This document shows positions 1-50,284 of a stretch of 50,284 bases of DNA, one piece after another (positions within the stretch are counted from its first letter, which is position 1; the number at the start of each line of letters is the position of its first letter). The DNA is from a virus. The notes beneath the pieces were generated by a model that did no database searches, was not told the DNA's origin, and worked only from the letters and a program-made list of their open reading frames with translations. The position numbers and the translations under genes are program-made. The stretch covers positions 1 through 50,284 of the IMG/VR virus record IMGVR_UViG_3300046028_002248. One strand, 5' to 3'.

Positions 1-312
1 TCTGTTTGCCTTGGTAACATTGTAGATCAAAGCGCACCGCGCTGTCACTGCCGCACCAAAAGCTGCATTGTTAAAGTTCACGTATGCGGTGTAGCCATCC
101 GAATTAATGGTCACGCCAGTCAACGCAATCCCACCTGCCACATAACCACCGCCCGTCACTTCATTGGTAACGCTATAAACCGTTGTGGCTTCGTTTAAAT
201 CTGCGCTAGCTGTGTACAGAGCGATATTGAACGTGTCTGTCGTAAAGTCATGCACGGCCTGATACAGCTCCTTTTTGAAGCTGGTGGTTTGCGTTTGGAC
301 AATAGAACTCAT
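1..312 (-). CDS. Phage structural-type protein, 3' end cut by window edge
   Basis: The first 104 residues are visible; the gene runs off the left edge. It starts with MSSIVQTQTTSFKKEL and continues as a beta-rich, Ala/Thr/Gly-rich chain with no charged core, as in small virion proteins. Its ATG overlaps the TGA of the upstream adaptor gene (ATGA at 309-312), so it is translationally coupled to it and is the last visible gene of the head/neck operon. The family is a recurrent hypothetical protein placed next to adaptor genes in related podoviruses, from memory. The exact role is unknown; a neck or tail component is an inference from position only. Confidence 0.75.
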   Translation of the reverse strand, partial: MSSIVQTQTTSFKKELYQAVHDFTTDTFNIALYTASADLNEATTVYSVTNEVTGGGYVAGGIALTGVTINSDGYTAYVNFNNAAFGAAVTARCALIYNVTKANR

Positions 313-959
313 GAAACTTGAACCCTAACCTGACCGTCGCGATAAGCATCCATACGCTGTTTGCCATCACCCAAGTTCTTGAGCAGAGCAATCGCCTGCA
401 CATAGCGATCTTGATACAACTTCACCATGTCTGCCTCACCCTTCATGTAGGTGACTGCCTCGCACATCGTTCCATACAACAATGCAGAGTCAAAGTTATC
501 ACCCAACCAAGTCTGGCCAGCAGTCACAATGGATTCTGGGTAGTAATAGAAATGCAACTCAACACCGTAGTTGGTGTTGGGTGTAGGGCCAAGAATAAAT
601 GACAACTCTTTGGAATCAGATGTTGACGGGCCAAAGATGGCGTAGTGCTTTGGAAGACCCGTTGCAGATGAACTTGGATATGCTTCACGGATGAAGTTCA
701 CATCTTTGTTTAACAAATAAACATAGTCGCCGTTGGTGTCAATCACTGCCAAAGAATATGTAGACAGGAAGTCGCCGGGAGCGGATAAATATTTATTGTT
801 TGCCGACAAAGTACCCGTCATGTTTCTACGCAAATTGGCGATCTGAACAGTGTTGTAAATACGCTGCTCCGCCTGCCGAATGAACGTGTCCATATCCACC
901 GTGGGAAACGTGTTCTCACAGTAATCTGAAACCAACGTGACGAGTTCGTTGTATGTCAT
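309..959 (-). CDS. Head-tail adaptor-like protein (SU10-adaptor type)
   Basis: 216 residues. The N-terminal helices (MTYNELVTLVSDYCENTFP, then the FIRQAEQRIYNTVQ segment), a beta middle with LGPTP and a tyrosine run in HFYYYPE, and a C-terminal helix pair (LLYGTMCEAVTYMKGE, then LYQDRYVQAIALLKNL) match the pattern of podovirus adaptors that bind beneath the portal. It lies between small virion-type genes and overlaps both neighbours by ATGA. The larger 309-residue protein at 1799-2728 has a similar helical frame, so this phage appears to encode two adaptor-like proteins. The family assignment is from motif memory; the role in the neck is inferred. Confidence 0.72.
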   Translation of the reverse strand: MTYNELVTLVSDYCENTFPTVDMDTFIRQAEQRIYNTVQIANLRRNMTGTLSANNKYLSAPGDFLSTYSLAVIDTNGDYVYLLNKDVNFIREAYPSSSATGLPKHYAIFGPSTSDSKELSFILGPTPNTNYGVELHFYYYPESIVTAGQTWLGDNFDSALLYGTMCEAVTYMKGEADMVKLYQDRYVQAIALLKNLGDGKQRMDAYRDGQVRVQVS

Positions 960-1219
960 GCCATCGGGCCTCTAGACATAAAGCCTTTGGTAGCTGCACC
1001 TGCGCCACGCATTTTGATACCAGAAGTTTTTGGTTCACCACCAGAAGATTTATTGATGTTGCCTACAGTCATATCAACTGTATCAGCACGGCTTCTGTTA
1101 GGACCAGAGCCAGGATTCTCTTTAGGAGCAACCTTCTCGCCCTTCATTGTGTGCGGAGGAGCGTAGACTTTGGCATCGCCAACTTCTTTACCCATCATCA
1201 TTTTGCTGTATTTAGCCAT
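956..1219 (-). CDS. Small basic protein with Gly-rich C terminus
   Basis: 87 residues, very basic and rich in Lys, Gly and Ser. The N terminus is MAKYSKMMMGKEVGDAKVYA and the C terminus reads KMRGAGAATKGFMSRGPMA. The C-terminal stretch recalls the Gly/Lys tails of the other small proteins at 1.2-4.5 kb but lacks the DGIA/RGKT core. The stop overlaps the adaptor start (ATGA). No enzymatic motif is visible; low hydrophobicity excludes a membrane protein. Probably a minor virion or DNA-associated protein, judged only by composition and location. Confidence 0.7.
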   Translation of the reverse strand: MAKYSKMMMGKEVGDAKVYAPPHTMKGEKVAPKENPGSGPNRSRADTVDMTVGNINKSSGGEPKTSGIKMRGAGAATKGFMSRGPMA

Positions 1220-1220
1220 G

Positions 1221-1406
1221 TTAGCCTCGCTTTTGGTTGTTTGCGCGAGCCATGTTACGGCCTACTTTACGCATTTCCATGCCAGTTACGCCGGCAGACT
1301 TCTTGCCGCCTTTTGTTTCTTTTGCAGAAGGACCGCTGTTAGGAAAGATTTGAACATCAGTCTTACCTTTTTTAGCGACACCGTCTGCTGATCGTGTATA
1401 TGCCAT
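1221..1406 (-). CDS. Small basic protein carrying the DGxAxxGKT motif at its N terminus
   Basis: 61 residues. It opens with MAYTRSADGVAKKGKTDVQIF, an N-terminal version of the motif found at the C terminus of four proteins at 2977-4507. It ends with EMRKVGRNMARANNQKRG, a tail I recall from other small phage proteins. One base separates it from the next gene. No hydrophobic segment or enzymatic motif is seen. It is probably a virion-associated or assembly-related small protein of unknown function. Confidence 0.7.
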   Translation of the reverse strand: MAYTRSADGVAKKGKTDVQIFPNSGPSAKETKGGKKSAGVTGMEMRKVGRNMARANNQKRG

Positions 1407-1415
1407 TTTTAGCTC

Positions 1416-1799
1416 CTATGAAACTGTTACTGTACCAACAAATGTTGTTGCAACCAAGTAGTTGGGCGTTAAATACGCATCAAAACTACTAGATCCACCC
1501 ACCGGAAACCAACCCCACTGGATGTCCCGTGAGCCACCAGTCAAATTACCCGCAGTATTCAAGCCCGCAGTCACATACGTTGTGTCTGGCCGTGGCTGAT
1601 ACAAAGCCTGCGGATCATTAACTGGATACATTCCTAACTGTAACTGAGGCTGGTCAGGATCCCAGCAAGCATCACATACTTTAAGTTGATAAAGCTTGGT
1701 CTTGATGACCTCCATCTTTAACTGCTTTAACTTGTAACGCTGACCACACCGATCACATTCAGCAATAGCATATTTACCGGATGCAAATGGAGTTGTCAT
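1416..1799 (-). CDS. Zinc-ribbon-type small structural protein
   Basis: 127 residues. Two CxxC pairs (C15/C18 in AECDRCGQRY and C42/C45 in KVCDACWDP) form a probable zinc knuckle, followed by a Pro/Gln-rich stretch and a beta-rich C terminus ending GTVTVS. The DRCGxRYKLKxLK and KVCxxCWDPxxPQ pattern recurs beside adaptor genes in podovirus head-neck operons. Its start overlaps the adaptor stop (TAATG). Zinc binding is inferred from cysteine spacing; a neck or head-completion role is inferred from position. Confidence 0.8.
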   Translation of the reverse strand: MTTPFASGKYAIAECDRCGQRYKLKQLKMEVIKTKLYQLKVCDACWDPDQPQLQLGMYPVNDPQALYQPRPDTTYVTAGLNTAGNLTGGSRDIQWGWFPVGGSSSFDAYLTPNYLVATTFVGTVTVS

Positions 1800-2728
1800 T
1801 AAGAACCACCACCAATAAACGCTATACGAGGCACCAACCTCAGTGTAGCCTTTTCCCTATCTTCTTGAGCCGCTAGAGCATACTGTTCGTCATAGACTCT
1901 TTTGAGCATATCCAAACGGCCTTGTAGTTCAGGCACCTTCATGGCTATGTAATAGGCTAATCCGGCCGCTACACAAGGCAGGAATCGGAAATTCATATCA
2001 GATGTCTGTACACCGGCACCAGCGTCTTGGATGCGGCGCATTCTGTAATACACAAACTGGTACTGCTGTGAGTTATCGGGTGTAGGCCAGACAGTAACGG
2101 CAGGAAGTTGGGGCACAAACACCGCAGTTCCACTTGTCTGTGCGGCAGCTGTCGTATTATTCTGGCCACGGAACACCCCGCCCAGCACATTACCGCTGAT
2201 GTATGTGTAGTAAATGTCTTCAGTGCCTAAACGAATAAATCCAGACCCAGCTAGTCCAACCACCGTACTAAGCGTGATTGATGTGTCGCTTGATGTAATG
2301 TTTCCACTAAGTACAGCGGTAGTAGGATTAGTTTCACCAGACAAACGCTGAATCCAAACTTGGATCGGCCTGCCTTGAACCAACTTGTTAGGGATCGTTG
2401 CATAAGTAGAAACGCTAATGCGGGTAATGCTCAAGTCTGCTTGAGTAGAAGCGTTATTTGCTTGTGTTCGGATCACATGGTCCAGCAAGTCAATCGTATC
2501 TGTAGGCAAAGCGTATGTGGCCAATCCGGGAGTCAGAGTAATAGTCCCTGTCTCAATCGTCCACATATTGATGCCACGATTAGCCCACTCAATGGTCATC
2601 AGGTTGAGAGAACGGCGAGCTGTGCGTAAGTCATAACCAGTACGCATCTCACGGCCAGCTCTCTCCCACGCCTCTTCAGCAAGCTCGGTGAACTCCATGT
2701 TAAAGGCTGTGGTTCCTGTAGTGGTCAT
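1799..2728 (-). CDS. Head-tail adaptor-like protein with inserted beta domain
   Basis: 309 residues. N-terminal helices (FTELAEEAWERAGREMRTG, then TARRSLNLMTIEWANRGIN) and C-terminal helices (GLAYYIAMKVPELQGRLDML, then YDEQYALAAQEDREKA) make the adaptor frame. Between about residues 130 and 205 sits a Ser/Thr/Gly-rich beta insertion with an IRLGTEDIYYTYISGN and GVFRGQNNTTAA pattern, a module I recall from phage tail and fibre proteins. The start overlaps the preceding stop (ATGA). It probably docks on the portal to begin the tail. Family recognition is by motif; the insertion could be surface-exposed, which is inference. Confidence 0.8.
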   Translation of the reverse strand: MTTTGTTAFNMEFTELAEEAWERAGREMRTGYDLRTARRSLNLMTIEWANRGINMWTIETGTITLTPGLATYALPTDTIDLLDHVIRTQANNASTQADLSITRISVSTYATIPNKLVQGRPIQVWIQRLSGETNPTTAVLSGNITSSDTSITLSTVVGLAGSGFIRLGTEDIYYTYISGNVLGGVFRGQNNTTAAAQTSGTAVFVPQLPAVTVWPTPDNSQQYQFVYYRMRRIQDAGAGVQTSDMNFRFLPCVAAGLAYYIAMKVPELQGRLDMLKRVYDEQYALAAQEDREKATLRLVPRIAFIGGGS

Positions 2729-2973
2729 TTCTTAGCCGTCTTTGCAGAATTAATGAACGCTTGAGCTGTAGGCGCGCCTTTAGAACCCGGCTTACGCATC
2801 TTCTCTTTAGAGCCAGCTGCGATACGTTTCCTCTTGGCGTTAATGTTGGCATACAAACCAACAGGACCGCCATCGGCGTACTCGGTAAAGTCGGTGTCAT
2901 CCCTACGCTCTTTGCGTACACCTTTGGGCATCTTAGAGGCGCGCATAGCACCCATTCCACGGCTTGCCATCAT
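2725..2973 (-). CDS. Small lysine-rich protein (GLYANINAKRKRI family)
   Basis: 82 residues with a strongly basic C-terminal half. The signature YANINAKRKRIAAGSKEKMR and the closing PTAQAFINSAKTAKK are typical of a widespread but uncharacterised small phage protein that occurs among head genes. The Lys/Arg density would suit nucleic-acid binding or an internal head protein, but neither is shown. The end overlaps the adaptor start by ATGA. A stretch ADGGPVGLY precedes the basic part, echoing the DG motifs of its neighbours. Confidence 0.75.
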   Translation of the reverse strand: MMASRGMGAMRASKMPKGVRKERRDDTDFTEYADGGPVGLYANINAKRKRIAAGSKEKMRKPGSKGAPTAQAFINSAKTAKK

Positions 2974-2976
2974 GAT

Positions 2977-3285
2977 TTAGCACATCTTTCCGCGAGTTTT
3001 ACCACGCTCAGCAATACCATCACCACGCTTAGAAGCAGTCATGCCGCCGCTGGCTTTCTTGACAACCTTCTTCTTAGGAGCCGCTGAACCCCCATCTACA
3101 TCTTGAGGGGGCTTCATGCCTTCAGTGAAGATGCCGCGATTCATTTTACGATCATAGTCGGCCAGCTCTTTGGCTGTAGGACCGCCTTGACGACCACGGC
3201 CGGCGCCAGCTTGATCGCGCATACGATCTTCAATCTCCAGCTCCATGTCAGTGGTGCCTTTGTATGTGTATGGGACTTCGGCCAT
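2977..3285 (-). CDS. Small protein with C-terminal DGIAxRGKTRGKM tail (copy 1)
   Basis: 102 residues. An acidic to mixed N-terminal half (YKGTTDMELEIEDRMRDQ) is followed by a Lys-rich linker (APKKKVVKKASGG) and the tail SKRGDGIAERGKTRGKMC. The tail is shared with proteins at 3660-4220 and 4238-4507 and in diverged form at 3295-3660 and 1221-1406; the bodies are unrelated to each other. Function unknown. The recurrence at the extreme C terminus suggests a targeting or assembly peptide (inference). Confidence 0.75.
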   Translation of the reverse strand: MAEVPYTYKGTTDMELEIEDRMRDQAGAGRGRQGGPTAKELADYDRKMNRGIFTEGMKPPQDVDGGSAAPKKKVVKKASGGMTASKRGDGIAERGKTRGKMC

Positions 3286-3294
3286 ATCAGCTCC

Positions 3295-3660
3295 TTAACA
3301 CTTTCCGCCGCCGCGCTTCATCACAATTTGAGTGCCTTTGGTTTTGCCTTTAGTGGCAACGCCATCAGCCGCTTTTGTATAGCCGCCCTTTGCATAGGCC
3401 ATACCGCCCATGTTTAGTTTGGTCATAGGCGCGCCTTTGTGCAAACGGCCTTCGTGTTTGTTGACGGCCTTCTGCATCATCTTCTTGTCCATTTTTACGT
3501 CTTCGTGTTTCATATCGCCACCTTTAGAAAATTTACGGCCTTTATCAGCCTCATTAAACTCTTTACCCACAGACTGTGGGACGCCTGCTTTCTTAGCAAA
3601 CGCTGGGTTATGAGCCACCGCCGCCATGAAATTATGTTGAGCTTTACTCTTGCTTGGCAT
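3295..3660 (-). CDS. Small basic protein, PSKSKxQHNFM type
   Basis: 121 residues. The N terminus MPSKSKAQHNFMAAVAHNP and the following VPQSVGKEFNEADKGRKF are a recurrent domain in phages, related to the short PAKSKAQ-type proteins. The middle is His/Lys/Met-rich (KHEDVKMDKKMMQKAVNKHE). The end, YTKAADGVATKGKTKGTQ, is a diverged copy of the DGIAxRGKT motif followed by nine more residues. Its start overlaps the preceding stop as TAATG. Role unknown; the composition suggests a nucleic-acid-associated or internal capsid protein. Confidence 0.75.
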   Translation of the reverse strand: MPSKSKAQHNFMAAVAHNPAFAKKAGVPQSVGKEFNEADKGRKFSKGGDMKHEDVKMDKKMMQKAVNKHEGRLHKGAPMTKLNMGGMAYAKGGYTKAADGVATKGKTKGTQIVMKRGGGKC

Positions 3661-4220
3661 TAGATCATCTTTCCACGAGTTTTGCCACGCTGAGCTATTC
3701 CATCACCACGACTAGAAGCAGAAACTTTACCGCCACGTTTAAAATTCTTAGGACTCTCTTCTTCTACTTCTCTTCTAAACTTATCGGTTTCCATATCTGA
3801 TAAACGTTGCTTAGCGCCTGAAGACAGTTCTACCTTGTCTCTATCATTAACTAATTTATCAATTATTTTGCCCAAGCCAGACTTATCAACTATTTTTTTG
3901 CCTGCGCCTGTCTCTTCATCAATGTATTGACCAAGTTTTGTACCAGCGCCTAAAGCATGGCCAGCTAAACCAGCACGGCCCATAGAACGCAACATTGCAC
4001 GACCAGCTGCATCACGTTGTGACACATTACCTAAAGGAGATCTACGGCGTGAATCTGTTTGAGCTGGGCTTTCATTGTTACTTCTAACAATCCTATCCAA
4101 ATCAGAATTTTGCGAAGCAATAACGTCTTCAAGCAAATTTGGTGTCAAATCTTGTGCGTTTGTTTGGTTAGGCGAACGATAGTCGTAACCTGGTCTTGCT
4201 GGTCTATTAAGGCGTCCCAT
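3660..4220 (-). CDS. Virion-type protein with C-terminal DGIAxRGKTRGKM tail (copy 2)
   Basis: 186 residues, not recognised as a whole. The N-terminal 75 residues are polar and Asn/Arg-rich. Residues 75-130 are Gly/Ala-rich (RAMLRSMGRAGLAGHALGAG) and may form an amphipathic helix. The chain ends with VSASSRGDGIAQRGKTRGKM plus Ile, nearly the same as the 89-residue protein downstream. The last 75 bases of both genes are clearly similar at the DNA level, which points to duplication of the tail module. Function unknown. Confidence 0.72.
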   Translation of the reverse strand: MGRLNRPARPGYDYRSPNQTNAQDLTPNLLEDVIASQNSDLDRIVRSNNESPAQTDSRRRSPLGNVSQRDAAGRAMLRSMGRAGLAGHALGAGTKLGQYIDEETGAGKKIVDKSGLGKIIDKLVNDRDKVELSSGAKQRLSDMETDKFRREVEEESPKNFKRGGKVSASSRGDGIAQRGKTRGKMI

Positions 4221-4237
4221 CTTGCGTTCCTTTAAAT

Positions 4238-4507
4238 TTAAACCATTTTCCCACGAGTCTTACCACGTTGAGCAATACCATCAGCGCGTTTAGAAGCGGA
4301 AACGTTGCCGCCTTTATTAAACTTTTTGGTCCAGCTCACTCCATATCCCTTGCCAACTTTGGCAGGCGATAACGTGCCTCCAGCTAAAGGCAGGCTTACG
4401 GCATCGCGAAGGCTTCTGCCAAGTGATGATGGCTCCCCAAAATTTGGTGTGCCTTCGCTTCTGGGTGGCGGCGGTGGCGGGGGTGGTGCAGGATTTCCAT
4501 TTGACAT
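4238..4507 (-). CDS. Proline-rich small protein with C-terminal DGIAxRGKTRGKM tail (copy 3)
   Basis: 89 residues. A run of eight prolines near the N terminus (after SNGNPA) is followed by a Gly/Ser-rich spacer and the tail VSASKRADGIAQRGKTRGKM plus Val. There is no hydrophobic segment. It sits between a membrane-anchored coiled-coil protein and the 186-residue protein sharing its tail. The poly-Pro stretch may serve as a stiff spacer or binding site; nothing in the sequence fixes a function. Confidence 0.7.
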   Translation of the reverse strand: MSNGNPAPPPPPPPPRSEGTPNFGEPSSLGRSLRDAVSLPLAGGTLSPAKVGKGYGVSWTKKFNKGGNVSASKRADGIAQRGKTRGKMV

Positions 4508-4513
4508 GATTAG

Positions 4514-4759
4514 TTATCCTTTTTGAATAAGCTGGTCAATTTTTGCTTCAAGTTTGTTAAAGCGTTGGTCAATGTGGTTTGTAATGCGGTCAACTTCTGC
4601 TTGAGTAACGTTATCACGGGCAACCTCCTCACGGGTTTTGTTGAGCAATATAGTAATACGAGCCAGTTCCCTGAACTTCTCATTCACTATATAGCCCATA
4701 ACTGACATTAACAGTGTTAATGTGGCCGACCAAACTGTATTCAGATCTAGCATTTCCAT
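4514..4759 (-). CDS. Small membrane protein with coiled coil (holin- or spanin-like layout)
   Basis: 81 residues. Residues 8-25 (TVWSATLTLLMSVMGYIV) form a single transmembrane segment; the rest is a charged helix with heptad character (VDRITNHIDQRFNKLEAKI). This layout recurs in small phage proteins often guessed to be holins, but nothing here proves lysis activity. The start overlaps the end of the preceding gene by 13 bases; a second ATG at 4753 is possible. A copy of the genome's five-fold palindrome (4705-4723) lies inside the transmembrane codons. Confidence 0.65.
   Translation of the reverse strand: MEMLDLNTVWSATLTLLMSVMGYIVNEKFRELARITILLNKTREEVARDNVTQAEVDRITNHIDQRFNKLEAKIDQLIQKG
4705..4723. 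promoter_or_regulatory. Palindrome copy 1 (ACATTAACA-N1-TGTTAATGT)
   Basis: Perfect 9-bp arms around one central base. This copy is inside the coding sequence of the small membrane protein and encodes Thr-Leu-Thr-Leu-Leu-Met. It is base-for-base the same as copy 5 at 40879-40897. Proposed as a protein-binding site because identical arms recur at five loci. Confidence 0.7.
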
Positions 4760-4992
4760 TTCCTCAATGCCTTATTGATTCGTGAATCTGGATCTTTGGC
4801 TGTTTTTGAGCTGGTATTTTTCTTCTTCATGCCTTCCATCCGGGCACAGAATGAGTCTTTTCGAGCTCCGCCTTCCGGCTGGGGAGGTTTCAAGTTCATG
4901 CCTTGCTTTTTGGCGGAGGCGCGACCCTTGGCATTTAAGCCACCAGTCGGACTCTTTCCCTCTTTCCTCTGCCATGCCGGACTCTTAGCCAT
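4747..4992 (-). CDS. DUF6321-like small basic protein
   Basis: 81 residues starting MAKSPAWQRKEGK. The pattern KSPTGGLNAKGRASAKKQ, then NLKPPQPEG and KDSFCARMEGM, matches the DUF6321 family of small phage proteins as I remember it; its function is unknown. The start at 4992 was chosen over a longer open frame because the family begins at MAKSPAW. It overlaps the upstream gene end by 8 bases and the downstream gene start by 13, so expression is coupled. The high Lys/Arg content suggests nucleic-acid contact (inference). Confidence 0.78.
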   Translation of the reverse strand: MAKSPAWQRKEGKSPTGGLNAKGRASAKKQGMNLKPPQPEGGARKDSFCARMEGMKKKNTSSKTAKDPDSRINKALRKWKC

Positions 4993-5278
4993 AGAACACC
5001 GTAACTTTTGCCGCATTGGGCGCTGTACCGGGAACCGTAATGTGAATGTCTGTTGTGAACAGAATGCCTTGGCCGGGAATAGGCAAACTGATTGGTTGAG
5101 TGCCTGTACCAATATTGAAGCGCAAGCGAATAGTGCCGCTGGCACCCCCATCACGAAAGATAATATCCCCGGCCGTGCCTCCAGAGATGCACTGGTAACC
5201 TTTGAGTCGGTTGCGACCAGACACAGCAGTGCCTGTCGCCTCAATGTGCGCCGATAAAACGTCTGTTTGCATACCCAT
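4985..5278 (-). CDS. Small beta-rich virion protein
   Basis: 97 residues from the ATG at 5278, which follows an AGGAG box seven bases upstream; a TTG at 5284 is the alternative. The chain is beta-rich: MQTDVLSAHIEATGTAVSGR, then a GDIIFRDGGASGTIRLRF core and IPGQGILF. The RDGGASGTxxL signature recurs in a small structural family next to capsid genes. It lies directly after a terminator that follows the 161-residue decoration protein, so it is probably made at a lower level. Role unknown; head decoration is plausible. Confidence 0.75.
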   Translation of the reverse strand: MGMQTDVLSAHIEATGTAVSGRNRLKGYQCISGGTAGDIIFRDGGASGTIRLRFNIGTGTQPISLPIPGQGILFTTDIHITVPGTAPNAAKVTVFYG

Positions 5279-5292
5279 AATCAATCTCCTTT

Positions 5293-5314
5293 AAAAAAGG
5301 GGCCGAAGCCCCCT
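5293..5314 (-). terminator. Rho-independent terminator after the 161-aa decoration gene
   Basis: Read on the minus strand: GGGGC-TTCG-GCCCC followed by six T. It lies between the stop at 5322 and the next gene start at 5278, so it should limit transcription from the capsid/decoration segment into the genes further down. Confidence 0.85.
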
Positions 5315-5321
5315 AGACTAA

Positions 5322-5807
5322 TTAAGCAGTAGCTGGGTTAGCAGCGCCATCAGAACCCTTAACAACGTACTGGCAGGTAACTGTAGCCGCACCGCCACTG
5401 GCTGTACCAGCGCAAGCGTAGATCACTTGCACGATCAGGTCAGTAGAACCAACGTTCAAAAGAGTACCAAGTTGCGCGGCAGTCAACGTAGTGGTTGCAC
5501 GGCCAGTCGCCAAAGGTGTAGTTGTAGCACCACCAACTGTGGCCAATGAAGAGCCACCAGAAGTCTGGATGGTGATTGTGTTACCAGTCGTACCAGCGTA
5601 AGCAGTCGTAATGTCAACAAAGAAGTTTATAATCTGTGCGCCAGCTGGGATGACAAACAAAGTTCTAGCGGTTGTATCGCTAACAGTGGTTGCGCCAGTT
5701 TGGCAAACAACAGTAGCGCCCATGTTGCGGATCGTGCCAGCTGTGGTGCCTGTTGTGTTTTTAACAGTGCCCAAGAGCCAAGGGCCAAGGTGAGTTGCGA
5801 ATCCCAT
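5322..5807 (-). CDS. Probable head decoration or virion protein
   Basis: 161 residues, almost uncharged, rich in Thr, Gly, Ala and Val. It begins MGFATHLGPWLLGTVKNTTG and ends VVKGSDGAANPATA. The composition and the predicted beta strands match capsid decoration or spike proteins of podoviruses. The gene stands alone between two TTCG-loop terminators (5293-5314 and 5927-5953) and has its own consensus-like promoter, which suggests a high-copy structural protein. The exact role is inferred from composition and context; no specific family is established. Confidence 0.72.
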   Translation of the reverse strand: MGFATHLGPWLLGTVKNTTGTTAGTIRNMGATVVCQTGATTVSDTTARTLFVIPAGAQIINFFVDITTAYAGTTGNTITIQTSGGSSLATVGGATTTPLATGRATTTLTAAQLGTLLNVGSTDLIVQVIYACAGTASGGAATVTCQYVVKGSDGAANPATA

Positions 5808-5831
5808 GATATTTCCTTACATACAAGTTAA

Positions 5832-5874
5832 GTGCATCAGTCTGTATGTCGTCAGCCGGGACTGCTTGATGCAC
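5832..5874 (-). other. Stem-loop in the 5' leader of the decoration gene
   Basis: GTGCATCA (5832-5839) pairs with TGATGCAC (5867-5874), with an inner AGTC/GACT pairing. It lies between the promoter and the start codon at 5807 on the minus-strand transcript. It could stabilise the mRNA or affect translation; the function is inferred. Confidence 0.6.
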
Positions 5875-5896
5875 CGGATAAGCCCGGATTAATATG

Positions 5897-5925
5897 TTTA
5901 TACCACTCAAATAAATACAATGCAA
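5897..5925 (-). promoter_or_regulatory. Sigma70-type promoter for the decoration gene
   Basis: On the minus strand, TTGCAT (5920-5925), a 17-base spacer and TATAAA (5897-5902), with TGG just before the -10 giving an extended -10. It lies directly after the capsid terminator, so it restarts transcription for the downstream structural genes. Confidence 0.75.
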
Positions 5926-5926
5926 C

Positions 5927-5953
5927 AAAAAAGGGAGCCGAAGCCCCCTTTTT
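5927..5953 (-). terminator. Rho-independent terminator after the major capsid gene
   Basis: On the minus strand, AAAAAGGGGGC-TTCG-GCTCCCTTTTTT, a stem of about eleven pairs with one G-T, capped by a TTCG tetraloop and followed by T. It starts 13 bases after the capsid stop. Confidence 0.9.
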
Positions 5954-5965
5954 CTTTGCCGCTGA

Positions 5966-6874
5966 TTAAGCACCAGCAGAGCCGAACATACCCAGAGGAT
6001 CTGACCAGCCAAAAGAATAACGCTCGCGAGACTTGTAACGAACGTTACCAGTGTCGAAATCGCCGTCCATGGAGTTAGCCAAGGGTGAACGAACAAAGTG
6101 CTTCATGCCGTTAGGAACGTCTGTGGTCAAGAACCAAGCGTTAGTATCGGTTAAGAAGTGGTTAACGCAGTAACCTTCAGAAACTGAACCGTTGTTCTTA
6201 ATTGCGTTAATGTCGTTGTCAGTTGTACCAACGCGCAACTCGGTTTCGAGCAGGCGGGTCGCAACGAATTGCAATGAAGAAGGAACAACCAATTTCTTTG
6301 GTTTAGCTGCGATCAACAAGCCACGCTCGTCTGTCCACAAGCTGATTTGAATAACGGCGGCTTCCAAGGAAGTCTCGTTTAAGTCGGCTGGTGTAGAGGG
6401 AACGTTACTGTTAGTACCGCCATTGATCAAAGGATGTGATGCACTGAACAATGCAACGCCGTCACCACCAGGGTAAGCGCTAGAGAAACCGTTGTTCAAC
6501 ACAGCGGCAGCTTTAACTTGCTTGGTGTATGCCATAGCGCGGGCCAAAGCTTTTGTGTAACGAGCAGACAAAGAGTCATACAAGTTATCTTCGATAGCTT
6601 CTTCAGTCAAGCTGAAGCCCAAAGCAATGGTTTCGTGGTTGTATCGAGCAGTCCATGCTTCCTGTGCATTGTCATAGCTGATGGCAGAGCCTTCATTTTT
6701 GACTGGTGCGGCAGAGAAGCCAGAGAGTTTAGTCTCTTCTTCGAAGCTACGCTCTGATGTCTCAGTTTCGTAGATCTCTTTGTGCTCTTGATCATAGGTA
6801 GCGTACTGCAGACCGAACAAAGCGTTCAGACCGGGGAGCAACTCTTTAAGCAGTTGTGCGCGTGAAATAGCCAT
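5966..6874 (-). CDS. Major capsid protein
   Basis: 302 residues, a usual length for a phage HK97-fold capsid without a long delta domain. Recognised by MAISRAQLLKELLPGLNALF, the SERSFEEETKLSGFSAA N-arm region, ARYNHETIALGFSLTEEAIE, the LARAMAYTKQVKAAAVLNN spine helix, LFSASHPL, and the closing ERYSFGWSDPLGMFGSAGA. This set is familiar from major capsid proteins of many environmental podoviruses. It follows scaffold and a 272-residue decoration-type gene and is followed at once by a strong terminator, as expected for a very abundant product. HK97 fold is inferred from family knowledge. Confidence 0.9.
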   Translation of the reverse strand: MAISRAQLLKELLPGLNALFGLQYATYDQEHKEIYETETSERSFEEETKLSGFSAAPVKNEGSAISYDNAQEAWTARYNHETIALGFSLTEEAIEDNLYDSLSARYTKALARAMAYTKQVKAAAVLNNGFSSAYPGGDGVALFSASHPLINGGTNSNVPSTPADLNETSLEAAVIQISLWTDERGLLIAAKPKKLVVPSSLQFVATRLLETELRVGTTDNDINAIKNNGSVSEGYCVNHFLTDTNAWFLTTDVPNGMKHFVRSPLANSMDGDFDTGNVRYKSRERYSFGWSDPLGMFGSAGA

Positions 6875-6887
6875 GGTAAGTTACTCC

Positions 6888-7706
6888 TTAAGCAACGTAG
6901 TAACGGTGTGCGCCAAAGTTCAGTTTTACCAGAACTTCAGGAGCTTGAACCAATGCAACAGTACCAGCAACTGTAGCTGTAGAAGCCACAACTGTCAGGG
7001 TAGTGCTACCAGTAGTCGTAACAGTCGTAGCGGCTGTTAATGACGAACCAGTAAATTGCAATTGACCATTCACCAAATTAAAGACATCCGTACCGATAGG
7101 CAAAACTTGCCCAACAGTAAGACCCGAAACAACTAACGAAGTGGTACCAGTACCAGAAACGTAAGTAGCTGAAGTGCTAATTTCTGTATCAGGGACTAAA
7201 CCCAAGACACGGAAACCACCACCAGATGTATTGGCGGTAGCCGCTACAACTGCGCCAGCACCGTTACCGGTAGAGGCAGAACCAGTCAAAGTGTTACAGG
7301 CCATGTTCTGACCAACCAAGATGGAAGATGCAGAAGCAATAGTTGTAGAACCCGCAGCAGCTGTAACAGCGCAACGGAACACTTGGTCAGGATCATCAGC
7401 AACAATCGCAGTAATGTCACCAGCAAGCACGTTGCCGGGATAGTACTGAGAAAACTGGCGCTGCTTAGTAGTGGGGTTTGTGTAGTAGCAACCCAAGAAC
7501 ACACCAGTAGTTGTATTGGTTGTGCTCACAGGAACTGTTGCAATTACAGTGTATCCACTAGATGTAGTGACAAAGTCACCATAGTAAATAGCGGTGCCAT
7601 AGTTGTACTGGATGGGGTAATCCCGAGTTGATCCAGCAAAAACTTGACCGCCAATCAGGCTTACGGGTTTAAAACCGTATGGTGCCGAGACAGTAGGGTA
7701 TGCCAT
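6888..7706 (-). CDS. Probable capsid-associated or decoration protein
   Basis: 272 residues beginning MAYPTVSAPYGFKPVSLIGG, with FAGSTRDYPI next, and rich in Thr, Ser, Val and Gly. It ends LVKLNFGAHRYYVA. The N-terminal signature recurs as a gene directly upstream of the major capsid gene in related phages. The long Thr/Val repeats (for example TTVTTTGSTTLTVVAST) suggest a beta-sandwich surface domain. It is probably a head decoration protein; this is inference from position and composition. Confidence 0.75.
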   Translation of the reverse strand: MAYPTVSAPYGFKPVSLIGGQVFAGSTRDYPIQYNYGTAIYYGDFVTTSSGYTVIATVPVSTTNTTTGVFLGCYYTNPTTKQRQFSQYYPGNVLAGDITAIVADDPDQVFRCAVTAAAGSTTIASASSILVGQNMACNTLTGSASTGNGAGAVVAATANTSGGGFRVLGLVPDTEISTSATYVSGTGTTSLVVSGLTVGQVLPIGTDVFNLVNGQLQFTGSSLTAATTVTTTGSTTLTVVASTATVAGTVALVQAPEVLVKLNFGAHRYYVA

Positions 7707-7722
7707 TTAAGACTCCTAAAAA

Positions 7723-8172
7723 TTAAGTACCTTTACCAAAGCTAGACGAGGATTTATTCTCCCTAAAGAGCGGCATTCTCGGGTCGCTTTGACGCATAAG
7801 GCTATTATCTACAGCATCCGTCTGAGCTTGTGTTTGTCTAGCAAAATGATCATTTCGCTGTTGCACAAATTCTTTCGGGGTCTTACAGAGTAACAACCCG
7901 CCAATTTCAACATTGTCTTTATATCGACTTGCTGGATCGGCTAACAGTCTAAATTTTGGTTGCTCTTCTAAAGTAACTGGCTCCCAACCTTCACGCAGTT
8001 TGCTTGAAAGATTACGAGGGTCAGCTGCATTCAAATTAGCAACACGAATCCAACGATAAGAATAGTCCGGGTGCTTGTCGGGTTCAGGTAGAAGTTCGGC
8101 TTGCTGCCACTGTTTAGGACGTTCAGCCATCAATCTATCTTCAAGTTCACGCGGTTTTCTGTTTTCAGCCAT
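7723..8172 (-). CDS. Conserved head-operon protein of unknown function
   Basis: 149 residues. The core YSYRWIRVANLNAADPRNLS and LREGWEPVTLEEQPKF is a recurrent signature in genes between scaffold and capsid in podoviruses. The C-terminal third is Gln/Arg/Asp-rich and probably disordered (QTQAQTDAVDNSLMRQ, then SSSSFGKGT). No enzymatic motif. The gene is two bases from the scaffold gene. It may be an assembly factor or minor capsid protein; the role is not known. Confidence 0.72.
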   Translation of the reverse strand: MAENRKPRELEDRLMAERPKQWQQAELLPEPDKHPDYSYRWIRVANLNAADPRNLSSKLREGWEPVTLEEQPKFRLLADPASRYKDNVEIGGLLLCKTPKEFVQQRNDHFARQTQAQTDAVDNSLMRQSDPRMPLFRENKSSSSFGKGT

Positions 8173-8174
8173 TT

Positions 8175-9104
8175 TCAGGCCTCCATTTCAAGTTTCGCCT
8201 TGGCATATTGCTCGGGCGTTAAATTTAATTTTTTAGCCAAGTTCAATTCAGATGGATTCAAACGAACCCTCTTAGGTGACGTTGACCTTGTAGCCGGTGC
8301 TACCACCGAGCTTTTGCGCACTGGGCGACTTTCTTGTTCCGCTTCTTCCTCAAATTTCTCTGGGAAACGCTTGCGGATGGTTGCGTCTATCCTGCGGTAA
8401 TACTCTTGTGATGAAATTGCAACACCTTCTCTCTTTAACCTTTCATGCAGGCCAAGAGCTAAACTTGTCATCTCTTCATCTTCTCCAAACCAAGGGTTTT
8501 CCGATTGCCATGCTTGCGCACTTGGGTCTGGACGAACCTGTTGGACTGGTTGTGATTGCATTTGTACAGGAGTTTCTTGCTCTTGTAAAGGCTGTGGCCT
8601 AAAGTTTTTAACTTTTTCCACTTTTAGGGTTGCTTGGGTAAGACGCTCTTGCGCTTCCATCACCTTATCAGTATCACCAGAGTCATATGCTTCACGATAC
8701 GCGCGCTTGGCCTCATTCATCTCCATCTCAACAGCTTTCTGAACTGTAGCTAGTACGTTTTTCTCGCTGTTATTTAGGTTTGACTTCAGGCGCTTGTTCT
8801 CTTCCATCACCCGCTGGGCAAATGAGACAGCCTCTTGCTGCTCTCGCAAAGCGTTCTCTTTCTCACGGCGTTCATCGTGAGCCAGCTTCTTCATCTGAAT
8901 CAGCTTTTTCTTAACCTTGCTAGAGTAATCTTCAAGCTCATCGTTATAAAGCTCTTCCTTTACTTTCTCCGGCAGAGGATCCTTATTACGGTCTTCCTCT
9001 GGCGTGTTGTCTTCTACGTCAATGATGATTTGCTCATCAGTTTGATCGTCTTCGGTAGTGACTTTGATGTCATCCTTTTCATCGGGGAATTTAAATTCAC
9101 TCAT
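8175..9104 (-). CDS. Scaffolding protein
   Basis: 309 residues, very acidic in the first 60 residues, then a long charged coiled coil (about residues 65-165, including MKKLAHDERREKENALREQ), a Gln/Pro-rich linker (165-195), and a basic C-terminal region with a small helix pair (NPSELNLAKKLNLTPEQYAK). This acidic-coil-basic-tail layout and the LTPEQYAK ending are typical of phage scaffolds, where the C terminus contacts the capsid protein. It lies between the portal and capsid genes in the expected place. Assignment rests on architecture and order. Confidence 0.85.
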   Translation of the reverse strand: MSEFKFPDEKDDIKVTTEDDQTDEQIIIDVEDNTPEEDRNKDPLPEKVKEELYNDELEDYSSKVKKKLIQMKKLAHDERREKENALREQQEAVSFAQRVMEENKRLKSNLNNSEKNVLATVQKAVEMEMNEAKRAYREAYDSGDTDKVMEAQERLTQATLKVEKVKNFRPQPLQEQETPVQMQSQPVQQVRPDPSAQAWQSENPWFGEDEEMTSLALGLHERLKREGVAISSQEYYRRIDATIRKRFPEKFEEEAEQESRPVRKSSVVAPATRSTSPKRVRLNPSELNLAKKLNLTPEQYAKAKLEMEA

Positions 9105-9112
9105 GTCGTTCC

Positions 9113-9535
9113 TTACTTTCTGCGGATACCGCGAGGATCGTCTACTACTCCCTCAACAGAATCGTCATTAATCACACGGAATTCCTTACCGTGAATGACC
9201 AGTCGCGTTCCTGAGTTGGGTCTAATCAAGATAAAGTCACCCTTCTTGCAATACGGGCCTGATGGGAATCGGCTTTCGTCTTTATAACAATCTGGGCCCA
9301 TGTCTACTACAAACAACACAGTAGTCAAGGTTTCCTCAATCATGAGAGTTTCTTCCGCTTTTACGAGTCCGGACTCTCCATATTCCTTCTCTATCTCCGG
9401 GATAGCACAAAGGATTCTGTAACCAGATGGGCGGGGAAGTTGTTTAGCCTTCTCCTCTGGCTTTGTGTTCAAGATCTTGGATAAATCCACTGCCTTGGTA
9501 ATGTCGAGATTTGAAATCTCATTCGTCATCGTCAT
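9113..9535 (-). CDS. GroES-like co-chaperonin
   Basis: 140 residues. After a 35-residue polar extension, the GroES-type barrel is recognisable: RPSGYRILCAIPEIEKEYG (the family's P-x-x-x-R-I-L opening), a mobile-loop region around ETLMIEETLTT, VLFVVDMGPDCY (the V-V-x-V-G-x-G position), then PSGPYCKKGDFILIRPNSG and HGKEFRVINDDSVEGVV. Phage GroES homologues such as T4 gp31 partner host GroEL in capsid folding, consistent with the gene's place between portal and scaffold. The ATG at 9535 is preferred to a TTG at 9544. Confidence 0.85.
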   Translation of the reverse strand: MTMTNEISNLDITKAVDLSKILNTKPEEKAKQLPRPSGYRILCAIPEIEKEYGESGLVKAEETLMIEETLTTVLFVVDMGPDCYKDESRFPSGPYCKKGDFILIRPNSGTRLVIHGKEFRVINDDSVEGVVDDPRGIRRK

Positions 9536-9719
9536 CGTTAACAACTCTTTCCTGTAGGTCTATGATGTATAAACGTGCAGTGAGTAGACCTTTAACCTCT
9601 CCGCACATCTTCTTGTACTCCGCATAATCATCAGCCTTGCCATCAGCTATTGACATTTGGAGTTGGGATACTTTGTCATCTATCTTTGAAGCTAGAAGTT
9701 TTAGATACTTGTCGATCAT
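9519..9719 (-). CDS. Small coiled-coil protein between portal and GroES genes
   Basis: 66 residues, all helical by appearance: MIDKYLKLLASKIDDKVSQL, then a turn at ADGKADD and the helix EYKKMCGEVKGLLTARLYI, ending in an acidic DDDDE tail. The ATG overlaps the portal stop (ATGA) and the end overlaps the co-chaperonin start, so it belongs to the head operon. Small helical genes next to portals occur widely in podoviruses; no function is known to me. Confidence 0.72.
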   Translation of the reverse strand: MIDKYLKLLASKIDDKVSQLQMSIADGKADDYAEYKKMCGEVKGLLTARLYIIDLQERVVNDDDDE

Positions 9720-12142
9720 CTGTTGTTCCTCATCATGTCAGCCAAGAGTTTGTTCTTCTCTGATTGGGCGTCTTGAGCCAGTTCCATCTGATCTTTCTGT
9801 ACAGTCGCCTGAATCCGCGCCATATCAATCTCCTTCTGGGTCATGATCCGCTCGCGTTCAATCTGCTGTTGTGACTGCTTAAGCTGGGCGTCAGTCGCAT
9901 CTTTCTGAACCTTACGCTGTGCCTCTTGTCCCTTAATCTGCAATTCAGCCTGCTGGATTTGGATAAGAGGATCTTGTGCCAACTGCTGGGCTTGCTCTTG
10001 CTGGGCCTGCGCTTGGTTGGCCTGTAACAACTGGACACTTGCCTGTGCAACCAGTTGAGACAACTGAACTTCTACATCATCAGGCAACTGCTTGTTAGGC
10101 GCTGGGAGCGGCACACCCATTTGTTTCTCAATCATTGTTCTATAGTAGAAGCCTAAGTGTTCCGCAATGTGAGCCTGCAATGCAGCCATGATCTGGTTGG
10201 CCTGTGGGCTCTGGCCTATCGTCTTCATTATCACGGGGTCCTGCATGAACGTCTGGTGCACAGCAATGTGAGCTTGTTGGTCTTGAGTGATAAATGCTTT
10301 CAATGGTTCTCCCTTCAATACAGCCATGTTCTCGCTGATAGGATCTTTTGGCATCTCATCATCAGGCAACGGCACCAACTTATCAGCGTGTTTAACTCCC
10401 AACACATCCAACATCTGGCGGTGTAATTGAGGTAAGTTGTAAATCTGAGGAGCTTGCTGGGACAGCTGAATCACAGCTTGATACTGGACAATCTTCTGGG
10501 CCATCGTGGCCGCATTAGGATCGCTCACAGGAATAACATCAACTAAGTCGTAATCAGACTTCTTGGCTTTGCGGGTTCCTTCTTCAGGCTCGTAAGAGTA
10601 TTCATCGGGAGTAAAGTCGCGGATGATATCTCTGAGAAGTGCCAGCTCTTGCTTAAACGAATAGTGAATACGCGCCTGAACAGCTGTCATCACTTTAAGC
10701 GAACGCTCAAGGATGGCCAGTGTCGTTCCCACTGGAGAGTTAGCAGACATATCAGCCACTTGGATGTCAGCGGCAGACGCAAACTTACGGCCTTCGTCAA
10801 CAATCTTGTCTAGCAAAGAAGCCAATACCTGTGATGGCTCCTTATAAGGCAACGCCATGATATTGTCGGCAATAGTCCCGCTTGGTACGTCAACATCGCG
10901 CCACTCAGCTGGGCCAATCGGTGTATCGTCACCTTTAACCCGTAGGCCGCGAGTCTTAAATCCACCGGGCAAGTTGGCCAGAGTCCCTGCGTCCACCAGC
11001 TGTCTCAGAATAGACGTACCAGACTTGGCAAATGCTCCGACTAAGTGAATCAGACCAAAACAATAGAATCCAAAGCCGGGCACATAACCATAGTGAACGT
11101 AGTGCTGGCGCTTTGTGTGTAACTTATCGCCTTGCTTCCAGTTCCTGCGGATAGCCAGACACTTCATGCTTCCATGTTCAATGGTCACGATGTAAGGTAG
11201 GGCAATACCCGTGGGTTCTCCGTCTTTATCTTTGTGCTCGTAACCTGGGATGTCCAGATCTACGTTAATCTCAAGAAGTTTATAGCGGTCGTCCGACAAA
11301 GCGCGGAATCCCATCTTCTCGGCAATCTTTTTCTCCACTTCATCCAACATATTATTGGGTTCACCCAAGTCAATGTCAGCATAAAAGCCCGCAACCTGTA
11401 GTTTTCTCAGCTCATTCTCAGTCTTACGCATAACGTGCGTAACACGGGGGGATGTCTGGATATTAGACGCTCCATAAGGCACAACCAAATCTTCAGCCGG
11501 CACAAAAATAGACGTTTGCCTGTCGAAATTTGGGTCAAAGTACACTTTCTTAAAAGCATTACCAGACAATCCCAGTCCCCAGACCATCCTTTCGTGCTCT
11601 GGACGGAACTCAGTCATCACATCAGTCAACTGATAGTTCATATCGTCTTGAACACGGGTCGCAGCGTCTTTTTTCTCGGGGGTTTCTTTGCCGATAATCT
11701 GGGTCTTCACAGGCCCAGCGGCAGGGAAGGTGCTCATCATGATCTCGGCTTGGAATTTCACCAAAGCTTCTGACAATAACGGGTGATAAACCCCGCAAGC
11801 ACCAATCCAAGGGTCAGCTCTCTCTTCGATCTTCATCCCTAAGAGCTCTAAACCGTCTACATACGTCTGCATCCAGTCTTTTCTTGAGTTAATGTCATCG
11901 TCATAGTCACTAACAAGGTCAGTCACTATCCCAGTCACCACTGAATCATCAAGAATTTCAACTAAGTTAGCGTCAAAATCCTCATCATCTTCGCCGCCAA
12001 TCTGAATTTCCACACCATCCATGTTAATTGTTACCTCTTCAGGGTCAACAATCTCGATCTCAATACCTTGATCGTCTTCTGTTTCAGGCATTAGGGACTC
12101 AATACCCTCTGGTGCGGCGTAAAGTGATTTTTCAATGGACAT
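9716..12142 (-). CDS. Portal protein
   Basis: 808 residues, similar in size to P22-class portals. An acidic N-terminal arm (about 1-70) is followed by DINSRKDWMQTYVDGLELLG and RADPWIGACGVYHPLLSEAL, the opening of this portal family, and a conserved MSTFPAAGPVKTQI. The central region has GLSGNAFKKVYFDP. The C-terminal 150 residues are Gln/Ala-rich coiled coil (for example QANQAQAQQEQAQQLAQDP), which may form a barrel-like extension. It sits directly after terL and before the scaffold gene, as expected. Confidence 0.9.
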   Translation of the reverse strand: MSIEKSLYAAPEGIESLMPETEDDQGIEIEIVDPEEVTINMDGVEIQIGGEDDEDFDANLVEILDDSVVTGIVTDLVSDYDDDINSRKDWMQTYVDGLELLGMKIEERADPWIGACGVYHPLLSEALVKFQAEIMMSTFPAAGPVKTQIIGKETPEKKDAATRVQDDMNYQLTDVMTEFRPEHERMVWGLGLSGNAFKKVYFDPNFDRQTSIFVPAEDLVVPYGASNIQTSPRVTHVMRKTENELRKLQVAGFYADIDLGEPNNMLDEVEKKIAEKMGFRALSDDRYKLLEINVDLDIPGYEHKDKDGEPTGIALPYIVTIEHGSMKCLAIRRNWKQGDKLHTKRQHYVHYGYVPGFGFYCFGLIHLVGAFAKSGTSILRQLVDAGTLANLPGGFKTRGLRVKGDDTPIGPAEWRDVDVPSGTIADNIMALPYKEPSQVLASLLDKIVDEGRKFASAADIQVADMSANSPVGTTLAILERSLKVMTAVQARIHYSFKQELALLRDIIRDFTPDEYSYEPEEGTRKAKKSDYDLVDVIPVSDPNAATMAQKIVQYQAVIQLSQQAPQIYNLPQLHRQMLDVLGVKHADKLVPLPDDEMPKDPISENMAVLKGEPLKAFITQDQQAHIAVHQTFMQDPVIMKTIGQSPQANQIMAALQAHIAEHLGFYYRTMIEKQMGVPLPAPNKQLPDDVEVQLSQLVAQASVQLLQANQAQAQQEQAQQLAQDPLIQIQQAELQIKGQEAQRKVQKDATDAQLKQSQQQIERERIMTQKEIDMARIQATVQKDQMELAQDAQSEKNKLLADMMRNNR

Positions 12143-12150
12143 ATTTATCC

Positions 12151-13734
12151 TTAGTAGTAAGAAACCTTGCGTCTAAACGAGCGAACTTCGTCCTCTTCGT
12201 CAGTCTGCAAGCGTATAAACCCGCCTTTTCTGAACCTTATCAGAGCCTGTGTAGATGAGTCAACCAAGTCATCATGGTCAGAGTTTGGAAACGCAGCCAT
12301 CTCTTCCATCAACTCATCAGCCCAGCGCGTAGCCGGCGCCCAAACTTTACCACTGGCAAACAAATCAGATACAGAATTGATCCTCACCATCTTATCATTA
12401 CCCCTAGATGGCGTAAACTCCTGTACAGGTATCCCCATCGCCCGTAATTCATAAATCAATGGCGCTCCTGAAGCCTTGGCCTCAACAATAAACGCATCTG
12501 GTTCCCACTCTTTATAGTGGTTAAACGCCTTCTCTTTAAGTTCAGGGAACTCCATCCTCTTCTTAAACGCATCTAACAAAATAATATTCGCATCATTCTG
12601 GTTCTCATTCAAATAGAACACCCCCCAAGTTGTACACGCCGAGTAATCTGACCTTTCGTTCTTCGTAAACGCCGTATCCCAAGACTGGATCACAAACTCA
12701 CACTTAGGCGGGTCTTCTTCTTTCCACTCTTTCCACCACTCCCTCTTAACGATAGCACCCTGCTCACTCGTGGGGCTTTGTTGATATTGCGCGTTCCACT
12801 TAGACGCAGGCAGTTCGGACTGTAGGGCTTCAAGTTCTTCTAAGCTCCAGAACTCTGGCCACAGGGGTTTACCGCTTGGTAATATCGCAGGGAAGTCAAT
12901 CACCTCCCAGTCGTCATTACCGTCTTTCTCTATAGAGGACTGAAGGATCCTTCCCGTCAAATCCCTCTTAGCCCAGCGCGTCATCACGACAATGATCGCT
13001 CCTCCAGGCTGGAGTCGTTGCCTTGGCCCAGAGGTGTACCACTCGTAGACTTTATCAAAGACAGATGGATCACCAGAGGCCAAGGCAGCTTCTTGTTCTG
13101 AGTGGGGGTCGTCAATGATCAGTAGATCAGCACCCTTACCAGTCACCGTACCTCCGACACCAATCGCAAAGTATTCCCCGTTCTTATTCGTAGACCAACG
13201 GCCGGCCGCTTTGCTGTCTGACCTCAGATTAACATTGGGGAATATCTTAGAGAACGGCTCACTGGCCACTAAGTTCCTGACCTTACGTCCAAAACCTACG
13301 GCGAGCTCCGCAGTGTTCGAGCACTGGATAATCTTCTTACTAGGGTCCCGTCCTAAGAACCAAGCCGGCAACATATACGAGGCGAACTCAGACTTTGTAT
13401 GCCGTGGTGGCATATTGATGATCAGTCTCTTTATCTTCCCAGTCGCGATCTCTTCGAACTTCCTAGCCATTACCTTGTGATGCCGCCCGTCAATAAATCC
13501 CGGCCACATCGCATGGGCAAACTTAATGAAATCATCAAAGGCCTCTTCTCTTTGTTGGCTGGCTTCTAATGCATCTAAGTCGTCAAGGTAAGAGGCTTGT
13601 TCGTTAGAAGGCATCTTAAAGAAAGTCTCAGCAGCTTCCTCGGCTTCTTCTCTCGGGAGGTTCAAAGCAAACATCACCCTCCTGACAAACAAGTCAATCT
13701 CTTCTTGCTTCTCCAGTTGTTGCTTTTTGTTCAA
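12151..13734 (-). CDS. terL: Terminase large subunit
   Basis: 527 residues with all expected parts: an ATPase with Walker A-like PPRHTKS (109-115) and Walker B LLIIDDP (204-210), a coupling motif near MTRW (251-254), and an RNase H-type nuclease with SWDTAF (D353), FIVEAK (E418) and HDDLVDS (487-493). It cuts and pumps DNA into the prohead. Translation appears to start at a TTG that overlaps the TGA of the LexA-like gene (TTGA), giving tight coupling; no closer ATG fits before residue 21. Confidence 0.95.
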   Translation of the reverse strand: MNKKQQLEKQEEIDLFVRRVMFALNLPREEAEEAAETFFKMPSNEQASYLDDLDALEASQQREEAFDDFIKFAHAMWPGFIDGRHHKVMARKFEEIATGKIKRLIINMPPRHTKSEFASYMLPAWFLGRDPSKKIIQCSNTAELAVGFGRKVRNLVASEPFSKIFPNVNLRSDSKAAGRWSTNKNGEYFAIGVGGTVTGKGADLLIIDDPHSEQEAALASGDPSVFDKVYEWYTSGPRQRLQPGGAIIVVMTRWAKRDLTGRILQSSIEKDGNDDWEVIDFPAILPSGKPLWPEFWSLEELEALQSELPASKWNAQYQQSPTSEQGAIVKREWWKEWKEEDPPKCEFVIQSWDTAFTKNERSDYSACTTWGVFYLNENQNDANIILLDAFKKRMEFPELKEKAFNHYKEWEPDAFIVEAKASGAPLIYELRAMGIPVQEFTPSRGNDKMVRINSVSDLFASGKVWAPATRWADELMEEMAAFPNSDHDDLVDSSTQALIRFRKGGFIRLQTDEEDEVRSFRRKVSYY

Positions 13735-14012
13735 GGAAGGTTCCTCAATCTTAAATAACTCGGCCTAACACTCCGAGCAGAATTCTTCGCCCGCCGGCAT
13801 ATCCCCAACTCACAAAGCTTCTTCACCACTCTATGAACATTCCCCCGCCCCCTATCCCCAGTATGAAACATGATGTCATCTATAGAAGGCCCATATCCAA
13901 AGTTCCTCCAATACTCATCTATCACAAGAAATACAGTCCTCTGCTTCTCAGTCATACACGCCCCTATACACGCTTCATACGTCTGTTTAATCGGCTCTTT
14001 ATTTAATCTCAT
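13731..14012 (-). CDS. LexA N-terminal-like winged-helix DNA-binding protein
   Basis: 93 residues. From residue 20, MTEKQRTVFLVIDEYWRNFG aligns by eye with the start of LexA (x-T-x-R-Q-x-x-V), followed by YGPSIDDIMFHTGDRGRGN (LexA G-x-x-P-S/T-x-x-E-I), the recognition-helix region VHRVVKKLCELGI, and the RSVRP ending. The LexA peptidase half is absent. It lies between terS and terL, 22 bases downstream of a perfect 20-base palindrome (14034-14053), so autoregulation is plausible. An ATG at 13955 would give only the wing-helix part. A packaging-linked regulator or accessory terminase role is inference. Confidence 0.75.
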   Translation of the reverse strand: MRLNKEPIKQTYEACIGACMTEKQRTVFLVIDEYWRNFGYGPSIDDIMFHTGDRGRGNVHRVVKKLCELGICRRAKNSARSVRPSYLRLRNLP

Positions 14013-14033
14013 TGTAAGTTTTCGTTAAGCTTC

Positions 14034-14053
14034 ACATTAACAGCTGTTAATGT
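14034..14053. promoter_or_regulatory. Palindrome copy 2 (ACATTAACA-GC-TGTTAATGT), upstream of LexA-like gene
   Basis: Fully palindromic 20 bases in the 91-base gap between terS and the LexA-like gene, ending 22 bases before that gene's start codon and directly beyond the hairpin/U-tract that follows terS. Best candidate for an operator because of its place. Confidence 0.8.
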
Positions 14054-14103
14054 CAGAAAAATATACCCCCCACCACTTTCTATAGGAAAACACATAGGGG
14101 GGG
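14053..14103 (-). terminator. Probable terminator or attenuator after terS
   Basis: On the minus strand a C-run (14097-14103) directly after the terS stop pairs with a G-run (14066-14071), with an inner TTTCC/GGAAA-type pairing, and is followed by TATATTTTT. It would end or attenuate transcription between terS and the LexA-like/terL genes. The loop is long (25 bases), so efficiency is uncertain. Confidence 0.6.
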
Positions 14104-14856
14104 TCATTCCTTATCAAAGTCCAATACTTGGTCTGGGGATTTTTGTACACCCCCACCCTCGTTTTTATTTGGTGATTGGATGTCAGAACCTAACGATTGA
14201 ATGTCAGAAACAGTATGTATATGTCCACCCATGTGCACACCGCCCGCAGGCGCGCCCACCCCTGCCGTGGGTGCGTCCACAGACCCATCAGCAAGGCCGT
14301 CACCCCGAATTTCCTGCAGCAATGTGAGCCCATCGTCCTGCTTGGCCATCACATCGGTCACCTTACCCAGTCGTTCAAGTAGTCTGGTTCGTATATCCGA
14401 GCTCTTGTGTACTACGACACTCTCCTTGCGTTCTAGGAAAGCTCCGACCTCGAATAGGTTACCGATTAACTGTAGTGCCTTCATGCGTTGTGCAGGTGGG
14501 AAGTCCTCATCAAGTGAGTGCTGGACAAGTTGTTGCACCAGTAATGCCTTCAGCTGTACAGGGGTTCGATGTTTCTCTGCCTCTAAAGCCAGTTGGTAGG
14601 CCTCGACCTCACGGGCAATCCGAGGGTCACGCATTAACTTATAAGGTTCTGTATTGATTGTGGCCTTGCTTGGCTTGGCCTTATGGCTGACCCTATATGC
14701 TTGAGCCTTACTCTGACCCAATGCAATAGCACGGGCGAATTCTCTTTGCTTACTGGTGATCTTGGGTGTCTTACCCTCACTTGAGCTCAGTAGAGTCTCT
14801 ATCGGAATGGTATCCAGACCTTCCTTGATCTGCGCGCGAGTTAGTTTTTGTGGCAT
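14104..14856 (-). CDS. terS: Terminase small subunit
   Basis: 250 residues. The DNA-binding part reads ITSKQREFARAIALGQSKAQ then AYRVSHKAK and ATINTEPYKLMRDPRIAREV, the helix-turn-helix pattern of small terminases (T-x-K-Q-x-x-F ... A-Y-R ... L-x-x-x-P-x-I). A helical oligomerisation part follows (about 100-185). The C-terminal 60 residues are Gly/Ser/Asp-rich and repetitive (DIQSLGSDIQSP), probably disordered. It recognises the packaging site and loads TerL. First gene of the late leftward block next to the divergent hub at 14.86-15.07 kb. Confidence 0.85.
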   Translation of the reverse strand: MPQKLTRAQIKEGLDTIPIETLLSSSEGKTPKITSKQREFARAIALGQSKAQAYRVSHKAKPSKATINTEPYKLMRDPRIAREVEAYQLALEAEKHRTPVQLKALLVQQLVQHSLDEDFPPAQRMKALQLIGNLFEVGAFLERKESVVVHKSSDIRTRLLERLGKVTDVMAKQDDGLTLLQEIRGDGLADGSVDAPTAGVGAPAGGVHMGGHIHTVSDIQSLGSDIQSPNKNEGGGVQKSPDQVLDFDKE

Positions 14857-14972
14857 GGTGTTTTCATGGGTATGAAATAAGAATCCCGAACATAGCAGAC
14901 CTTACTGGTCTTTGCAAACCAACACGGCCTACGAGCTCCATCACGCGATGTTTGTCCAGCACCTAAAAATAA

Positions 14973-15003
14973 TTTATAAAAACATGAAAAAAAGTATTGA
15001 CAA
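14973..15003 (-). promoter_or_regulatory. Possible leftward promoter for the packaging operon
   Basis: On the minus strand, TTGTCA (14998-15003) and TATAAA (14973-14978) are separated by 19 bases; a shifted -10 gives 17. The spacer contains TTCATGT. It overlaps the -35 of the rightward early promoter, so the two compete for polymerase. A leader of about 110 bases with a small AGACC/GGTCT hairpin (14897-14911) precedes terS. Confidence 0.5.
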
Positions 15004-15025
15004 TGCAGCACATGAATAATGTAAT
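14997..15025 (+). promoter_or_regulatory. Strong rightward early promoter
   Basis: Consensus TTGACA (14997-15002), a 17-base spacer and TGTAAT (15020-15025). It feeds the operon starting at 15068, which has an AAGGAG ribosome-binding site. The -10 is enclosed by an inverted repeat (next entry). Confidence 0.8.
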
Positions 15026-15038
15026 AGCGATTCATGTG
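15009..15038. promoter_or_regulatory. Dyad operator around the early promoter -10
   Basis: CACATGAAT (15009-15017) and ATTCATGTG (15030-15038) are perfect inverted 9-bp arms with 12 bases between, so the arm centres are 21 bases (two helical turns) apart and flank the -10. A third ACATGAA lies at 14982-14988 within the leftward promoter. This is a classic repressor-site layout. Confidence 0.75.
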
Positions 15039-15067
15039 TTAGTTTATTAAGTTTAAGGAGTTAGTTA

Positions 15068-15472
15068 ATGAAGCCCCTCTACCTTATTGCTTGCAGTAAC
15101 AAGAAGCTAGACCGCCCTGCACAGGCGCGTGATCTCTACCAAGGACAAGCCTTCAAGTTTGCTATGCGAGTAGCAGACCGCGCGAATGCTGAAGTATGGA
15201 TACTCTCTGCCGAGCATGGTCTTCTGCGCCCCGAAGAAGTGATCGCGCCCTATGACCGCGCCCTCTGCAATATGACAAAGAAAGAACGCGCCAACTGGAC
15301 GCGCCTGACCAAAGCATTACTCAAGACAGTCAATGCACAAGACCGCGAGATCACAGTCCTTGCAGGAGCTCACTACGCGACCGCAGTCGAAGGTTTCCCC
15401 AATGTCCGATTACCTCTCAAGGGTCTAGGTATCGGTCAACAGTTACAGACCCTCAAACAATTAGGAGAGTAA
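15068..15472 (+). CDS. DUF6884-like protein, first gene of early operon
   Basis: 134 residues. KPLYLIACSNKKLDRPAQAR, DLYQGQAFKFAM, VWILSAEHGLLRPEEVIAPY and the EREITVLAG-like strand (REITVLAGAHY) give the alternating strand/helix pattern with a conserved ACS-x-x-K start and LSAxxGL core that I associate with DUF6884. The fold may be Rossmann-like with the Cys/Ser loop as an active or binding site; no reaction is established. As the first gene behind the strongest promoter it may act early on host functions (inference). Confidence 0.75.
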   Translation: MKPLYLIACSNKKLDRPAQARDLYQGQAFKFAMRVADRANAEVWILSAEHGLLRPEEVIAPYDRALCNMTKKERANWTRLTKALLKTVNAQDREITVLAGAHYATAVEGFPNVRLPLKGLGIGQQLQTLKQLGE

Positions 15473-15474
15473 GA

Positions 15475-15648
15475 GTGATCACCATAACCATTGACACCAA
15501 TAACTCAGCATTTGAGGACAACCCTCGCGAGATGGCTGAACTACTTGAACGTCTTGCGAACTATTACAGGGCTAATGAAGTCCTGCCTGATTCCGCCCGC
15601 GATTCCAATGGCAACACAGTCTGCCACATCACACAGGACGACCTATGA
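15475..15648 (+). CDS. Small early protein (57 aa, GTG start)
   Basis: Starts with GTG three bases after the previous stop, preceded by GGAGAG. The sequence MITITIDTNNSAFEDNPREM then AELLERLANYYRAN shows one beta strand, an amphipathic helix and a polar end (HITQDDL). The pattern is common in small phage early genes. The stop overlaps the next ATG (ATGA). Function unknown. Confidence 0.72.
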   Translation: MITITIDTNNSAFEDNPREMAELLERLANYYRANEVLPDSARDSNGNTVCHITQDDL

Positions 15649-15824
15649 CAAACCTTGAACAGAAGTACATCGAAGCCCAGTTGATCAAGGCCATCCCTCT
15701 GCCACCACAGGATTGTGGACAGATCAAGATCAAACTGTACTCAGAACTCGGTCAGTCGAACTGGCTGAACATTTCCCCCGAAACCCTTAAGAAAATTGAA
15801 CTGGCCTTACTGGAGGACGCATGA
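15645..15824 (+). CDS. Small early protein (59 aa)
   Basis: MTNLEQKYIEAQLIKAIPLP, then GQIKIKLYSELGQSNWLNIS and a final helix (ETLKKIELALLEDA). The NWLNISPETLKKIE ending is a recurring signature in tiny proteins of betaproteobacterial phages. Both ends overlap neighbours by ATGA. No known function. Confidence 0.75.
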   Translation: MTNLEQKYIEAQLIKAIPLPPQDCGQIKIKLYSELGQSNWLNISPETLKKIELALLEDA

Positions 15825-15967
15825 AATATTACCGCCACACAATGACCCTGCGCGAGGAGCTCCTGCACCAACGCAGACAAGAACGCGCACAAGCAGGGTA
15901 TGACCTTTTGCTCGCGCTGTTTGTCTGCCTCTCAGTCTGCTTTATCAGCGTTATGGTGCTCTCATGA
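15821..15967 (+). CDS. Small single-pass membrane protein (48 aa)
   Basis: A basic N-terminal half (RREELLHQ-type helix with many Arg) is followed by one transmembrane segment (LLLALFVCLSVCFISVMVLS) at the C terminus. Positive-inside topology would leave the N terminus in the cytoplasm. ATGA overlaps on both sides support it as a real gene. Possibly a membrane-acting early protein; no function can be assigned. Confidence 0.7.
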   Translation: MKYYRHTMTLREELLHQRRQERAQAGYDLLLALFVCLSVCFISVMVLS

Positions 15968-16155
15968 CCGAAGCCCAGTTTGTCAAGACCGAACACGAAT
16001 TGATTGAACTGGGCTATCGCTATGAGCGAGCCCCAGTCCAAAAGTCTATCGCCATTCATCAGACCTTCAGCAATCTACTTCAGCAATACCCCATTTACCG
16101 CGACCACTTCAAATACTTGTTTGAGCAAGGCCGCAAAGAAGCAAGGAGCAATTAA
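15964..16155 (+). CDS. Small early protein (63 aa)
   Basis: Helical and charged: MTEAQFVKTEHELIELGYRY, then SIAIHQTFSNLLQQYPIYRD and FKYLFEQGRKEARSN. No known motif. The ATG overlaps the previous stop and its own stop is adjacent to the next ATG, preceded by AAGGAGC. Confidence 0.72.
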   Translation: MTEAQFVKTEHELIELGYRYERAPVQKSIAIHQTFSNLLQQYPIYRDHFKYLFEQGRKEARSN

Positions 16156-16608
16156 ATGAACAAGACCCCACACGAAATCGTCCACAAGGAGTCAGGACGC
16201 ATCATTGGCACCTACCCCACATGGGACAAGGCCTATGAAGCCTATGGCCAACTTGGCTATGAGCAGACTGATCATGCTATCGGTGAAGTCGATACACCTT
16301 ATCTTGAACGAGTCAGACAGTCTGACGCAGAGTGCAAGGCCTATTTAGGCCGCTATGAGGCTATGCGGATTAACAGGGGTGAGCCCCCAAAGGAGATCAC
16401 GCGCCAAAGGTTTTGGGAATTGCTTGAAGTCCTTATGCCAGCTGACTGGACGCAAGCAGGGTCAACCGAGTCCTTCCGAGTCATTGAGTGCCAAACAGAT
16501 GACCTCTTCACATGGTGCGCCCGAATCGGTGATCGCTACTTTGAAATGATTGCGCCAAAGAAAACCTCACACATCCAAATTATCAAACTTGCCAAGGAGA
16601 AATTATGA
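16156..16608 (+). CDS. Early protein of unknown function (150 aa)
   Basis: The N terminus HEIVHKESGRIIGTYPTWDK then AYEAYGQLGY has a short beta/helix unit; residues 70-150 include RQRFWELLEVLMPADWTQ and a beta C-terminal part (SFRVIECQTDDLFTWCARIG). Not recognised as a whole. It is cotranscribed within the overlapping early cluster (ATGA with the next gene). It may be a host-modifying or accessory protein; nothing specific can be said. Confidence 0.72.
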   Translation: MNKTPHEIVHKESGRIIGTYPTWDKAYEAYGQLGYEQTDHAIGEVDTPYLERVRQSDAECKAYLGRYEAMRINRGEPPKEITRQRFWELLEVLMPADWTQAGSTESFRVIECQTDDLFTWCARIGDRYFEMIAPKKTSHIQIIKLAKEKL

Positions 16609-16766
16609 AAGTTAACTTCAAGGATATACCCATCGGTACATCATTTATCAGCAACGGAAACTTCTGCACCAAGGTTTCAAACCGAACGGCCGTCCTTGTC
16701 CAGTACATGAGGACGTTCTATTTCAAGGCAAACGAACAAGTGGAGATCGCAAATGAAAGTATTTGA
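16605..16766 (+). CDS. Small early protein (53 aa)
   Basis: MKVNFKDIPIGTSFISNGNF, then CTKVSNRTAVLVQYMRTFYF and VEIANESI. The layout (V-N-F-K-D-I-P-I-G-T-x-F ... K-x-S-x-R-T-A) resembles very short SH3-like beta proteins common in phages, where the function is unknown. The ATG overlaps the previous stop and the end overlaps the next gene by 14 bases. Confidence 0.72.
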   Translation: MKVNFKDIPIGTSFISNGNFCTKVSNRTAVLVQYMRTFYFKANEQVEIANESI

Positions 16767-17055
16767 ACTAATCGAAAGCCTACAAAAGCTGCCCCCACAC
16801 TTGGATGTTCTGATCTGGGACGCAGGGAATAGGTCGGGCATTGCAATGGTGGATGACGCATTCATTCATGACGAGCAATACCCATTCGTTGAACTCAACA
16901 CAGATACGGACGATGAAAAAATTACATTCATAGTTCGCAATCACAACGGCACCGAATTAGGCCAATTTGACACAAGGGACAAGGCAGTCGAAGAGGCCAA
17001 GTTTTACCGCGAGCAAACAGGAAACACCACATACATCGAGGAGCAATCAGCATGA
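16753..17055 (+). CDS. Early protein of unknown function (100 aa)
   Basis: MKVFELIESLQKLPPHLDVL followed by IWDAGNRSGIAMVDDAF is the recurrent 'ELIExLQKLPPxxxV' opening of a common phage protein. The second half is beta/alpha (ITFIVRNHNGTELGQFDT, then AVEEAKFYREQTG). It overlaps the next gene by ATGA. Biochemical role unknown. Confidence 0.75.
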   Translation: MKVFELIESLQKLPPHLDVLIWDAGNRSGIAMVDDAFIHDEQYPFVELNTDTDDEKITFIVRNHNGTELGQFDTRDKAVEEAKFYREQTGNTTYIEEQSA

Positions 17056-17441
17056 TCGAATCTAAACACCGCAACACATTTGATCAAGACAATCATGTTA
17101 TTGATATTGGCAAAGGGCAGGAATATGGTTGTGTCCGAGTGACAGTAGCGAACAACGAATTCATAGTTACTGTTCACGACCAGTTTGCACGCGAGATCAA
17201 ACGCGATATTTACCCCATCAAACGCAATTTGACTGTAGAAGAAATTGCCTTTATGGACGCATACCAAAGCAATGTTAGCGGTGCACCGCCTCATGTAGTT
17301 GAAGCATTCTTACGCGCTGAAAGTCATGACCAATTCTGCGAAGAATATGGACTGGAATACTACTCAGGACTGGCAGACGCTAGAGGGGTCTGGCAGGACG
17401 CGCTGGCATTCGCCAAAGACCCTGCCTACTACGCAAAGTAA
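17052..17441 (+). CDS. Early protein of unknown function (129 aa)
   Basis: An N-terminal beta part (QEYGCVRVTVANNEFIVTVH) is followed by helices (LTVEEIAFMDAYQSN, then PPHVVEAFLRAESHDQFCEE) and a final ARGVWQDALAFAKDP segment. I do not recognise the family. It is the last gene before a short gap containing a weak hairpin. Confidence 0.68.
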   Translation: MIESKHRNTFDQDNHVIDIGKGQEYGCVRVTVANNEFIVTVHDQFAREIKRDIYPIKRNLTVEEIAFMDAYQSNVSGAPPHVVEAFLRAESHDQFCEEYGLEYYSGLADARGVWQDALAFAKDPAYYAK

Positions 17442-17450
17442 CGCCTGAAG

Positions 17451-17469
17451 CCCTGCGAGTCAGGGTTTT
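17451..17469 (+). terminator. Weak hairpin with T-run inside the early operon
   Basis: CCCTG-CGAGT-CAGGG followed by TTTT in the 77-base gap after 17441. Only five pairs and four T, so it is probably a partial terminator or mRNA-processing hairpin. Confidence 0.45.
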
Positions 17470-17518
17470 GGGCGGGATTTTCCGCACATTCGTCCTTTAA
17501 CTTAACTGGAGAAACAAA

Positions 17519-18136
17519 ATGCCAAATTGGTGTGCCAACTCATTGAAACTTGTTGCTACTACTGCTGAGTCCGAGAAGAAACTCGCAGAGATCGTGCAGG
17601 AGCTCGCGCGAGCAAAAACGGCAGGAGAGAATGCCGAAATTTTTAAACTGATCAAACCCATTCCTGAAGCCCTAATGATCACATCTGGGTGGTTAGGCAA
17701 GGATACCCCCGAACAGGCCGCCCTTGAGCTCGCACAGGCAGCGAACCTCAAAACCTATGGGTACGCTGACTGGTATTCATTCTGTACTGCCGAATGGGGC
17801 ACAAAGTGGGACGCTAAAACCGCAGAAGAAGATGTGCCGTACATCCTCGCAGACAACCAAGTGACTATCTTCTTTGATACCGCATGGGCACCGCCAATGC
17901 AGATCTACTATGCCCTCGAGGATATGGGATTCAAGGTCGAAGCCACTTACATCGAGCAGGGCATGGGCTATATCGGTTTCTACACAGACGGGGTAGATAC
18001 TTGCGAAAAGATGGAACAGTTTTACACCGCAGATGTAGAACAAGACGAAGACGATTTTCCAGTCATCAATCACAAGGTTGACCAGTACTTTGAACGCAAT
18101 GGTTTCGACCATATGCCCACTAACTTTGGCGGCTGA
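17519..18136 (+). CDS. YubB/Api92-like protein
   Basis: 205 residues. It opens MPNWCANSLKLVATT, the 'MPNWCxNxLxV' signature of the YubB/Api92-type ferredoxin-like family found on phages and conjugative plasmids. WYSFCTAEWGTKWDA, FFDTAWAPPMQIYYALEDMG and YIGFYTDG are further family features. The C terminus is acidic. Biochemical function is unknown in the family as far as I know. The TGA's last base is the first base of palindrome copy 3. Confidence 0.85.
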   Translation: MPNWCANSLKLVATTAESEKKLAEIVQELARAKTAGENAEIFKLIKPIPEALMITSGWLGKDTPEQAALELAQAANLKTYGYADWYSFCTAEWGTKWDAKTAEEDVPYILADNQVTIFFDTAWAPPMQIYYALEDMGFKVEATYIEQGMGYIGFYTDGVDTCEKMEQFYTADVEQDEDDFPVINHKVDQYFERNGFDHMPTNFGG

Positions 18137-18155
18137 CATTAACAGGTGTTAATGT
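18136..18155. promoter_or_regulatory. Palindrome copy 3 (ACATTAACA-GG-TGTTAATGT), overlapping a start codon
   Basis: Perfect 9-bp arms with two central bases. It begins at the last base of the YubB-like stop and covers the AGG ribosome-binding site and GTG start (18154) of the next gene. A bound protein, or an RNA hairpin, would block expression of that gene. Confidence 0.78.
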
Positions 18156-18393
18156 GAAACTGACTGGAAACTTACAAATGATTTTAGATACACCCGACCA
18201 AATTCAAATGGCGCGTATGTTGACCCTGCGTAAAGGACTGCAACTTGAGATCAAGGGAATGCGTCATTCGGGCAGGAGCTGCTACTCCATTATCAAAAAA
18301 GAATTCGACCTGACTGGGACACGCGCCCAAGTGCTAGAGAAATTTGAACAACTTATCCCAAACCTCAAGGAGATCACAAATGGAAGTCGTTGA
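18154..18393 (+). CDS. Early protein of unknown function (79 aa)
   Basis: From the GTG: MKLTGNLQMILDTPDQIQMA, then LTLRKGLQLEIKGMRHSGRS and CYSIIKKEFDLTGTRAQVLE. The 'tPdQIxxxRxLxLrxgLxLEikGMxxsGxsxxxIiKkEF' pattern is a recurring small phage protein. An ATG at 18178 would start 8 residues later, outside the palindrome; the family usually begins near there, so both starts are possible. Function unknown. Confidence 0.75.
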   Translation: MKLTGNLQMILDTPDQIQMARMLTLRKGLQLEIKGMRHSGRSCYSIIKKEFDLTGTRAQVLEKFEQLIPNLKEITNGSR

Positions 18394-18871
18394 ACTACAA
18401 ATATTCCAGTTTCATGAGCTGGACGAGCAAGCCAAAAACAAGGCGCGTGAATGGTACAGGTACGACATGGACTATCACTGGGGTGACGAATCACTTCAGT
18501 CCATTCAAGCATTCTGCGACCACTTTGGAATCCGCCTTATCACATGGAGTGTTGCCCCCTACTCCTCACCTGACTATCACGCAGACTACTTTAATTCCCA
18601 CTTCAGAGGGATGAAACTAAAGGACTTTGAACGCGACCATATGCCCACAGGCTATTGCCTTGACTGCGACCTATGGATGACCTTCTATGACGAATTTAAA
18701 CGCACAGGAAGTGCCAAGACTGCATTCGACAAAGCATTGTGGGCAGGATTCATAGCATGGCGTAACGACATGGAAGCCCAGTTAAAAGATGATTACATTG
18801 ACGATCACATCCAGATCAATCAATGGTCATTCACCGCAGAGGGCAAGTATTACCCTCATTGGCCTAAATAA
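18380..18871 (+). CDS. Conserved phage protein (LDEQAKxKAREWYR family)
   Basis: 163 residues from the ATG at 18380. VELQIFQFHELDEQAKNKAR then EWYR is the opening of a family often labelled 'antitoxin of toxin-antitoxin stability system' in databases, a label I cannot support from sequence. DHMPTGYCLDCDLWMTFYDE and a final acidic QLKDDYIDDHIQINQWSFTA are also visible. It overlaps the previous gene by 14 bases and the convergent primase gene by 8. Confidence 0.72.
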   Translation: MEVVELQIFQFHELDEQAKNKAREWYRYDMDYHWGDESLQSIQAFCDHFGIRLITWSVAPYSSPDYHADYFNSHFRGMKLKDFERDHMPTGYCLDCDLWMTFYDEFKRTGSAKTAFDKALWAGFIAWRNDMEAQLKDDYIDDHIQINQWSFTAEGKYYPHWPK

Positions 18872-19649
18872 ACCCTCGCAGGGAGTCGGAGACTGCAGCA
18901 GTCCCGATTCTCTGCTCAGCATCGTTAAAGTCCTCACCAGCCTCGCCTAACCAATAGTGCGGGGCTATTTTTTTGGCAGTCGCTATCCCCATTGGGTCAT
19001 TGTCTGCGATCACCAACGGGTCACGCAGATTCTTAGCGACCTCAAGCATATTCCCTGCTGAGAAACACACATGGATGGTGTATCTTTCCCGAAGATGTTT
19101 CATTGCCCTTCTCACCGACATTCCAGTCGCAAACCCCTCGACCAAGATGTTCCTGCCCTTGTTGTCAATGACCAGGCTTGCACCTTTTGTGCGCTGACCC
19201 GAAAGAAATCGTTTTGTGCCATCCTGCGCGATCAGTTGACAGCCAACTAAATTACCCAAAACCCTCATGGGCAAAACCAACAGATCATTCCAGATCAATC
19301 CCTTGTCCACAAAACCCTTGCGAACTAGGTAAGGGTGTTGGTCTTTAACAGAGTTATTCACAATGTATGCCGCCCTTTGTGCCGCCTTTTTCTGACGCTG
19401 TTCGTGCTCTTGTTTGGCAGCCAACATTTTCTTGTGTGCGTTCGGGTCAGGAACAAACGGCTCTTCCGATTTGTAAAGGATGTGCTTGTCGTGTACTGCG
19501 AAATTGATAAGGGCACCTTTGTGGCCATCGAAAATGTACGCGCCATTCTGTTTTCTTGGATGGTCTTCAGTCCCCACCCTCACCCAACGATCAAGGACTA
19601 AGTCTTTAATGAGCAGACCATGAGCTCTTGCAAAGTCTTGAAAGCTCAT
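18864..19649 (-). CDS. Toprim-domain primase-like protein
   Basis: 261 residues. The C-terminal half is a Toprim domain: ILVEGFATGMSVRRAM (catalytic E171), VCFSAGNM, then LVIADNDPMGIATAKKIA (D216/D218) and EDFNDAEQ. The N-terminal half has a substrate/regulatory part (VRVGTEDHPRKQNGAYIFDG) as in phage DnaG-like primases of the Toprim_3 type, but I see no cysteine zinc-binding set. It makes RNA primers with the adjacent helicase; ATGA overlap with that gene supports a replication pair. Confidence 0.85.
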   Translation of the reverse strand: MSFQDFARAHGLLIKDLVLDRWVRVGTEDHPRKQNGAYIFDGHKGALINFAVHDKHILYKSEEPFVPDPNAHKKMLAAKQEHEQRQKKAAQRAAYIVNNSVKDQHPYLVRKGFVDKGLIWNDLLVLPMRVLGNLVGCQLIAQDGTKRFLSGQRTKGASLVIDNKGRNILVEGFATGMSVRRAMKHLRERYTIHVCFSAGNMLEVAKNLRDPLVIADNDPMGIATAKKIAPHYWLGEAGEDFNDAEQRIGTAAVSDSLRGFI

Positions 19650-21118
19650 TTGTTAGCCTTTGATTTTGCCCACGCAATGTTGCGCGACTTGATCCATGAG
19701 CTGGTCTTTGAGCTCGTTGCCAACGGGTTTGTATGAAGCCCCCTCGGGTACGCGCCATACCTTTCCTTGTACTTGTGAGCTGCCCAGCCATCCTTGTATC
19801 CACGCATACGAGAGAAGTAAATTAGCTCAGAATAGAACTTCTGATTCTCGGTTAACAGCTCGCGTTTGGTTGTCTCTAACTCTGTTAATTCACCCGGCAC
19901 ATTCAAGATTTGCTTCATGGCCTTTTCAAAGCCACATTCACCGCATTGCCGACCTGACCAGACCCATAAAGCACCACAAGCAGGGCACTTTGAGTCCTTC
20001 TTTTCCTTTTCTGGCGGCTCTTTCTTCGCTGTTTCTGCCCCGTTTGTGAGCTCTGTCACGCCTTCTTCGAACAAAGTGTCCCATTCTTTTCGGAATCTCA
20101 GGTAGTTTCCTGAGTGATCAAGCCACAAACCAAAGTCTTTGCCATCGTAAGGACGCATAATCCGCCCCATTTGTTGCACATGACTGCTAAAAGACTTGGA
20201 AAACGGCCTCGCAGACACCCCTATCATCACATCAGGGACGTCAAAACCTCTAGTCAGTATGTCAGTAGCCACCAGACCATTGATTAGCGTATCTGGGCGC
20301 GCAAAATCCTCGATTGTTTGGGCTTTGAACTCATCATCTTCCAAATAACTGATCGAAACAAAGTTATATCCGGCCTCTCCAAACTGCCTAACCAAGTCCC
20401 TGCCGTGCTCAACTCCCGAGCAAAACACAACAGTCTTCCTTGGCTTGCCAAACACTTGCATGGTCTTGTTGATCCATTCTTGAACAATGTCACCCGTGAT
20501 CTTCATGCCTCGGTGTGATACCTCATCAGCCGACCATTCGCCAGCAACTAACTTAGCCCCCGTCATGTCAATCTCTTTAGCGATAAAGATCTTTAACGGT
20601 GTTAACCACTTGTCCTCGATCAGCTCACCAGTAGGTTTAGCGCCAACCACATTCGTGTACACATCCCCAAGGCCATTCGTAAAGGGAGTAGCGGTCAGGC
20701 CAATCACTTTCATCTTAGGGCGATCTTTGATGAACTGGACGATCTGCTTACGCTGAACGTGGCACTCGTCAATGATCAGCATCGAGACTTCAGGGAAGTT
20801 ATCGCGCTTTTCCAACGTCTGTGCGCTGCAAACCTGAATCTTTTCGTAAGGACGATAACGCCAATGGTCTGCCTGCATCACCCCATGAGGGATCTTGTAG
20901 TTTCCAAGGCGCGTACTGGTCTGGTTGACCAACACAATCCTATCCAAGATCATGGCCACGTTCTTGGATTGCTTGGCTTGTTCGAGCATGATGGCCATGG
21001 CCACCTCAGTTTTCCCAAAGCCAGTCGGAGCATATAACAACTGGCTTCTGTGGCCATTTAGAAACCCTTGGGCGAGCTTCTCCACAACTTCCGCTTGGTG
21101 CGGTCTTAATTCGAGCAT
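19646..21118 (-). CDS. SF2 DEAD/DEAH-type helicase
   Basis: 490 residues. Motifs in order: Q-like RPHQAEVV (5-12), Walker A APTGFGKTE (30-38), LDRIVLVNQ, DECH (117-120), LTATPF (141-146), VFCSGVEHG, LVATDILTRGFDVPDV, and motif VI QQMGRIMRP. A CPACG...CGECG zinc-ribbon lies after the helicase core. It is an ATP-dependent DNA or RNA translocase; the link to primase (ATGA overlap) suggests replication fork work. SD AGGAG precedes the ATG. UvsW/ComFA-like alternatives cannot be separated by eye. Confidence 0.88.
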   Translation of the reverse strand: MLELRPHQAEVVEKLAQGFLNGHRSQLLYAPTGFGKTEVAMAIMLEQAKQSKNVAMILDRIVLVNQTSTRLGNYKIPHGVMQADHWRYRPYEKIQVCSAQTLEKRDNFPEVSMLIIDECHVQRKQIVQFIKDRPKMKVIGLTATPFTNGLGDVYTNVVGAKPTGELIEDKWLTPLKIFIAKEIDMTGAKLVAGEWSADEVSHRGMKITGDIVQEWINKTMQVFGKPRKTVVFCSGVEHGRDLVRQFGEAGYNFVSISYLEDDEFKAQTIEDFARPDTLINGLVATDILTRGFDVPDVMIGVSARPFSKSFSSHVQQMGRIMRPYDGKDFGLWLDHSGNYLRFRKEWDTLFEEGVTELTNGAETAKKEPPEKEKKDSKCPACGALWVWSGRQCGECGFEKAMKQILNVPGELTELETTKRELLTENQKFYSELIYFSRMRGYKDGWAAHKYKERYGAYPRGLHTNPLATSSKTSSWIKSRNIAWAKSKANK

Positions 21119-21154
21119 TTGATTCTCCTGCTGGGATACCGCCCAGCTTCGGGT

Positions 21155-21961
21155 TTAAGCCTTTTCTGCCTTCTCAGCACGTTTCTTCCAGTAGTTGACT
21201 TGCTTGATCATCTCAGCATTCTTACTCTGGAACTCATTACGGGACTGGGTCATTGTTCGGAGTTGGAACTCCAGGTCTTTGACTTGCTCGCGCAGCTCTT
21301 CAATCGTTTGCTTAACTTCCTCACGGGCTTTCTCTGATACTGGCAATGACTTGACCGCCAACATATCCTTGAGCTTTGCGTTCTCCTCTGCCAACGCTGT
21401 GTGCTCGATGGCCATCTCTTGGAGCTTGTCCTCTTCGGTGTACTCAGGCTCTGGAGGGGGTGCTACTGGCCGGCCAGCCTTGGATACGTCCATCTTGCGG
21501 CCATTCTTGTCCACGCGAGTTGCCCTCTCAAGACCCAAAGCCTTACGAACACGGCCAACAGTCATTGACGATACATCGCAGATGATTGCAATCTCTGTGT
21601 CTGTCTTCTCTCCAAGCTCAATATCCTCAAGGGCGAGCTGGACAACGTAACGGCGCTCATCTGGTGAACGTGGCTTACCATGCTTACCATTTGCCTTTAA
21701 ACAAGCCAAGAAGGCATCGCGCTTGGTGCCTTGATTGATGTTGGCCTCGATCTCTGTGAACCCTGCGCGTTTGTGTGCATGGAATCTGTGAAAGCCATCA
21801 CTAGGCCAGTAAGACTTACCGTCAAACCACAGATCAATCGGGGGGAACTTGTCTTTGCCTTCGAGCAAGATCTCTGTGTAATGCTGAACCATTGGCTCGT
21901 CAATCTCTTTACGGGGCTGAGTGCCACCGTCTAAACGAATCTTCTGTAGTTGAACTTTCAT
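21155..21961 (-). CDS. ParB-like nuclease/DNA-binding protein with C-terminal coiled coil
   Basis: 268 residues from the ATG at 21961 (AAGGAA box upstream); a longer open frame exists but overlaps the preceding gene. ParB N-terminal features: IRLDGGTQPRKEIDE, FPPIDLWFDG, and the nucleotide-loop equivalent PSDGFHRFHAHKRAG (53-67; ParB G-x-x-R-x-x-A). A helix-turn-helix follows (TDTEIAIICDVSSMTVGRVR). Residues 185-268 are a coiled coil. Family members bind DNA sites, hydrolyse CTP or cut DNA; which applies is unknown. A candidate reader of the five palindromes. Confidence 0.8.
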   Translation of the reverse strand: MKVQLQKIRLDGGTQPRKEIDEPMVQHYTEILLEGKDKFPPIDLWFDGKSYWPSDGFHRFHAHKRAGFTEIEANINQGTKRDAFLACLKANGKHGKPRSPDERRYVVQLALEDIELGEKTDTEIAIICDVSSMTVGRVRKALGLERATRVDKNGRKMDVSKAGRPVAPPPEPEYTEEDKLQEMAIEHTALAEENAKLKDMLAVKSLPVSEKAREEVKQTIEELREQVKDLEFQLRTMTQSRNEFQSKNAEMIKQVNYWKKRAEKAEKA

Positions 21962-21977
21962 TGTTTTCCTTTTGTTG

Positions 21978-22403
21978 TTAATCTTGTTGATCGTTGTGAG
22001 GGCGAGCATTGTTTGAATAGCTGTCCCGTTGTTCATATTGATGATCGTGAATATCCAAGAAAAACACAGTATCACCCTCAAACCTGACAGTTTTACCTCG
22101 ATATGTCCATACAGATTTTTGTATTGCAGTGCCCTTACTCACAAACTCCCTGCCCAATTCGGTAATCTTCCAAACCCCATTCAGTCTGCTGCCGCTATCC
22201 CGATAGCATGGCGCGACCAAACTCCAGTAACGAAGCTTTTGAAAATTGTCCCATTGGTTTCTAGTTAACTTTAAATTTTTGATGTTGACTTCAGCATTTG
22301 TCAGATACAACCGCCACAACCCAGTAGCCAAGGCTTTACTAAATGAGTGCTTGTATTCAACCATTTTGGCATTGCAATGCTCGCAATACTTTGATTCCTT
22401 CAT
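21978..22403 (-). CDS. Zinc-knuckle phage protein of unknown function (141 aa)
   Basis: An N-terminal YCEHCNAKM (CxxC) is followed by YKHSFSKALATGLWRLYL, LTRNQWDNFQKLRYWSLV and a GVWKITELGREFVSKG segment, a pattern I know from uncharacterised phage early proteins. Only one CxxC pair is present, so the metal site would need other ligands. The C-terminal 25 residues are polar and His/Gln/Asp-rich. The ATG overlaps the previous stop (ATGA). Confidence 0.75.
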   Translation of the reverse strand: MKESKYCEHCNAKMVEYKHSFSKALATGLWRLYLTNAEVNIKNLKLTRNQWDNFQKLRYWSLVAPCYRDSGSRLNGVWKITELGREFVSKGTAIQKSVWTYRGKTVRFEGDTVFFLDIHDHQYEQRDSYSNNARPHNDQQD

Positions 22404-22609
22404 CGCTTCATACTCCTTACATAGATGGCAAAGCTTGCCGTTGTGTCTCCACCATTCTTCATGGCTTCAAATTCCTTAGCCACCTCCTCCAGCACTTGGT
22501 TGCGCTGAGAGGGTGATACATATATCTCGTTCTCTAGTTGGGTTTCAACCATCTGACGTTTACGCCAGACCAGCGCCTTCTCCCATATGCTTAAATCCAA
22601 CTTGGACAT
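22400..22609 (-). CDS. Small early protein (69 aa)
   Basis: Helical, charged: MSKLDLSIWEKALVWRKRQM, ENEIYVSPSQRNQVLEEVAK and EFEAMKNGG, ending ASFAIYVRSMKR. No known motif. The start overlaps the previous gene by 19 bases; the end overlaps the next ATG. Confidence 0.7.
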   Translation of the reverse strand: MSKLDLSIWEKALVWRKRQMVETQLENEIYVSPSQRNQVLEEVAKEFEAMKNGGDTTASFAIYVRSMKR

Positions 22610-22776
22610 GGAATTCCTTTCATTTCTGGAAATGCTTTATCTACGATTGCTTGAATTCTTTCGCGAATAATTCGCTTCTCTTCTGACGCCCTGATGATGG
22701 GCATCAAAATCCATTTGTACTGGTTGTTGGCCTTGATCTTAGCCATGATCCGGCGGCGGTTAGTTCTAATCTTCAA
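22591..22776 (-). CDS. Small basic protein (61 aa, TTG start)
   Basis: MKIRTNRRRIMAKIKANNQY, then a helical segment EEKRIIRERIQAIVDKAFPE. The TTG start overlaps the previous TGA (TTGA) and has AAGGAG eight bases upstream; an ATG at 22746 is the alternative but lacks a ribosome site. The Arg/Lys-rich end suggests nucleic-acid contact. Function unknown. Confidence 0.65.
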   Translation of the reverse strand: MKIRTNRRRIMAKIKANNQYKWILMPIIRASEEKRIIRERIQAIVDKAFPEMKGIPCPSWI

Positions 22777-23054
22777 GTGTTTTTCTCCTTCAGCTTAGCC
22801 TCGATGGCTTCGGCATAAACTTTAAATGTCGGAGGCATCTTGTACTGGCTCATTAACAAATTGACCGCAGTAGCAACATCAACAGATCGCAAAGCTTCAA
22901 GCCTTTCCGCATCTGTCAAGCCCACCCAAGGGCGAACGTAGTCTTGAATGTCATCGTCATCCATACGCTTTTCAAAGTGATACGGCTGACCCTTCTTTCT
23001 CTCGATCTCACGCTCTAAGCGCTCGAACTCGTCATCTTCCTCGGTGTGAATCAT
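22773..23054 (-). CDS. Small early protein (93 aa)
   Basis: Start set at 23054 by the ATGA overlap with the previous gene. MIHTEEDDEFERLEREIERK is acidic and helical, then DDIQDYVRPWVGLTDAERLE is a recurring phage signature, and the C-terminal part is a helix (PPTFKVYAEAIEAKLKEKN). No function known. Confidence 0.72.
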   Translation of the reverse strand: MIHTEEDDEFERLEREIERKKGQPYHFEKRMDDDDIQDYVRPWVGLTDAERLEALRSVDVATAVNLLMSQYKMPPTFKVYAEAIEAKLKEKNT

Positions 23055-23236
23055 GCTTCCTCCTGTAGTGATATTGGAATGTAAAAACAAGCTTTGCTCT
23101 TGCTGTCCTGCACATTAACAACGCCGTTACCGCGCGTCTGCTCTGGGTGATCTAGCCAGCGCTTGCAGTTCTCGCACTTGTCGCTCGGACTGACTGGTTT
23201 ACAACGGGTGTATTCACTTGATAGAGGAGTCATCAT
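23051..23236 (-). CDS. Small cysteine-rich protein (61 aa)
   Basis: Four cysteines: C12, C21 and C24 (KCENCKRWL) and C50 (KACFYIP) could bind one zinc. The layout CKPVSPSDKCENCKRW recurs in short phage proteins. Two adjacent ATGs (23236 and 23233) could start it. Function unknown. Confidence 0.7.
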   Translation of the reverse strand: MMTPLSSEYTRCKPVSPSDKCENCKRWLDHPEQTRGNGVVNVQDSKSKACFYIPISLQEEA

Positions 23237-23465
23237 TCCTCTCCTTCAGCATAGCGTCTGCCATAGAGTAGGCATCCATTGCAAGTCCATCCATCCATCC
23301 ATTTGGATCAGTTAAATCCAAATCTTTTGTTAAGAAGGTGGTCATAAGAGCTTGCATAGCCTTGGCTGCCATGTAATCCCTGAGATCCATGCCGCCATCA
23401 CCGCCTACAGCTGTGACACGCGCTTCATCGTTAATGCTGAATGTGGGTGTTGGAAATGCTTTCAT
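23214..23465 (-). CDS. LRDYxAAKAMQ-family protein, copy 1
   Basis: 83 residues. GGDGGMDLRDYMAAKAMQAL and AMDAYSMADAMLKERND form the signature of a small protein very common in proteobacterial phages and prophages; its role is unknown. A second, diverged member lies at 28764-28988 on the other strand. The start codon region is part of the repeated junction sequence at 23460-23492. Confidence 0.8.
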   Translation of the reverse strand: MKAFPTPTFSINDEARVTAVGGDGGMDLRDYMAAKAMQALMTTFLTKDLDLTDPNGWMDGLAMDAYSMADAMLKERNDDSSIK

Positions 23466-23492
23466 AATTGCCCCCTTGCTGGAATGGCGTCA
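23460..23492. repeat. Gene-junction repeat, copy A
   Basis: 33 bases matching 23687-23719 at 28 positions. It spans the end of one gene (encoding DAIPARGQL-stop) and the ATG of the next. Confidence 0.8.
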
Positions 23493-23692
23493 TACGCCTC
23501 CTCCAATACCATCAAATGTTTAGGTTGGTACCAGCTACAAATCTTTTCTTTTTCTTTAAACGTCAACAGCTCAAATTCAACTGGTGGATATTTTGGGTCG
23601 GTGTTGTACTTGATGCGTGTGATGATGCCAAACAAGTCTTTGGGTAGCGGTCCGAATGAATCGTGGATGTAAACCAAGTCGCCAACTTTCAT
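23462..23692 (-). CDS. Small SH3-like early protein (76 aa)
   Basis: MKVGDLVYIHDSFGPLPKDL then FGIITRIKYN and VEFELLTFKEKEKICSWYQP show the beta-barrel pattern of KOW/SH3-like small domains. The C terminus DAIPARGQL almost repeats that of the neighbouring 94-residue protein. ATGA overlaps at both ends. Function unknown. Confidence 0.75.
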   Translation of the reverse strand: MKVGDLVYIHDSFGPLPKDLFGIITRIKYNTDPKYPPVEFELLTFKEKEKICSWYQPKHLMVLEEAYDAIPARGQL

Positions 23693-23719
23693 GCTTGTCC
23701 CCTTGCTAGGATGGCGTCA
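23687..23719. repeat. Gene-junction repeat, copy B
   Basis: 33 bases, 28 the same as copy A, spanning the end of the 94-residue gene (DAILARGQA-stop) and the ATG of the 76-residue gene. Confidence 0.8.
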
Positions 23720-23973
23720 CGGTTATCAATGCAAGCCGCCCATGCCGACTGCGCTGTTGAAGTTTTTTCAAGCTTCTCATACACATCAGCGTGTTTCTTG
23801 CAGACTTCAGCACACGCCTCACGTTCGGCAGAAGCGACAAGGGCGGCAAACTTTTCTAAGTCTTCCAGATATGTGCATGAGATATAGGCTACATCAAACT
23901 CAGTAATAAACTGCGCTTCTTTTTCTGACAACCATGCCTCTCGTGCCATGCGAATAATGTCTTCTCTGTTCAT
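23689..23973 (-). CDS. Conserved small phage protein (94 aa, ILARGQA end)
   Basis: Start at 23973 by ATGA overlap with the upstream membrane gene. MNREDIIRMAREAW is followed by EDLEKFAALVASAEREACAE and a C-terminal helix ending DAILARGQA. The 'ARxAW ... LExFAALVAxxEREAC' signature is widespread in betaproteobacterial phages and prophages. Helical; function unknown. Confidence 0.78.
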   Translation of the reverse strand: MNREDIIRMAREAWLSEKEAQFITEFDVAYISCTYLEDLEKFAALVASAEREACAEVCKKHADVYEKLEKTSTAQSAWAACIDNRDAILARGQA

Positions 23974-24134
23974 ACGTGACTCCAAAACAAAATGATCCCA
24001 CCAATAATCACAATAAAGAATATCGCAACCACTGGCCAGACTGGCTCTTTACCGTATGGTCCACTGATGGGATCGCTGTCACAGTTAAACGCTTCATGCA
24101 TCGTGCGTGGAAAACGCTTTGTCGTATCGTTCAT
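23970..24134 (-). CDS. Small single-pass membrane protein (54 aa)
   Basis: First gene of the leftward early operon, with AGGAGG directly upstream. A polar N-terminal half (MNDTTKRFPRTMHEAFNCDS) is followed by one transmembrane segment (VWPVVAIFFIVIIGGIILFW) and a three-residue tail. The ATG/TGA overlap with the next gene supports it. Function unknown; small membrane proteins of this kind are common in early phage operons. Confidence 0.75.
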   Translation of the reverse strand: MNDTTKRFPRTMHEAFNCDSDPISGPYGKEPVWPVVAIFFIVIIGGIILFWSHV

Positions 24135-24153
24135 ACCTACCTCCTGTGTTAAG

Positions 24154-24183
24154 AATATAACTCATGAATCAATCACAAGTCAA
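24154..24183 (-). promoter_or_regulatory. Leftward early promoter for the replication operon
   Basis: On the minus strand TTGACT (24178-24183), an 18-base spacer and TATATT (24154-24159), 20 bases before the ATG at 24134. The spacer contains ATTCATGAG, similar to the operator half-site at 15009-15038. Confidence 0.7.
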
Positions 24184-24522
24184 CTGTTATGTTACCAACT
24201 AAACTCCCTCTTACCCGTTGACCCTCCCTCCCCCACTGGGAGGCTAAAGGACCAACGTCTCTTTATCAAGGAGCTATGCCCAGTTGTTAAGTGAGCTACC
24301 GGCCAGCCAAGCCGCCCTCCCCTGAGATCCCGATAAGGTCAGTTTTCACCGGCCTTAACGATCAACTCCCAGCGTACTAGGGTATGTGTCTTTACGACAG
24401 CCTTGTTTATCCCGTTCGATTACTCTACTAGGAGGTGCGGGTCACACCGAGGTTCTGTGTTTCTTGAGTTCAGCCCATACAGGCCATTAGCTAACGCGCT
24501 CTGACGGCTGCGTGTGGAGGGT

Positions 24523-24619
24523 GAGACTGGGACTGCTCACATGAAGCAGTGTATTCAAAACTTACATTTCGCTCTTTAGGAGATATGCCGGCGCTAACCC
24601 GTCACACAATCCCAGTCTC
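24523..24619. repeat. Long inverted repeat enclosing a second hairpin
   Basis: GAGACTGGGA (24523-24532) and TCCCAGTCTC (24610-24619) are perfect 10-base arms 77 bases apart. Inside, ACTGCT (24532-24537) and AGCAGT (24545-24550) close a 7-base loop CACATGA, which contains most of the ACATGAA half-site. Confidence 0.7.
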
Positions 24620-24620
24620 A

Positions 24621-24744
24621 AAACAAAAAAAGCCACTTAAGTGTGCGCTTCGGTAGTGACCTTGCCTAATGACTCTCCGACCGAAAGCATTAGGTAAAGC
24701 GAAACGCACATCTAAGTGGCCTAATCCATTGCTCACTACAGCAA
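24621..24744 (-). ncRNA. Candidate small structured RNA with pseudoknot
   Basis: Predicted minus-strand transcript of about 124 bases. It starts with a TTGCT/AGCAA hairpin (24729-24744). An outer stem pairs GCCACTTA (24632-24639) with TAAGTGGC (24713-24720) and TGTGCG (24642-24647) with CGCACA (24705-24710). Inside, TTCGGT (24649-24654)/ACCGAA (24680-24685) and CCTAATG (24665-24671)/CATTAGG (24688-24694) interleave as an H-type pseudoknot. A T-run with one G (plus-strand A-tract 24621-24631) follows as a terminator tail. No open frame beyond a two-codon ATG-GAT-TAG. No family recognised. Confidence 0.72.
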
Positions 24745-24751
24745 CGCCTCG

Positions 24752-24781
24752 TTTATATCAAAAAAAATCAACCAATGTCAA
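24752..24781 (-). promoter_or_regulatory. Promoter of the candidate small RNA
   Basis: Minus strand TTGACA (24776-24781), an 18-base spacer with eight T in a row, and TATAAA (24752-24757). The predicted start, near 24744, coincides with the first hairpin of the RNA. Confidence 0.75.
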
Positions 24782-24836
24782 CAAGACTACATTTATTTTT
24801 ACTTGGCAAGGGAAAAAGTACTTATTGCCGGTTTCC

Positions 24837-24855
24837 ACATTAACACTGTTAATAT
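24837..24855. promoter_or_regulatory. Palindrome copy 4 (one mismatch)
   Basis: ACATTAACA-C-TGTTAATAT; the outer G of the right arm is replaced by A. It abuts the RuvC terminator and lies 55 bases upstream of the small-RNA promoter -35. Confidence 0.7.
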
Positions 24856-24888
24856 AAAAAAAGCCCCAAGGGGTTAGCTCGGGGCTTA
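24855..24888 (-). terminator. Terminator after the RuvC-like gene
   Basis: On the minus strand AAGCCCC (from 24887) pairs with GGGGCTT (to 24861) around a 13-base loop, followed by seven T. Confidence 0.82.
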
Positions 24889-24936
24889 AAACAAAGGAGA
24901 GTGGCAACTGCAAAGAAGCCGGTGCCATTCTACAAC

Positions 24937-25398
24937 TCAATCCCCGTAGAATGCAATGAAGGCCGCATCTGCATAAGCTTGGCCAGCTCCCTTCTTATCC
25001 AGATCTCTCCAATCAGGCCATGTCTGGATGGCTAATGTTCGTGACGCATCTTTATTTTTACCAACAAGACCCGCGCGCTTCTTCCAAGACTGAGGTGTAA
25101 CCATTCTCACAGGCAGCCTAAATGCGCCCAGTACACCTTGGATCACGCCAGCGGCATGGCCAAACGAGAACATCGAGGCCACTCCTTGCCCAGGCATACT
25201 GCCCACCTGTTCTACATACACAACAGTCTCTATATCAACATAAATAGCAGTGCGAATGATCGAGGCCAACGCATAAGGATTCACTCTGTTAGCCGCACCA
25301 ATTTTCATAGTCGGCATCCTGTGCCACTTTATTGGTACATCATTTTCAAAAATGACGATTGCACCTGACAGGCCGGGGTCTATTCCAATTTTGATCAT
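24937..25398 (-). CDS. RuvC-like Holliday junction resolvase
   Basis: 153 residues from the ATG at 25398. RNase H-fold resolvase motifs: MIKIGIDPGLSGAIV (D7), VVYVEQVGSMPGQGV (E63), VTPQSWKK and GAGQAYADAAFIAFYG (D144). It resolves recombination or branched replication intermediates before packaging. It is divergently transcribed from the recombination operon at 25477 and ends before its own terminator. A TTG at 25410 would add four residues but lacks a ribosome site. Confidence 0.87.
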   Translation of the reverse strand: MIKIGIDPGLSGAIVIFENDVPIKWHRMPTMKIGAANRVNPYALASIIRTAIYVDIETVVYVEQVGSMPGQGVASMFSFGHAAGVIQGVLGAFRLPVRMVTPQSWKKRAGLVGKNKDASRTLAIQTWPDWRDLDKKGAGQAYADAAFIAFYGD

Positions 25399-25415
25399 AT
25401 TTTCTTTCAAAGGTA

Positions 25416-25445
25416 TTGCAAGACATGAATTAATGTGGGTACAAT
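25416..25445 (+). promoter_or_regulatory. Rightward promoter for the alpha-CTD/recombination operon
   Basis: TTGCAA (25416-25421), 18-base spacer, TACAAT (25440-25445). The spacer holds ACATGAA-TTAATGT (25423-25436), an imperfect dyad made of an ACATGAA and an inverted ACATTAA half-site. AAAGGAG precedes the ATG at 25477. Confidence 0.68.
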
Positions 25446-25454
25446 GTGTTGCCC

Positions 25455-25482
25455 ATTATAACCAAAGGAGAGTTAAATGCAA
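25455..25482 (-). promoter_or_regulatory. Leftward promoter for the RuvC-like gene
   Basis: Minus strand TTGCAT (25477-25482), 16-base spacer and a perfect TATAAT (25455-25460). Its -35 overlaps the start codon of the alpha-CTD-like gene, and the dyad at 25423-25436 lies just downstream of its start point. Confidence 0.7.
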
Positions 25483-25809
25483 AGGAAAGAGTTCTCATTT
25501 CAAGTGGAAGGTATCACGATCTGCTTCGTACAGTTGTACAACGATTGCTGGATTTGTAGTCTGCCCAACAGTACAGCCGACAGACTTAGCCGAAGGCTTT
25601 TGGGATCGGATCTTCCTGTTGATCAACTGGGTGTTCCAAGAAGAATAAGGAATGTTTTTATAGCCGAAGACATAAACACAGTCCATGAGTTAATTCAGAG
25701 AACTGAAAACGAAATGATGAAGATTCCAAACTTCTCTAAAGTTTCGCTCAAGCAGTTAAAAGAAGCGCTGGCTGTATTTGGATTTGAACTGAGAAACCCA
25801 AACAAATGA
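25477..25809 (+). CDS. RNA polymerase alpha C-terminal-domain-like protein
   Basis: 110 residues. Residues 51-106 (LGVPRRIRNVFIAEDINTVH, ELIQRTENEMMKIPNFSKVS, LKQLKEALAVFGFEL) match the bacterial RpoA C-terminal domain by eye: the 'R-x-x-N-x-x-x-x-x-x-I-x-T-V-x-x-L-x-x-x-x-E-x-x-x-x-I-x-N-x-G-x-x-S-L-x-x-L-x-x-x-L' pattern, with Ser in place of the usual Gly (NFSK). The N-terminal 50 residues are not alpha-NTD. It could bind promoter DNA or host activators and redirect transcription. Similar helix-hairpin-helix domains are an alternative. First gene of the recombination operon. Confidence 0.78.
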   Translation: MQRKEFSFQVEGITICFVQLYNDCWICSLPNSTADRLSRRLLGSDLPVDQLGVPRRIRNVFIAEDINTVHELIQRTENEMMKIPNFSKVSLKQLKEALAVFGFELRNPNK

Positions 25810-26699
25810 TCATCACAAACAAATACAACCTACCGCAGACCTTCGTGAATATCATGAAGCGGCCTACCTACTCTAAGGGTAAGGCCAACATCTCAGCGAC
25901 AGAGCTGCTGAACTCACCGCGCATTGTCCAGCTACGCAAGCTACACGAAGACAAGATCGAGACAGACGTTACAGAGATGGTCTGGTCTATCTTTGGCACG
26001 GCCATCCACGGCGTCTTGGAGCACGGCAAGGACGAGAACCACCTGATCGAAGAACGCCTACACGCTAACATTGATGGCTGGTCTATCTCTGGCGCTATTG
26101 ACTTGCAGATTGTCAATGAGGACGGCACAGTCACTATCAACGACTACAAGACTACGGGCGCTTGGTCTGTGATGAATGAGAAGATTGACTGGGAGTATCA
26201 GCTCAACATCTACGCTTGGCTTGTGGAGCACGTTAAGAAGACCAAGGTTTCCAAGCTAGAGATCGTGGCTATCATCCGCGACTGGTCACGCAGAGATGCA
26301 GCCATCAAGGCCGGCTATCCTGATGCACCAATCAAGGTGATCCCGATCCAGCTGTGGCCAATGGAAGAGCGCGAAGCCTTCATTCAGAAACGAATCAAAG
26401 AACACTCCAACGCTCTATTTGACTTGGAGACAGGAGATGAACTGCCGTATTGCACACCCAACGAGACTTGGGAGAAGCCAACGACATACGCAGTGAAAAA
26501 GATTGGTAACGTCAAAGCTAGGAATGTTTGCGCTACTGATGAGGAAGCTCAAGCCAAAGTGGCTGAGTATGGGAAGGATTACGAGATAGAAGTTAGACAG
26601 GGTGAGAGAACGCGATGCGCGAACTTCTGCTCTGTGAACGCCTACTGTAATCAATACAAAGAGTATTTATCAACAAAGGAAAACAATGTCAGTTCATAA
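25806..26699 (+). CDS. PD-(D/E)XK nuclease, Cas4/RecB type with Fe-S-like cysteines
   Basis: 297 residues. Nuclease core: FGTAIHGVLEHG (H68), ERLHANIDGWSISGAIDL (D99), VTINDYKTTG (D113, K115) and YQLNIYAWL (QxxxY motif). Cysteines at C216, then C271, C275 and C281 (RCANFCSVNAYC) resemble the 4Fe-4S set of Cas4/AddB nucleases, though CxxxC replaces CxxC. It is probably a 5'-3' exonuclease that makes single strands for the next gene's ERF protein. The ATG overlaps the previous stop (ATGA). Confidence 0.87.
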   Translation: MIITNKYNLPQTFVNIMKRPTYSKGKANISATELLNSPRIVQLRKLHEDKIETDVTEMVWSIFGTAIHGVLEHGKDENHLIEERLHANIDGWSISGAIDLQIVNEDGTVTINDYKTTGAWSVMNEKIDWEYQLNIYAWLVEHVKKTKVSKLEIVAIIRDWSRRDAAIKAGYPDAPIKVIPIQLWPMEEREAFIQKRIKEHSNALFDLETGDELPYCTPNETWEKPTTYAVKKIGNVKARNVCATDEEAQAKVAEYGKDYEIEVRQGERTRCANFCSVNAYCNQYKEYLSTKENNVSS

Positions 26700-27390
26700 G
26701 AAACTTATGGCGGCTCGGGTCAAGCTTCAGTCTATACAGATGAAGAAGTCTGGCCTAAACAAGTTCGCCGGCTACTCATATTTCGAATTGAGTGACTTTA
26801 TCCCTCACGTTCAGACGATCTTTAACGAGATTGGCCTGTGCGGTGTGGTGTCGTTTAGCACCGAGTATGCCCAGCTGTGCATCACAGACGTAGAAGACGG
26901 CACAGTCGTTGTGATCACTAGCCCAATGGCAGAGGCTAACCTCAAGGGCGCTCACCCCATACAAAATTTGGGCGCAACTTTGAGCTACCAACGCCGTTAC
27001 CTTTGGATGGCCGCCATGGAGCTCGTAGAAGGGGACGCAATTGATTCAGCACCGCCTGTAGAGGCTCCAAAGGCAGAACCCAAGCCAAGCCCTGTCCAGC
27101 CTCTAAAACCGCCTACAAAGCACGTTAAAGGCCGAGTAGACCCCATTCCACCCCAGCACGTTGAGCCAGCCGCTTGGACTATCCAGATTGACGCACCCGA
27201 TGATGAGACATGGGTTGTCATGTTGGTTGAAGCTACCAAGCTAAAGATTGGCATGGCCGAGAACGCAGACCAGCTCAAAGAGATGTTCCAAGTGAACAAA
27301 GCTTTGTATGGCAAGCTCAAAGAAGTAAACCCAGCTGTGTATGCCGACATCATGGACGGCTTTGCATCAGCTAAACGATCATTTTTTTAA
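26686..27390 (+). CDS. erf: ERF-family single-strand annealing protein
   Basis: 234 residues. KFAGYSYFELSDFIPHVQTI, SFSTEYAQLCITDVEDGTVV, and NLGATLSYQRRYLWMAAMEL followed by EGDAID are the ERF core. A Pro/Lys-rich linker (about 125-165) leads to a C-terminal helical domain. It anneals complementary strands during recombination-dependent replication or genome circularisation. It overlaps the nuclease gene by 14 bases, forming the usual exonuclease-annealase pair. Confidence 0.9.
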   Translation: MSVHKKLMAARVKLQSIQMKKSGLNKFAGYSYFELSDFIPHVQTIFNEIGLCGVVSFSTEYAQLCITDVEDGTVVVITSPMAEANLKGAHPIQNLGATLSYQRRYLWMAAMELVEGDAIDSAPPVEAPKAEPKPSPVQPLKPPTKHVKGRVDPIPPQHVEPAAWTIQIDAPDDETWVVMLVEATKLKIGMAENADQLKEMFQVNKALYGKLKEVNPAVYADIMDGFASAKRSFF

Positions 27391-27399
27391 GGAGTAAAT

Positions 27400-27660
27400 A
27401 TGGACTATCCAAATCGCGGTACTTTGTGGAACAACAGCTACAAAAAGGAAGGATCACAACAGCCAGACATGAAGGGTGACATCAAGCTTGAGCTGGACTT
27501 GATCAAAGATCTGCTGGAAAACGCAGAGTCAGACCACGTTGTCATCAAGATGAGTGCATGGTTGCGCAAGGACAAGGACGGCAATCGCATGATTAGCCTG
27601 CAACATGACGGTTACAAGCCTGCTGCGGCCTCTAGCGCAAAGGACCCATGGGATGACTAA
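27400..27660 (+). CDS. Small conserved protein with SSB-like acidic tip
   Basis: 86 residues: MDYPNRGTLWNNSYKKEGSQ, GDIKLELDLIKDLLENAE and VVIKMSAWLRKDKDGNRMIS. The chain ends SAKDPWDD, an acidic tip preceded by a disordered linker like that of single-stranded DNA-binding proteins. The body resembles DUF736-type small proteins. Position after ERF suits an accessory single-strand-binding role, which is inference. Confidence 0.72.
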   Translation: MDYPNRGTLWNNSYKKEGSQQPDMKGDIKLELDLIKDLLENAESDHVVIKMSAWLRKDKDGNRMISLQHDGYKPAAASSAKDPWDD

Positions 27661-27871
27661 ATCAGCCAAACCAAAGACCATGAAGGAGTGGGAGAGGGTT
27701 TGTAAAAACCTTAACGATGTTATTTACGCTCAATACGGCAACGAAGAAAAGCTGGAAGTAAAGATTGCCAACCTTGAAGATCAGATTGGCAAGCTGGAAG
27801 AGCAGCTGACCATGTCTGTAGGCGTCATTAAATACTTGGAGTTAAAAATTGTCAGACCCGATTCAATTTGA
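27653..27871 (+). CDS. Small coiled-coil protein (72 aa)
   Basis: The ATG at 27653 overlaps the previous gene by 8 bases. After a basic start (MTKSAKPKTMKEWERVCKNL) comes a heptad helix (KIANLEDQIGKLEEQLTMSV). It is a likely dimerising protein of unknown function. Confidence 0.7.
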   Translation: MTKSAKPKTMKEWERVCKNLNDVIYAQYGNEEKLEVKIANLEDQIGKLEEQLTMSVGVIKYLELKIVRPDSI

Positions 27872-28271
27872 AGCGATCAAGACTGGCCTGAAACAGTCCA
27901 AGGACGGCTATATGCTGTCTTTGGCTGTCCACCCTGACGAGCTCCACAACGACCTCATGCGCGACTTTGTAGGCTCGCGCTACGTTGTTGTGATGGTGCG
28001 TCTGGGTGACGATGAACAACCGATGAACCGTGAACATGAGTTTCCCGGTGATCATGCGGTGAAGCTGGCCGGCATTCTTTGCCGTGACCCAGAGTTTTGG
28101 GAGTGGCTACACCAGAAAGAGTGGCTGATGGAGAAGAACGAGAAGGCTTGTGCCAGTTGGATCTCATCCTACTTGGACATAGAGTCTCGCAAAGAGCTGA
28201 AAACCAACGAAGAAGCCCGTCATTTATTTAACCAATTACGAACTAGCTTCGAAGCTTGGAGGAAAGCATGA
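27849..28271 (+). CDS. Conserved phage protein of unknown function (140 aa, TTG start)
   Basis: Begins TTG-TCA-GAC, reading MSDPIQFEAIKTGLKQSKDG then YMLSLAVHPDELHNDLMRDF and VGSRYVVVMVRLGDDEQPMN. This opening (test of a beta hairpin followed by 'HPDE') recurs in phage recombination operons next to ERF genes. The C-terminal half is helical with several Trp. It overlaps the previous gene by 23 bases. Function unknown; a single-strand or recombination accessory role is a guess. Confidence 0.78.
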   Translation: MSDPIQFEAIKTGLKQSKDGYMLSLAVHPDELHNDLMRDFVGSRYVVVMVRLGDDEQPMNREHEFPGDHAVKLAGILCRDPEFWEWLHQKEWLMEKNEKACASWISSYLDIESRKELKTNEEARHLFNQLRTSFEAWRKA

Positions 28272-28540
28272 AGAAACTAATCCCTTACAGCGTTTATTTA
28301 CCCGTGGAGTATCACGACAAGATCAAGGAGCTGGCCAAACAGCGTAAAGCATCTTCTATGGTGCGGGACGCTATTTGCATGATCGTTGATGGTGACGATA
28401 CTTTTAAGTCTGGGTATAACAAGGCGCTGAAAGACTGCATCAAAGAGATCGACACTATCAAAGAGATCGAGCACATTGCCGTTCGCGGTAAGTACTTGGC
28501 CGATGTGCTGGCCGATCAAATCAAAGAACTGGAGATGTGA
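28268..28540 (+). CDS. Ribbon-helix-helix DNA-binding protein
   Basis: 90 residues from the ATG in the ATGA overlap. MKKLIPYSVYLPVEYHDKIK, ELAKQRKASSMVRDAICMIV has the strand (IPYSVYLP), helix and G/S-turn-helix order of RHH (CopG/Arc-like) proteins. The remaining 45 residues are helical. RHH dimers bind short palindromic DNA, so this is a third candidate reader of the operator sites. Arc/CopG-type repressor role is inference. Confidence 0.78.
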   Translation: MKKLIPYSVYLPVEYHDKIKELAKQRKASSMVRDAICMIVDGDDTFKSGYNKALKDCIKEIDTIKEIEHIAVRGKYLADVLADQIKELEM

Positions 28541-28764
28541 TGGACGATATTACCGATCAATTAAATGACATGGCAAAAGCTATAAGCACTGCCATGATGA
28601 ACACCAAGTGTGATGAGGGGATCGTTCCAGTGATTGTGTTAAGTAGACTGTTGTGCGAGTTGCTTGTGGAGCTGGAGCTGGATGACGAAGATAAAGCTGT
28701 CGAGGCCTTTCGTGAATCACTAAGAAGCGCCCGAAGAGAACGCAAAGATACTGAGGTTCACTAA
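28540..28764 (+). CDS. Small acidic protein (74 aa)
   Basis: The ATG at 28540 overlaps the RHH stop by one base (TGATG). MDDITDQLNDMAKAISTAMM and a Leu/Glu-rich helix (LSRLLCELLVELELDDEDKA) are visible, then a basic end. Helical; function unknown. Confidence 0.7.
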   Translation: MDDITDQLNDMAKAISTAMMNTKCDEGIVPVIVLSRLLCELLVELELDDEDKAVEAFRESLRSARRERKDTEVH

Positions 28765-28988
28765 TGGAACACGAATCTAATCTACGTGACTTAGCCGCAA
28801 TGTTTGCTATGCTGGGATTGGTTCAAAGAATGGAACCAAACATGATCATTGATAACAATGGTATAGCTCAGAGAGCATATTATCTTGCCGATGCAATGAT
28901 GAAGGCGCGAGTAGAAGAGCCCGAAGAAGGACTGGCTGCGATCAAAAAAGGTAAACGCAATGTCAGAAAACATGAGGATCTACGGTAA
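28764..28988 (+). CDS. LRDxxAxxAM-family protein, copy 2
   Basis: 74 residues: MEHESNLRDLAAMFAMLGLV, then NNGIAQRAYYLADAMMKARV. The LRD...A..A and AY-x-x-ADAM-x-K-x-R spacing matches the protein at 23214-23465 on the opposite strand, so the genome carries two diverged members. The C-terminal tail is basic. Function unknown. Confidence 0.75.
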   Translation: MEHESNLRDLAAMFAMLGLVQRMEPNMIIDNNGIAQRAYYLADAMMKARVEEPEEGLAAIKKGKRNVRKHEDLR

Positions 28989-29154
28989 ACGCTATTGTGC
29001 TACTTGCGAGCACTCTAAACCCCTAGACCACGGCAAAATTGTAGACCCAAAGAGCAATCGCTGGGTGTGCTTCGACTGTAAACCAAATGTACCGAAACGA
29101 AAAACTAATAAAAGCCGCAAGACTTCTGCCGTGCCAGCACTGCGGAGCGAATGA
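28960..29154 (+). CDS. Small zinc-ribbon protein (64 aa)
   Basis: Two CxxC pairs: YCATCEHSK and VCFDCKPN, 22 residues apart, form a probable treble-clef or zinc ribbon. The end is basic (PKRKTNKSRKTS). It overlaps the genes on both sides. It may bind nucleic acid; function unknown. Confidence 0.75.
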   Translation: MSENMRIYGKRYCATCEHSKPLDHGKIVDPKSNRWVCFDCKPNVPKRKTNKSRKTSAVPALRSE

Positions 29155-29374
29155 CGGTACTGTCGTGGCCGCACACAGCAACCAGCTCAGAGATGGCAAA
29201 GGCCGAGGACTCAAGGCTCACGATTACCGAATCGCGTCCTTGTGTTTTAGGTGCCACAGTGACTTAGACCAAGGCTCTAAGATGGATAAAGCCCAGAGAG
29301 TTGAGATGTGGGAGGAGGCACATCGCAAAACTCTGGGTTTATTCTTTGAGCAGGGGATTATTGGACCCGTCTGA
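29087..29374 (+). CDS. DUF1364-like (HNH-related) protein
   Basis: 95 residues. LPCQHCGANDGTVVAAHSNQ, then LRDGKGRGLKAHDYRIASLC and FRCHSDLDQGSKM give the C-x-x-CG ... AHSN ... GKG ... K-x-x-D ... A-x-LC-x-x-CH-x-x-x-D-x-G pattern of DUF1364, an HNH-related zinc protein in phage recombination and replication operons. Endonuclease activity is possible. It is the last gene of the plus block; its end overlaps the giant gene's end by 17 bases. Confidence 0.82.
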   Translation: MYRNEKLIKAARLLPCQHCGANDGTVVAAHSNQLRDGKGRGLKAHDYRIASLCFRCHSDLDQGSKMDKAQRVEMWEEAHRKTLGLFFEQGIIGPV

Positions 29375-32300
29375 CTTCTTCGTTGTACGCTTTCATCAGG
29401 GCATCACGTTTTTCTTTCTTAAACTTGATGTCCTTCTCGGGCGCTTCCTTCTTAACTAAAGCGCGAATCTCTCGGTTGTACTTGGCAACTTCATTCTCAA
29501 CGTAGTTAGCACGGTTAATGAGCCTGACTGTCGCTTCTTTGTTTTCCTTGCGATAGTCGTTCACATCACCCTTACGCTCTTTGATCCGCTTGATAGCACC
29601 CTCATGCTCAGCCATGGCCTTGACGTTCTTGTAGAACTTATCAGCCACAGCCGAAGGTGAATCGAGCTCACCATACAGCTTGCCGGCAATCGGTACTGAG
29701 TAAGCTGGGATCTCTTCTCCAGTAGCCTTATTGGCCACATAGCGAACGGCCTTGGTGATCTCACGGCCAACACCACCAGCGTACTCGCGAGCGATGTAGT
29801 CCAGCTGGTCAGCTGTTGGGCTAACCGCACCGATACCATCTTCACCACCACCGGTAATGTAGTTGATGCCGTAAGCCAGAGCTTTACTCAGTGCTGTGGC
29901 CGTGTCTCGGCTGCGCTCCCAACCTGGAGTCGGGGTTGTCTCGCGGCCTTCCCGTGAGATTGGACGGCCAAACGCATCCTTATTAACAGCCAACGACACG
30001 ATAGGATCGGCAATCGTAGGTGCAAAGAAGTTAGCGGGGCTACCAGCTCCCAAGGGATTGAACATATCAATGACTTGAGCCATGATGTTGGTCATTGTCG
30101 TGGTCAGTGCACGGCGGCCTTTCATAGCGCCAGCATTGATCAAGACATACTCAGTCACTTCACGGCCAATGTTGGGGAACAAGTTCCAGCCCAAAGGCAT
30201 TGGGATGATCGCGTAAGTGCCGTTGCCAGTTGGGATGATGATGTTCTTAGACTTGAGGAAGTCTGGCGGCTCATCACCATCAAAGCCAGCGGCCATCAAT
30301 GCGATTGCTTGGAAGGCACCAATCAACATACCGCCAGCAACAATCTTCTTACCCACACTGGTCATGGAGATCTTGCCGCCCTTTTCGTCATACATGACTT
30401 CCATCATGCGAGCTGTACCTTGGACGCGAGCATTGAAGAACGCATACAGGGCATTGGCATTTGCTGTGGCTTGACCTTTTCTGTTGAAGTTAACAGTCAG
30501 GTTTTTAGCCAGTGCGGCCGCTCTCTGAGGTGTCATGTCAGCATCTAAGCCAGCTTTGAAAGCCGACAGACGAACACCGTTCTCCATCGCATCGTTATAG
30601 TCAGACAGCCAGTCAAGTACAGCATCTACCGCTTTACGGATGGTGCCATGATCAAGTCTGGCCAACTCACGCTGAACCAAAGTGGCTTTGTCCTTAGACC
30701 GGCTGAACTGCTCGCTGTAGCCAGTGATACCACCGACATCTCTAAACTGTTGCCACAGATCAATCCACTCTTGCTGTTTGGGGTTTGCCGTAATACCAAA
30801 CAGTGACGGCTTCATACCGCGCAGATCGGTAAAGATTGCTCGCAGGGCTGGGATAGATCCAGCCATTACTTTCATCTTTTTGTCTTTGAGCTCTGTACTA
30901 GACAGGTTGATCGAGCCACCAACAACGTCACGCGCAAAGTTCCAAGCACCGAACACAGGGTTGTACTGGGTGTTCATGGCCGCAATCAAGCGGGTCACTT
31001 CAGCAGCAAGCCCCATCGCATAGCTCAGCTGATTAGCGTCCATGTTCTTTAAAGCTTCAGCCATGCGCTTGGCGCTTGGATTACCAGCGTTAAAGAACAC
31101 ATAGCGGTCTTTGCCGTTGATACGCACAGGGAAGACGTTAGGCGAGTTACGCAAGGCAGGGTTCACTCTGTAGCGAATCAGGCCTGTCGTCTCGTCAATC
31201 ATCGCTGTGCGAGGCTCTGCAAAGATGGCGTTAGCTTGCTCAATCGTCAGGCCAAAGCCAGCCATCTCTTCTGTGAGCTTCTTCTTGTTGCGGATAGCGT
31301 CAGGGTTAACAACCTTCCAGAAGTTTGGATTGGGGTTCTGGATGGCCAGCGCATACAGAGCACGGCCAATTTTCGCCTTCTCACCACGGATAATGGCCGC
31401 CTCACGCTGGAGAGCCACGTTGTTAACGATGTCAACCACAGTCTTATATGAGCCAGCAGCTAACTTGGTAAACGATCCACGCACTCCAAAGCCTTGGCCA
31501 AGGCCAGAGCTTGGGTTAACGTAGTCCAGCTCATCAGGGTCACGCTTCAAAGGAACGTAGTTAGGAAGCTTCTCACGCCATGCCGCCACAGTCTCAGGCG
31601 TCTCTAGGCCATAGCTGACCAACAGGTCTTGAGTGCCTTCAACCCAGCCGTCAATCGTCTCGGCCAGCTCTTCAAACTGTTTCTTCTTCTCTGGGTACTT
31701 GTTCAGGTCATCAAAGAACTCTTTGACCTCATCATCAAACATACCAGAGCCGCCATCAGCAAGGCCGCCACGATCTGCAATCAGCTTGTTACGCACACTT
31801 GCATGACGGGCATGGAGGAAAGCCTCAAACTCACCCATCGACACACCCATCTCATCCATCTTCTTGATGAAAGGACGCATCTCTTCTTTGATGAAGTCTT
31901 CAGTCTTCGTTGACTTTGAGCTGTGATACAGATCTTCTTGCAAAGATGGATCGTGCTCGTCCTGCAATGAGTCGATCTGGTCTTCAATCTGCTTAACCAC
32001 CATACGCATATCGGTGTGTTTATCAACCACGCGATATTTAAAGTCTCTCAGCGTAGACTCAGGAGCTGCTTCCCAAGTAGCCAAAGCACCGGGGCCGCCC
32101 TTGTAGTTCTTAACCATGTTATTGAGCGGCATCGAGATCCGAGAAACATAGTCAGCCAACACGGCCTTACGAATACGCTCGCCCTTTGCGTTCATGATGT
32201 CATTGAACACTTTGTGGACGATGTACTTGTTGTCAAAGCCGAAGATGTACTTCAGGCCTTCAAACAGACGTTTGGACATCAGGACAAACTTATCCCAGCC

Positions 32301-35300
32301 AGAGCCCAGCTTGCGAGCCATCAAAGGCTCAGCATTGACAGCCCAAAACTCAGAGGGGTTGACGTACTGGTAGTAGTCCATGCTTGGCAAAGCCTTGATC
32401 ATGGCGTCATAGGACTGCTGACTTGGAGCGCCCATGAAGTTCATCATTTCCTCAAAGAATGCAATACCGGCTTTGCTCTTCTCTTCTTTGATGGCCTTCT
32501 TAACAGAGGCATCCCACTCGTCAACCAGTTTGTTTGTTGCCTCAATCGACATCATCTGCTCAAGGGAGTGAGCGATTTCATGGCGAATTGTGCTGGGGTC
32601 AGAGGTGCCTACAGTGCCCTTGTACAAACGCACGATACGGGACAGGGCAAAGAACTGGCCAGCGGCAATGCTGTCTTTTGGTTGCTTGGTAACAGATAAG
32701 CTCAAGCCTTCCAAGATTTCTGGGAACTTCTTGTACAAGCGGTCAATGACGTCATACACATCATCACTGATAATGCCGGCGTCCCATGCCTTGGTAGCGT
32801 CAGCAAAAAAGTTACCAGCGGTTGTACGCTTGGGCTTGCTTGCATCAATGTCAGCTTTCAAAGCCTTGGTGACACTGTCGATCTCATTGATCATCTGTTG
32901 CTCAGTCAGACCAGCCTGACCTTTGGCAAACTTATCAGTGATAGATGCCCGCTTCTGGCGCAGTCTTGCGTACTGCTCAATCATTGCATCACGGTCTGTG
33001 TATGCGTTAACAGCAGTCTCAAGGCCGGGGCTGAACAGGAAGTCATCCTTCGTGCCATAACTTACGTTCTTGCCTAGAACCATGTTGCCAATCTGGATAA
33101 CTTCTTCAGCAGCCACCACTGGTTGTGTGGTGTTCTTGTCGTAGAAGTATGAGTGGCGTGTTGGGTCTATACCGATTTGCACCCACTGAGGATCGTTGAA
33201 AGCCGCTTGTGCTTCCTCAAATGCCTTCTCAGCAGTAGTCTCAACGTACTTACCTTCGATAGTCTGCAAAGCATCCTTGGCCGCACCGCCTGCGATCTTC
33301 AGGGCGCTACGCTCGTTTCCAAGGCCGAATGTGACATCACGCACCTTGGCCACGTTGGAGTAGCCCAAAACCCGTCCTGGGCCCGATTTGGTGCCTTTGC
33401 TGTGGATGCTGACAACATACACACCCTTGCGGTTAAACGCAGGGATGTCCAGACGCAGGCCAACCTCAACTCCGGGCATGATCTCAGGGTCAACCTTCTC
33501 GCGCTTGACTTTGTCCAAAGCGTCATAGACTTGCTCTTCTGTTGCTGGCGCTAGTGGTTTCTCCAGAGGTTTGATGGGCTTGTAGAAGTTAACCAGCGCA
33601 TCGTATTCCTCTTTGGTCATCTCACCAGACTGAACCAGTTGGGCGGCCATAGTCAACTCAGGCGAGCGTCCGGGAGGAAGCTTGGCAACGTTGGCCAAAG
33701 GAGCAACAAACGGCTCTTTAGGCGCAAACATCTCGCGCGCTTTATCCTTGTTATTGAACGCAATCAAAACCTCTTGACGCTCTTGCATCAGGTACTTGAT
33801 GGCCTTGTCTGACTTGATCTCGTCATAGACAGTGGCAACCATCAGAGAGCCGTTCTTATAGAAGTCGCCCGTAAACTGTGTTAATCCCTTGTCTAAGAAG
33901 TAAGTACCGCCCTGACGCTTTGAGCTGGGTGTGGTGTAGGTGAAGCGGCCGTTGCCATCATTACGGATCTTCAACAATCCATCGGTTGTGGAGATCACTG
34001 CATTACGGCCAAACTCGGTAAAGAACTTGTCGATCTCAGCCATGTTCTTGAGCTTGACAGGAGCGTTCTTCTGCTCTTTCTCAAAGTCAAACGTGCGCGG
34101 CATCAAGATGCCTTGGCCAGTCGTGCCATCGTCCTTCGTGTAGGAGATGATCTGACCCATGTTGTTGACTTCAGCAAAGCCAGCCAAGATGTTGCCAGTC
34201 ACCATCCAGCGCTTCTCACGGCGAACAGTAGCTCCCTTGTCGAACAGATCGAGCATGGGCATCCACTCGCCCTGCATAGTGTCTGGGTTCAACCAGTTAA
34301 CATCGCGTCTTTCAGAGATCTCATAGACGCCACCGATCTGAGAGAAGCTCAGAGAAGTAGACTTGTCTTCGCCATCAGCCAATGCAATAGTCATCTTCCA
34401 GTCAGAGCCGGCCACAGGGTTCTTAGTCCTACCCTTGTTCTGCAAGTCAGTCACGACACCATTGAACAATGCACCCTTCTTGTTCTTCACCTGAACAGGT
34501 GAACCAACTGGGTAGTTGTCTAGGATTGTCTTGACTTGTAAATACTGGCTGTTAAGTTGGTTGCGGATTGTTTCAACCTTGGCATTGTCTGCCCCAGCGG
34601 CCACAGCGTCAGCAACCTTCTCAGTGCCGTATGCCTTGTACTTGTCAAAGATCTTCTGGAACAAATCCTTGGACAGCTGAGACGCTGTCATGCCGGCTTT
34701 GTCTAAACGTTCTTTGACTTGCTCTTGGACTTCTTGCTTAGAGTAAGGCTTGACCCTACGCTTAACGTCCACGCGCTCCATGAATGCTGGCTGTGCGAAC
34801 ACAGACGGGTCATCCTTGGCCTCTGTAATGGGCTTGGAGCTCAGCGTAATGGCGTCTAAGTCTTCAGCCTTGGCTTCCAGCTTGTTGGTGCCCATGCTGT
34901 CTTCACGCTCAACCAGATCGTTATAGCGGTCAACAATATCCTTGTACACCTCTTCCTGCACTTTGATCGGCAGGATTGGAATGTAGCCAGACACTTTGCG
35001 GATATCTTCCTCATCAGCTTCGGACGGGTCTTCCATGATGTCAATCACGGCTTTACCGCCCAGCTGTTCATAGACCTCTGGGTTATCACGCAAGTACTCT
35101 TGCATTACTTGGCCGCCGTAGTCGTTCATGAAGTCAACAGCACCTTCAGCTGTCACCGCAGACTTACGGGAAGCTGTGGTGTTGGCGTTCAGGGATGCCA
35201 TCTTCTTGAGCAAGTTGGCAGCAGGGCGCATCTCAGCAGGGATGTCAGCCATCATCTGTGAGTACGCTGGCGGGATAACCTGGCCTGTGCGGTGTACACG

Positions 35301-38300
35301 GCCAAGCATCTGCATATGGGTGTCGATGTTCTTCTCAGCTTGAACAATGATCATGTGACGCTTGCGCTGGTCAATGAACTTCTTATTGGCGTGTAAAGAC
35401 AAACCAGTAGATCCGGCTTGGTTCAAGATTAACACATCAACTGAGCCATTGTTAAAGCCTTTAACAGCTTTAATGCGGTCAGATGTCTTTGAGCTTCTAG
35501 AAGCCAGCAAAGGCTTACCAGTTGAGTAGTTCAGGGTTACTGTACGGCCAGTGATCTCATCTGTCTTGATGTCTCGTTCTTTGCCATCCAAGCCTTTAAT
35601 TTTGACTTTACGCAACTCATTGTGCATATAGTCAATTGGAGAGATAGGAGCCGAGCCAAAGCCGGCATTCTCTACAAAGTCACGAATAGAAGCGTACTGA
35701 TCAACCAATTCAGGACCCAGATCTTCATCAGTCAGGCGGTACTCTTCTACTGATCCATCAGGTTTCTTGATCTTAATGACACGTTGCTTTTCCAAGTAAC
35801 GCAGATACAAGTCGCTGAACGACAGGTTCATTGGATCACCAACGTTAATGCCCATCTCGTCAGCGTAACTCTGCAAGAATGAGCCCATGGTGTTGGAGAC
35901 AGTCATCACAACCTTCTCACCAGCCTTCAGGCGCTCGATGGCGTGGTTGACAGAGTCTTGTGCCTTCAATGACAACAGCATCTGGTCAATCAAGTTGTGC
36001 ATGATTGAGCCAAAGTTTGCACTCTGGATCTGTGTCTTCTCGCCAGCCACACTGACCTTGCCGCCCTTGCGGTCCAAGTCCTTCTGCATATCCTTGACAA
36101 CAACCTCTTTAGCGCGTGAGAACTTCAGGATTTCACGCATAGACTCAGCCATGTTCTCGGCTGTTTGCTTGTCTACTTTGGTCAGCTGAGTGTCGTATGA
36201 CACCCCTGCAAAGGTACGCTCACGGCGAATGTACTGGCCAGCCTTGGTCAGCATATTGGCCACAGTCTGCTGCATAGGGATGCCGCCTGACTTGATGGCT
36301 TCTGCCAATTCAGAAATGCTCTTGACGGCCAGCTTCATATCTGTACTTGAGTACAGGTCCATGACGTCTGGACGCTTGGCGTATGTGGCAGATGAGAAGA
36401 AAGTACCTCCGGCATTCTTCACCAGATTGCGGATAAATCCTGCGCGGCCTTGGATTTCTTGTTGCTCTTCACCACTCTTACGGCCACCGCCAGATCCACC
36501 AGCGTTATGGCTCTCGTCAAAGATCATGTAGTTACCAGCACCAAAGTGCCTTACGAACTTCTGACGCTCAACTTCCTTACCCTTTTTACTCTGCATTTGA
36601 TGGTAAGTTGTGAAGATAACCTTGTAGTGGCCAAGATCGTTACTGACCATCATTTCCTTCATCAACTTAGCCACTTTCTGAACATCAGATGCTGGCGCGC
36701 GTAATGTCAGCTCAGTGGTAACAGTCTCACCCCTAACATTGCGAGACAGCTCATAAGGAACTTTCTCGGTTGCGTTGGTCATCAAGATCTTAGGTCTGGC
36801 TGTATCTAGCCCCAGCTCTTGCGTCATGCCAATATCATCCAAGTCGCGGATCATGTCAGCAAAAAGGTTGGGACGCTCAGTCAGGAAGATCGGGGTCTTG
36901 CCGTTAATCAAGGCGTACTTGATCATGGCGGCCACCACACGGCCTTTACCTACACCAGTCTGGTCGCCAATGATGAAGCCTTTGCCAGTTTCAGCATTTC
37001 GAATGGCCATGGCCAAAGCATCTACTTGCTCAGCTGAGAAGCTGTCACGCAGATCGTCAACGTCCATCTCCAGTGATTCAGCTACATATTCATCAATGTC
37101 ACCAACCTCACTCTTGATCTTGTCAAGGGATTCTTTAATCGACTGATACATCGCACGGGGAGCCAATGTTCCCACTGCGTTAGCTTTAGACTCTGGCTCG
37201 TATGTAGCTTGGCCAGCAGTCTCTTGTTCTTGGTCAGCGCGTTTCTCTAGACTAGATCCGAGACGCTCACCTGAGACGAGGCCAACTCCACCCACTCCGC
37301 TAGGCTGACGCTCTCCAGCGCCTCCTTTGCCGGCTGGCTTTCCTCCCTCACCCTTGCCGGAAACTGGTTTTTCCTCTGGGCCACGTTTAGATTCGTCAGT
37401 AGGTCTAGGTTTCCCGTCACCAGTGACTCCCCCACTTGGTTCGCGTTGTCCACCTCCGGCAGTCCCAGCTTCCGACACGCTTGGTTTGCCGCCTCCAGAG
37501 GGTCTTCCTCCTTCAGTGCCAGCCACATCACTCGGTCTGCCAGCGCGTTCACCCAGTCCCGGCGCAGTAGGTCGCCCTTGGGCACCTTTACCGCTGTCAA
37601 CTCCGGCGGCGCTACCATCTCCTGTGGATACCATGCGATCATTTAGCTTCTCCTTCAATTGTTCGTAAGATGTGATTACTTGAGGCAGATCAGCTGCCGG
37701 TAAATCACGCTTAGATTTGCCTACGCCATCAATGACAATGACGTCTACAGGGTACGTTGTGCCCTGCTTTGCATACATATTGCCGCCAGCTGTGAAGTGG
37801 TCAACAACGTTGTATTTGTTGTAGAGGTTGTAGTAGAACTCACGTTTAGCCTTACCGCGATAACCTTCACGGCGGCCTTCCTCTGTATTAGCCTGTACAC
37901 CACCCAAGATCAAGACAGCTTTGCCGTCATCTTTCATACCCTCAAGGGAGTGCATTGCAATAGCGTGGTCGATGTCGCTGATGTTGCCAGCCTTACCAAA
38001 AGGCGGGTTCTCAATCACAACGTCAAAGTCAGCACCCTTCACATTAGAGCTAAGCGCGTTCTCATTACCAATCTCAGAGCCTTCCAAGATACGGCTAAGC
38101 ATCTCAAAGCGGTCTGCATTCAGCTCATTGGCAATGATGTTGTCTTCGGACGCACCAATCAACAGCATCCCGTTACCAGCTGTAGGCTCGTACACGACTG
38201 TGCTGTTATCAATGCCGGCCAGCTCAGAGGCGATAAAAGCCAATGGCGCAGGGGTAGAGTAGGCCTGCTCTGAAACGCTCGTAGAACTGCGGCTACTGAG

Positions 38301-41300
38301 GTTTGGCTGGCGGTCATAAAGGTCTACCAACTGGTCATAGATCTCAGCAGCTGTCAGCTCATCTTTACGGCCTGTATCAACGATACTGCGAGCGGCCATG
38401 ACTACACCGGCCTCAATAGCCTCATCAGCCATCTTAGATTCACGGGTGCCTGGCTTGATCTCTTGGCCAGTCATCTCGGAAATCATCTTGCGAGCTTGCG
38501 TGATGTCGCGGAAGTCACCATTGTTAAGGAAGAAATCAGAGATGTTCTGAGCAACCTCAAACCTGTCGGACGCTCTGTTAATGTCCATGCCACCAGCTTC
38601 TTCGGGAGCCTCTTCTACAGCTTCCTCTGCGACAGCTTCTTCAGCTACGTCATCAATCTCTTCCATTGACTCAATAGCGATAACTTCCTTCTTGGAGCTC
38701 GCGCCTTGGTCTTGGTACTTGCCGGCCATGCCGATGTAAGCACCTTGGAGCTGGTCGATATTGATCTCATCAGCAAAGTCATTACCCAACTTAGCGCGGA
38801 TTAGACCCATCACATAACGTGCGGCTTCTTTGAACTTGTAGTAACCAGCGCGGAATGCACCATCCATCAACCTTGTCAGGATAGGCATGAGCTTTTGCTC
38901 GTCCTCTGGCATGATGTTCAGGCGTGTGCCTTTTGTGATCAGCATAGACAGATCACTTAGCGCATCCTCAATGTCAGCTTTGGCGGCCTCTAACTTAGCT
39001 TTATCAACACCTTGTGCCTCAAGCGCCTTTTGCTTGTCAGCCAGAGCCTTGTCACGCTCTTTGTTTGAGATGGCGTTGGCTTTATCTACAGCGGCCTGAA
39101 GGATACTGGCATCCTCAGATCCAGAAGCGCGTTGCTCATCAGTCAACTTCTGAGCGCGCTTGTACACTTCCTGCACAAAACGATTACCCATGCGGGTGAA
39201 CTGAGGCTTTTTGTTAGGAGTCCAAATGATCCCCTGACCTTTCATCCAGCCTTCAGCGCGAACATCGGTCTTGTTGCCCTTTTTGATCTTCTCAATTGTC
39301 TCCATCGCTGTGGCAAGCGAAGGCATTGGCGAGTAAATGCCAATCTTGTTCTTTTTCATGTGGGCCAGAATCTCAGCCTTCAGCTCATTACTAGCTTTGA
39401 TTCTTTCTTCGCTCTCAGCAGCTTCTTTTTCTAAACGCTCTTTATCAGCTTTTGCCTCTTCATCTTTACGTTTCTTACGCTCTGCTGGGGTAAGGTTCTT
39501 CTCAGCTTGTGCTTTCTCTTTGGCAATCTCAAGAGGGCGGTCAGCTGTGTTGCTACGCACTACGCGCTCAACAAAGTCTTTGAACTCTTTGGTGCCGGGC
39601 TTGCCGTCAAATTGAACACCCAACGCTGAACGGAAACCAGTACTGCTAGCACCGGGGCCATACATACTGAACTGCCATTGATTGTCATAATTAAGCCAAC
39701 GGTCTACATTGACATTGATCTCACCATAGCCAAAGTCAAAGCTATAGTCGTAATCAATAGGCTCTTTGCTAACGTTTTCTATTTCACTAAATCCACCATT
39801 GCCGGTGTCTTGGTCAAGTAACTTAACTCTGTCCTTACTAACTGAAATAGCAATCCTAGGACTTGGATCACCCTTCATGTAAACCAAGTCACCAATCTTG
39901 ATGCCTTTGCTATTGGCTTGCTCTTCAATAGGATGCTGGACATTCGGGTTCTGTATCTCCTGATCTATGTCAGCATCAGGGTTGGCCGCTTTGATCTTCT
40001 TGTAGATTTCGATGGCCTTCTTATCCAGCTCATCAGGAACGAATGGTTTGTTTCTTAAGGCCTCTGCGGTCTTGGAGATATTGATTGTTGATTCTGGTGA
40101 TGTTACCTCCGCATCACGTTCCAGTCGGCCTCTAGCTTCCTCAACCATCCTCTTTGCGGATGTATCAAAGTCGCCAAACTCCATGTCGTTTTCAACATCT
40201 TCATTGATCAACTTGAGCGCTTGCTCATAGGTCAATGGCTTTTGTTTTCTGTTCTCGCGGCTTTGGTTCTCCAACTCCAAGAACTCTTGGACTTTAGGAT
40301 TAACAGCTGGTGCGGCAGGAGCGGCTGGAGTAACAACAGGCTTGGGAGCAGTCTTAGGCTTATTGGCCTCAATGAACTTATCAACAACTTCGTCTACCTG
40401 ATCCATACTCATGGACTTAGGAGTCGGCATTGGCTCACCGCGCCGCATAGCTTCAAGGGCACCGACACTCTGAGAGCTCTTGTACGCCTCTTCAGCTTGC
40501 TTGACAGTGTCCATCAAACGCTGACCCAGAGGTGTCGTGCTTCCATCCTTGATCAGACCGTTATCAGTCATCCAAGTCAGGGTTTCTTTTGGCAGTTTTC
40601 CTGCGTTACCTTGCCATCCATCAATGATGGCGTTGTAGATCTCAGGCGTACTTGGGCGCGTCTTGGCCACTGGGGCTTCTGGGATAACTTCTTCAAGCAA
40701 CTGAGTAGATTCAGGCTGTGCTTGACGGCTATCTAACTCAGCCTTTACGAGCTCATATTCCCTGTCTCGCAAATTGATGTTGTTAATCTGAGCTTTTAAC
40801 TGCTCATCTGTCATCGCTTTAACTTGCGCTTGATCAAGCTCAGCCACTGGTGCTTCAACAGGAACTAAGGGTTTACCCACATTAACAGTGTTAATGTCAG
40901 ATTCTGTTGCGCCAAGTGCTTCTCTGAGCATGGCTTCCATATCTTGGGCTGGCGCTTCTTCGTCCTCCACAATCGCGGCAGGAGGAGCTGGGGGAGGAGC
41001 TTCTGGCATTAGACCGGCAATACCACCTTCTGGAGCAACTGGGGCAACAGGAGGAGCTGGGGGTTCTGTTGCGGCAGGAGGGGGTTCTTGTGAATATACA
41101 GTTTTAAGAAGCTCATCAAGCTCAGACATCTTTGCCTGAAGTTCTTGACGCTGAGCATCTTGCTTTTCTTTTGCCCTGATGGCTCGATCAGCACCATAGA
41201 CACGAGCTCCTGTAGTAGCGGCACCACCACCAATAGCACCAGCGGCTTCAGCTGCGGCGGCATTCAGGATCTTCTTGGCATTCTCTTTTGTTAAGAACTC

Positions 41301-42401
41301 GTCAATCTCACGTTCAGCCAAAGCACCGCCAAGTTGGGTAGCTTCTTGAGCGCCACCAGTAATAAACTCTTGACCCATCCCTTTGGGGATTTCTTTAACG
41401 CCGGCCTTGAGTGCTTCCTTGCGAGTCTCGCCTTTAACAACTTCACCCAATCCACGCTTGGCCAAAGTGGCCGCTGGGCCTAGGACTGCGTCCAAAGCAC
41501 CGCTGACAACACCAACGGCCAGTGATGTGTCACCAGTCTTCTTAATGTAGTCAATGACTTCTGCGGCCTTTTGTTCTGGAGGCAGGTCTTTGATTCGCTT
41601 CTCAAGGAACTGTAGTCGGTTGCCTATAGCTTCACCGGTGCCCATGCCGATACCAAGCGCGGCAACGCCAGCACCACCAGTCGTAGCGGCGGCAATCATG
41701 ATAGGAGCTAACTGGACAGCACCAGAGCCAACGTTATAAGACAGCCAGTTAGCAAAGTCTTTAGCGCCTTCAATATCAGTAAGGTCTGTTGTACGGCCTT
41801 TGTACTTCTGTGCGTCTTTTTGGTACTGGTCTACAGTGGTTAAAGCCGCTTTAACAAAGTCTGTACGGCGGCCGATCTCACCAACATTACGCTCACGCAA
41901 CTTCTCGCGTGTCGCTGGGTCAGACATAAGGTAAGCGCGAGCCTGACTAGTTGTTTCATCTAGACCACGCAATTGATCTGGGCTTGTGATCTGACCAGTT
42001 TCAATCTTGTTAAACAAATCTTGGCGCTGTTGGACGGTGCTCATGGCACCAATGTCTTTCATCAGGCCAGCGCTCTCCCACATGGACTTAAGACCAATGA
42101 CGCCAGCACCTAGGCCTTTGCCAAACTCTTCTCCGGGGGCTAACTCTGATGGTGGTTTTGGAGCTGTTGATGGTCGTGGAACTATAGACGCAATACCACG
42201 CTCAGCTGGAGCGCTCATCACTTGCTCTTCAGGGGAGAGCGTAGGCTCTGGAAGAGGAGCGTTCTTTACAATTTGCCACTGATTACCAACTAGATATGCC
42301 GTATCCCCTCTGTCGTTCTTAGCTGTTTGCTCTGGAGCGGTCCATTTGTTATTAACAAGGAACAACACCTCCCCAGTTTGAGGATTGACGGCACGTTGCA
42401 T
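29358..42401 (-). CDS. Giant polyvalent protein (methyltransferase + helicase + peptidase signature)
   Basis: 4,347 residues, 26% of the window. An N-terminal Gly/Ala-rich part (to about 420) may meet membranes. Low-complexity linkers and coils follow to about 1300. A DNA adenine methyltransferase-like domain (about 1370-1580; EPTAGNG, NPPFG at 1465) and a Gly-rich linker lead to an SF2 strawberry-notch/DarB-type helicase (Walker A GDQTGVGKGR 1812-1821, DESH 1962-1965, QMLGRVHRTGQ from 2364). HEIAH at 3274-3278 is a zinc-peptidase signature. From about 3800 the chain matches the LPD38-type ending of polyvalent proteins. Such proteins (P1 DarB is a relative) enter the cell with the DNA and counter host defences. 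No frameshift seen. Confidence 0.88.
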   Translation of the reverse strand: MQRAVNPQTGEVLFLVNNKWTAPEQTAKNDRGDTAYLVGNQWQIVKNAPLPEPTLSPEEQVMSAPAERGIASIVPRPSTAPKPPSELAPGEEFGKGLGAGVIGLKSMWESAGLMKDIGAMSTVQQRQDLFNKIETGQITSPDQLRGLDETTSQARAYLMSDPATREKLRERNVGEIGRRTDFVKAALTTVDQYQKDAQKYKGRTTDLTDIEGAKDFANWLSYNVGSGAVQLAPIMIAAATTGGAGVAALGIGMGTGEAIGNRLQFLEKRIKDLPPEQKAAEVIDYIKKTGDTSLAVGVVSGALDAVLGPAATLAKRGLGEVVKGETRKEALKAGVKEIPKGMGQEFITGGAQEATQLGGALAEREIDEFLTKENAKKILNAAAAEAAGAIGGGAATTGARVYGADRAIRAKEKQDAQRQELQAKMSELDELLKTVYSQEPPPAATEPPAPPVAPVAPEGGIAGLMPEAPPPAPPAAIVEDEEAPAQDMEAMLREALGATESDINTVNVGKPLVPVEAPVAELDQAQVKAMTDEQLKAQINNINLRDREYELVKAELDSRQAQPESTQLLEEVIPEAPVAKTRPSTPEIYNAIIDGWQGNAGKLPKETLTWMTDNGLIKDGSTTPLGQRLMDTVKQAEEAYKSSQSVGALEAMRRGEPMPTPKSMSMDQVDEVVDKFIEANKPKTAPKPVVTPAAPAAPAVNPKVQEFLELENQSRENRKQKPLTYEQALKLINEDVENDMEFGDFDTSAKRMVEEARGRLERDAEVTSPESTINISKTAEALRNKPFVPDELDKKAIEIYKKIKAANPDADIDQEIQNPNVQHPIEEQANSKGIKIGDLVYMKGDPSPRIAISVSKDRVKLLDQDTGNGGFSEIENVSKEPIDYDYSFDFGYGEINVNVDRWLNYDNQWQFSMYGPGASSTGFRSALGVQFDGKPGTKEFKDFVERVVRSNTADRPLEIAKEKAQAEKNLTPAERKKRKDEEAKADKERLEKEAAESEERIKASNELKAEILAHMKKNKIGIYSPMPSLATAMETIEKIKKGNKTDVRAEGWMKGQGIIWTPNKKPQFTRMGNRFVQEVYKRAQKLTDEQRASGSEDASILQAAVDKANAISNKERDKALADKQKALEAQGVDKAKLEAAKADIEDALSDLSMLITKGTRLNIMPEDEQKLMPILTRLMDGAFRAGYYKFKEAARYVMGLIRAKLGNDFADEINIDQLQGAYIGMAGKYQDQGASSKKEVIAIESMEEIDDVAEEAVAEEAVEEAPEEAGGMDINRASDRFEVAQNISDFFLNNGDFRDITQARKMISEMTGQEIKPGTRESKMADEAIEAGVVMAARSIVDTGRKDELTAAEIYDQLVDLYDRQPNLSSRSSTSVSEQAYSTPAPLAFIASELAGIDNSTVVYEPTAGNGMLLIGASEDNIIANELNADRFEMLSRILEGSEIGNENALSSNVKGADFDVVIENPPFGKAGNISDIDHAIAMHSLEGMKDDGKAVLILGGVQANTEEGRREGYRGKAKREFYYNLYNKYNVVDHFTAGGNMYAKQGTTYPVDVIVIDGVGKSKRDLPAADLPQVITSYEQLKEKLNDRMVSTGDGSAAGVDSGKGAQGRPTAPGLGERAGRPSDVAGTEGGRPSGGGKPSVSEAGTAGGGQREPSGGVTGDGKPRPTDESKRGPEEKPVSGKGEGGKPAGKGGAGERQPSGVGGVGLVSGERLGSSLEKRADQEQETAGQATYEPESKANAVGTLAPRAMYQSIKESLDKIKSEVGDIDEYVAESLEMDVDDLRDSFSAEQVDALAMAIRNAETGKGFIIGDQTGVGKGRVVAAMIKYALINGKTPIFLTERPNLFADMIRDLDDIGMTQELGLDTARPKILMTNATEKVPYELSRNVRGETVTTELTLRAPASDVQKVAKLMKEMMVSNDLGHYKVIFTTYHQMQSKKGKEVERQKFVRHFGAGNYMIFDESHNAGGSGGGRKSGEEQQEIQGRAGFIRNLVKNAGGTFFSSATYAKRPDVMDLYSSTDMKLAVKSISELAEAIKSGGIPMQQTVANMLTKAGQYIRRERTFAGVSYDTQLTKVDKQTAENMAESMREILKFSRAKEVVVKDMQKDLDRKGGKVSVAGEKTQIQSANFGSIMHNLIDQMLLSLKAQDSVNHAIERLKAGEKVVMTVSNTMGSFLQSYADEMGINVGDPMNLSFSDLYLRYLEKQRVIKIKKPDGSVEEYRLTDEDLGPELVDQYASIRDFVENAGFGSAPISPIDYMHNELRKVKIKGLDGKERDIKTDEITGRTVTLNYSTGKPLLASRSSKTSDRIKAVKGFNNGSVDVLILNQAGSTGLSLHANKKFIDQRKRHMIIVQAEKNIDTHMQMLGRVHRTGQVIPPAYSQMMADIPAEMRPAANLLKKMASLNANTTASRKSAVTAEGAVDFMNDYGGQVMQEYLRDNPEVYEQLGGKAVIDIMEDPSEADEEDIRKVSGYIPILPIKVQEEVYKDIVDRYNDLVEREDSMGTNKLEAKAEDLDAITLSSKPITEAKDDPSVFAQPAFMERVDVKRRVKPYSKQEVQEQVKERLDKAGMTASQLSKDLFQKIFDKYKAYGTEKVADAVAAGADNAKVETIRNQLNSQYLQVKTILDNYPVGSPVQVKNKKGALFNGVVTDLQNKGRTKNPVAGSDWKMTIALADGEDKSTSLSFSQIGGVYEISERRDVNWLNPDTMQGEWMPMLDLFDKGATVRREKRWMVTGNILAGFAEVNNMGQIISYTKDDGTTGQGILMPRTFDFEKEQKNAPVKLKNMAEIDKFFTEFGRNAVISTTDGLLKIRNDGNGRFTYTTPSSKRQGGTYFLDKGLTQFTGDFYKNGSLMVATVYDEIKSDKAIKYLMQERQEVLIAFNNKDKAREMFAPKEPFVAPLANVAKLPPGRSPELTMAAQLVQSGEMTKEEYDALVNFYKPIKPLEKPLAPATEEQVYDALDKVKREKVDPEIMPGVEVGLRLDIPAFNRKGVYVVSIHSKGTKSGPGRVLGYSNVAKVRDVTFGLGNERSALKIAGGAAKDALQTIEGKYVETTAEKAFEEAQAAFNDPQWVQIGIDPTRHSYFYDKNTTQPVVAAEEVIQIGNMVLGKNVSYGTKDDFLFSPGLETAVNAYTDRDAMIEQYARLRQKRASITDKFAKGQAGLTEQQMINEIDSVTKALKADIDASKPKRTTAGNFFADATKAWDAGIISDDVYDVIDRLYKKFPEILEGLSLSVTKQPKDSIAAGQFFALSRIVRLYKGTVGTSDPSTIRHEIAHSLEQMMSIEATNKLVDEWDASVKKAIKEEKSKAGIAFFEEMMNFMGAPSQQSYDAMIKALPSMDYYQYVNPSEFWAVNAEPLMARKLGSGWDKFVLMSKRLFEGLKYIFGFDNKYIVHKVFNDIMNAKGERIRKAVLADYVSRISMPLNNMVKNYKGGPGALATWEAAPESTLRDFKYRVVDKHTDMRMVVKQIEDQIDSLQDEHDPSLQEDLYHSSKSTKTEDFIKEEMRPFIKKMDEMGVSMGEFEAFLHARHASVRNKLIADRGGLADGGSGMFDDEVKEFFDDLNKYPEKKKQFEELAETIDGWVEGTQDLLVSYGLETPETVAAWREKLPNYVPLKRDPDELDYVNPSSGLGQGFGVRGSFTKLAAGSYKTVVDIVNNVALQREAAIIRGEKAKIGRALYALAIQNPNPNFWKVVNPDAIRNKKKLTEEMAGFGLTIEQANAIFAEPRTAMIDETTGLIRYRVNPALRNSPNVFPVRINGKDRYVFFNAGNPSAKRMAEALKNMDANQLSYAMGLAAEVTRLIAAMNTQYNPVFGAWNFARDVVGGSINLSSTELKDKKMKVMAGSIPALRAIFTDLRGMKPSLFGITANPKQQEWIDLWQQFRDVGGITGYSEQFSRSKDKATLVQRELARLDHGTIRKAVDAVLDWLSDYNDAMENGVRLSAFKAGLDADMTPQRAAALAKNLTVNFNRKGQATANANALYAFFNARVQGTARMMEVMYDEKGGKISMTSVGKKIVAGGMLIGAFQAIALMAAGFDGDEPPDFLKSKNIIIPTGNGTYAIIPMPLGWNLFPNIGREVTEYVLINAGAMKGRRALTTTMTNIMAQVIDMFNPLGAGSPANFFAPTIADPIVSLAVNKDAFGRPISREGRETTPTPGWERSRDTATALSKALAYGINYITGGGEDGIGAVSPTADQLDYIAREYAGGVGREITKAVRYVANKATGEEIPAYSVPIAGKLYGELDSPSAVADKFYKNVKAMAEHEGAIKRIKERKGDVNDYRKENKEATVRLINRANYVENEVAKYNREIRALVKKEAPEKDIKFKKEKRDALMKAYNEEVRRVQ
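40879..40897. promoter_or_regulatory. Palindrome copy 5 (ACATTAACA-N1-TGTTAATGT)
   Basis: Base-for-base the same as copy 1. It lies inside the giant gene in a linker region (encoding Asp-Ile-Asn-Thr-Val-Asn-Val) about 1.5 kb from the gene start. Confidence 0.7.
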
Positions 42402-42415
42402 AATGAAATCCTAAA

Positions 42416-43897
42416 TTATTTAACAAGAACAAAGTCAGGAGGTAAAGCGGGGAAATTACCCGGGGCCGGTTTACCAGACAGTTTATCCAAAAATGACCGT
42501 GTATCTTCAGGTGGCGCTGTAGATTTTAATCTTTCACGCTTTGTGGGTGGTGCAAGTTTTAAATCTTTAAATGCTGCATCTCTCATAGAGTCTAAAACGT
42601 CTTGGATTGCCTCAAACTCGGGATCGCCCGGACTGAAGTTATCACGTTTCTTTAACATAGCTCTGTAATCTGGGTCTGCATTCAACCGAGACATGACTGA
42701 AAGTATGTTCTTATCTTCAACTGTAGGCCTGTTCTCACGCTCATACTTGGCACGTTCAGCGGCAATATTTTGCTGTTGTTTTTGATATTCCTCAACAGCT
42801 TTATTGTGGCGCTCTTGCTCTGCGCGTTGGCGGCGAGTATCTCCCAGAGAAAGAACATCTTTAGCACGAAGACCTTTAATCTCTTGAATCTTAGCTTCAC
42901 GAGCTTCAATTGCCGCCTTGTATTTCATGCCATCTTCAACACGACCTTCAGCAAACGCACGTTGCATCTGGTCAATATCAGATTGAAGCTTCATTGTCTC
43001 AATAGTCTGAGAGCGTTCAAGGGCTTGCTGTTTAGCCGCACGTTCTTCAGCCGCCGCAGTAGCAGCGTTATAAGACTTACCGAAGCCACCAAAAGCCGCT
43101 CCAAGGCCACCAAAGCCCTTCTGACCACGGGTAGCTTCACCAGCGGCAATTAACGCCTGAGATAAAGCGGCCAGACCGCGACTGCCTTCGCCCTCTTGGA
43201 AGCGAGCTCTTTGAGCTTCGTTCTGCTCTTCAAGCTTAGCCGCTAACGCAGATAGTGCCTCGCCTGGAATTTTGTTAAGCATTGCACCAAGTTCAGGGTT
43301 TTCCCTAGCAATTCTTTTGCGTTCGTCTTCCCGACTGACTGGCATAGGAAGACCAACCTTACCTTCCAATTGCTCCCTCATGATGGTATTTGCTAGTCCT
43401 TCTGGCAATTCAACCAAGTCACCTTCTGCAAATGCAACGATACCGCCGGGTGCATAGTTGTACATATCAGAGTCAATAGGCAGTGTAGCCAGTCCACCAT
43501 CAGCCATGCCGGGAGCGCCAGCAGGGATACTGCCGGGACGAGACATTTGCTGTGGAGGCGTAGGCCGAGCCATCGGAGGGTTCTGCATCTTAGGCATCTG
43601 AGGGGCCATCTGTGGCTGGGCGGCCGGCATGGGTTGAGGCATACCCTCTGGGTTCATCCTCATGTTCATGCCTTGACCAATGCCCGGTAAGGCCACTTGC
43701 TGAGATAACTCACTCTCAAGCTTTTCTTTAACAGAAGAGTCAGGAGCTTGCGCCACGCGTTGCTCCATGTTCTTTCGTCTATTCATCTCACCCAAAGCCA
43801 TGTACGGCGGCACCTGTGGGTTTTGCCCATTAGCATACGCCATGATTGCCTGTGTAGGCAGATCCTTTAGATGTTCTTGAATTTGGATGAGGTTCAT
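42416..43897 (-). CDS. Probable internal virion or ejection protein (493 aa)
   Basis: The N terminus LKDLPTQAIMAYANGQNPQV then PPYMALGEMNRRKNME is a familiar signature in late genes of environmental podoviruses. A Pro/Met/Gln-rich linker (about 75-130) precedes MADGGLATLPIDS and NYAPGGIVAFAEGD, then a long charged coiled coil (about 215-400). The layout suits a flexible internal virion protein that leaves the head with the DNA. The gene stands directly upstream of the polyvalent protein (14-base gap). Role inferred. Confidence 0.7.
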   Translation of the reverse strand: MNLIQIQEHLKDLPTQAIMAYANGQNPQVPPYMALGEMNRRKNMEQRVAQAPDSSVKEKLESELSQQVALPGIGQGMNMRMNPEGMPQPMPAAQPQMAPQMPKMQNPPMARPTPPQQMSRPGSIPAGAPGMADGGLATLPIDSDMYNYAPGGIVAFAEGDLVELPEGLANTIMREQLEGKVGLPMPVSREDERKRIARENPELGAMLNKIPGEALSALAAKLEEQNEAQRARFQEGEGSRGLAALSQALIAAGEATRGQKGFGGLGAAFGGFGKSYNAATAAAEERAAKQQALERSQTIETMKLQSDIDQMQRAFAEGRVEDGMKYKAAIEAREAKIQEIKGLRAKDVLSLGDTRRQRAEQERHNKAVEEYQKQQQNIAAERAKYERENRPTVEDKNILSVMSRLNADPDYRAMLKKRDNFSPGDPEFEAIQDVLDSMRDAAFKDLKLAPPTKRERLKSTAPPEDTRSFLDKLSGKPAPGNFPALPPDFVLVK

Positions 43898-43902
43898 TTT
43901 AT

Positions 43903-44910
43903 TTACTCTTCAGGAGGAGTTTTTGGTCCTAAATCAAGACCGAGCGTTTTTAATAAGTCGCCAACGTTTTTATATCCCAACGCAGAAGCGGCCGCTGTAC
44001 CACCACCCAAGGCAGACAGCAAAGCGCCTACACCAGTGACATTAGCGGGCGTATTCGTTACTGATCCTGTAGGAAGCCCAGAAATCATGTCACGCTGGAA
44101 CTGAACTTGTTGGAATGGGAACTGACGCTGTGCTTCAAACTCAGCCTTATCAGCTGCAATACCTTCAGAAGTAATACCGCGCTGTTGAGCACCAGCATTA
44201 CCCATTAAGTTAATTAAATCTTTAGATTGACCTTGTTCGGTGTTGAACTGTTGCATCGCCTTGTCGTAGGCGCTGGCGTACCCTTGTCCAACAGTCTTGT
44301 TCATCTCTTGCATCAAGTTGCGATTGTTTTCCGCATTCATGATTGCCTGACGGCCACCACCAAACGCACCTGCGCCTGTCAGCTTGGCGTTAGTACCCAT
44401 GTTAGTAATTTCGTTTTGACGGCGCAGTTCTTCTAGCTGAGGAGTGAGCACAGACTGCAAGTACGGGTTCATGTACTGTGAGGCAATGCCTTGAGGCTGT
44501 TGGGGCTGCATTGGTTGTTGAGGCATACCACCCGTTAAACCACCTATTCCGCCACCGCCAGCGCCACCGTAGCCGTTACCATTGCTATCAGGTAGTCCAT
44601 TCATGCCGGGCTGTGGACCAGTACCAATAGGCTGCTGTTGGTACGCACCCATGTTCATTGTGGGAGGTTGATACGCTCCAGAAGAACTAAAGCTCTGTCC
44701 ATAGTTCGTTGGAAATGCTAAGTTAGCAATACCTTGAAACGTTTTATTTTGAAGATCAGAAGGACCGGCTGTTAGTGGTCCTTTATATGCTTCATAGGGT
44801 GTCTCAGACAAAGCTTTAGCTTTGCCAAGGTAATTGGTAATGTAATCGCCAGCCCAAGGAGCTAGGCCTTGGGTGTTTGTCGATCCTGTTGGTAGAACTG
44901 CTCCAGCCAT
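43903..44910 (-). CDS. Probable internal virion protein (335 aa)
   Basis: Residues 75-145 are Gly/Gln/Pro-rich and disordered. After them YMNPYLQSVLTPQLEELRRQ begins a helical core with TGAGAFGGGRQAIMNAENNR and QQFNTEQGQSKDLINLMGNA. A small Gly/Ala end (LLSALGGGTAAASALGY) follows. The YMNPYLxxVLxPQLxELRRQ core recurs in related phages' late operons, next to tail proteins. No enzymatic motif. Probably part of the ejection apparatus; function inferred. Confidence 0.7.
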   Translation of the reverse strand: MAGAVLPTGSTNTQGLAPWAGDYITNYLGKAKALSETPYEAYKGPLTAGPSDLQNKTFQGIANLAFPTNYGQSFSSSGAYQPPTMNMGAYQQQPIGTGPQPGMNGLPDSNGNGYGGAGGGGIGGLTGGMPQQPMQPQQPQGIASQYMNPYLQSVLTPQLEELRRQNEITNMGTNAKLTGAGAFGGGRQAIMNAENNRNLMQEMNKTVGQGYASAYDKAMQQFNTEQGQSKDLINLMGNAGAQQRGITSEGIAADKAEFEAQRQFPFQQVQFQRDMISGLPTGSVTNTPANVTGVGALLSALGGGTAAASALGYKNVGDLLKTLGLDLGPKTPPEE

Positions 44911-44919
44911 AATAGCTCC

Positions 44920-47900
44920 TTAAGCGGGTAAATATTTGTGGGCTTTTGTGTCAGCAGCCACGTTCTTTGTTTTGCGTCTTGCCTTTTGGACACGATCCAT
45001 CATGGCGTATAACTTGTTAGCGCCGGCCTCTGTAGAGCCGTTGCCTAGTTCAGACACAATGCGAGCTGGTACAACAAACTCACCTGTGGCCAAGCGGGCT
45101 GGTTGTTTACCTCCGATTGTCGCAGGAATTGAGTCAGATACACCATCACCGGGGCCACGAAGTAGGCGGCCACCATCAGAGTAACCACCCAAATTAGACA
45201 TTCCACCACCAGCCAAAGACATTAAACCGCCTCCAGCCGCTTTGGGCGTATAGCTCATTGGTGTAAAGTAGTTAACACCACCAGCTCCGGGGCGAGCCGC
45301 AGGAGCGCCAGAGCTTGGCCCGTAAGGAAGTTGAGAGCGATTGGCTGATAAAGCTGGGATAACAGACGCCGCACTTGATTTACCACCGCCTCTACTGTTC
45401 ATCATAGCCATCATTGCTATCAAAGCCATGATCATGTTATTGTTGTTTGTACCGGGAGATGTACCGGGTTTAGCAGCGGGTTTTGTTGCGGCTTTTGGAG
45501 TAACAGCCTTACCTCCACCGGGAGTTGTTCCCTTGCCTCCAGTAGATGCAACATATCCAGATTTACTGCTATTTAAAGTGCCGTTTTTAACCAATGCTTT
45601 AACTTGGTCTTCATCCAAATAAGATGATTCCTTGGTAGTTGGGTCAATTACAGTAGCTGTGCCGTCATCATGAATCATAACTCTGTTAGTGCCAACAGTC
45701 TGATAGCCACTACCAAAACCACCTGCTGGATTGAAGTTCTTATTGAACTCATCCAAGTATTGAGTAACGTCAGCCCCGCCAAAATCTTGTGGGCGAGCTC
45801 TTAAATACTCTGCCATCTCATCATATTGAGATGTATCTCCAGACTTCATTCTGTTATAACGTTCGAGCTCTTCTGGAGACAGATTACCTAAGTTGCTTTC
45901 ATCAAGATCGTATGTAATACCTCTTTTGTAATATTTTTCCATCATTGATGTTGGATCACCAGTATCTGTATAAATAATTCCTTTTAACAAATCAGCAGTA
46001 CCGGGAGGGGGTGCAGCTTGATCTTCATCACCAGCATTAGATGCAAGCGCTGATAAGTCAATACCACCATCACCAGAGAAGATGGATGACGCATTACCAG
46101 AGCTTCCGGCATTAGCAATTAAATCTGCTATGTTTCCGCCAAAGTCGCCAGGAATTTGGCTGTAGTCAATTTCATCCATGGTTTTTCCTTTTCCAGTGGC
46201 GGGCTCATCCGCATTCTTAGTTCCAAGTGTATCTGTGACAGCTTGGTTTATCAAGTTATCAACAGGCGGCTTTTCGTTATCAGTTGGCAATTGCTTAAGC
46301 AAGTCATCAATGTTAAATGACACTTGTGCCTCTGAAGGATCTTGAGTTATCTGAGTCCTTTCTTGAGGCAGCGTTCTGCCTTCTAAAGTTGGCTCAGCGT
46401 ATGGCTGTAATGAACGCAACAACTGATCCAGATTTGCTGGCTCTTGCTGAACAGTGGTTGGCTCTGGCTCATAACCTATCTGCTTCAAGATCTCATCGTT
46501 GCTTGGCCCTGTGTCTGTACTTGGCTGATCAGGCGTCTTAGGCATGATACCGGCCATCATTTCTTCGTAAGTTTGAGGGGCTGGCGCCGCATTCCTCGCT
46601 TCGGCTACAGCGCTCCTGGCCTCAGAGGAGGCTTTACCTACAAGAGCATTTTGAATAGCTTGATCAATAGGCGTACCAGTAGCGATGGCTGTAATCAAGT
46701 TTGACGTCATGTTCTTGTCTACAGGCGACAGGTTGTCTAACCCCGGCAATTCACCAATAACACTGTTAACACCAGAACTAAGTACATTACCCAGCAACGC
46801 TTGCTCAAGGTCAGCCTTACCTCCGCTACCTACAAACTGCTGAGCGGTTCTTGCAGCAATGTCAGAACCTGTTTTTCCCAACAAATCTGTAATACCACTA
46901 GACCCAGAGATCAAGTTACCAGCTTGTCCACCAAGGTAAGACAGAGCGGTCCCCTTGGCAATATCACCAAGGTTACCGCCAGCCAATAACTGGATGCCGG
47001 CATTCGTTGCCAACTGAGCTGGTAAAGACAATCCGCCGGTAGCAACAGCTAAACCAATCTGACCAAGTGGCCCCATATCTTGTATTAAGTTAGCTAAGTC
47101 ATTGGACGATGCGCCTTGCGTGTAAAAATATGGAGTTCCATCAGGCCCAAACTGTACGCCGTATCCAGTATTCCCTTTACCCTCAAATGTGCCGCCAAAG
47201 AAGTTGCCTGTCTGACGACCGCTGTATGTCAGGGGGACGGCTTGGCCTGTTTCTTTATTGCCAAATGTGTTTTCAGTTTGAGTCTCGTAGATTGGGTTAC
47301 CAGAGTCATCACTTCCAACGTACTGCTCAACTTGCCGAGAGATTGGACCAAACTGCCTAATGTCAGTAATGCCAATGTCAGCCATAATCTTAGCCATGTC
47401 GCGGGCATTAGCTTCAGCAGAACCAAGACCTTGGCCAGACCACTTGCTTGTTAAGCCTTGGCCTAAGATCTGATTTGCAAGTAAATCAATTGTTTTTGGA
47501 TCTGGCCCTGCTGGTTGTGCAGGCTGGGCTGGTTGAGCTTGTTCTGGCGCTTGATCGGGCGTAATAGGTAAACCAAACACACCCGTATTTTGATCAGCTT
47601 GTGGCTGGGCCAATGGCTGTGCGCCAATCGGTGCCGACTCGGGCTGAAGAGCTGGCGCTGCTACACCAATTTGGGGTGTTTCAAGAATAGGCTGGGGAGC
47701 CGGCTCAATTGGTTGTGGTGTAAAGTCATCTCTAAACTGCTGAGCGTAGTAATCAGTTTCAAGCGGCATTGGCTGAGCGGCCGGCTGAGCTACTGGTTGT
47801 ACTATTGGCTGATATATTGGTTGAGGCTGTTCTACAGGCTGTGGTTGCCTGATAGGTAAAGACGTTATTCCAGCACCAATTGAATCTTCCTGAAAGTTGT

Positions 47901-47967
47901 TGCCAAACCCATCGGAATCCTCATAGGCTAGGCGGTAGTTATTCATTCTATCTCTTGGGAATATCAT
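44920..47967 (-). CDS. Large virion/ejection protein with conserved C-terminal LATGEFVVPA domain
   Basis: 1,015 residues from the ATG in the TAATG overlap at 47967. A Gln/Pro-repeat N-terminal 160 residues precede mixed beta and Gly-rich parts; a Gly/Ala/Ser linker region holds MIMALIAMMAMMNS (a hydrophobic helix). The last 110 residues are conserved in many phages: GDGVSDSIPATIGGKQPARL, TGEFVVPARIVSELGNGSTE and GANKLYAMMDRVQKARRKT. The C-terminal domain occurs on unrelated phage bodies, much like a tag. It is probably packaged or ejected with the DNA; role inferred. Confidence 0.72.
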   Translation of the reverse strand: MIFPRDRMNNYRLAYEDSDGFGNNFQEDSIGAGITSLPIRQPQPVEQPQPIYQPIVQPVAQPAAQPMPLETDYYAQQFRDDFTPQPIEPAPQPILETPQIGVAAPALQPESAPIGAQPLAQPQADQNTGVFGLPITPDQAPEQAQPAQPAQPAGPDPKTIDLLANQILGQGLTSKWSGQGLGSAEANARDMAKIMADIGITDIRQFGPISRQVEQYVGSDDSGNPIYETQTENTFGNKETGQAVPLTYSGRQTGNFFGGTFEGKGNTGYGVQFGPDGTPYFYTQGASSNDLANLIQDMGPLGQIGLAVATGGLSLPAQLATNAGIQLLAGGNLGDIAKGTALSYLGGQAGNLISGSSGITDLLGKTGSDIAARTAQQFVGSGGKADLEQALLGNVLSSGVNSVIGELPGLDNLSPVDKNMTSNLITAIATGTPIDQAIQNALVGKASSEARSAVAEARNAAPAPQTYEEMMAGIMPKTPDQPSTDTGPSNDEILKQIGYEPEPTTVQQEPANLDQLLRSLQPYAEPTLEGRTLPQERTQITQDPSEAQVSFNIDDLLKQLPTDNEKPPVDNLINQAVTDTLGTKNADEPATGKGKTMDEIDYSQIPGDFGGNIADLIANAGSSGNASSIFSGDGGIDLSALASNAGDEDQAAPPPGTADLLKGIIYTDTGDPTSMMEKYYKRGITYDLDESNLGNLSPEELERYNRMKSGDTSQYDEMAEYLRARPQDFGGADVTQYLDEFNKNFNPAGGFGSGYQTVGTNRVMIHDDGTATVIDPTTKESSYLDEDQVKALVKNGTLNSSKSGYVASTGGKGTTPGGGKAVTPKAATKPAAKPGTSPGTNNNNMIMALIAMMAMMNSRGGGKSSAASVIPALSANRSQLPYGPSSGAPAARPGAGGVNYFTPMSYTPKAAGGGLMSLAGGGMSNLGGYSDGGRLLRGPGDGVSDSIPATIGGKQPARLATGEFVVPARIVSELGNGSTEAGANKLYAMMDRVQKARRKTKNVAADTKAHKYLPA

Positions 47968-48308
47968 TATCCGACCTTCCAATTTGTGCCGTCAGAGTAT
48001 ACGGGTGTAGCCACTGCACCACCGCCAGCTACAGTCGATCCAAATGTTGGAGCAGACGCATCAGTCACAAAAGACCTTGCGCCTTTTCCAGATGTCACCG
48101 CACTTGGCAACGTTGCCACAGTGTAATTAGTTAGGGCTGGAACAATGTTGTCTGTCTTTAGCTGGTCAAGAATTGCATCAACACGATTAAAGTACAAACG
48201 CAACACGTTGTTAAGCTGGTCGGTATACGCACGAGAGTATTCCTTTGTAGCCAATGGTAAGTTAGGCGCGGCTACCTGACTAAGTTCAAACTCTGACGTA
48301 ACGATCAT
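47967..48308 (-). CDS. Small tail-associated protein (113 aa)
   Basis: The N terminus has PLATKEYSRAYTDQLNNVLR then LYFNRVDAIL, a helical segment familiar from podovirus tail regions. The rest, YTVATLPSAVTSGKGARSFV and AVATPVYSDGTNWKVG, is the 'ATLPxAxxxGxGARxFVTDA ... PVxSDGTNWxxG' beta module found on fibre or receptor-binding proteins. It lies between the nozzle-like and ejection genes, with overlaps at both ends. Possibly a small fibre or tail-completion protein. Confidence 0.75.
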   Translation of the reverse strand: MIVTSEFELSQVAAPNLPLATKEYSRAYTDQLNNVLRLYFNRVDAILDQLKTDNIVPALTNYTVATLPSAVTSGKGARSFVTDASAPTFGSTVAGGGAVATPVYSDGTNWKVG

Positions 48309-50176
48309 GAGTTACCCCTGCGACCGTCTTGCCTGATGTCAATACGCGGGCTACCTAGTTGCCACTGAGTGCCAAGCTGACTAGACTCAAGCTTTAAGAT
48401 CATTTGACGACCACGAACCCTGACATAAACCTGACCAGTAAACTCTTCAATAGGGACGGTAGCTGTACGAGCAATGGTTGCATTGCTGTTGCCCCCTACA
48501 GAAATAGGGTCGTTAAAGCCTGAGCCAGAGTTCTGCATTGGGATTAAAGTCATGGTGACTTGCGGAGCGTTTGCGCCCGTAGACCCACTAAAGGTAATGT
48601 CTGGAAGCATACGCCACACAAAACCAAAGTGATGGCCGTCATCAATATCAAACTCAGCAGTTTCAATGACCGCGTTAATTGCAGTGGTAACTTCTGTTGA
48701 GTTATCGTCTACACCGTACTCATGGTAGACGACGTTGTTGATGTCTGTAGCGGCCATTGGGTAGTTACGCAAGCCGGAGTCAAGCCATGCGGTTCTAACC
48801 ATGTTGCCGTAATACCATACGCCTTCGCCGTTGTTCTCAAAATAGTTGTAGACCACGTACCGGTCAATTGAGGAGGACGATGCTGAACAATAGAAGAACC
48901 AAACTTCATTAAAGCCTTCATTGGTACTGGCAAAAAATTGATCTGACTGTTCTGCATTAATATCTTCAAAAATAAATTTACGTAAGTCGCAACGTAATGT
49001 TTGAACGCGACCGTCGTATTTGTAGAACTTGTCTACACCCATCCAATAAACCACACCTGAACCAATTGCCACAGCGTTTTGGCTGGCAATAGAAATGTTG
49101 TCACCTAGCAGCTGGGAACTCCAAATGACTGGCGGGCCTTGGTATTGTAAAGAATACAGCGTTGAATCCGTGTACACCAAAATCTCTTGGCGAGTCTGAA
49201 GCGCAGTCACAATCTTGGAGCCATGTGACAACAGTAAACTACCGGCTTGGTTTGTAGCTGCGGGCGTCCACATTGCAATGTCTTCTTGATCCGACCAGCG
49301 AAGCAACATCTGGTTTTGCACAATACTGCCGTAGTCGTTTACACCAAACGCAAACACAAACCTTGACGCATCAGAAACAAGTAAATAGTTCTGCATCAAC
49401 GGAACGTCCGATGCGCCAACCAAACTAGAAACTAAAACCCCTCTGGTGGTTAACCCAGTAGCATTGTCCCAGTAATAGATTTCTCCACCACGGTAACCAA
49501 AGACTAAGTTTTCACCAAAGTTTGACTGGCTCCAAATCCGGATTGGAAAGCTCGTAGATGTACCAACACCCCAACCACCAGTACCCCATCCACCTGCACC
49601 CCATCCCAGAACAGGCAGGGCAGTAGCAGGGCCAACGTTAATTTGATACGCAGCCACCACAGCCGCGCCGCCATAGGATCCAGCTGGAATAGCAGATGCT
49701 ACAGTGATTGTGTAGGTATCTACAGTCAGAACTGTAATTTGGTACTCTTGATTCCAAGTGGTCGCGTATGTGCCGGTAGCACCGCTGAATGTGACAAAGT
49801 CGCCCGTTACCCCGCCGTGAGCGGTATCGGTTACTGTAACTGTGGTTGTCCCGTTACCGGCAAAAGGATCGTTGTTAATTGTGGGGGCTGGAACTACCCG
49901 CAGTGGGGTAATGTCGTAGTATGTGCCGCCAAACTCAATGTAAAACTTTAAATTGGTTCCAACGCTTAACAAGTTAGCGCCGCCTAACGTCACCCAGTTC
50001 CACAAAGAACGGCAAACCCCAAGGAAAAAATTGGCTGAAATGCGTGTCCACCCACCGATTTTCTCAGGTGTACCTTGACGAAAGCGCACCTTGTCGGACA
50101 CATAGTATCCGTTTTCATTGGTATAACGAGTGTTCTCTCTGTTTACACCGGCTTTCAGGGTAAGTTTTTTGAGCAT
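48305..50176 (-). CDS. Tail tube/nozzle-like protein
   Basis: 623 residues. LTLKAGVNRENTRYTNENGY, VSDKVRFRQGTPEKIGGWTR and FLGVCRSLWNWVTLGGANLL are the opening of a podovirus tail family likened to P22 gp10-type nozzles (beta-propeller-like). A Gly/Trp repeat (GWGAGGWGTGGWGVGTS) lies near residue 195, after a beta insertion with TTVTVTDTAHGGVTGDFVTF. Late WSD and tyrosine-rich strands are visible. The start overlaps nothing; the end overlaps the next gene by ATGA. Family recall is good; structural role is by analogy. Confidence 0.78.
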   Translation of the reverse strand: MLKKLTLKAGVNRENTRYTNENGYYVSDKVRFRQGTPEKIGGWTRISANFFLGVCRSLWNWVTLGGANLLSVGTNLKFYIEFGGTYYDITPLRVVPAPTINNDPFAGNGTTTVTVTDTAHGGVTGDFVTFSGATGTYATTWNQEYQITVLTVDTYTITVASAIPAGSYGGAAVVAAYQINVGPATALPVLGWGAGGWGTGGWGVGTSTSFPIRIWSQSNFGENLVFGYRGGEIYYWDNATGLTTRGVLVSSLVGASDVPLMQNYLLVSDASRFVFAFGVNDYGSIVQNQMLLRWSDQEDIAMWTPAATNQAGSLLLSHGSKIVTALQTRQEILVYTDSTLYSLQYQGPPVIWSSQLLGDNISIASQNAVAIGSGVVYWMGVDKFYKYDGRVQTLRCDLRKFIFEDINAEQSDQFFASTNEGFNEVWFFYCSASSSSIDRYVVYNYFENNGEGVWYYGNMVRTAWLDSGLRNYPMAATDINNVVYHEYGVDDNSTEVTTAINAVIETAEFDIDDGHHFGFVWRMLPDITFSGSTGANAPQVTMTLIPMQNSGSGFNDPISVGGNSNATIARTATVPIEEFTGQVYVRVRGRQMILKLESSQLGTQWQLGSPRIDIRQDGRRGNS

Positions 50177-50184
50177 CGGCAGTC

Positions 50185-50284
50185 CTACGAAAGAAACACG
50201 GCGCGTTCGTCGATGCGACGTTTTTGCAGCCCTTTGAGAATTTTACCCCCCGCCATGCAATACTTCAAGAGTTCTTCTGCCGCA
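50185..50284 (-). CDS. 3' end of a gene cut by the right edge
   Basis: Only 32 residues are visible: AEELLKYCMAGGKILKGLQK then RRIDERAVFLS and a TAG stop, eight bases before the nozzle-like gene's start. The frame is open to the window edge. The basic helix and its place suggest a late structural gene, but the family cannot be named from so short a piece. Confidence 0.55.
   Translation of the reverse strand, partial: AAEELLKYCMAGGKILKGLQKRRIDERAVFLS

Follow-up and report, generated by a model that had tools for sequence, protein, structure and literature searches.

The element described here, El1, belongs to a new, widespread family of phage RNAs. It lies on the minus strand of the window, that is, the entire stretch of DNA analysed, the 50,284-base genome of an uncultured phage (IMGVR_UViG_3300046028_002248). 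The El1 copy in the window is almost certainly a member of a real structured RNA family, of which at least 109 distinct members were collected, nearly all in uncultured phages. I propose that El1 may be a phage sRNA gene built as a self-terminating leader, which would gate or partner a second structured RNA (hereafter RNA2) located downstream; taken as a whole, this statement, which is derived from sequence, falls a little short of an even chance.

The nearest relatives of the large terminase of this phage, at ∼55% identity, are those of Pelagibacter phage HTVC027P, phage 023Pt_psg01 and phage DSL-LC04. A single open frame of 4347 residues (29358-42401, minus strand) occupies a quarter of the phage record. 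Along the minus strand, the El1 locus consists of a RuvC-like resolvase gene, a terminator-like hairpin, El1, an optional domain (El2), the RNA2 of the window (El3), a promoter-like site and the frame of a small membrane protein (Table 1). No convincing protein-coding gene was found between 24936 and 24135. The initial annotation had placed El1 at the border of two operons, a description that is loose: the genes on both sides are on the minus strand, RuvC has its own terminator-like hairpin and the downstream unit its own promoter-like site.

Table 1. Features of the El1 locus in the window.
Feature	Positions	Strand	Remarks
RuvC-like resolvase	25410-24937	minus	PHROG Holliday junction resolvase
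Terminator-like hairpin of RuvC	24887-24861	minus	
Sigma-70 promoter	24752..24781	minus	TTGACA-N18-TATAAA, read directly; -35 TTGACA 24781-24776, 18-nt spacer, -10 TATAAA 24757-24752
H1, 5' hairpin	24728..24745	minus	GUUGC-[UGUAGUGA]-GCAAU at the predicted transcript start, read directly
Pseudoknot, 5' strand	24733..24739	minus	GUAGUGA, in the H1 loop
P1, closing stem and terminator hairpin	24632..24721	minus	outer GGCCACUUA/UUAAGUGGC, inner UGUGCGUUUCG/CGAAGCGCACA
P2, inner hairpin	24660..24699	minus	CUUU-A-CCUAAUG-CUUUC / GAGAG-U-CAUUAGG-C-AAGG, nested in the minimum-energy fold
Pseudoknot, 3' strand	24653..24659	minus	UCACUAC, 7-nt stretch unpaired in the nested fold
U-run of the intrinsic terminator	24621..24631	minus	UUUUUUUGUUU, read directly
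El2, optional domain	24520..24622	minus	long variable outer stem; hairpin with invariant loop GUUAGCG; ACACUGCUUnAUGUG
El3 (RNA2)	24136..24511	minus	starts CGUCAGAGCGCGUUAGCUAAU; 24136 is not a mapped 3' end
Promoter-like site of the downstream transcription unit	24183-24154	minus	
Small membrane-protein frame	from 24134	minus	ParB-like, helicase and primase genes further on

Most of the architecture that the initial annotation had read by eye is indeed present in the sequence: a sigma-70 promoter on the minus strand, a short 5' hairpin at the predicted start, an 89-nt domain closed by stems of 8 and 6 pairs, and a T-run immediately after it. The domain (24720-24632) is closed by GCCACUUA/UAAGUGGC and UGUGCG/CGCACA, and its closing stem runs 5 pairs further inward (UUUCG/CGAAG). 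The predicted fold of El1 has an energy of -55.5 kcal/mol (z = -7.2), which none of 200 shuffled sequences equalled. In the window, 6 nt separate the end of the TATAAA hexamer from H1, and this placement is characteristic of the family: the best -10 hexamer ends 6-7 nt upstream of H1 in 47 of 53 relatives, even though their upstream sequences are often unrelated. Across 50 compact loci, the promoter shows a mean of 3.4 mismatches out of 12, compared to 6.0 in shuffles. A U-run following the closing stem is likewise seen in the aligned relatives.

The first loci were obtained from relatives of the RuvC gene, from a DNA pattern of the El1 stem and from a motif of El3. A separate scan with the El1 closing-stem pattern, regardless of El3, yielded at least 72 new loci, at least 60 of them with El1. 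All relatives are IMG/VR metagenome contigs, with the exception of one GenBank record; among GenBank phage records, El1 was found only in MW202484, an uncultured complete genome. Two alignments were then used, A2 (18 sequences, excluding the window and its close kin) and A7 (56 distinct rows, excluding the window, retrieved by way of the 5' closing-stem strand). They agree on four helices, in which 92.8% of cells are paired in A2 and 94.3% in A7, with 18 and 20 of 34 pairs, respectively, changed on both sides; structures slid out of register drop to 35–54% paired. The covariation score is 0.479 for A2 (0.185 in shuffles) and 0.492 for A7 (0.181 in shuffles, with 0 of 500 shuffles as good), where the counts are not corrected for the tree, the collapsing of identical loops being the only correction for shared ancestry in the shuffle tests. 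Covariation among homologues, which the initial annotation had put forward as a check on the structure, is therefore positive for these helices.

Considered individually, H1 is paired in all cells of A7 (56 distinct rows) and 97.2% of those of A2, and P1 in 99.4–99.5%, with 9 of 18 P1 pairs changed on both sides in both alignments. P2 covaries across the family (5 of 5 pairs in A7), and is long in the subgroup of the window and short elsewhere. Since A7 was gathered through the 5' strand of the closing stem, the constancy of that strand is in part due to selection of the sequences, but the crossing helix described below is not affected. R1, a covariance model from which the window and its close kin had been left out, recovers the El1 of the window with 46.6 bits (E about 1e-6, a rough value). 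The same model gave no match in 369 genomes of one bacterial class, a search that had no positive control.

No Rfam family accounts for these sequences, in agreement with the initial annotation, which had recognised none. A search against Rfam 15 at the curated thresholds gave no match in the window, and with E-values up to 5 the best matches in the window are at chance level, none of them covering El1; the models for RF02932, GOLLD, ROOL and C4 do not match the window. In scans of many relatives, only RF02932, tRNA and int-alpA exceeded the threshold, in no case on El1.

The initial annotation had described the core of El1 as an H-type pseudoknot of two interleaved helices. The 7-pair helix, CCUAAUG/CAUUAGG, is real and forms part of P2. 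The 6-pair helix, UUCGGU/ACCGAA, is rejected: it competes with the nested fold, occurs only in relatives with the same sequence (L044, L045, L086, L054, L065), is absent from L002, L004, L008, L037, L061 and others, and shows no compensation in homologues. A different pseudoknot, missed in that first reading, is strongly supported by comparison of the sequences, and is predicted to form between the loop of H1 and an internal strand. Exactly UCACUAC, complementary to the GUAGUGA of the H1 loop, is left free by the minimum-energy fold. The loop and the internal strand can form 7 or more contiguous pairs in 52 of 53 members, representing 23 distinct sequence pairs, and 5 of the 7 pairs of this crossing helix change on both sides in A2 and A7. 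After collapsing identical loops, all 26 distinct loops reach 6 pairs; after exchange of the 3' parts, on average 6.0 and at most 14 of them do so. The sole misfit among the 53, L110, has halves that resemble two El1 types; I therefore treated it as a chimera, either natural or from assembly, and left it out of later tests. A pseudoknot read by eye from one sequence may thus err in detail while the call of a structured RNA holds.

The initial annotation had also regarded El1 as a stand-alone gene, and this does not stand: El1 heads a locus that contains a second structured RNA in essentially every relative, and is therefore not free-standing. The gap between the El1 terminator and this second RNA is usually 15–30 nt; in the window, El3 begins 123 nt after the end of the R1 model, with El2 in between. 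Among the 109 distinct El1 listed, the next RNA is El3 in 59, type ii in 19, type iii in 10, RF02932 in 7 and type v in 6. As for the other 8, two are at a contig end, four (L154, L209, L165, L159) are followed by what are, by eye, variants of El3 or type ii, and the last two, L038 and L175, were assigned to no type. No sigma-70 site was found before RNA2, the mean being 6.2 mismatches compared to 5.8 in shuffles, and none of 50 loci having 3 or fewer. Where RF02932 lies directly 3' of El1, it scores 83–104 bits and starts about 20 nt past the El1 terminator; these loci are L158, L161, L171, L181, L189, L198 and L221. The isolated Acidovorax phage AP1 also carries RF02932, behind its primase gene and with no El1 (L263, 2462-2585), from which it follows that RNA2 does not need El1, and that El1 is an optional partner.

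El3 is 88–91% identical to its counterparts in several relatives, where the RuvC DNA is about 70–77% identical. RNA-type covariation was seen in El3 copies of a related subgroup. In this related subgroup a closing helix at the end is followed by CUAUG, and in one locus (L094) that AUG starts the next gene. The motif at the start of El3, UCAGRGCGSGUUAGC, is present in about 100 phage contigs; a pattern search with the motif in bacterial and archaeal genomes, one per species, gave 4 matches, none of which continues as El3. Several identities were considered for El3 and dropped, namely put-type antitermination, as El3 is located after and not before the terminator, and a group I intron or RNase P, for which Rfam models exist and did not match. 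In six loci (L063, L078, L095, L119, L144, L147), another RNA replaces El1 before El3; it comprises a 5' hairpin, GCUUCGUCAAAGCUA, GCGGCAACCAAGCCUAAAGC and a terminator of its own. One locus (L126) has a tRNA-like sequence with a T-arm in a variable domain ∼150 nt upstream of El3, closed by a long helix. El2 is represented by 58 distinct copies in the fetched loci and is absent from the compact ones. It looks mobile, with a freely covarying outer stem, and is sometimes present twice in a locus, flanking El1 on either side. The loop of the terminator-like hairpin of RuvC (24881-24858, minus strand) holds GCUAACCC, the exact complement of GGGUUAGC in El2.

In the 20 nt that precede El3 or the type ii RNA, a second match to the H1 loop was identified, usually ending 6-8 nt before RNA2. 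It reaches at least 6 pairs in 23 of 83 loci, compared to 1.6% of control windows, and at least 7 pairs in 10 of 83, compared to 0.2%. The excess survives collapse to 28 loop classes (mean 4.75, compared to 3.60 with an sd of 0.20), and the match is perfect over 7–9 nt in ten loci (L005, L082, L062, L049, L180, L007, L093, L097, L004, L001). The corresponding stretch of the window matches its own H1 loop over 4 nt only, and most loci have no long second match; this contact is therefore not general. The UCCACAC of the window leader fits instead the H1 loops of L001 and L093, as might be expected after an exchange of El1.

Exploiting these observations, the following mechanism can be proposed. 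Transcription would start at H1, whose loop would engage in a 7-bp kissing pseudoknot with the strand that immediately precedes the 3' arm of the terminator, and the closing stem and U-run would end the transcript at about 24625-24621. El1 would in this way be a self-terminating leader with two outputs: most polymerases would stop, producing a compact stable sRNA, while a minority would read through into RNA2, which has no sigma-70 promoter of its own. The H1 loop would be the contact common to both outputs: in the short form the internal strand would hold it, and in some members of the family it could pair with the leader before RNA2, either in cis within the read-through transcript or in trans when supplied by the short RNA. 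By these means El1 would gate or partner RNA2. Because a second structured RNA follows El1 in nearly every case, El1 probably controls this RNA or acts as its partner, but as it is combined with several different RNA2 types it could equally act alone, and the gate or partner mechanism itself is put forward tentatively, at clearly less than an even chance. More speculative, and rather unlikely as it stands, is the extension in which El1 and RNA2 form a two-RNA switch across many uncultured phages, the H1 loop picking either its internal partner or the site in the RNA2 leader.

El1 could alternatively be an independent trans-acting sRNA with no tie to the next RNA, its closing stem serving to bind a protein or RNA of the host or the phage. 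The binding part would then be UUACUCAUGC/GCAGUAGUAA, with its conserved internal mismatch. The presence of its own promoter and terminator fits such an RNA, as does the variety of unlike RNA2 types to which El1 is joined, and the pairs at columns 34-37 and 41-43 of the closing stem are invariant in A7, with the caveat that the search pattern had in part dictated the 5' strand. However, a free-standing gene would be expected to wander, and essentially every El1 for which sufficient 3' sequence is available is located just upstream of a structured RNA, beside unrelated genes that vary between phages (RuvC; TerL, the terminase large subunit; NinB). I consider this explanation unlikely, if worth keeping in view. 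A plain leader is improbable. It would resemble the lambda late promoter in having the same order of parts (promoter, short RNA, terminator, downstream unit), with a constitutive promoter and an antiterminator protein to open the terminator, and the short transcript would have no further role; but there is strong selection on both structure and sequence within El1, the downstream unit of the window has the promoter-like site listed in Table 1, and the locus follows unrelated genes, TerL in some phages.

Two further explanations were considered. In a nuclease-resistant or decoy RNA, the kissing-locked 5' hairpin and the 3' terminator stem would protect a molecule that occupies a host nuclease or defence protein; the predicted 5' end is indeed within a few nt of a helix tied into the fold, and loop sequences diverge while the shape is kept. 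This leaves the conserved stem sequence and the fixed place before RNA2 unexplained, and is quite improbable. I attach even less weight to the suggestion that El1 is an element acting at the DNA level (a replication origin, or a packaging or recombination site) that only resembles an RNA: conserved non-coding DNA with inverted repeats, and domains that appear swapped between phages, would suit it, but a promoter at a fixed distance, G-U pairs, long-range kissing pairs that cross other helices and a U-run on one strand only would not.

El1 has points in common with several known systems. In the lambda late leader, pR'-6S RNA-tR', a promoter is followed by a short terminated RNA and a downstream unit. 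I know of no conserved pseudoknot family there, and El1 differs in that it precedes a structured RNA and that its neighbouring genes are different. The RNA antitoxins of type III toxin-antitoxin systems are small pseudoknot RNAs, arranged as tandem repeats next to the toxin gene; in contrast, El1 is a single unit, a search with a 191-nt stretch detecting it once in this genome, and the neighbouring proteins that were searched gave RuvC or no family, with no recognised toxin among them. Betaproteobacteria-1 (RF02932) occupies the same type of locus, directly downstream of El1 in the 7 loci above, but it models the second RNA and not El1, and does not match the window even with E up to 5.

GOLLD and ROOL, structured RNAs of phages whose function is not known, have kissing loops and often lie close to tRNA genes (PMC12286853). 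There are tRNA genes near some El1 loci as well (L174, L179), but GOLLD and ROOL span several hundred nt, compared to about 120 nt for El1, which their Rfam models do not match. Small structured phage RNAs complementary to leader sequences have been described in P1, P7, N15 and P4 (PMC7567579). The loop complementarity to the downstream leader in part of the El1 family (6 or more pairs in 23 of 83 loci) may be comparable to that of the C4 / P4 CI antisense RNA (RF01695), but there is no Rfam match to C4 and the leader in the window matches over 4 nt only. Finally, an abundant ∼800-nt non-coding transcript of ICP1 originates from a ∼1-kb gap without genes (PMC7567579); it too is a phage non-coding RNA from a gene-free gap, in a different phage.

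GOLLD, ROOL and Betaproteobacteria-1 are structured phage RNAs for which, to my knowledge, no function has been established. Several unlike second RNAs have in El1 a common partner upstream that carries a promoter and a terminator of its own, which suggests that these RNAs represent one kind of locus. It also offers handles on that locus: a single loop, the strand with which it pairs internally and, possibly, another partner. If the two-RNA proposal is true, a small RNA would gate, or dock onto, a range of unlike second RNAs, Betaproteobacteria-1 included.
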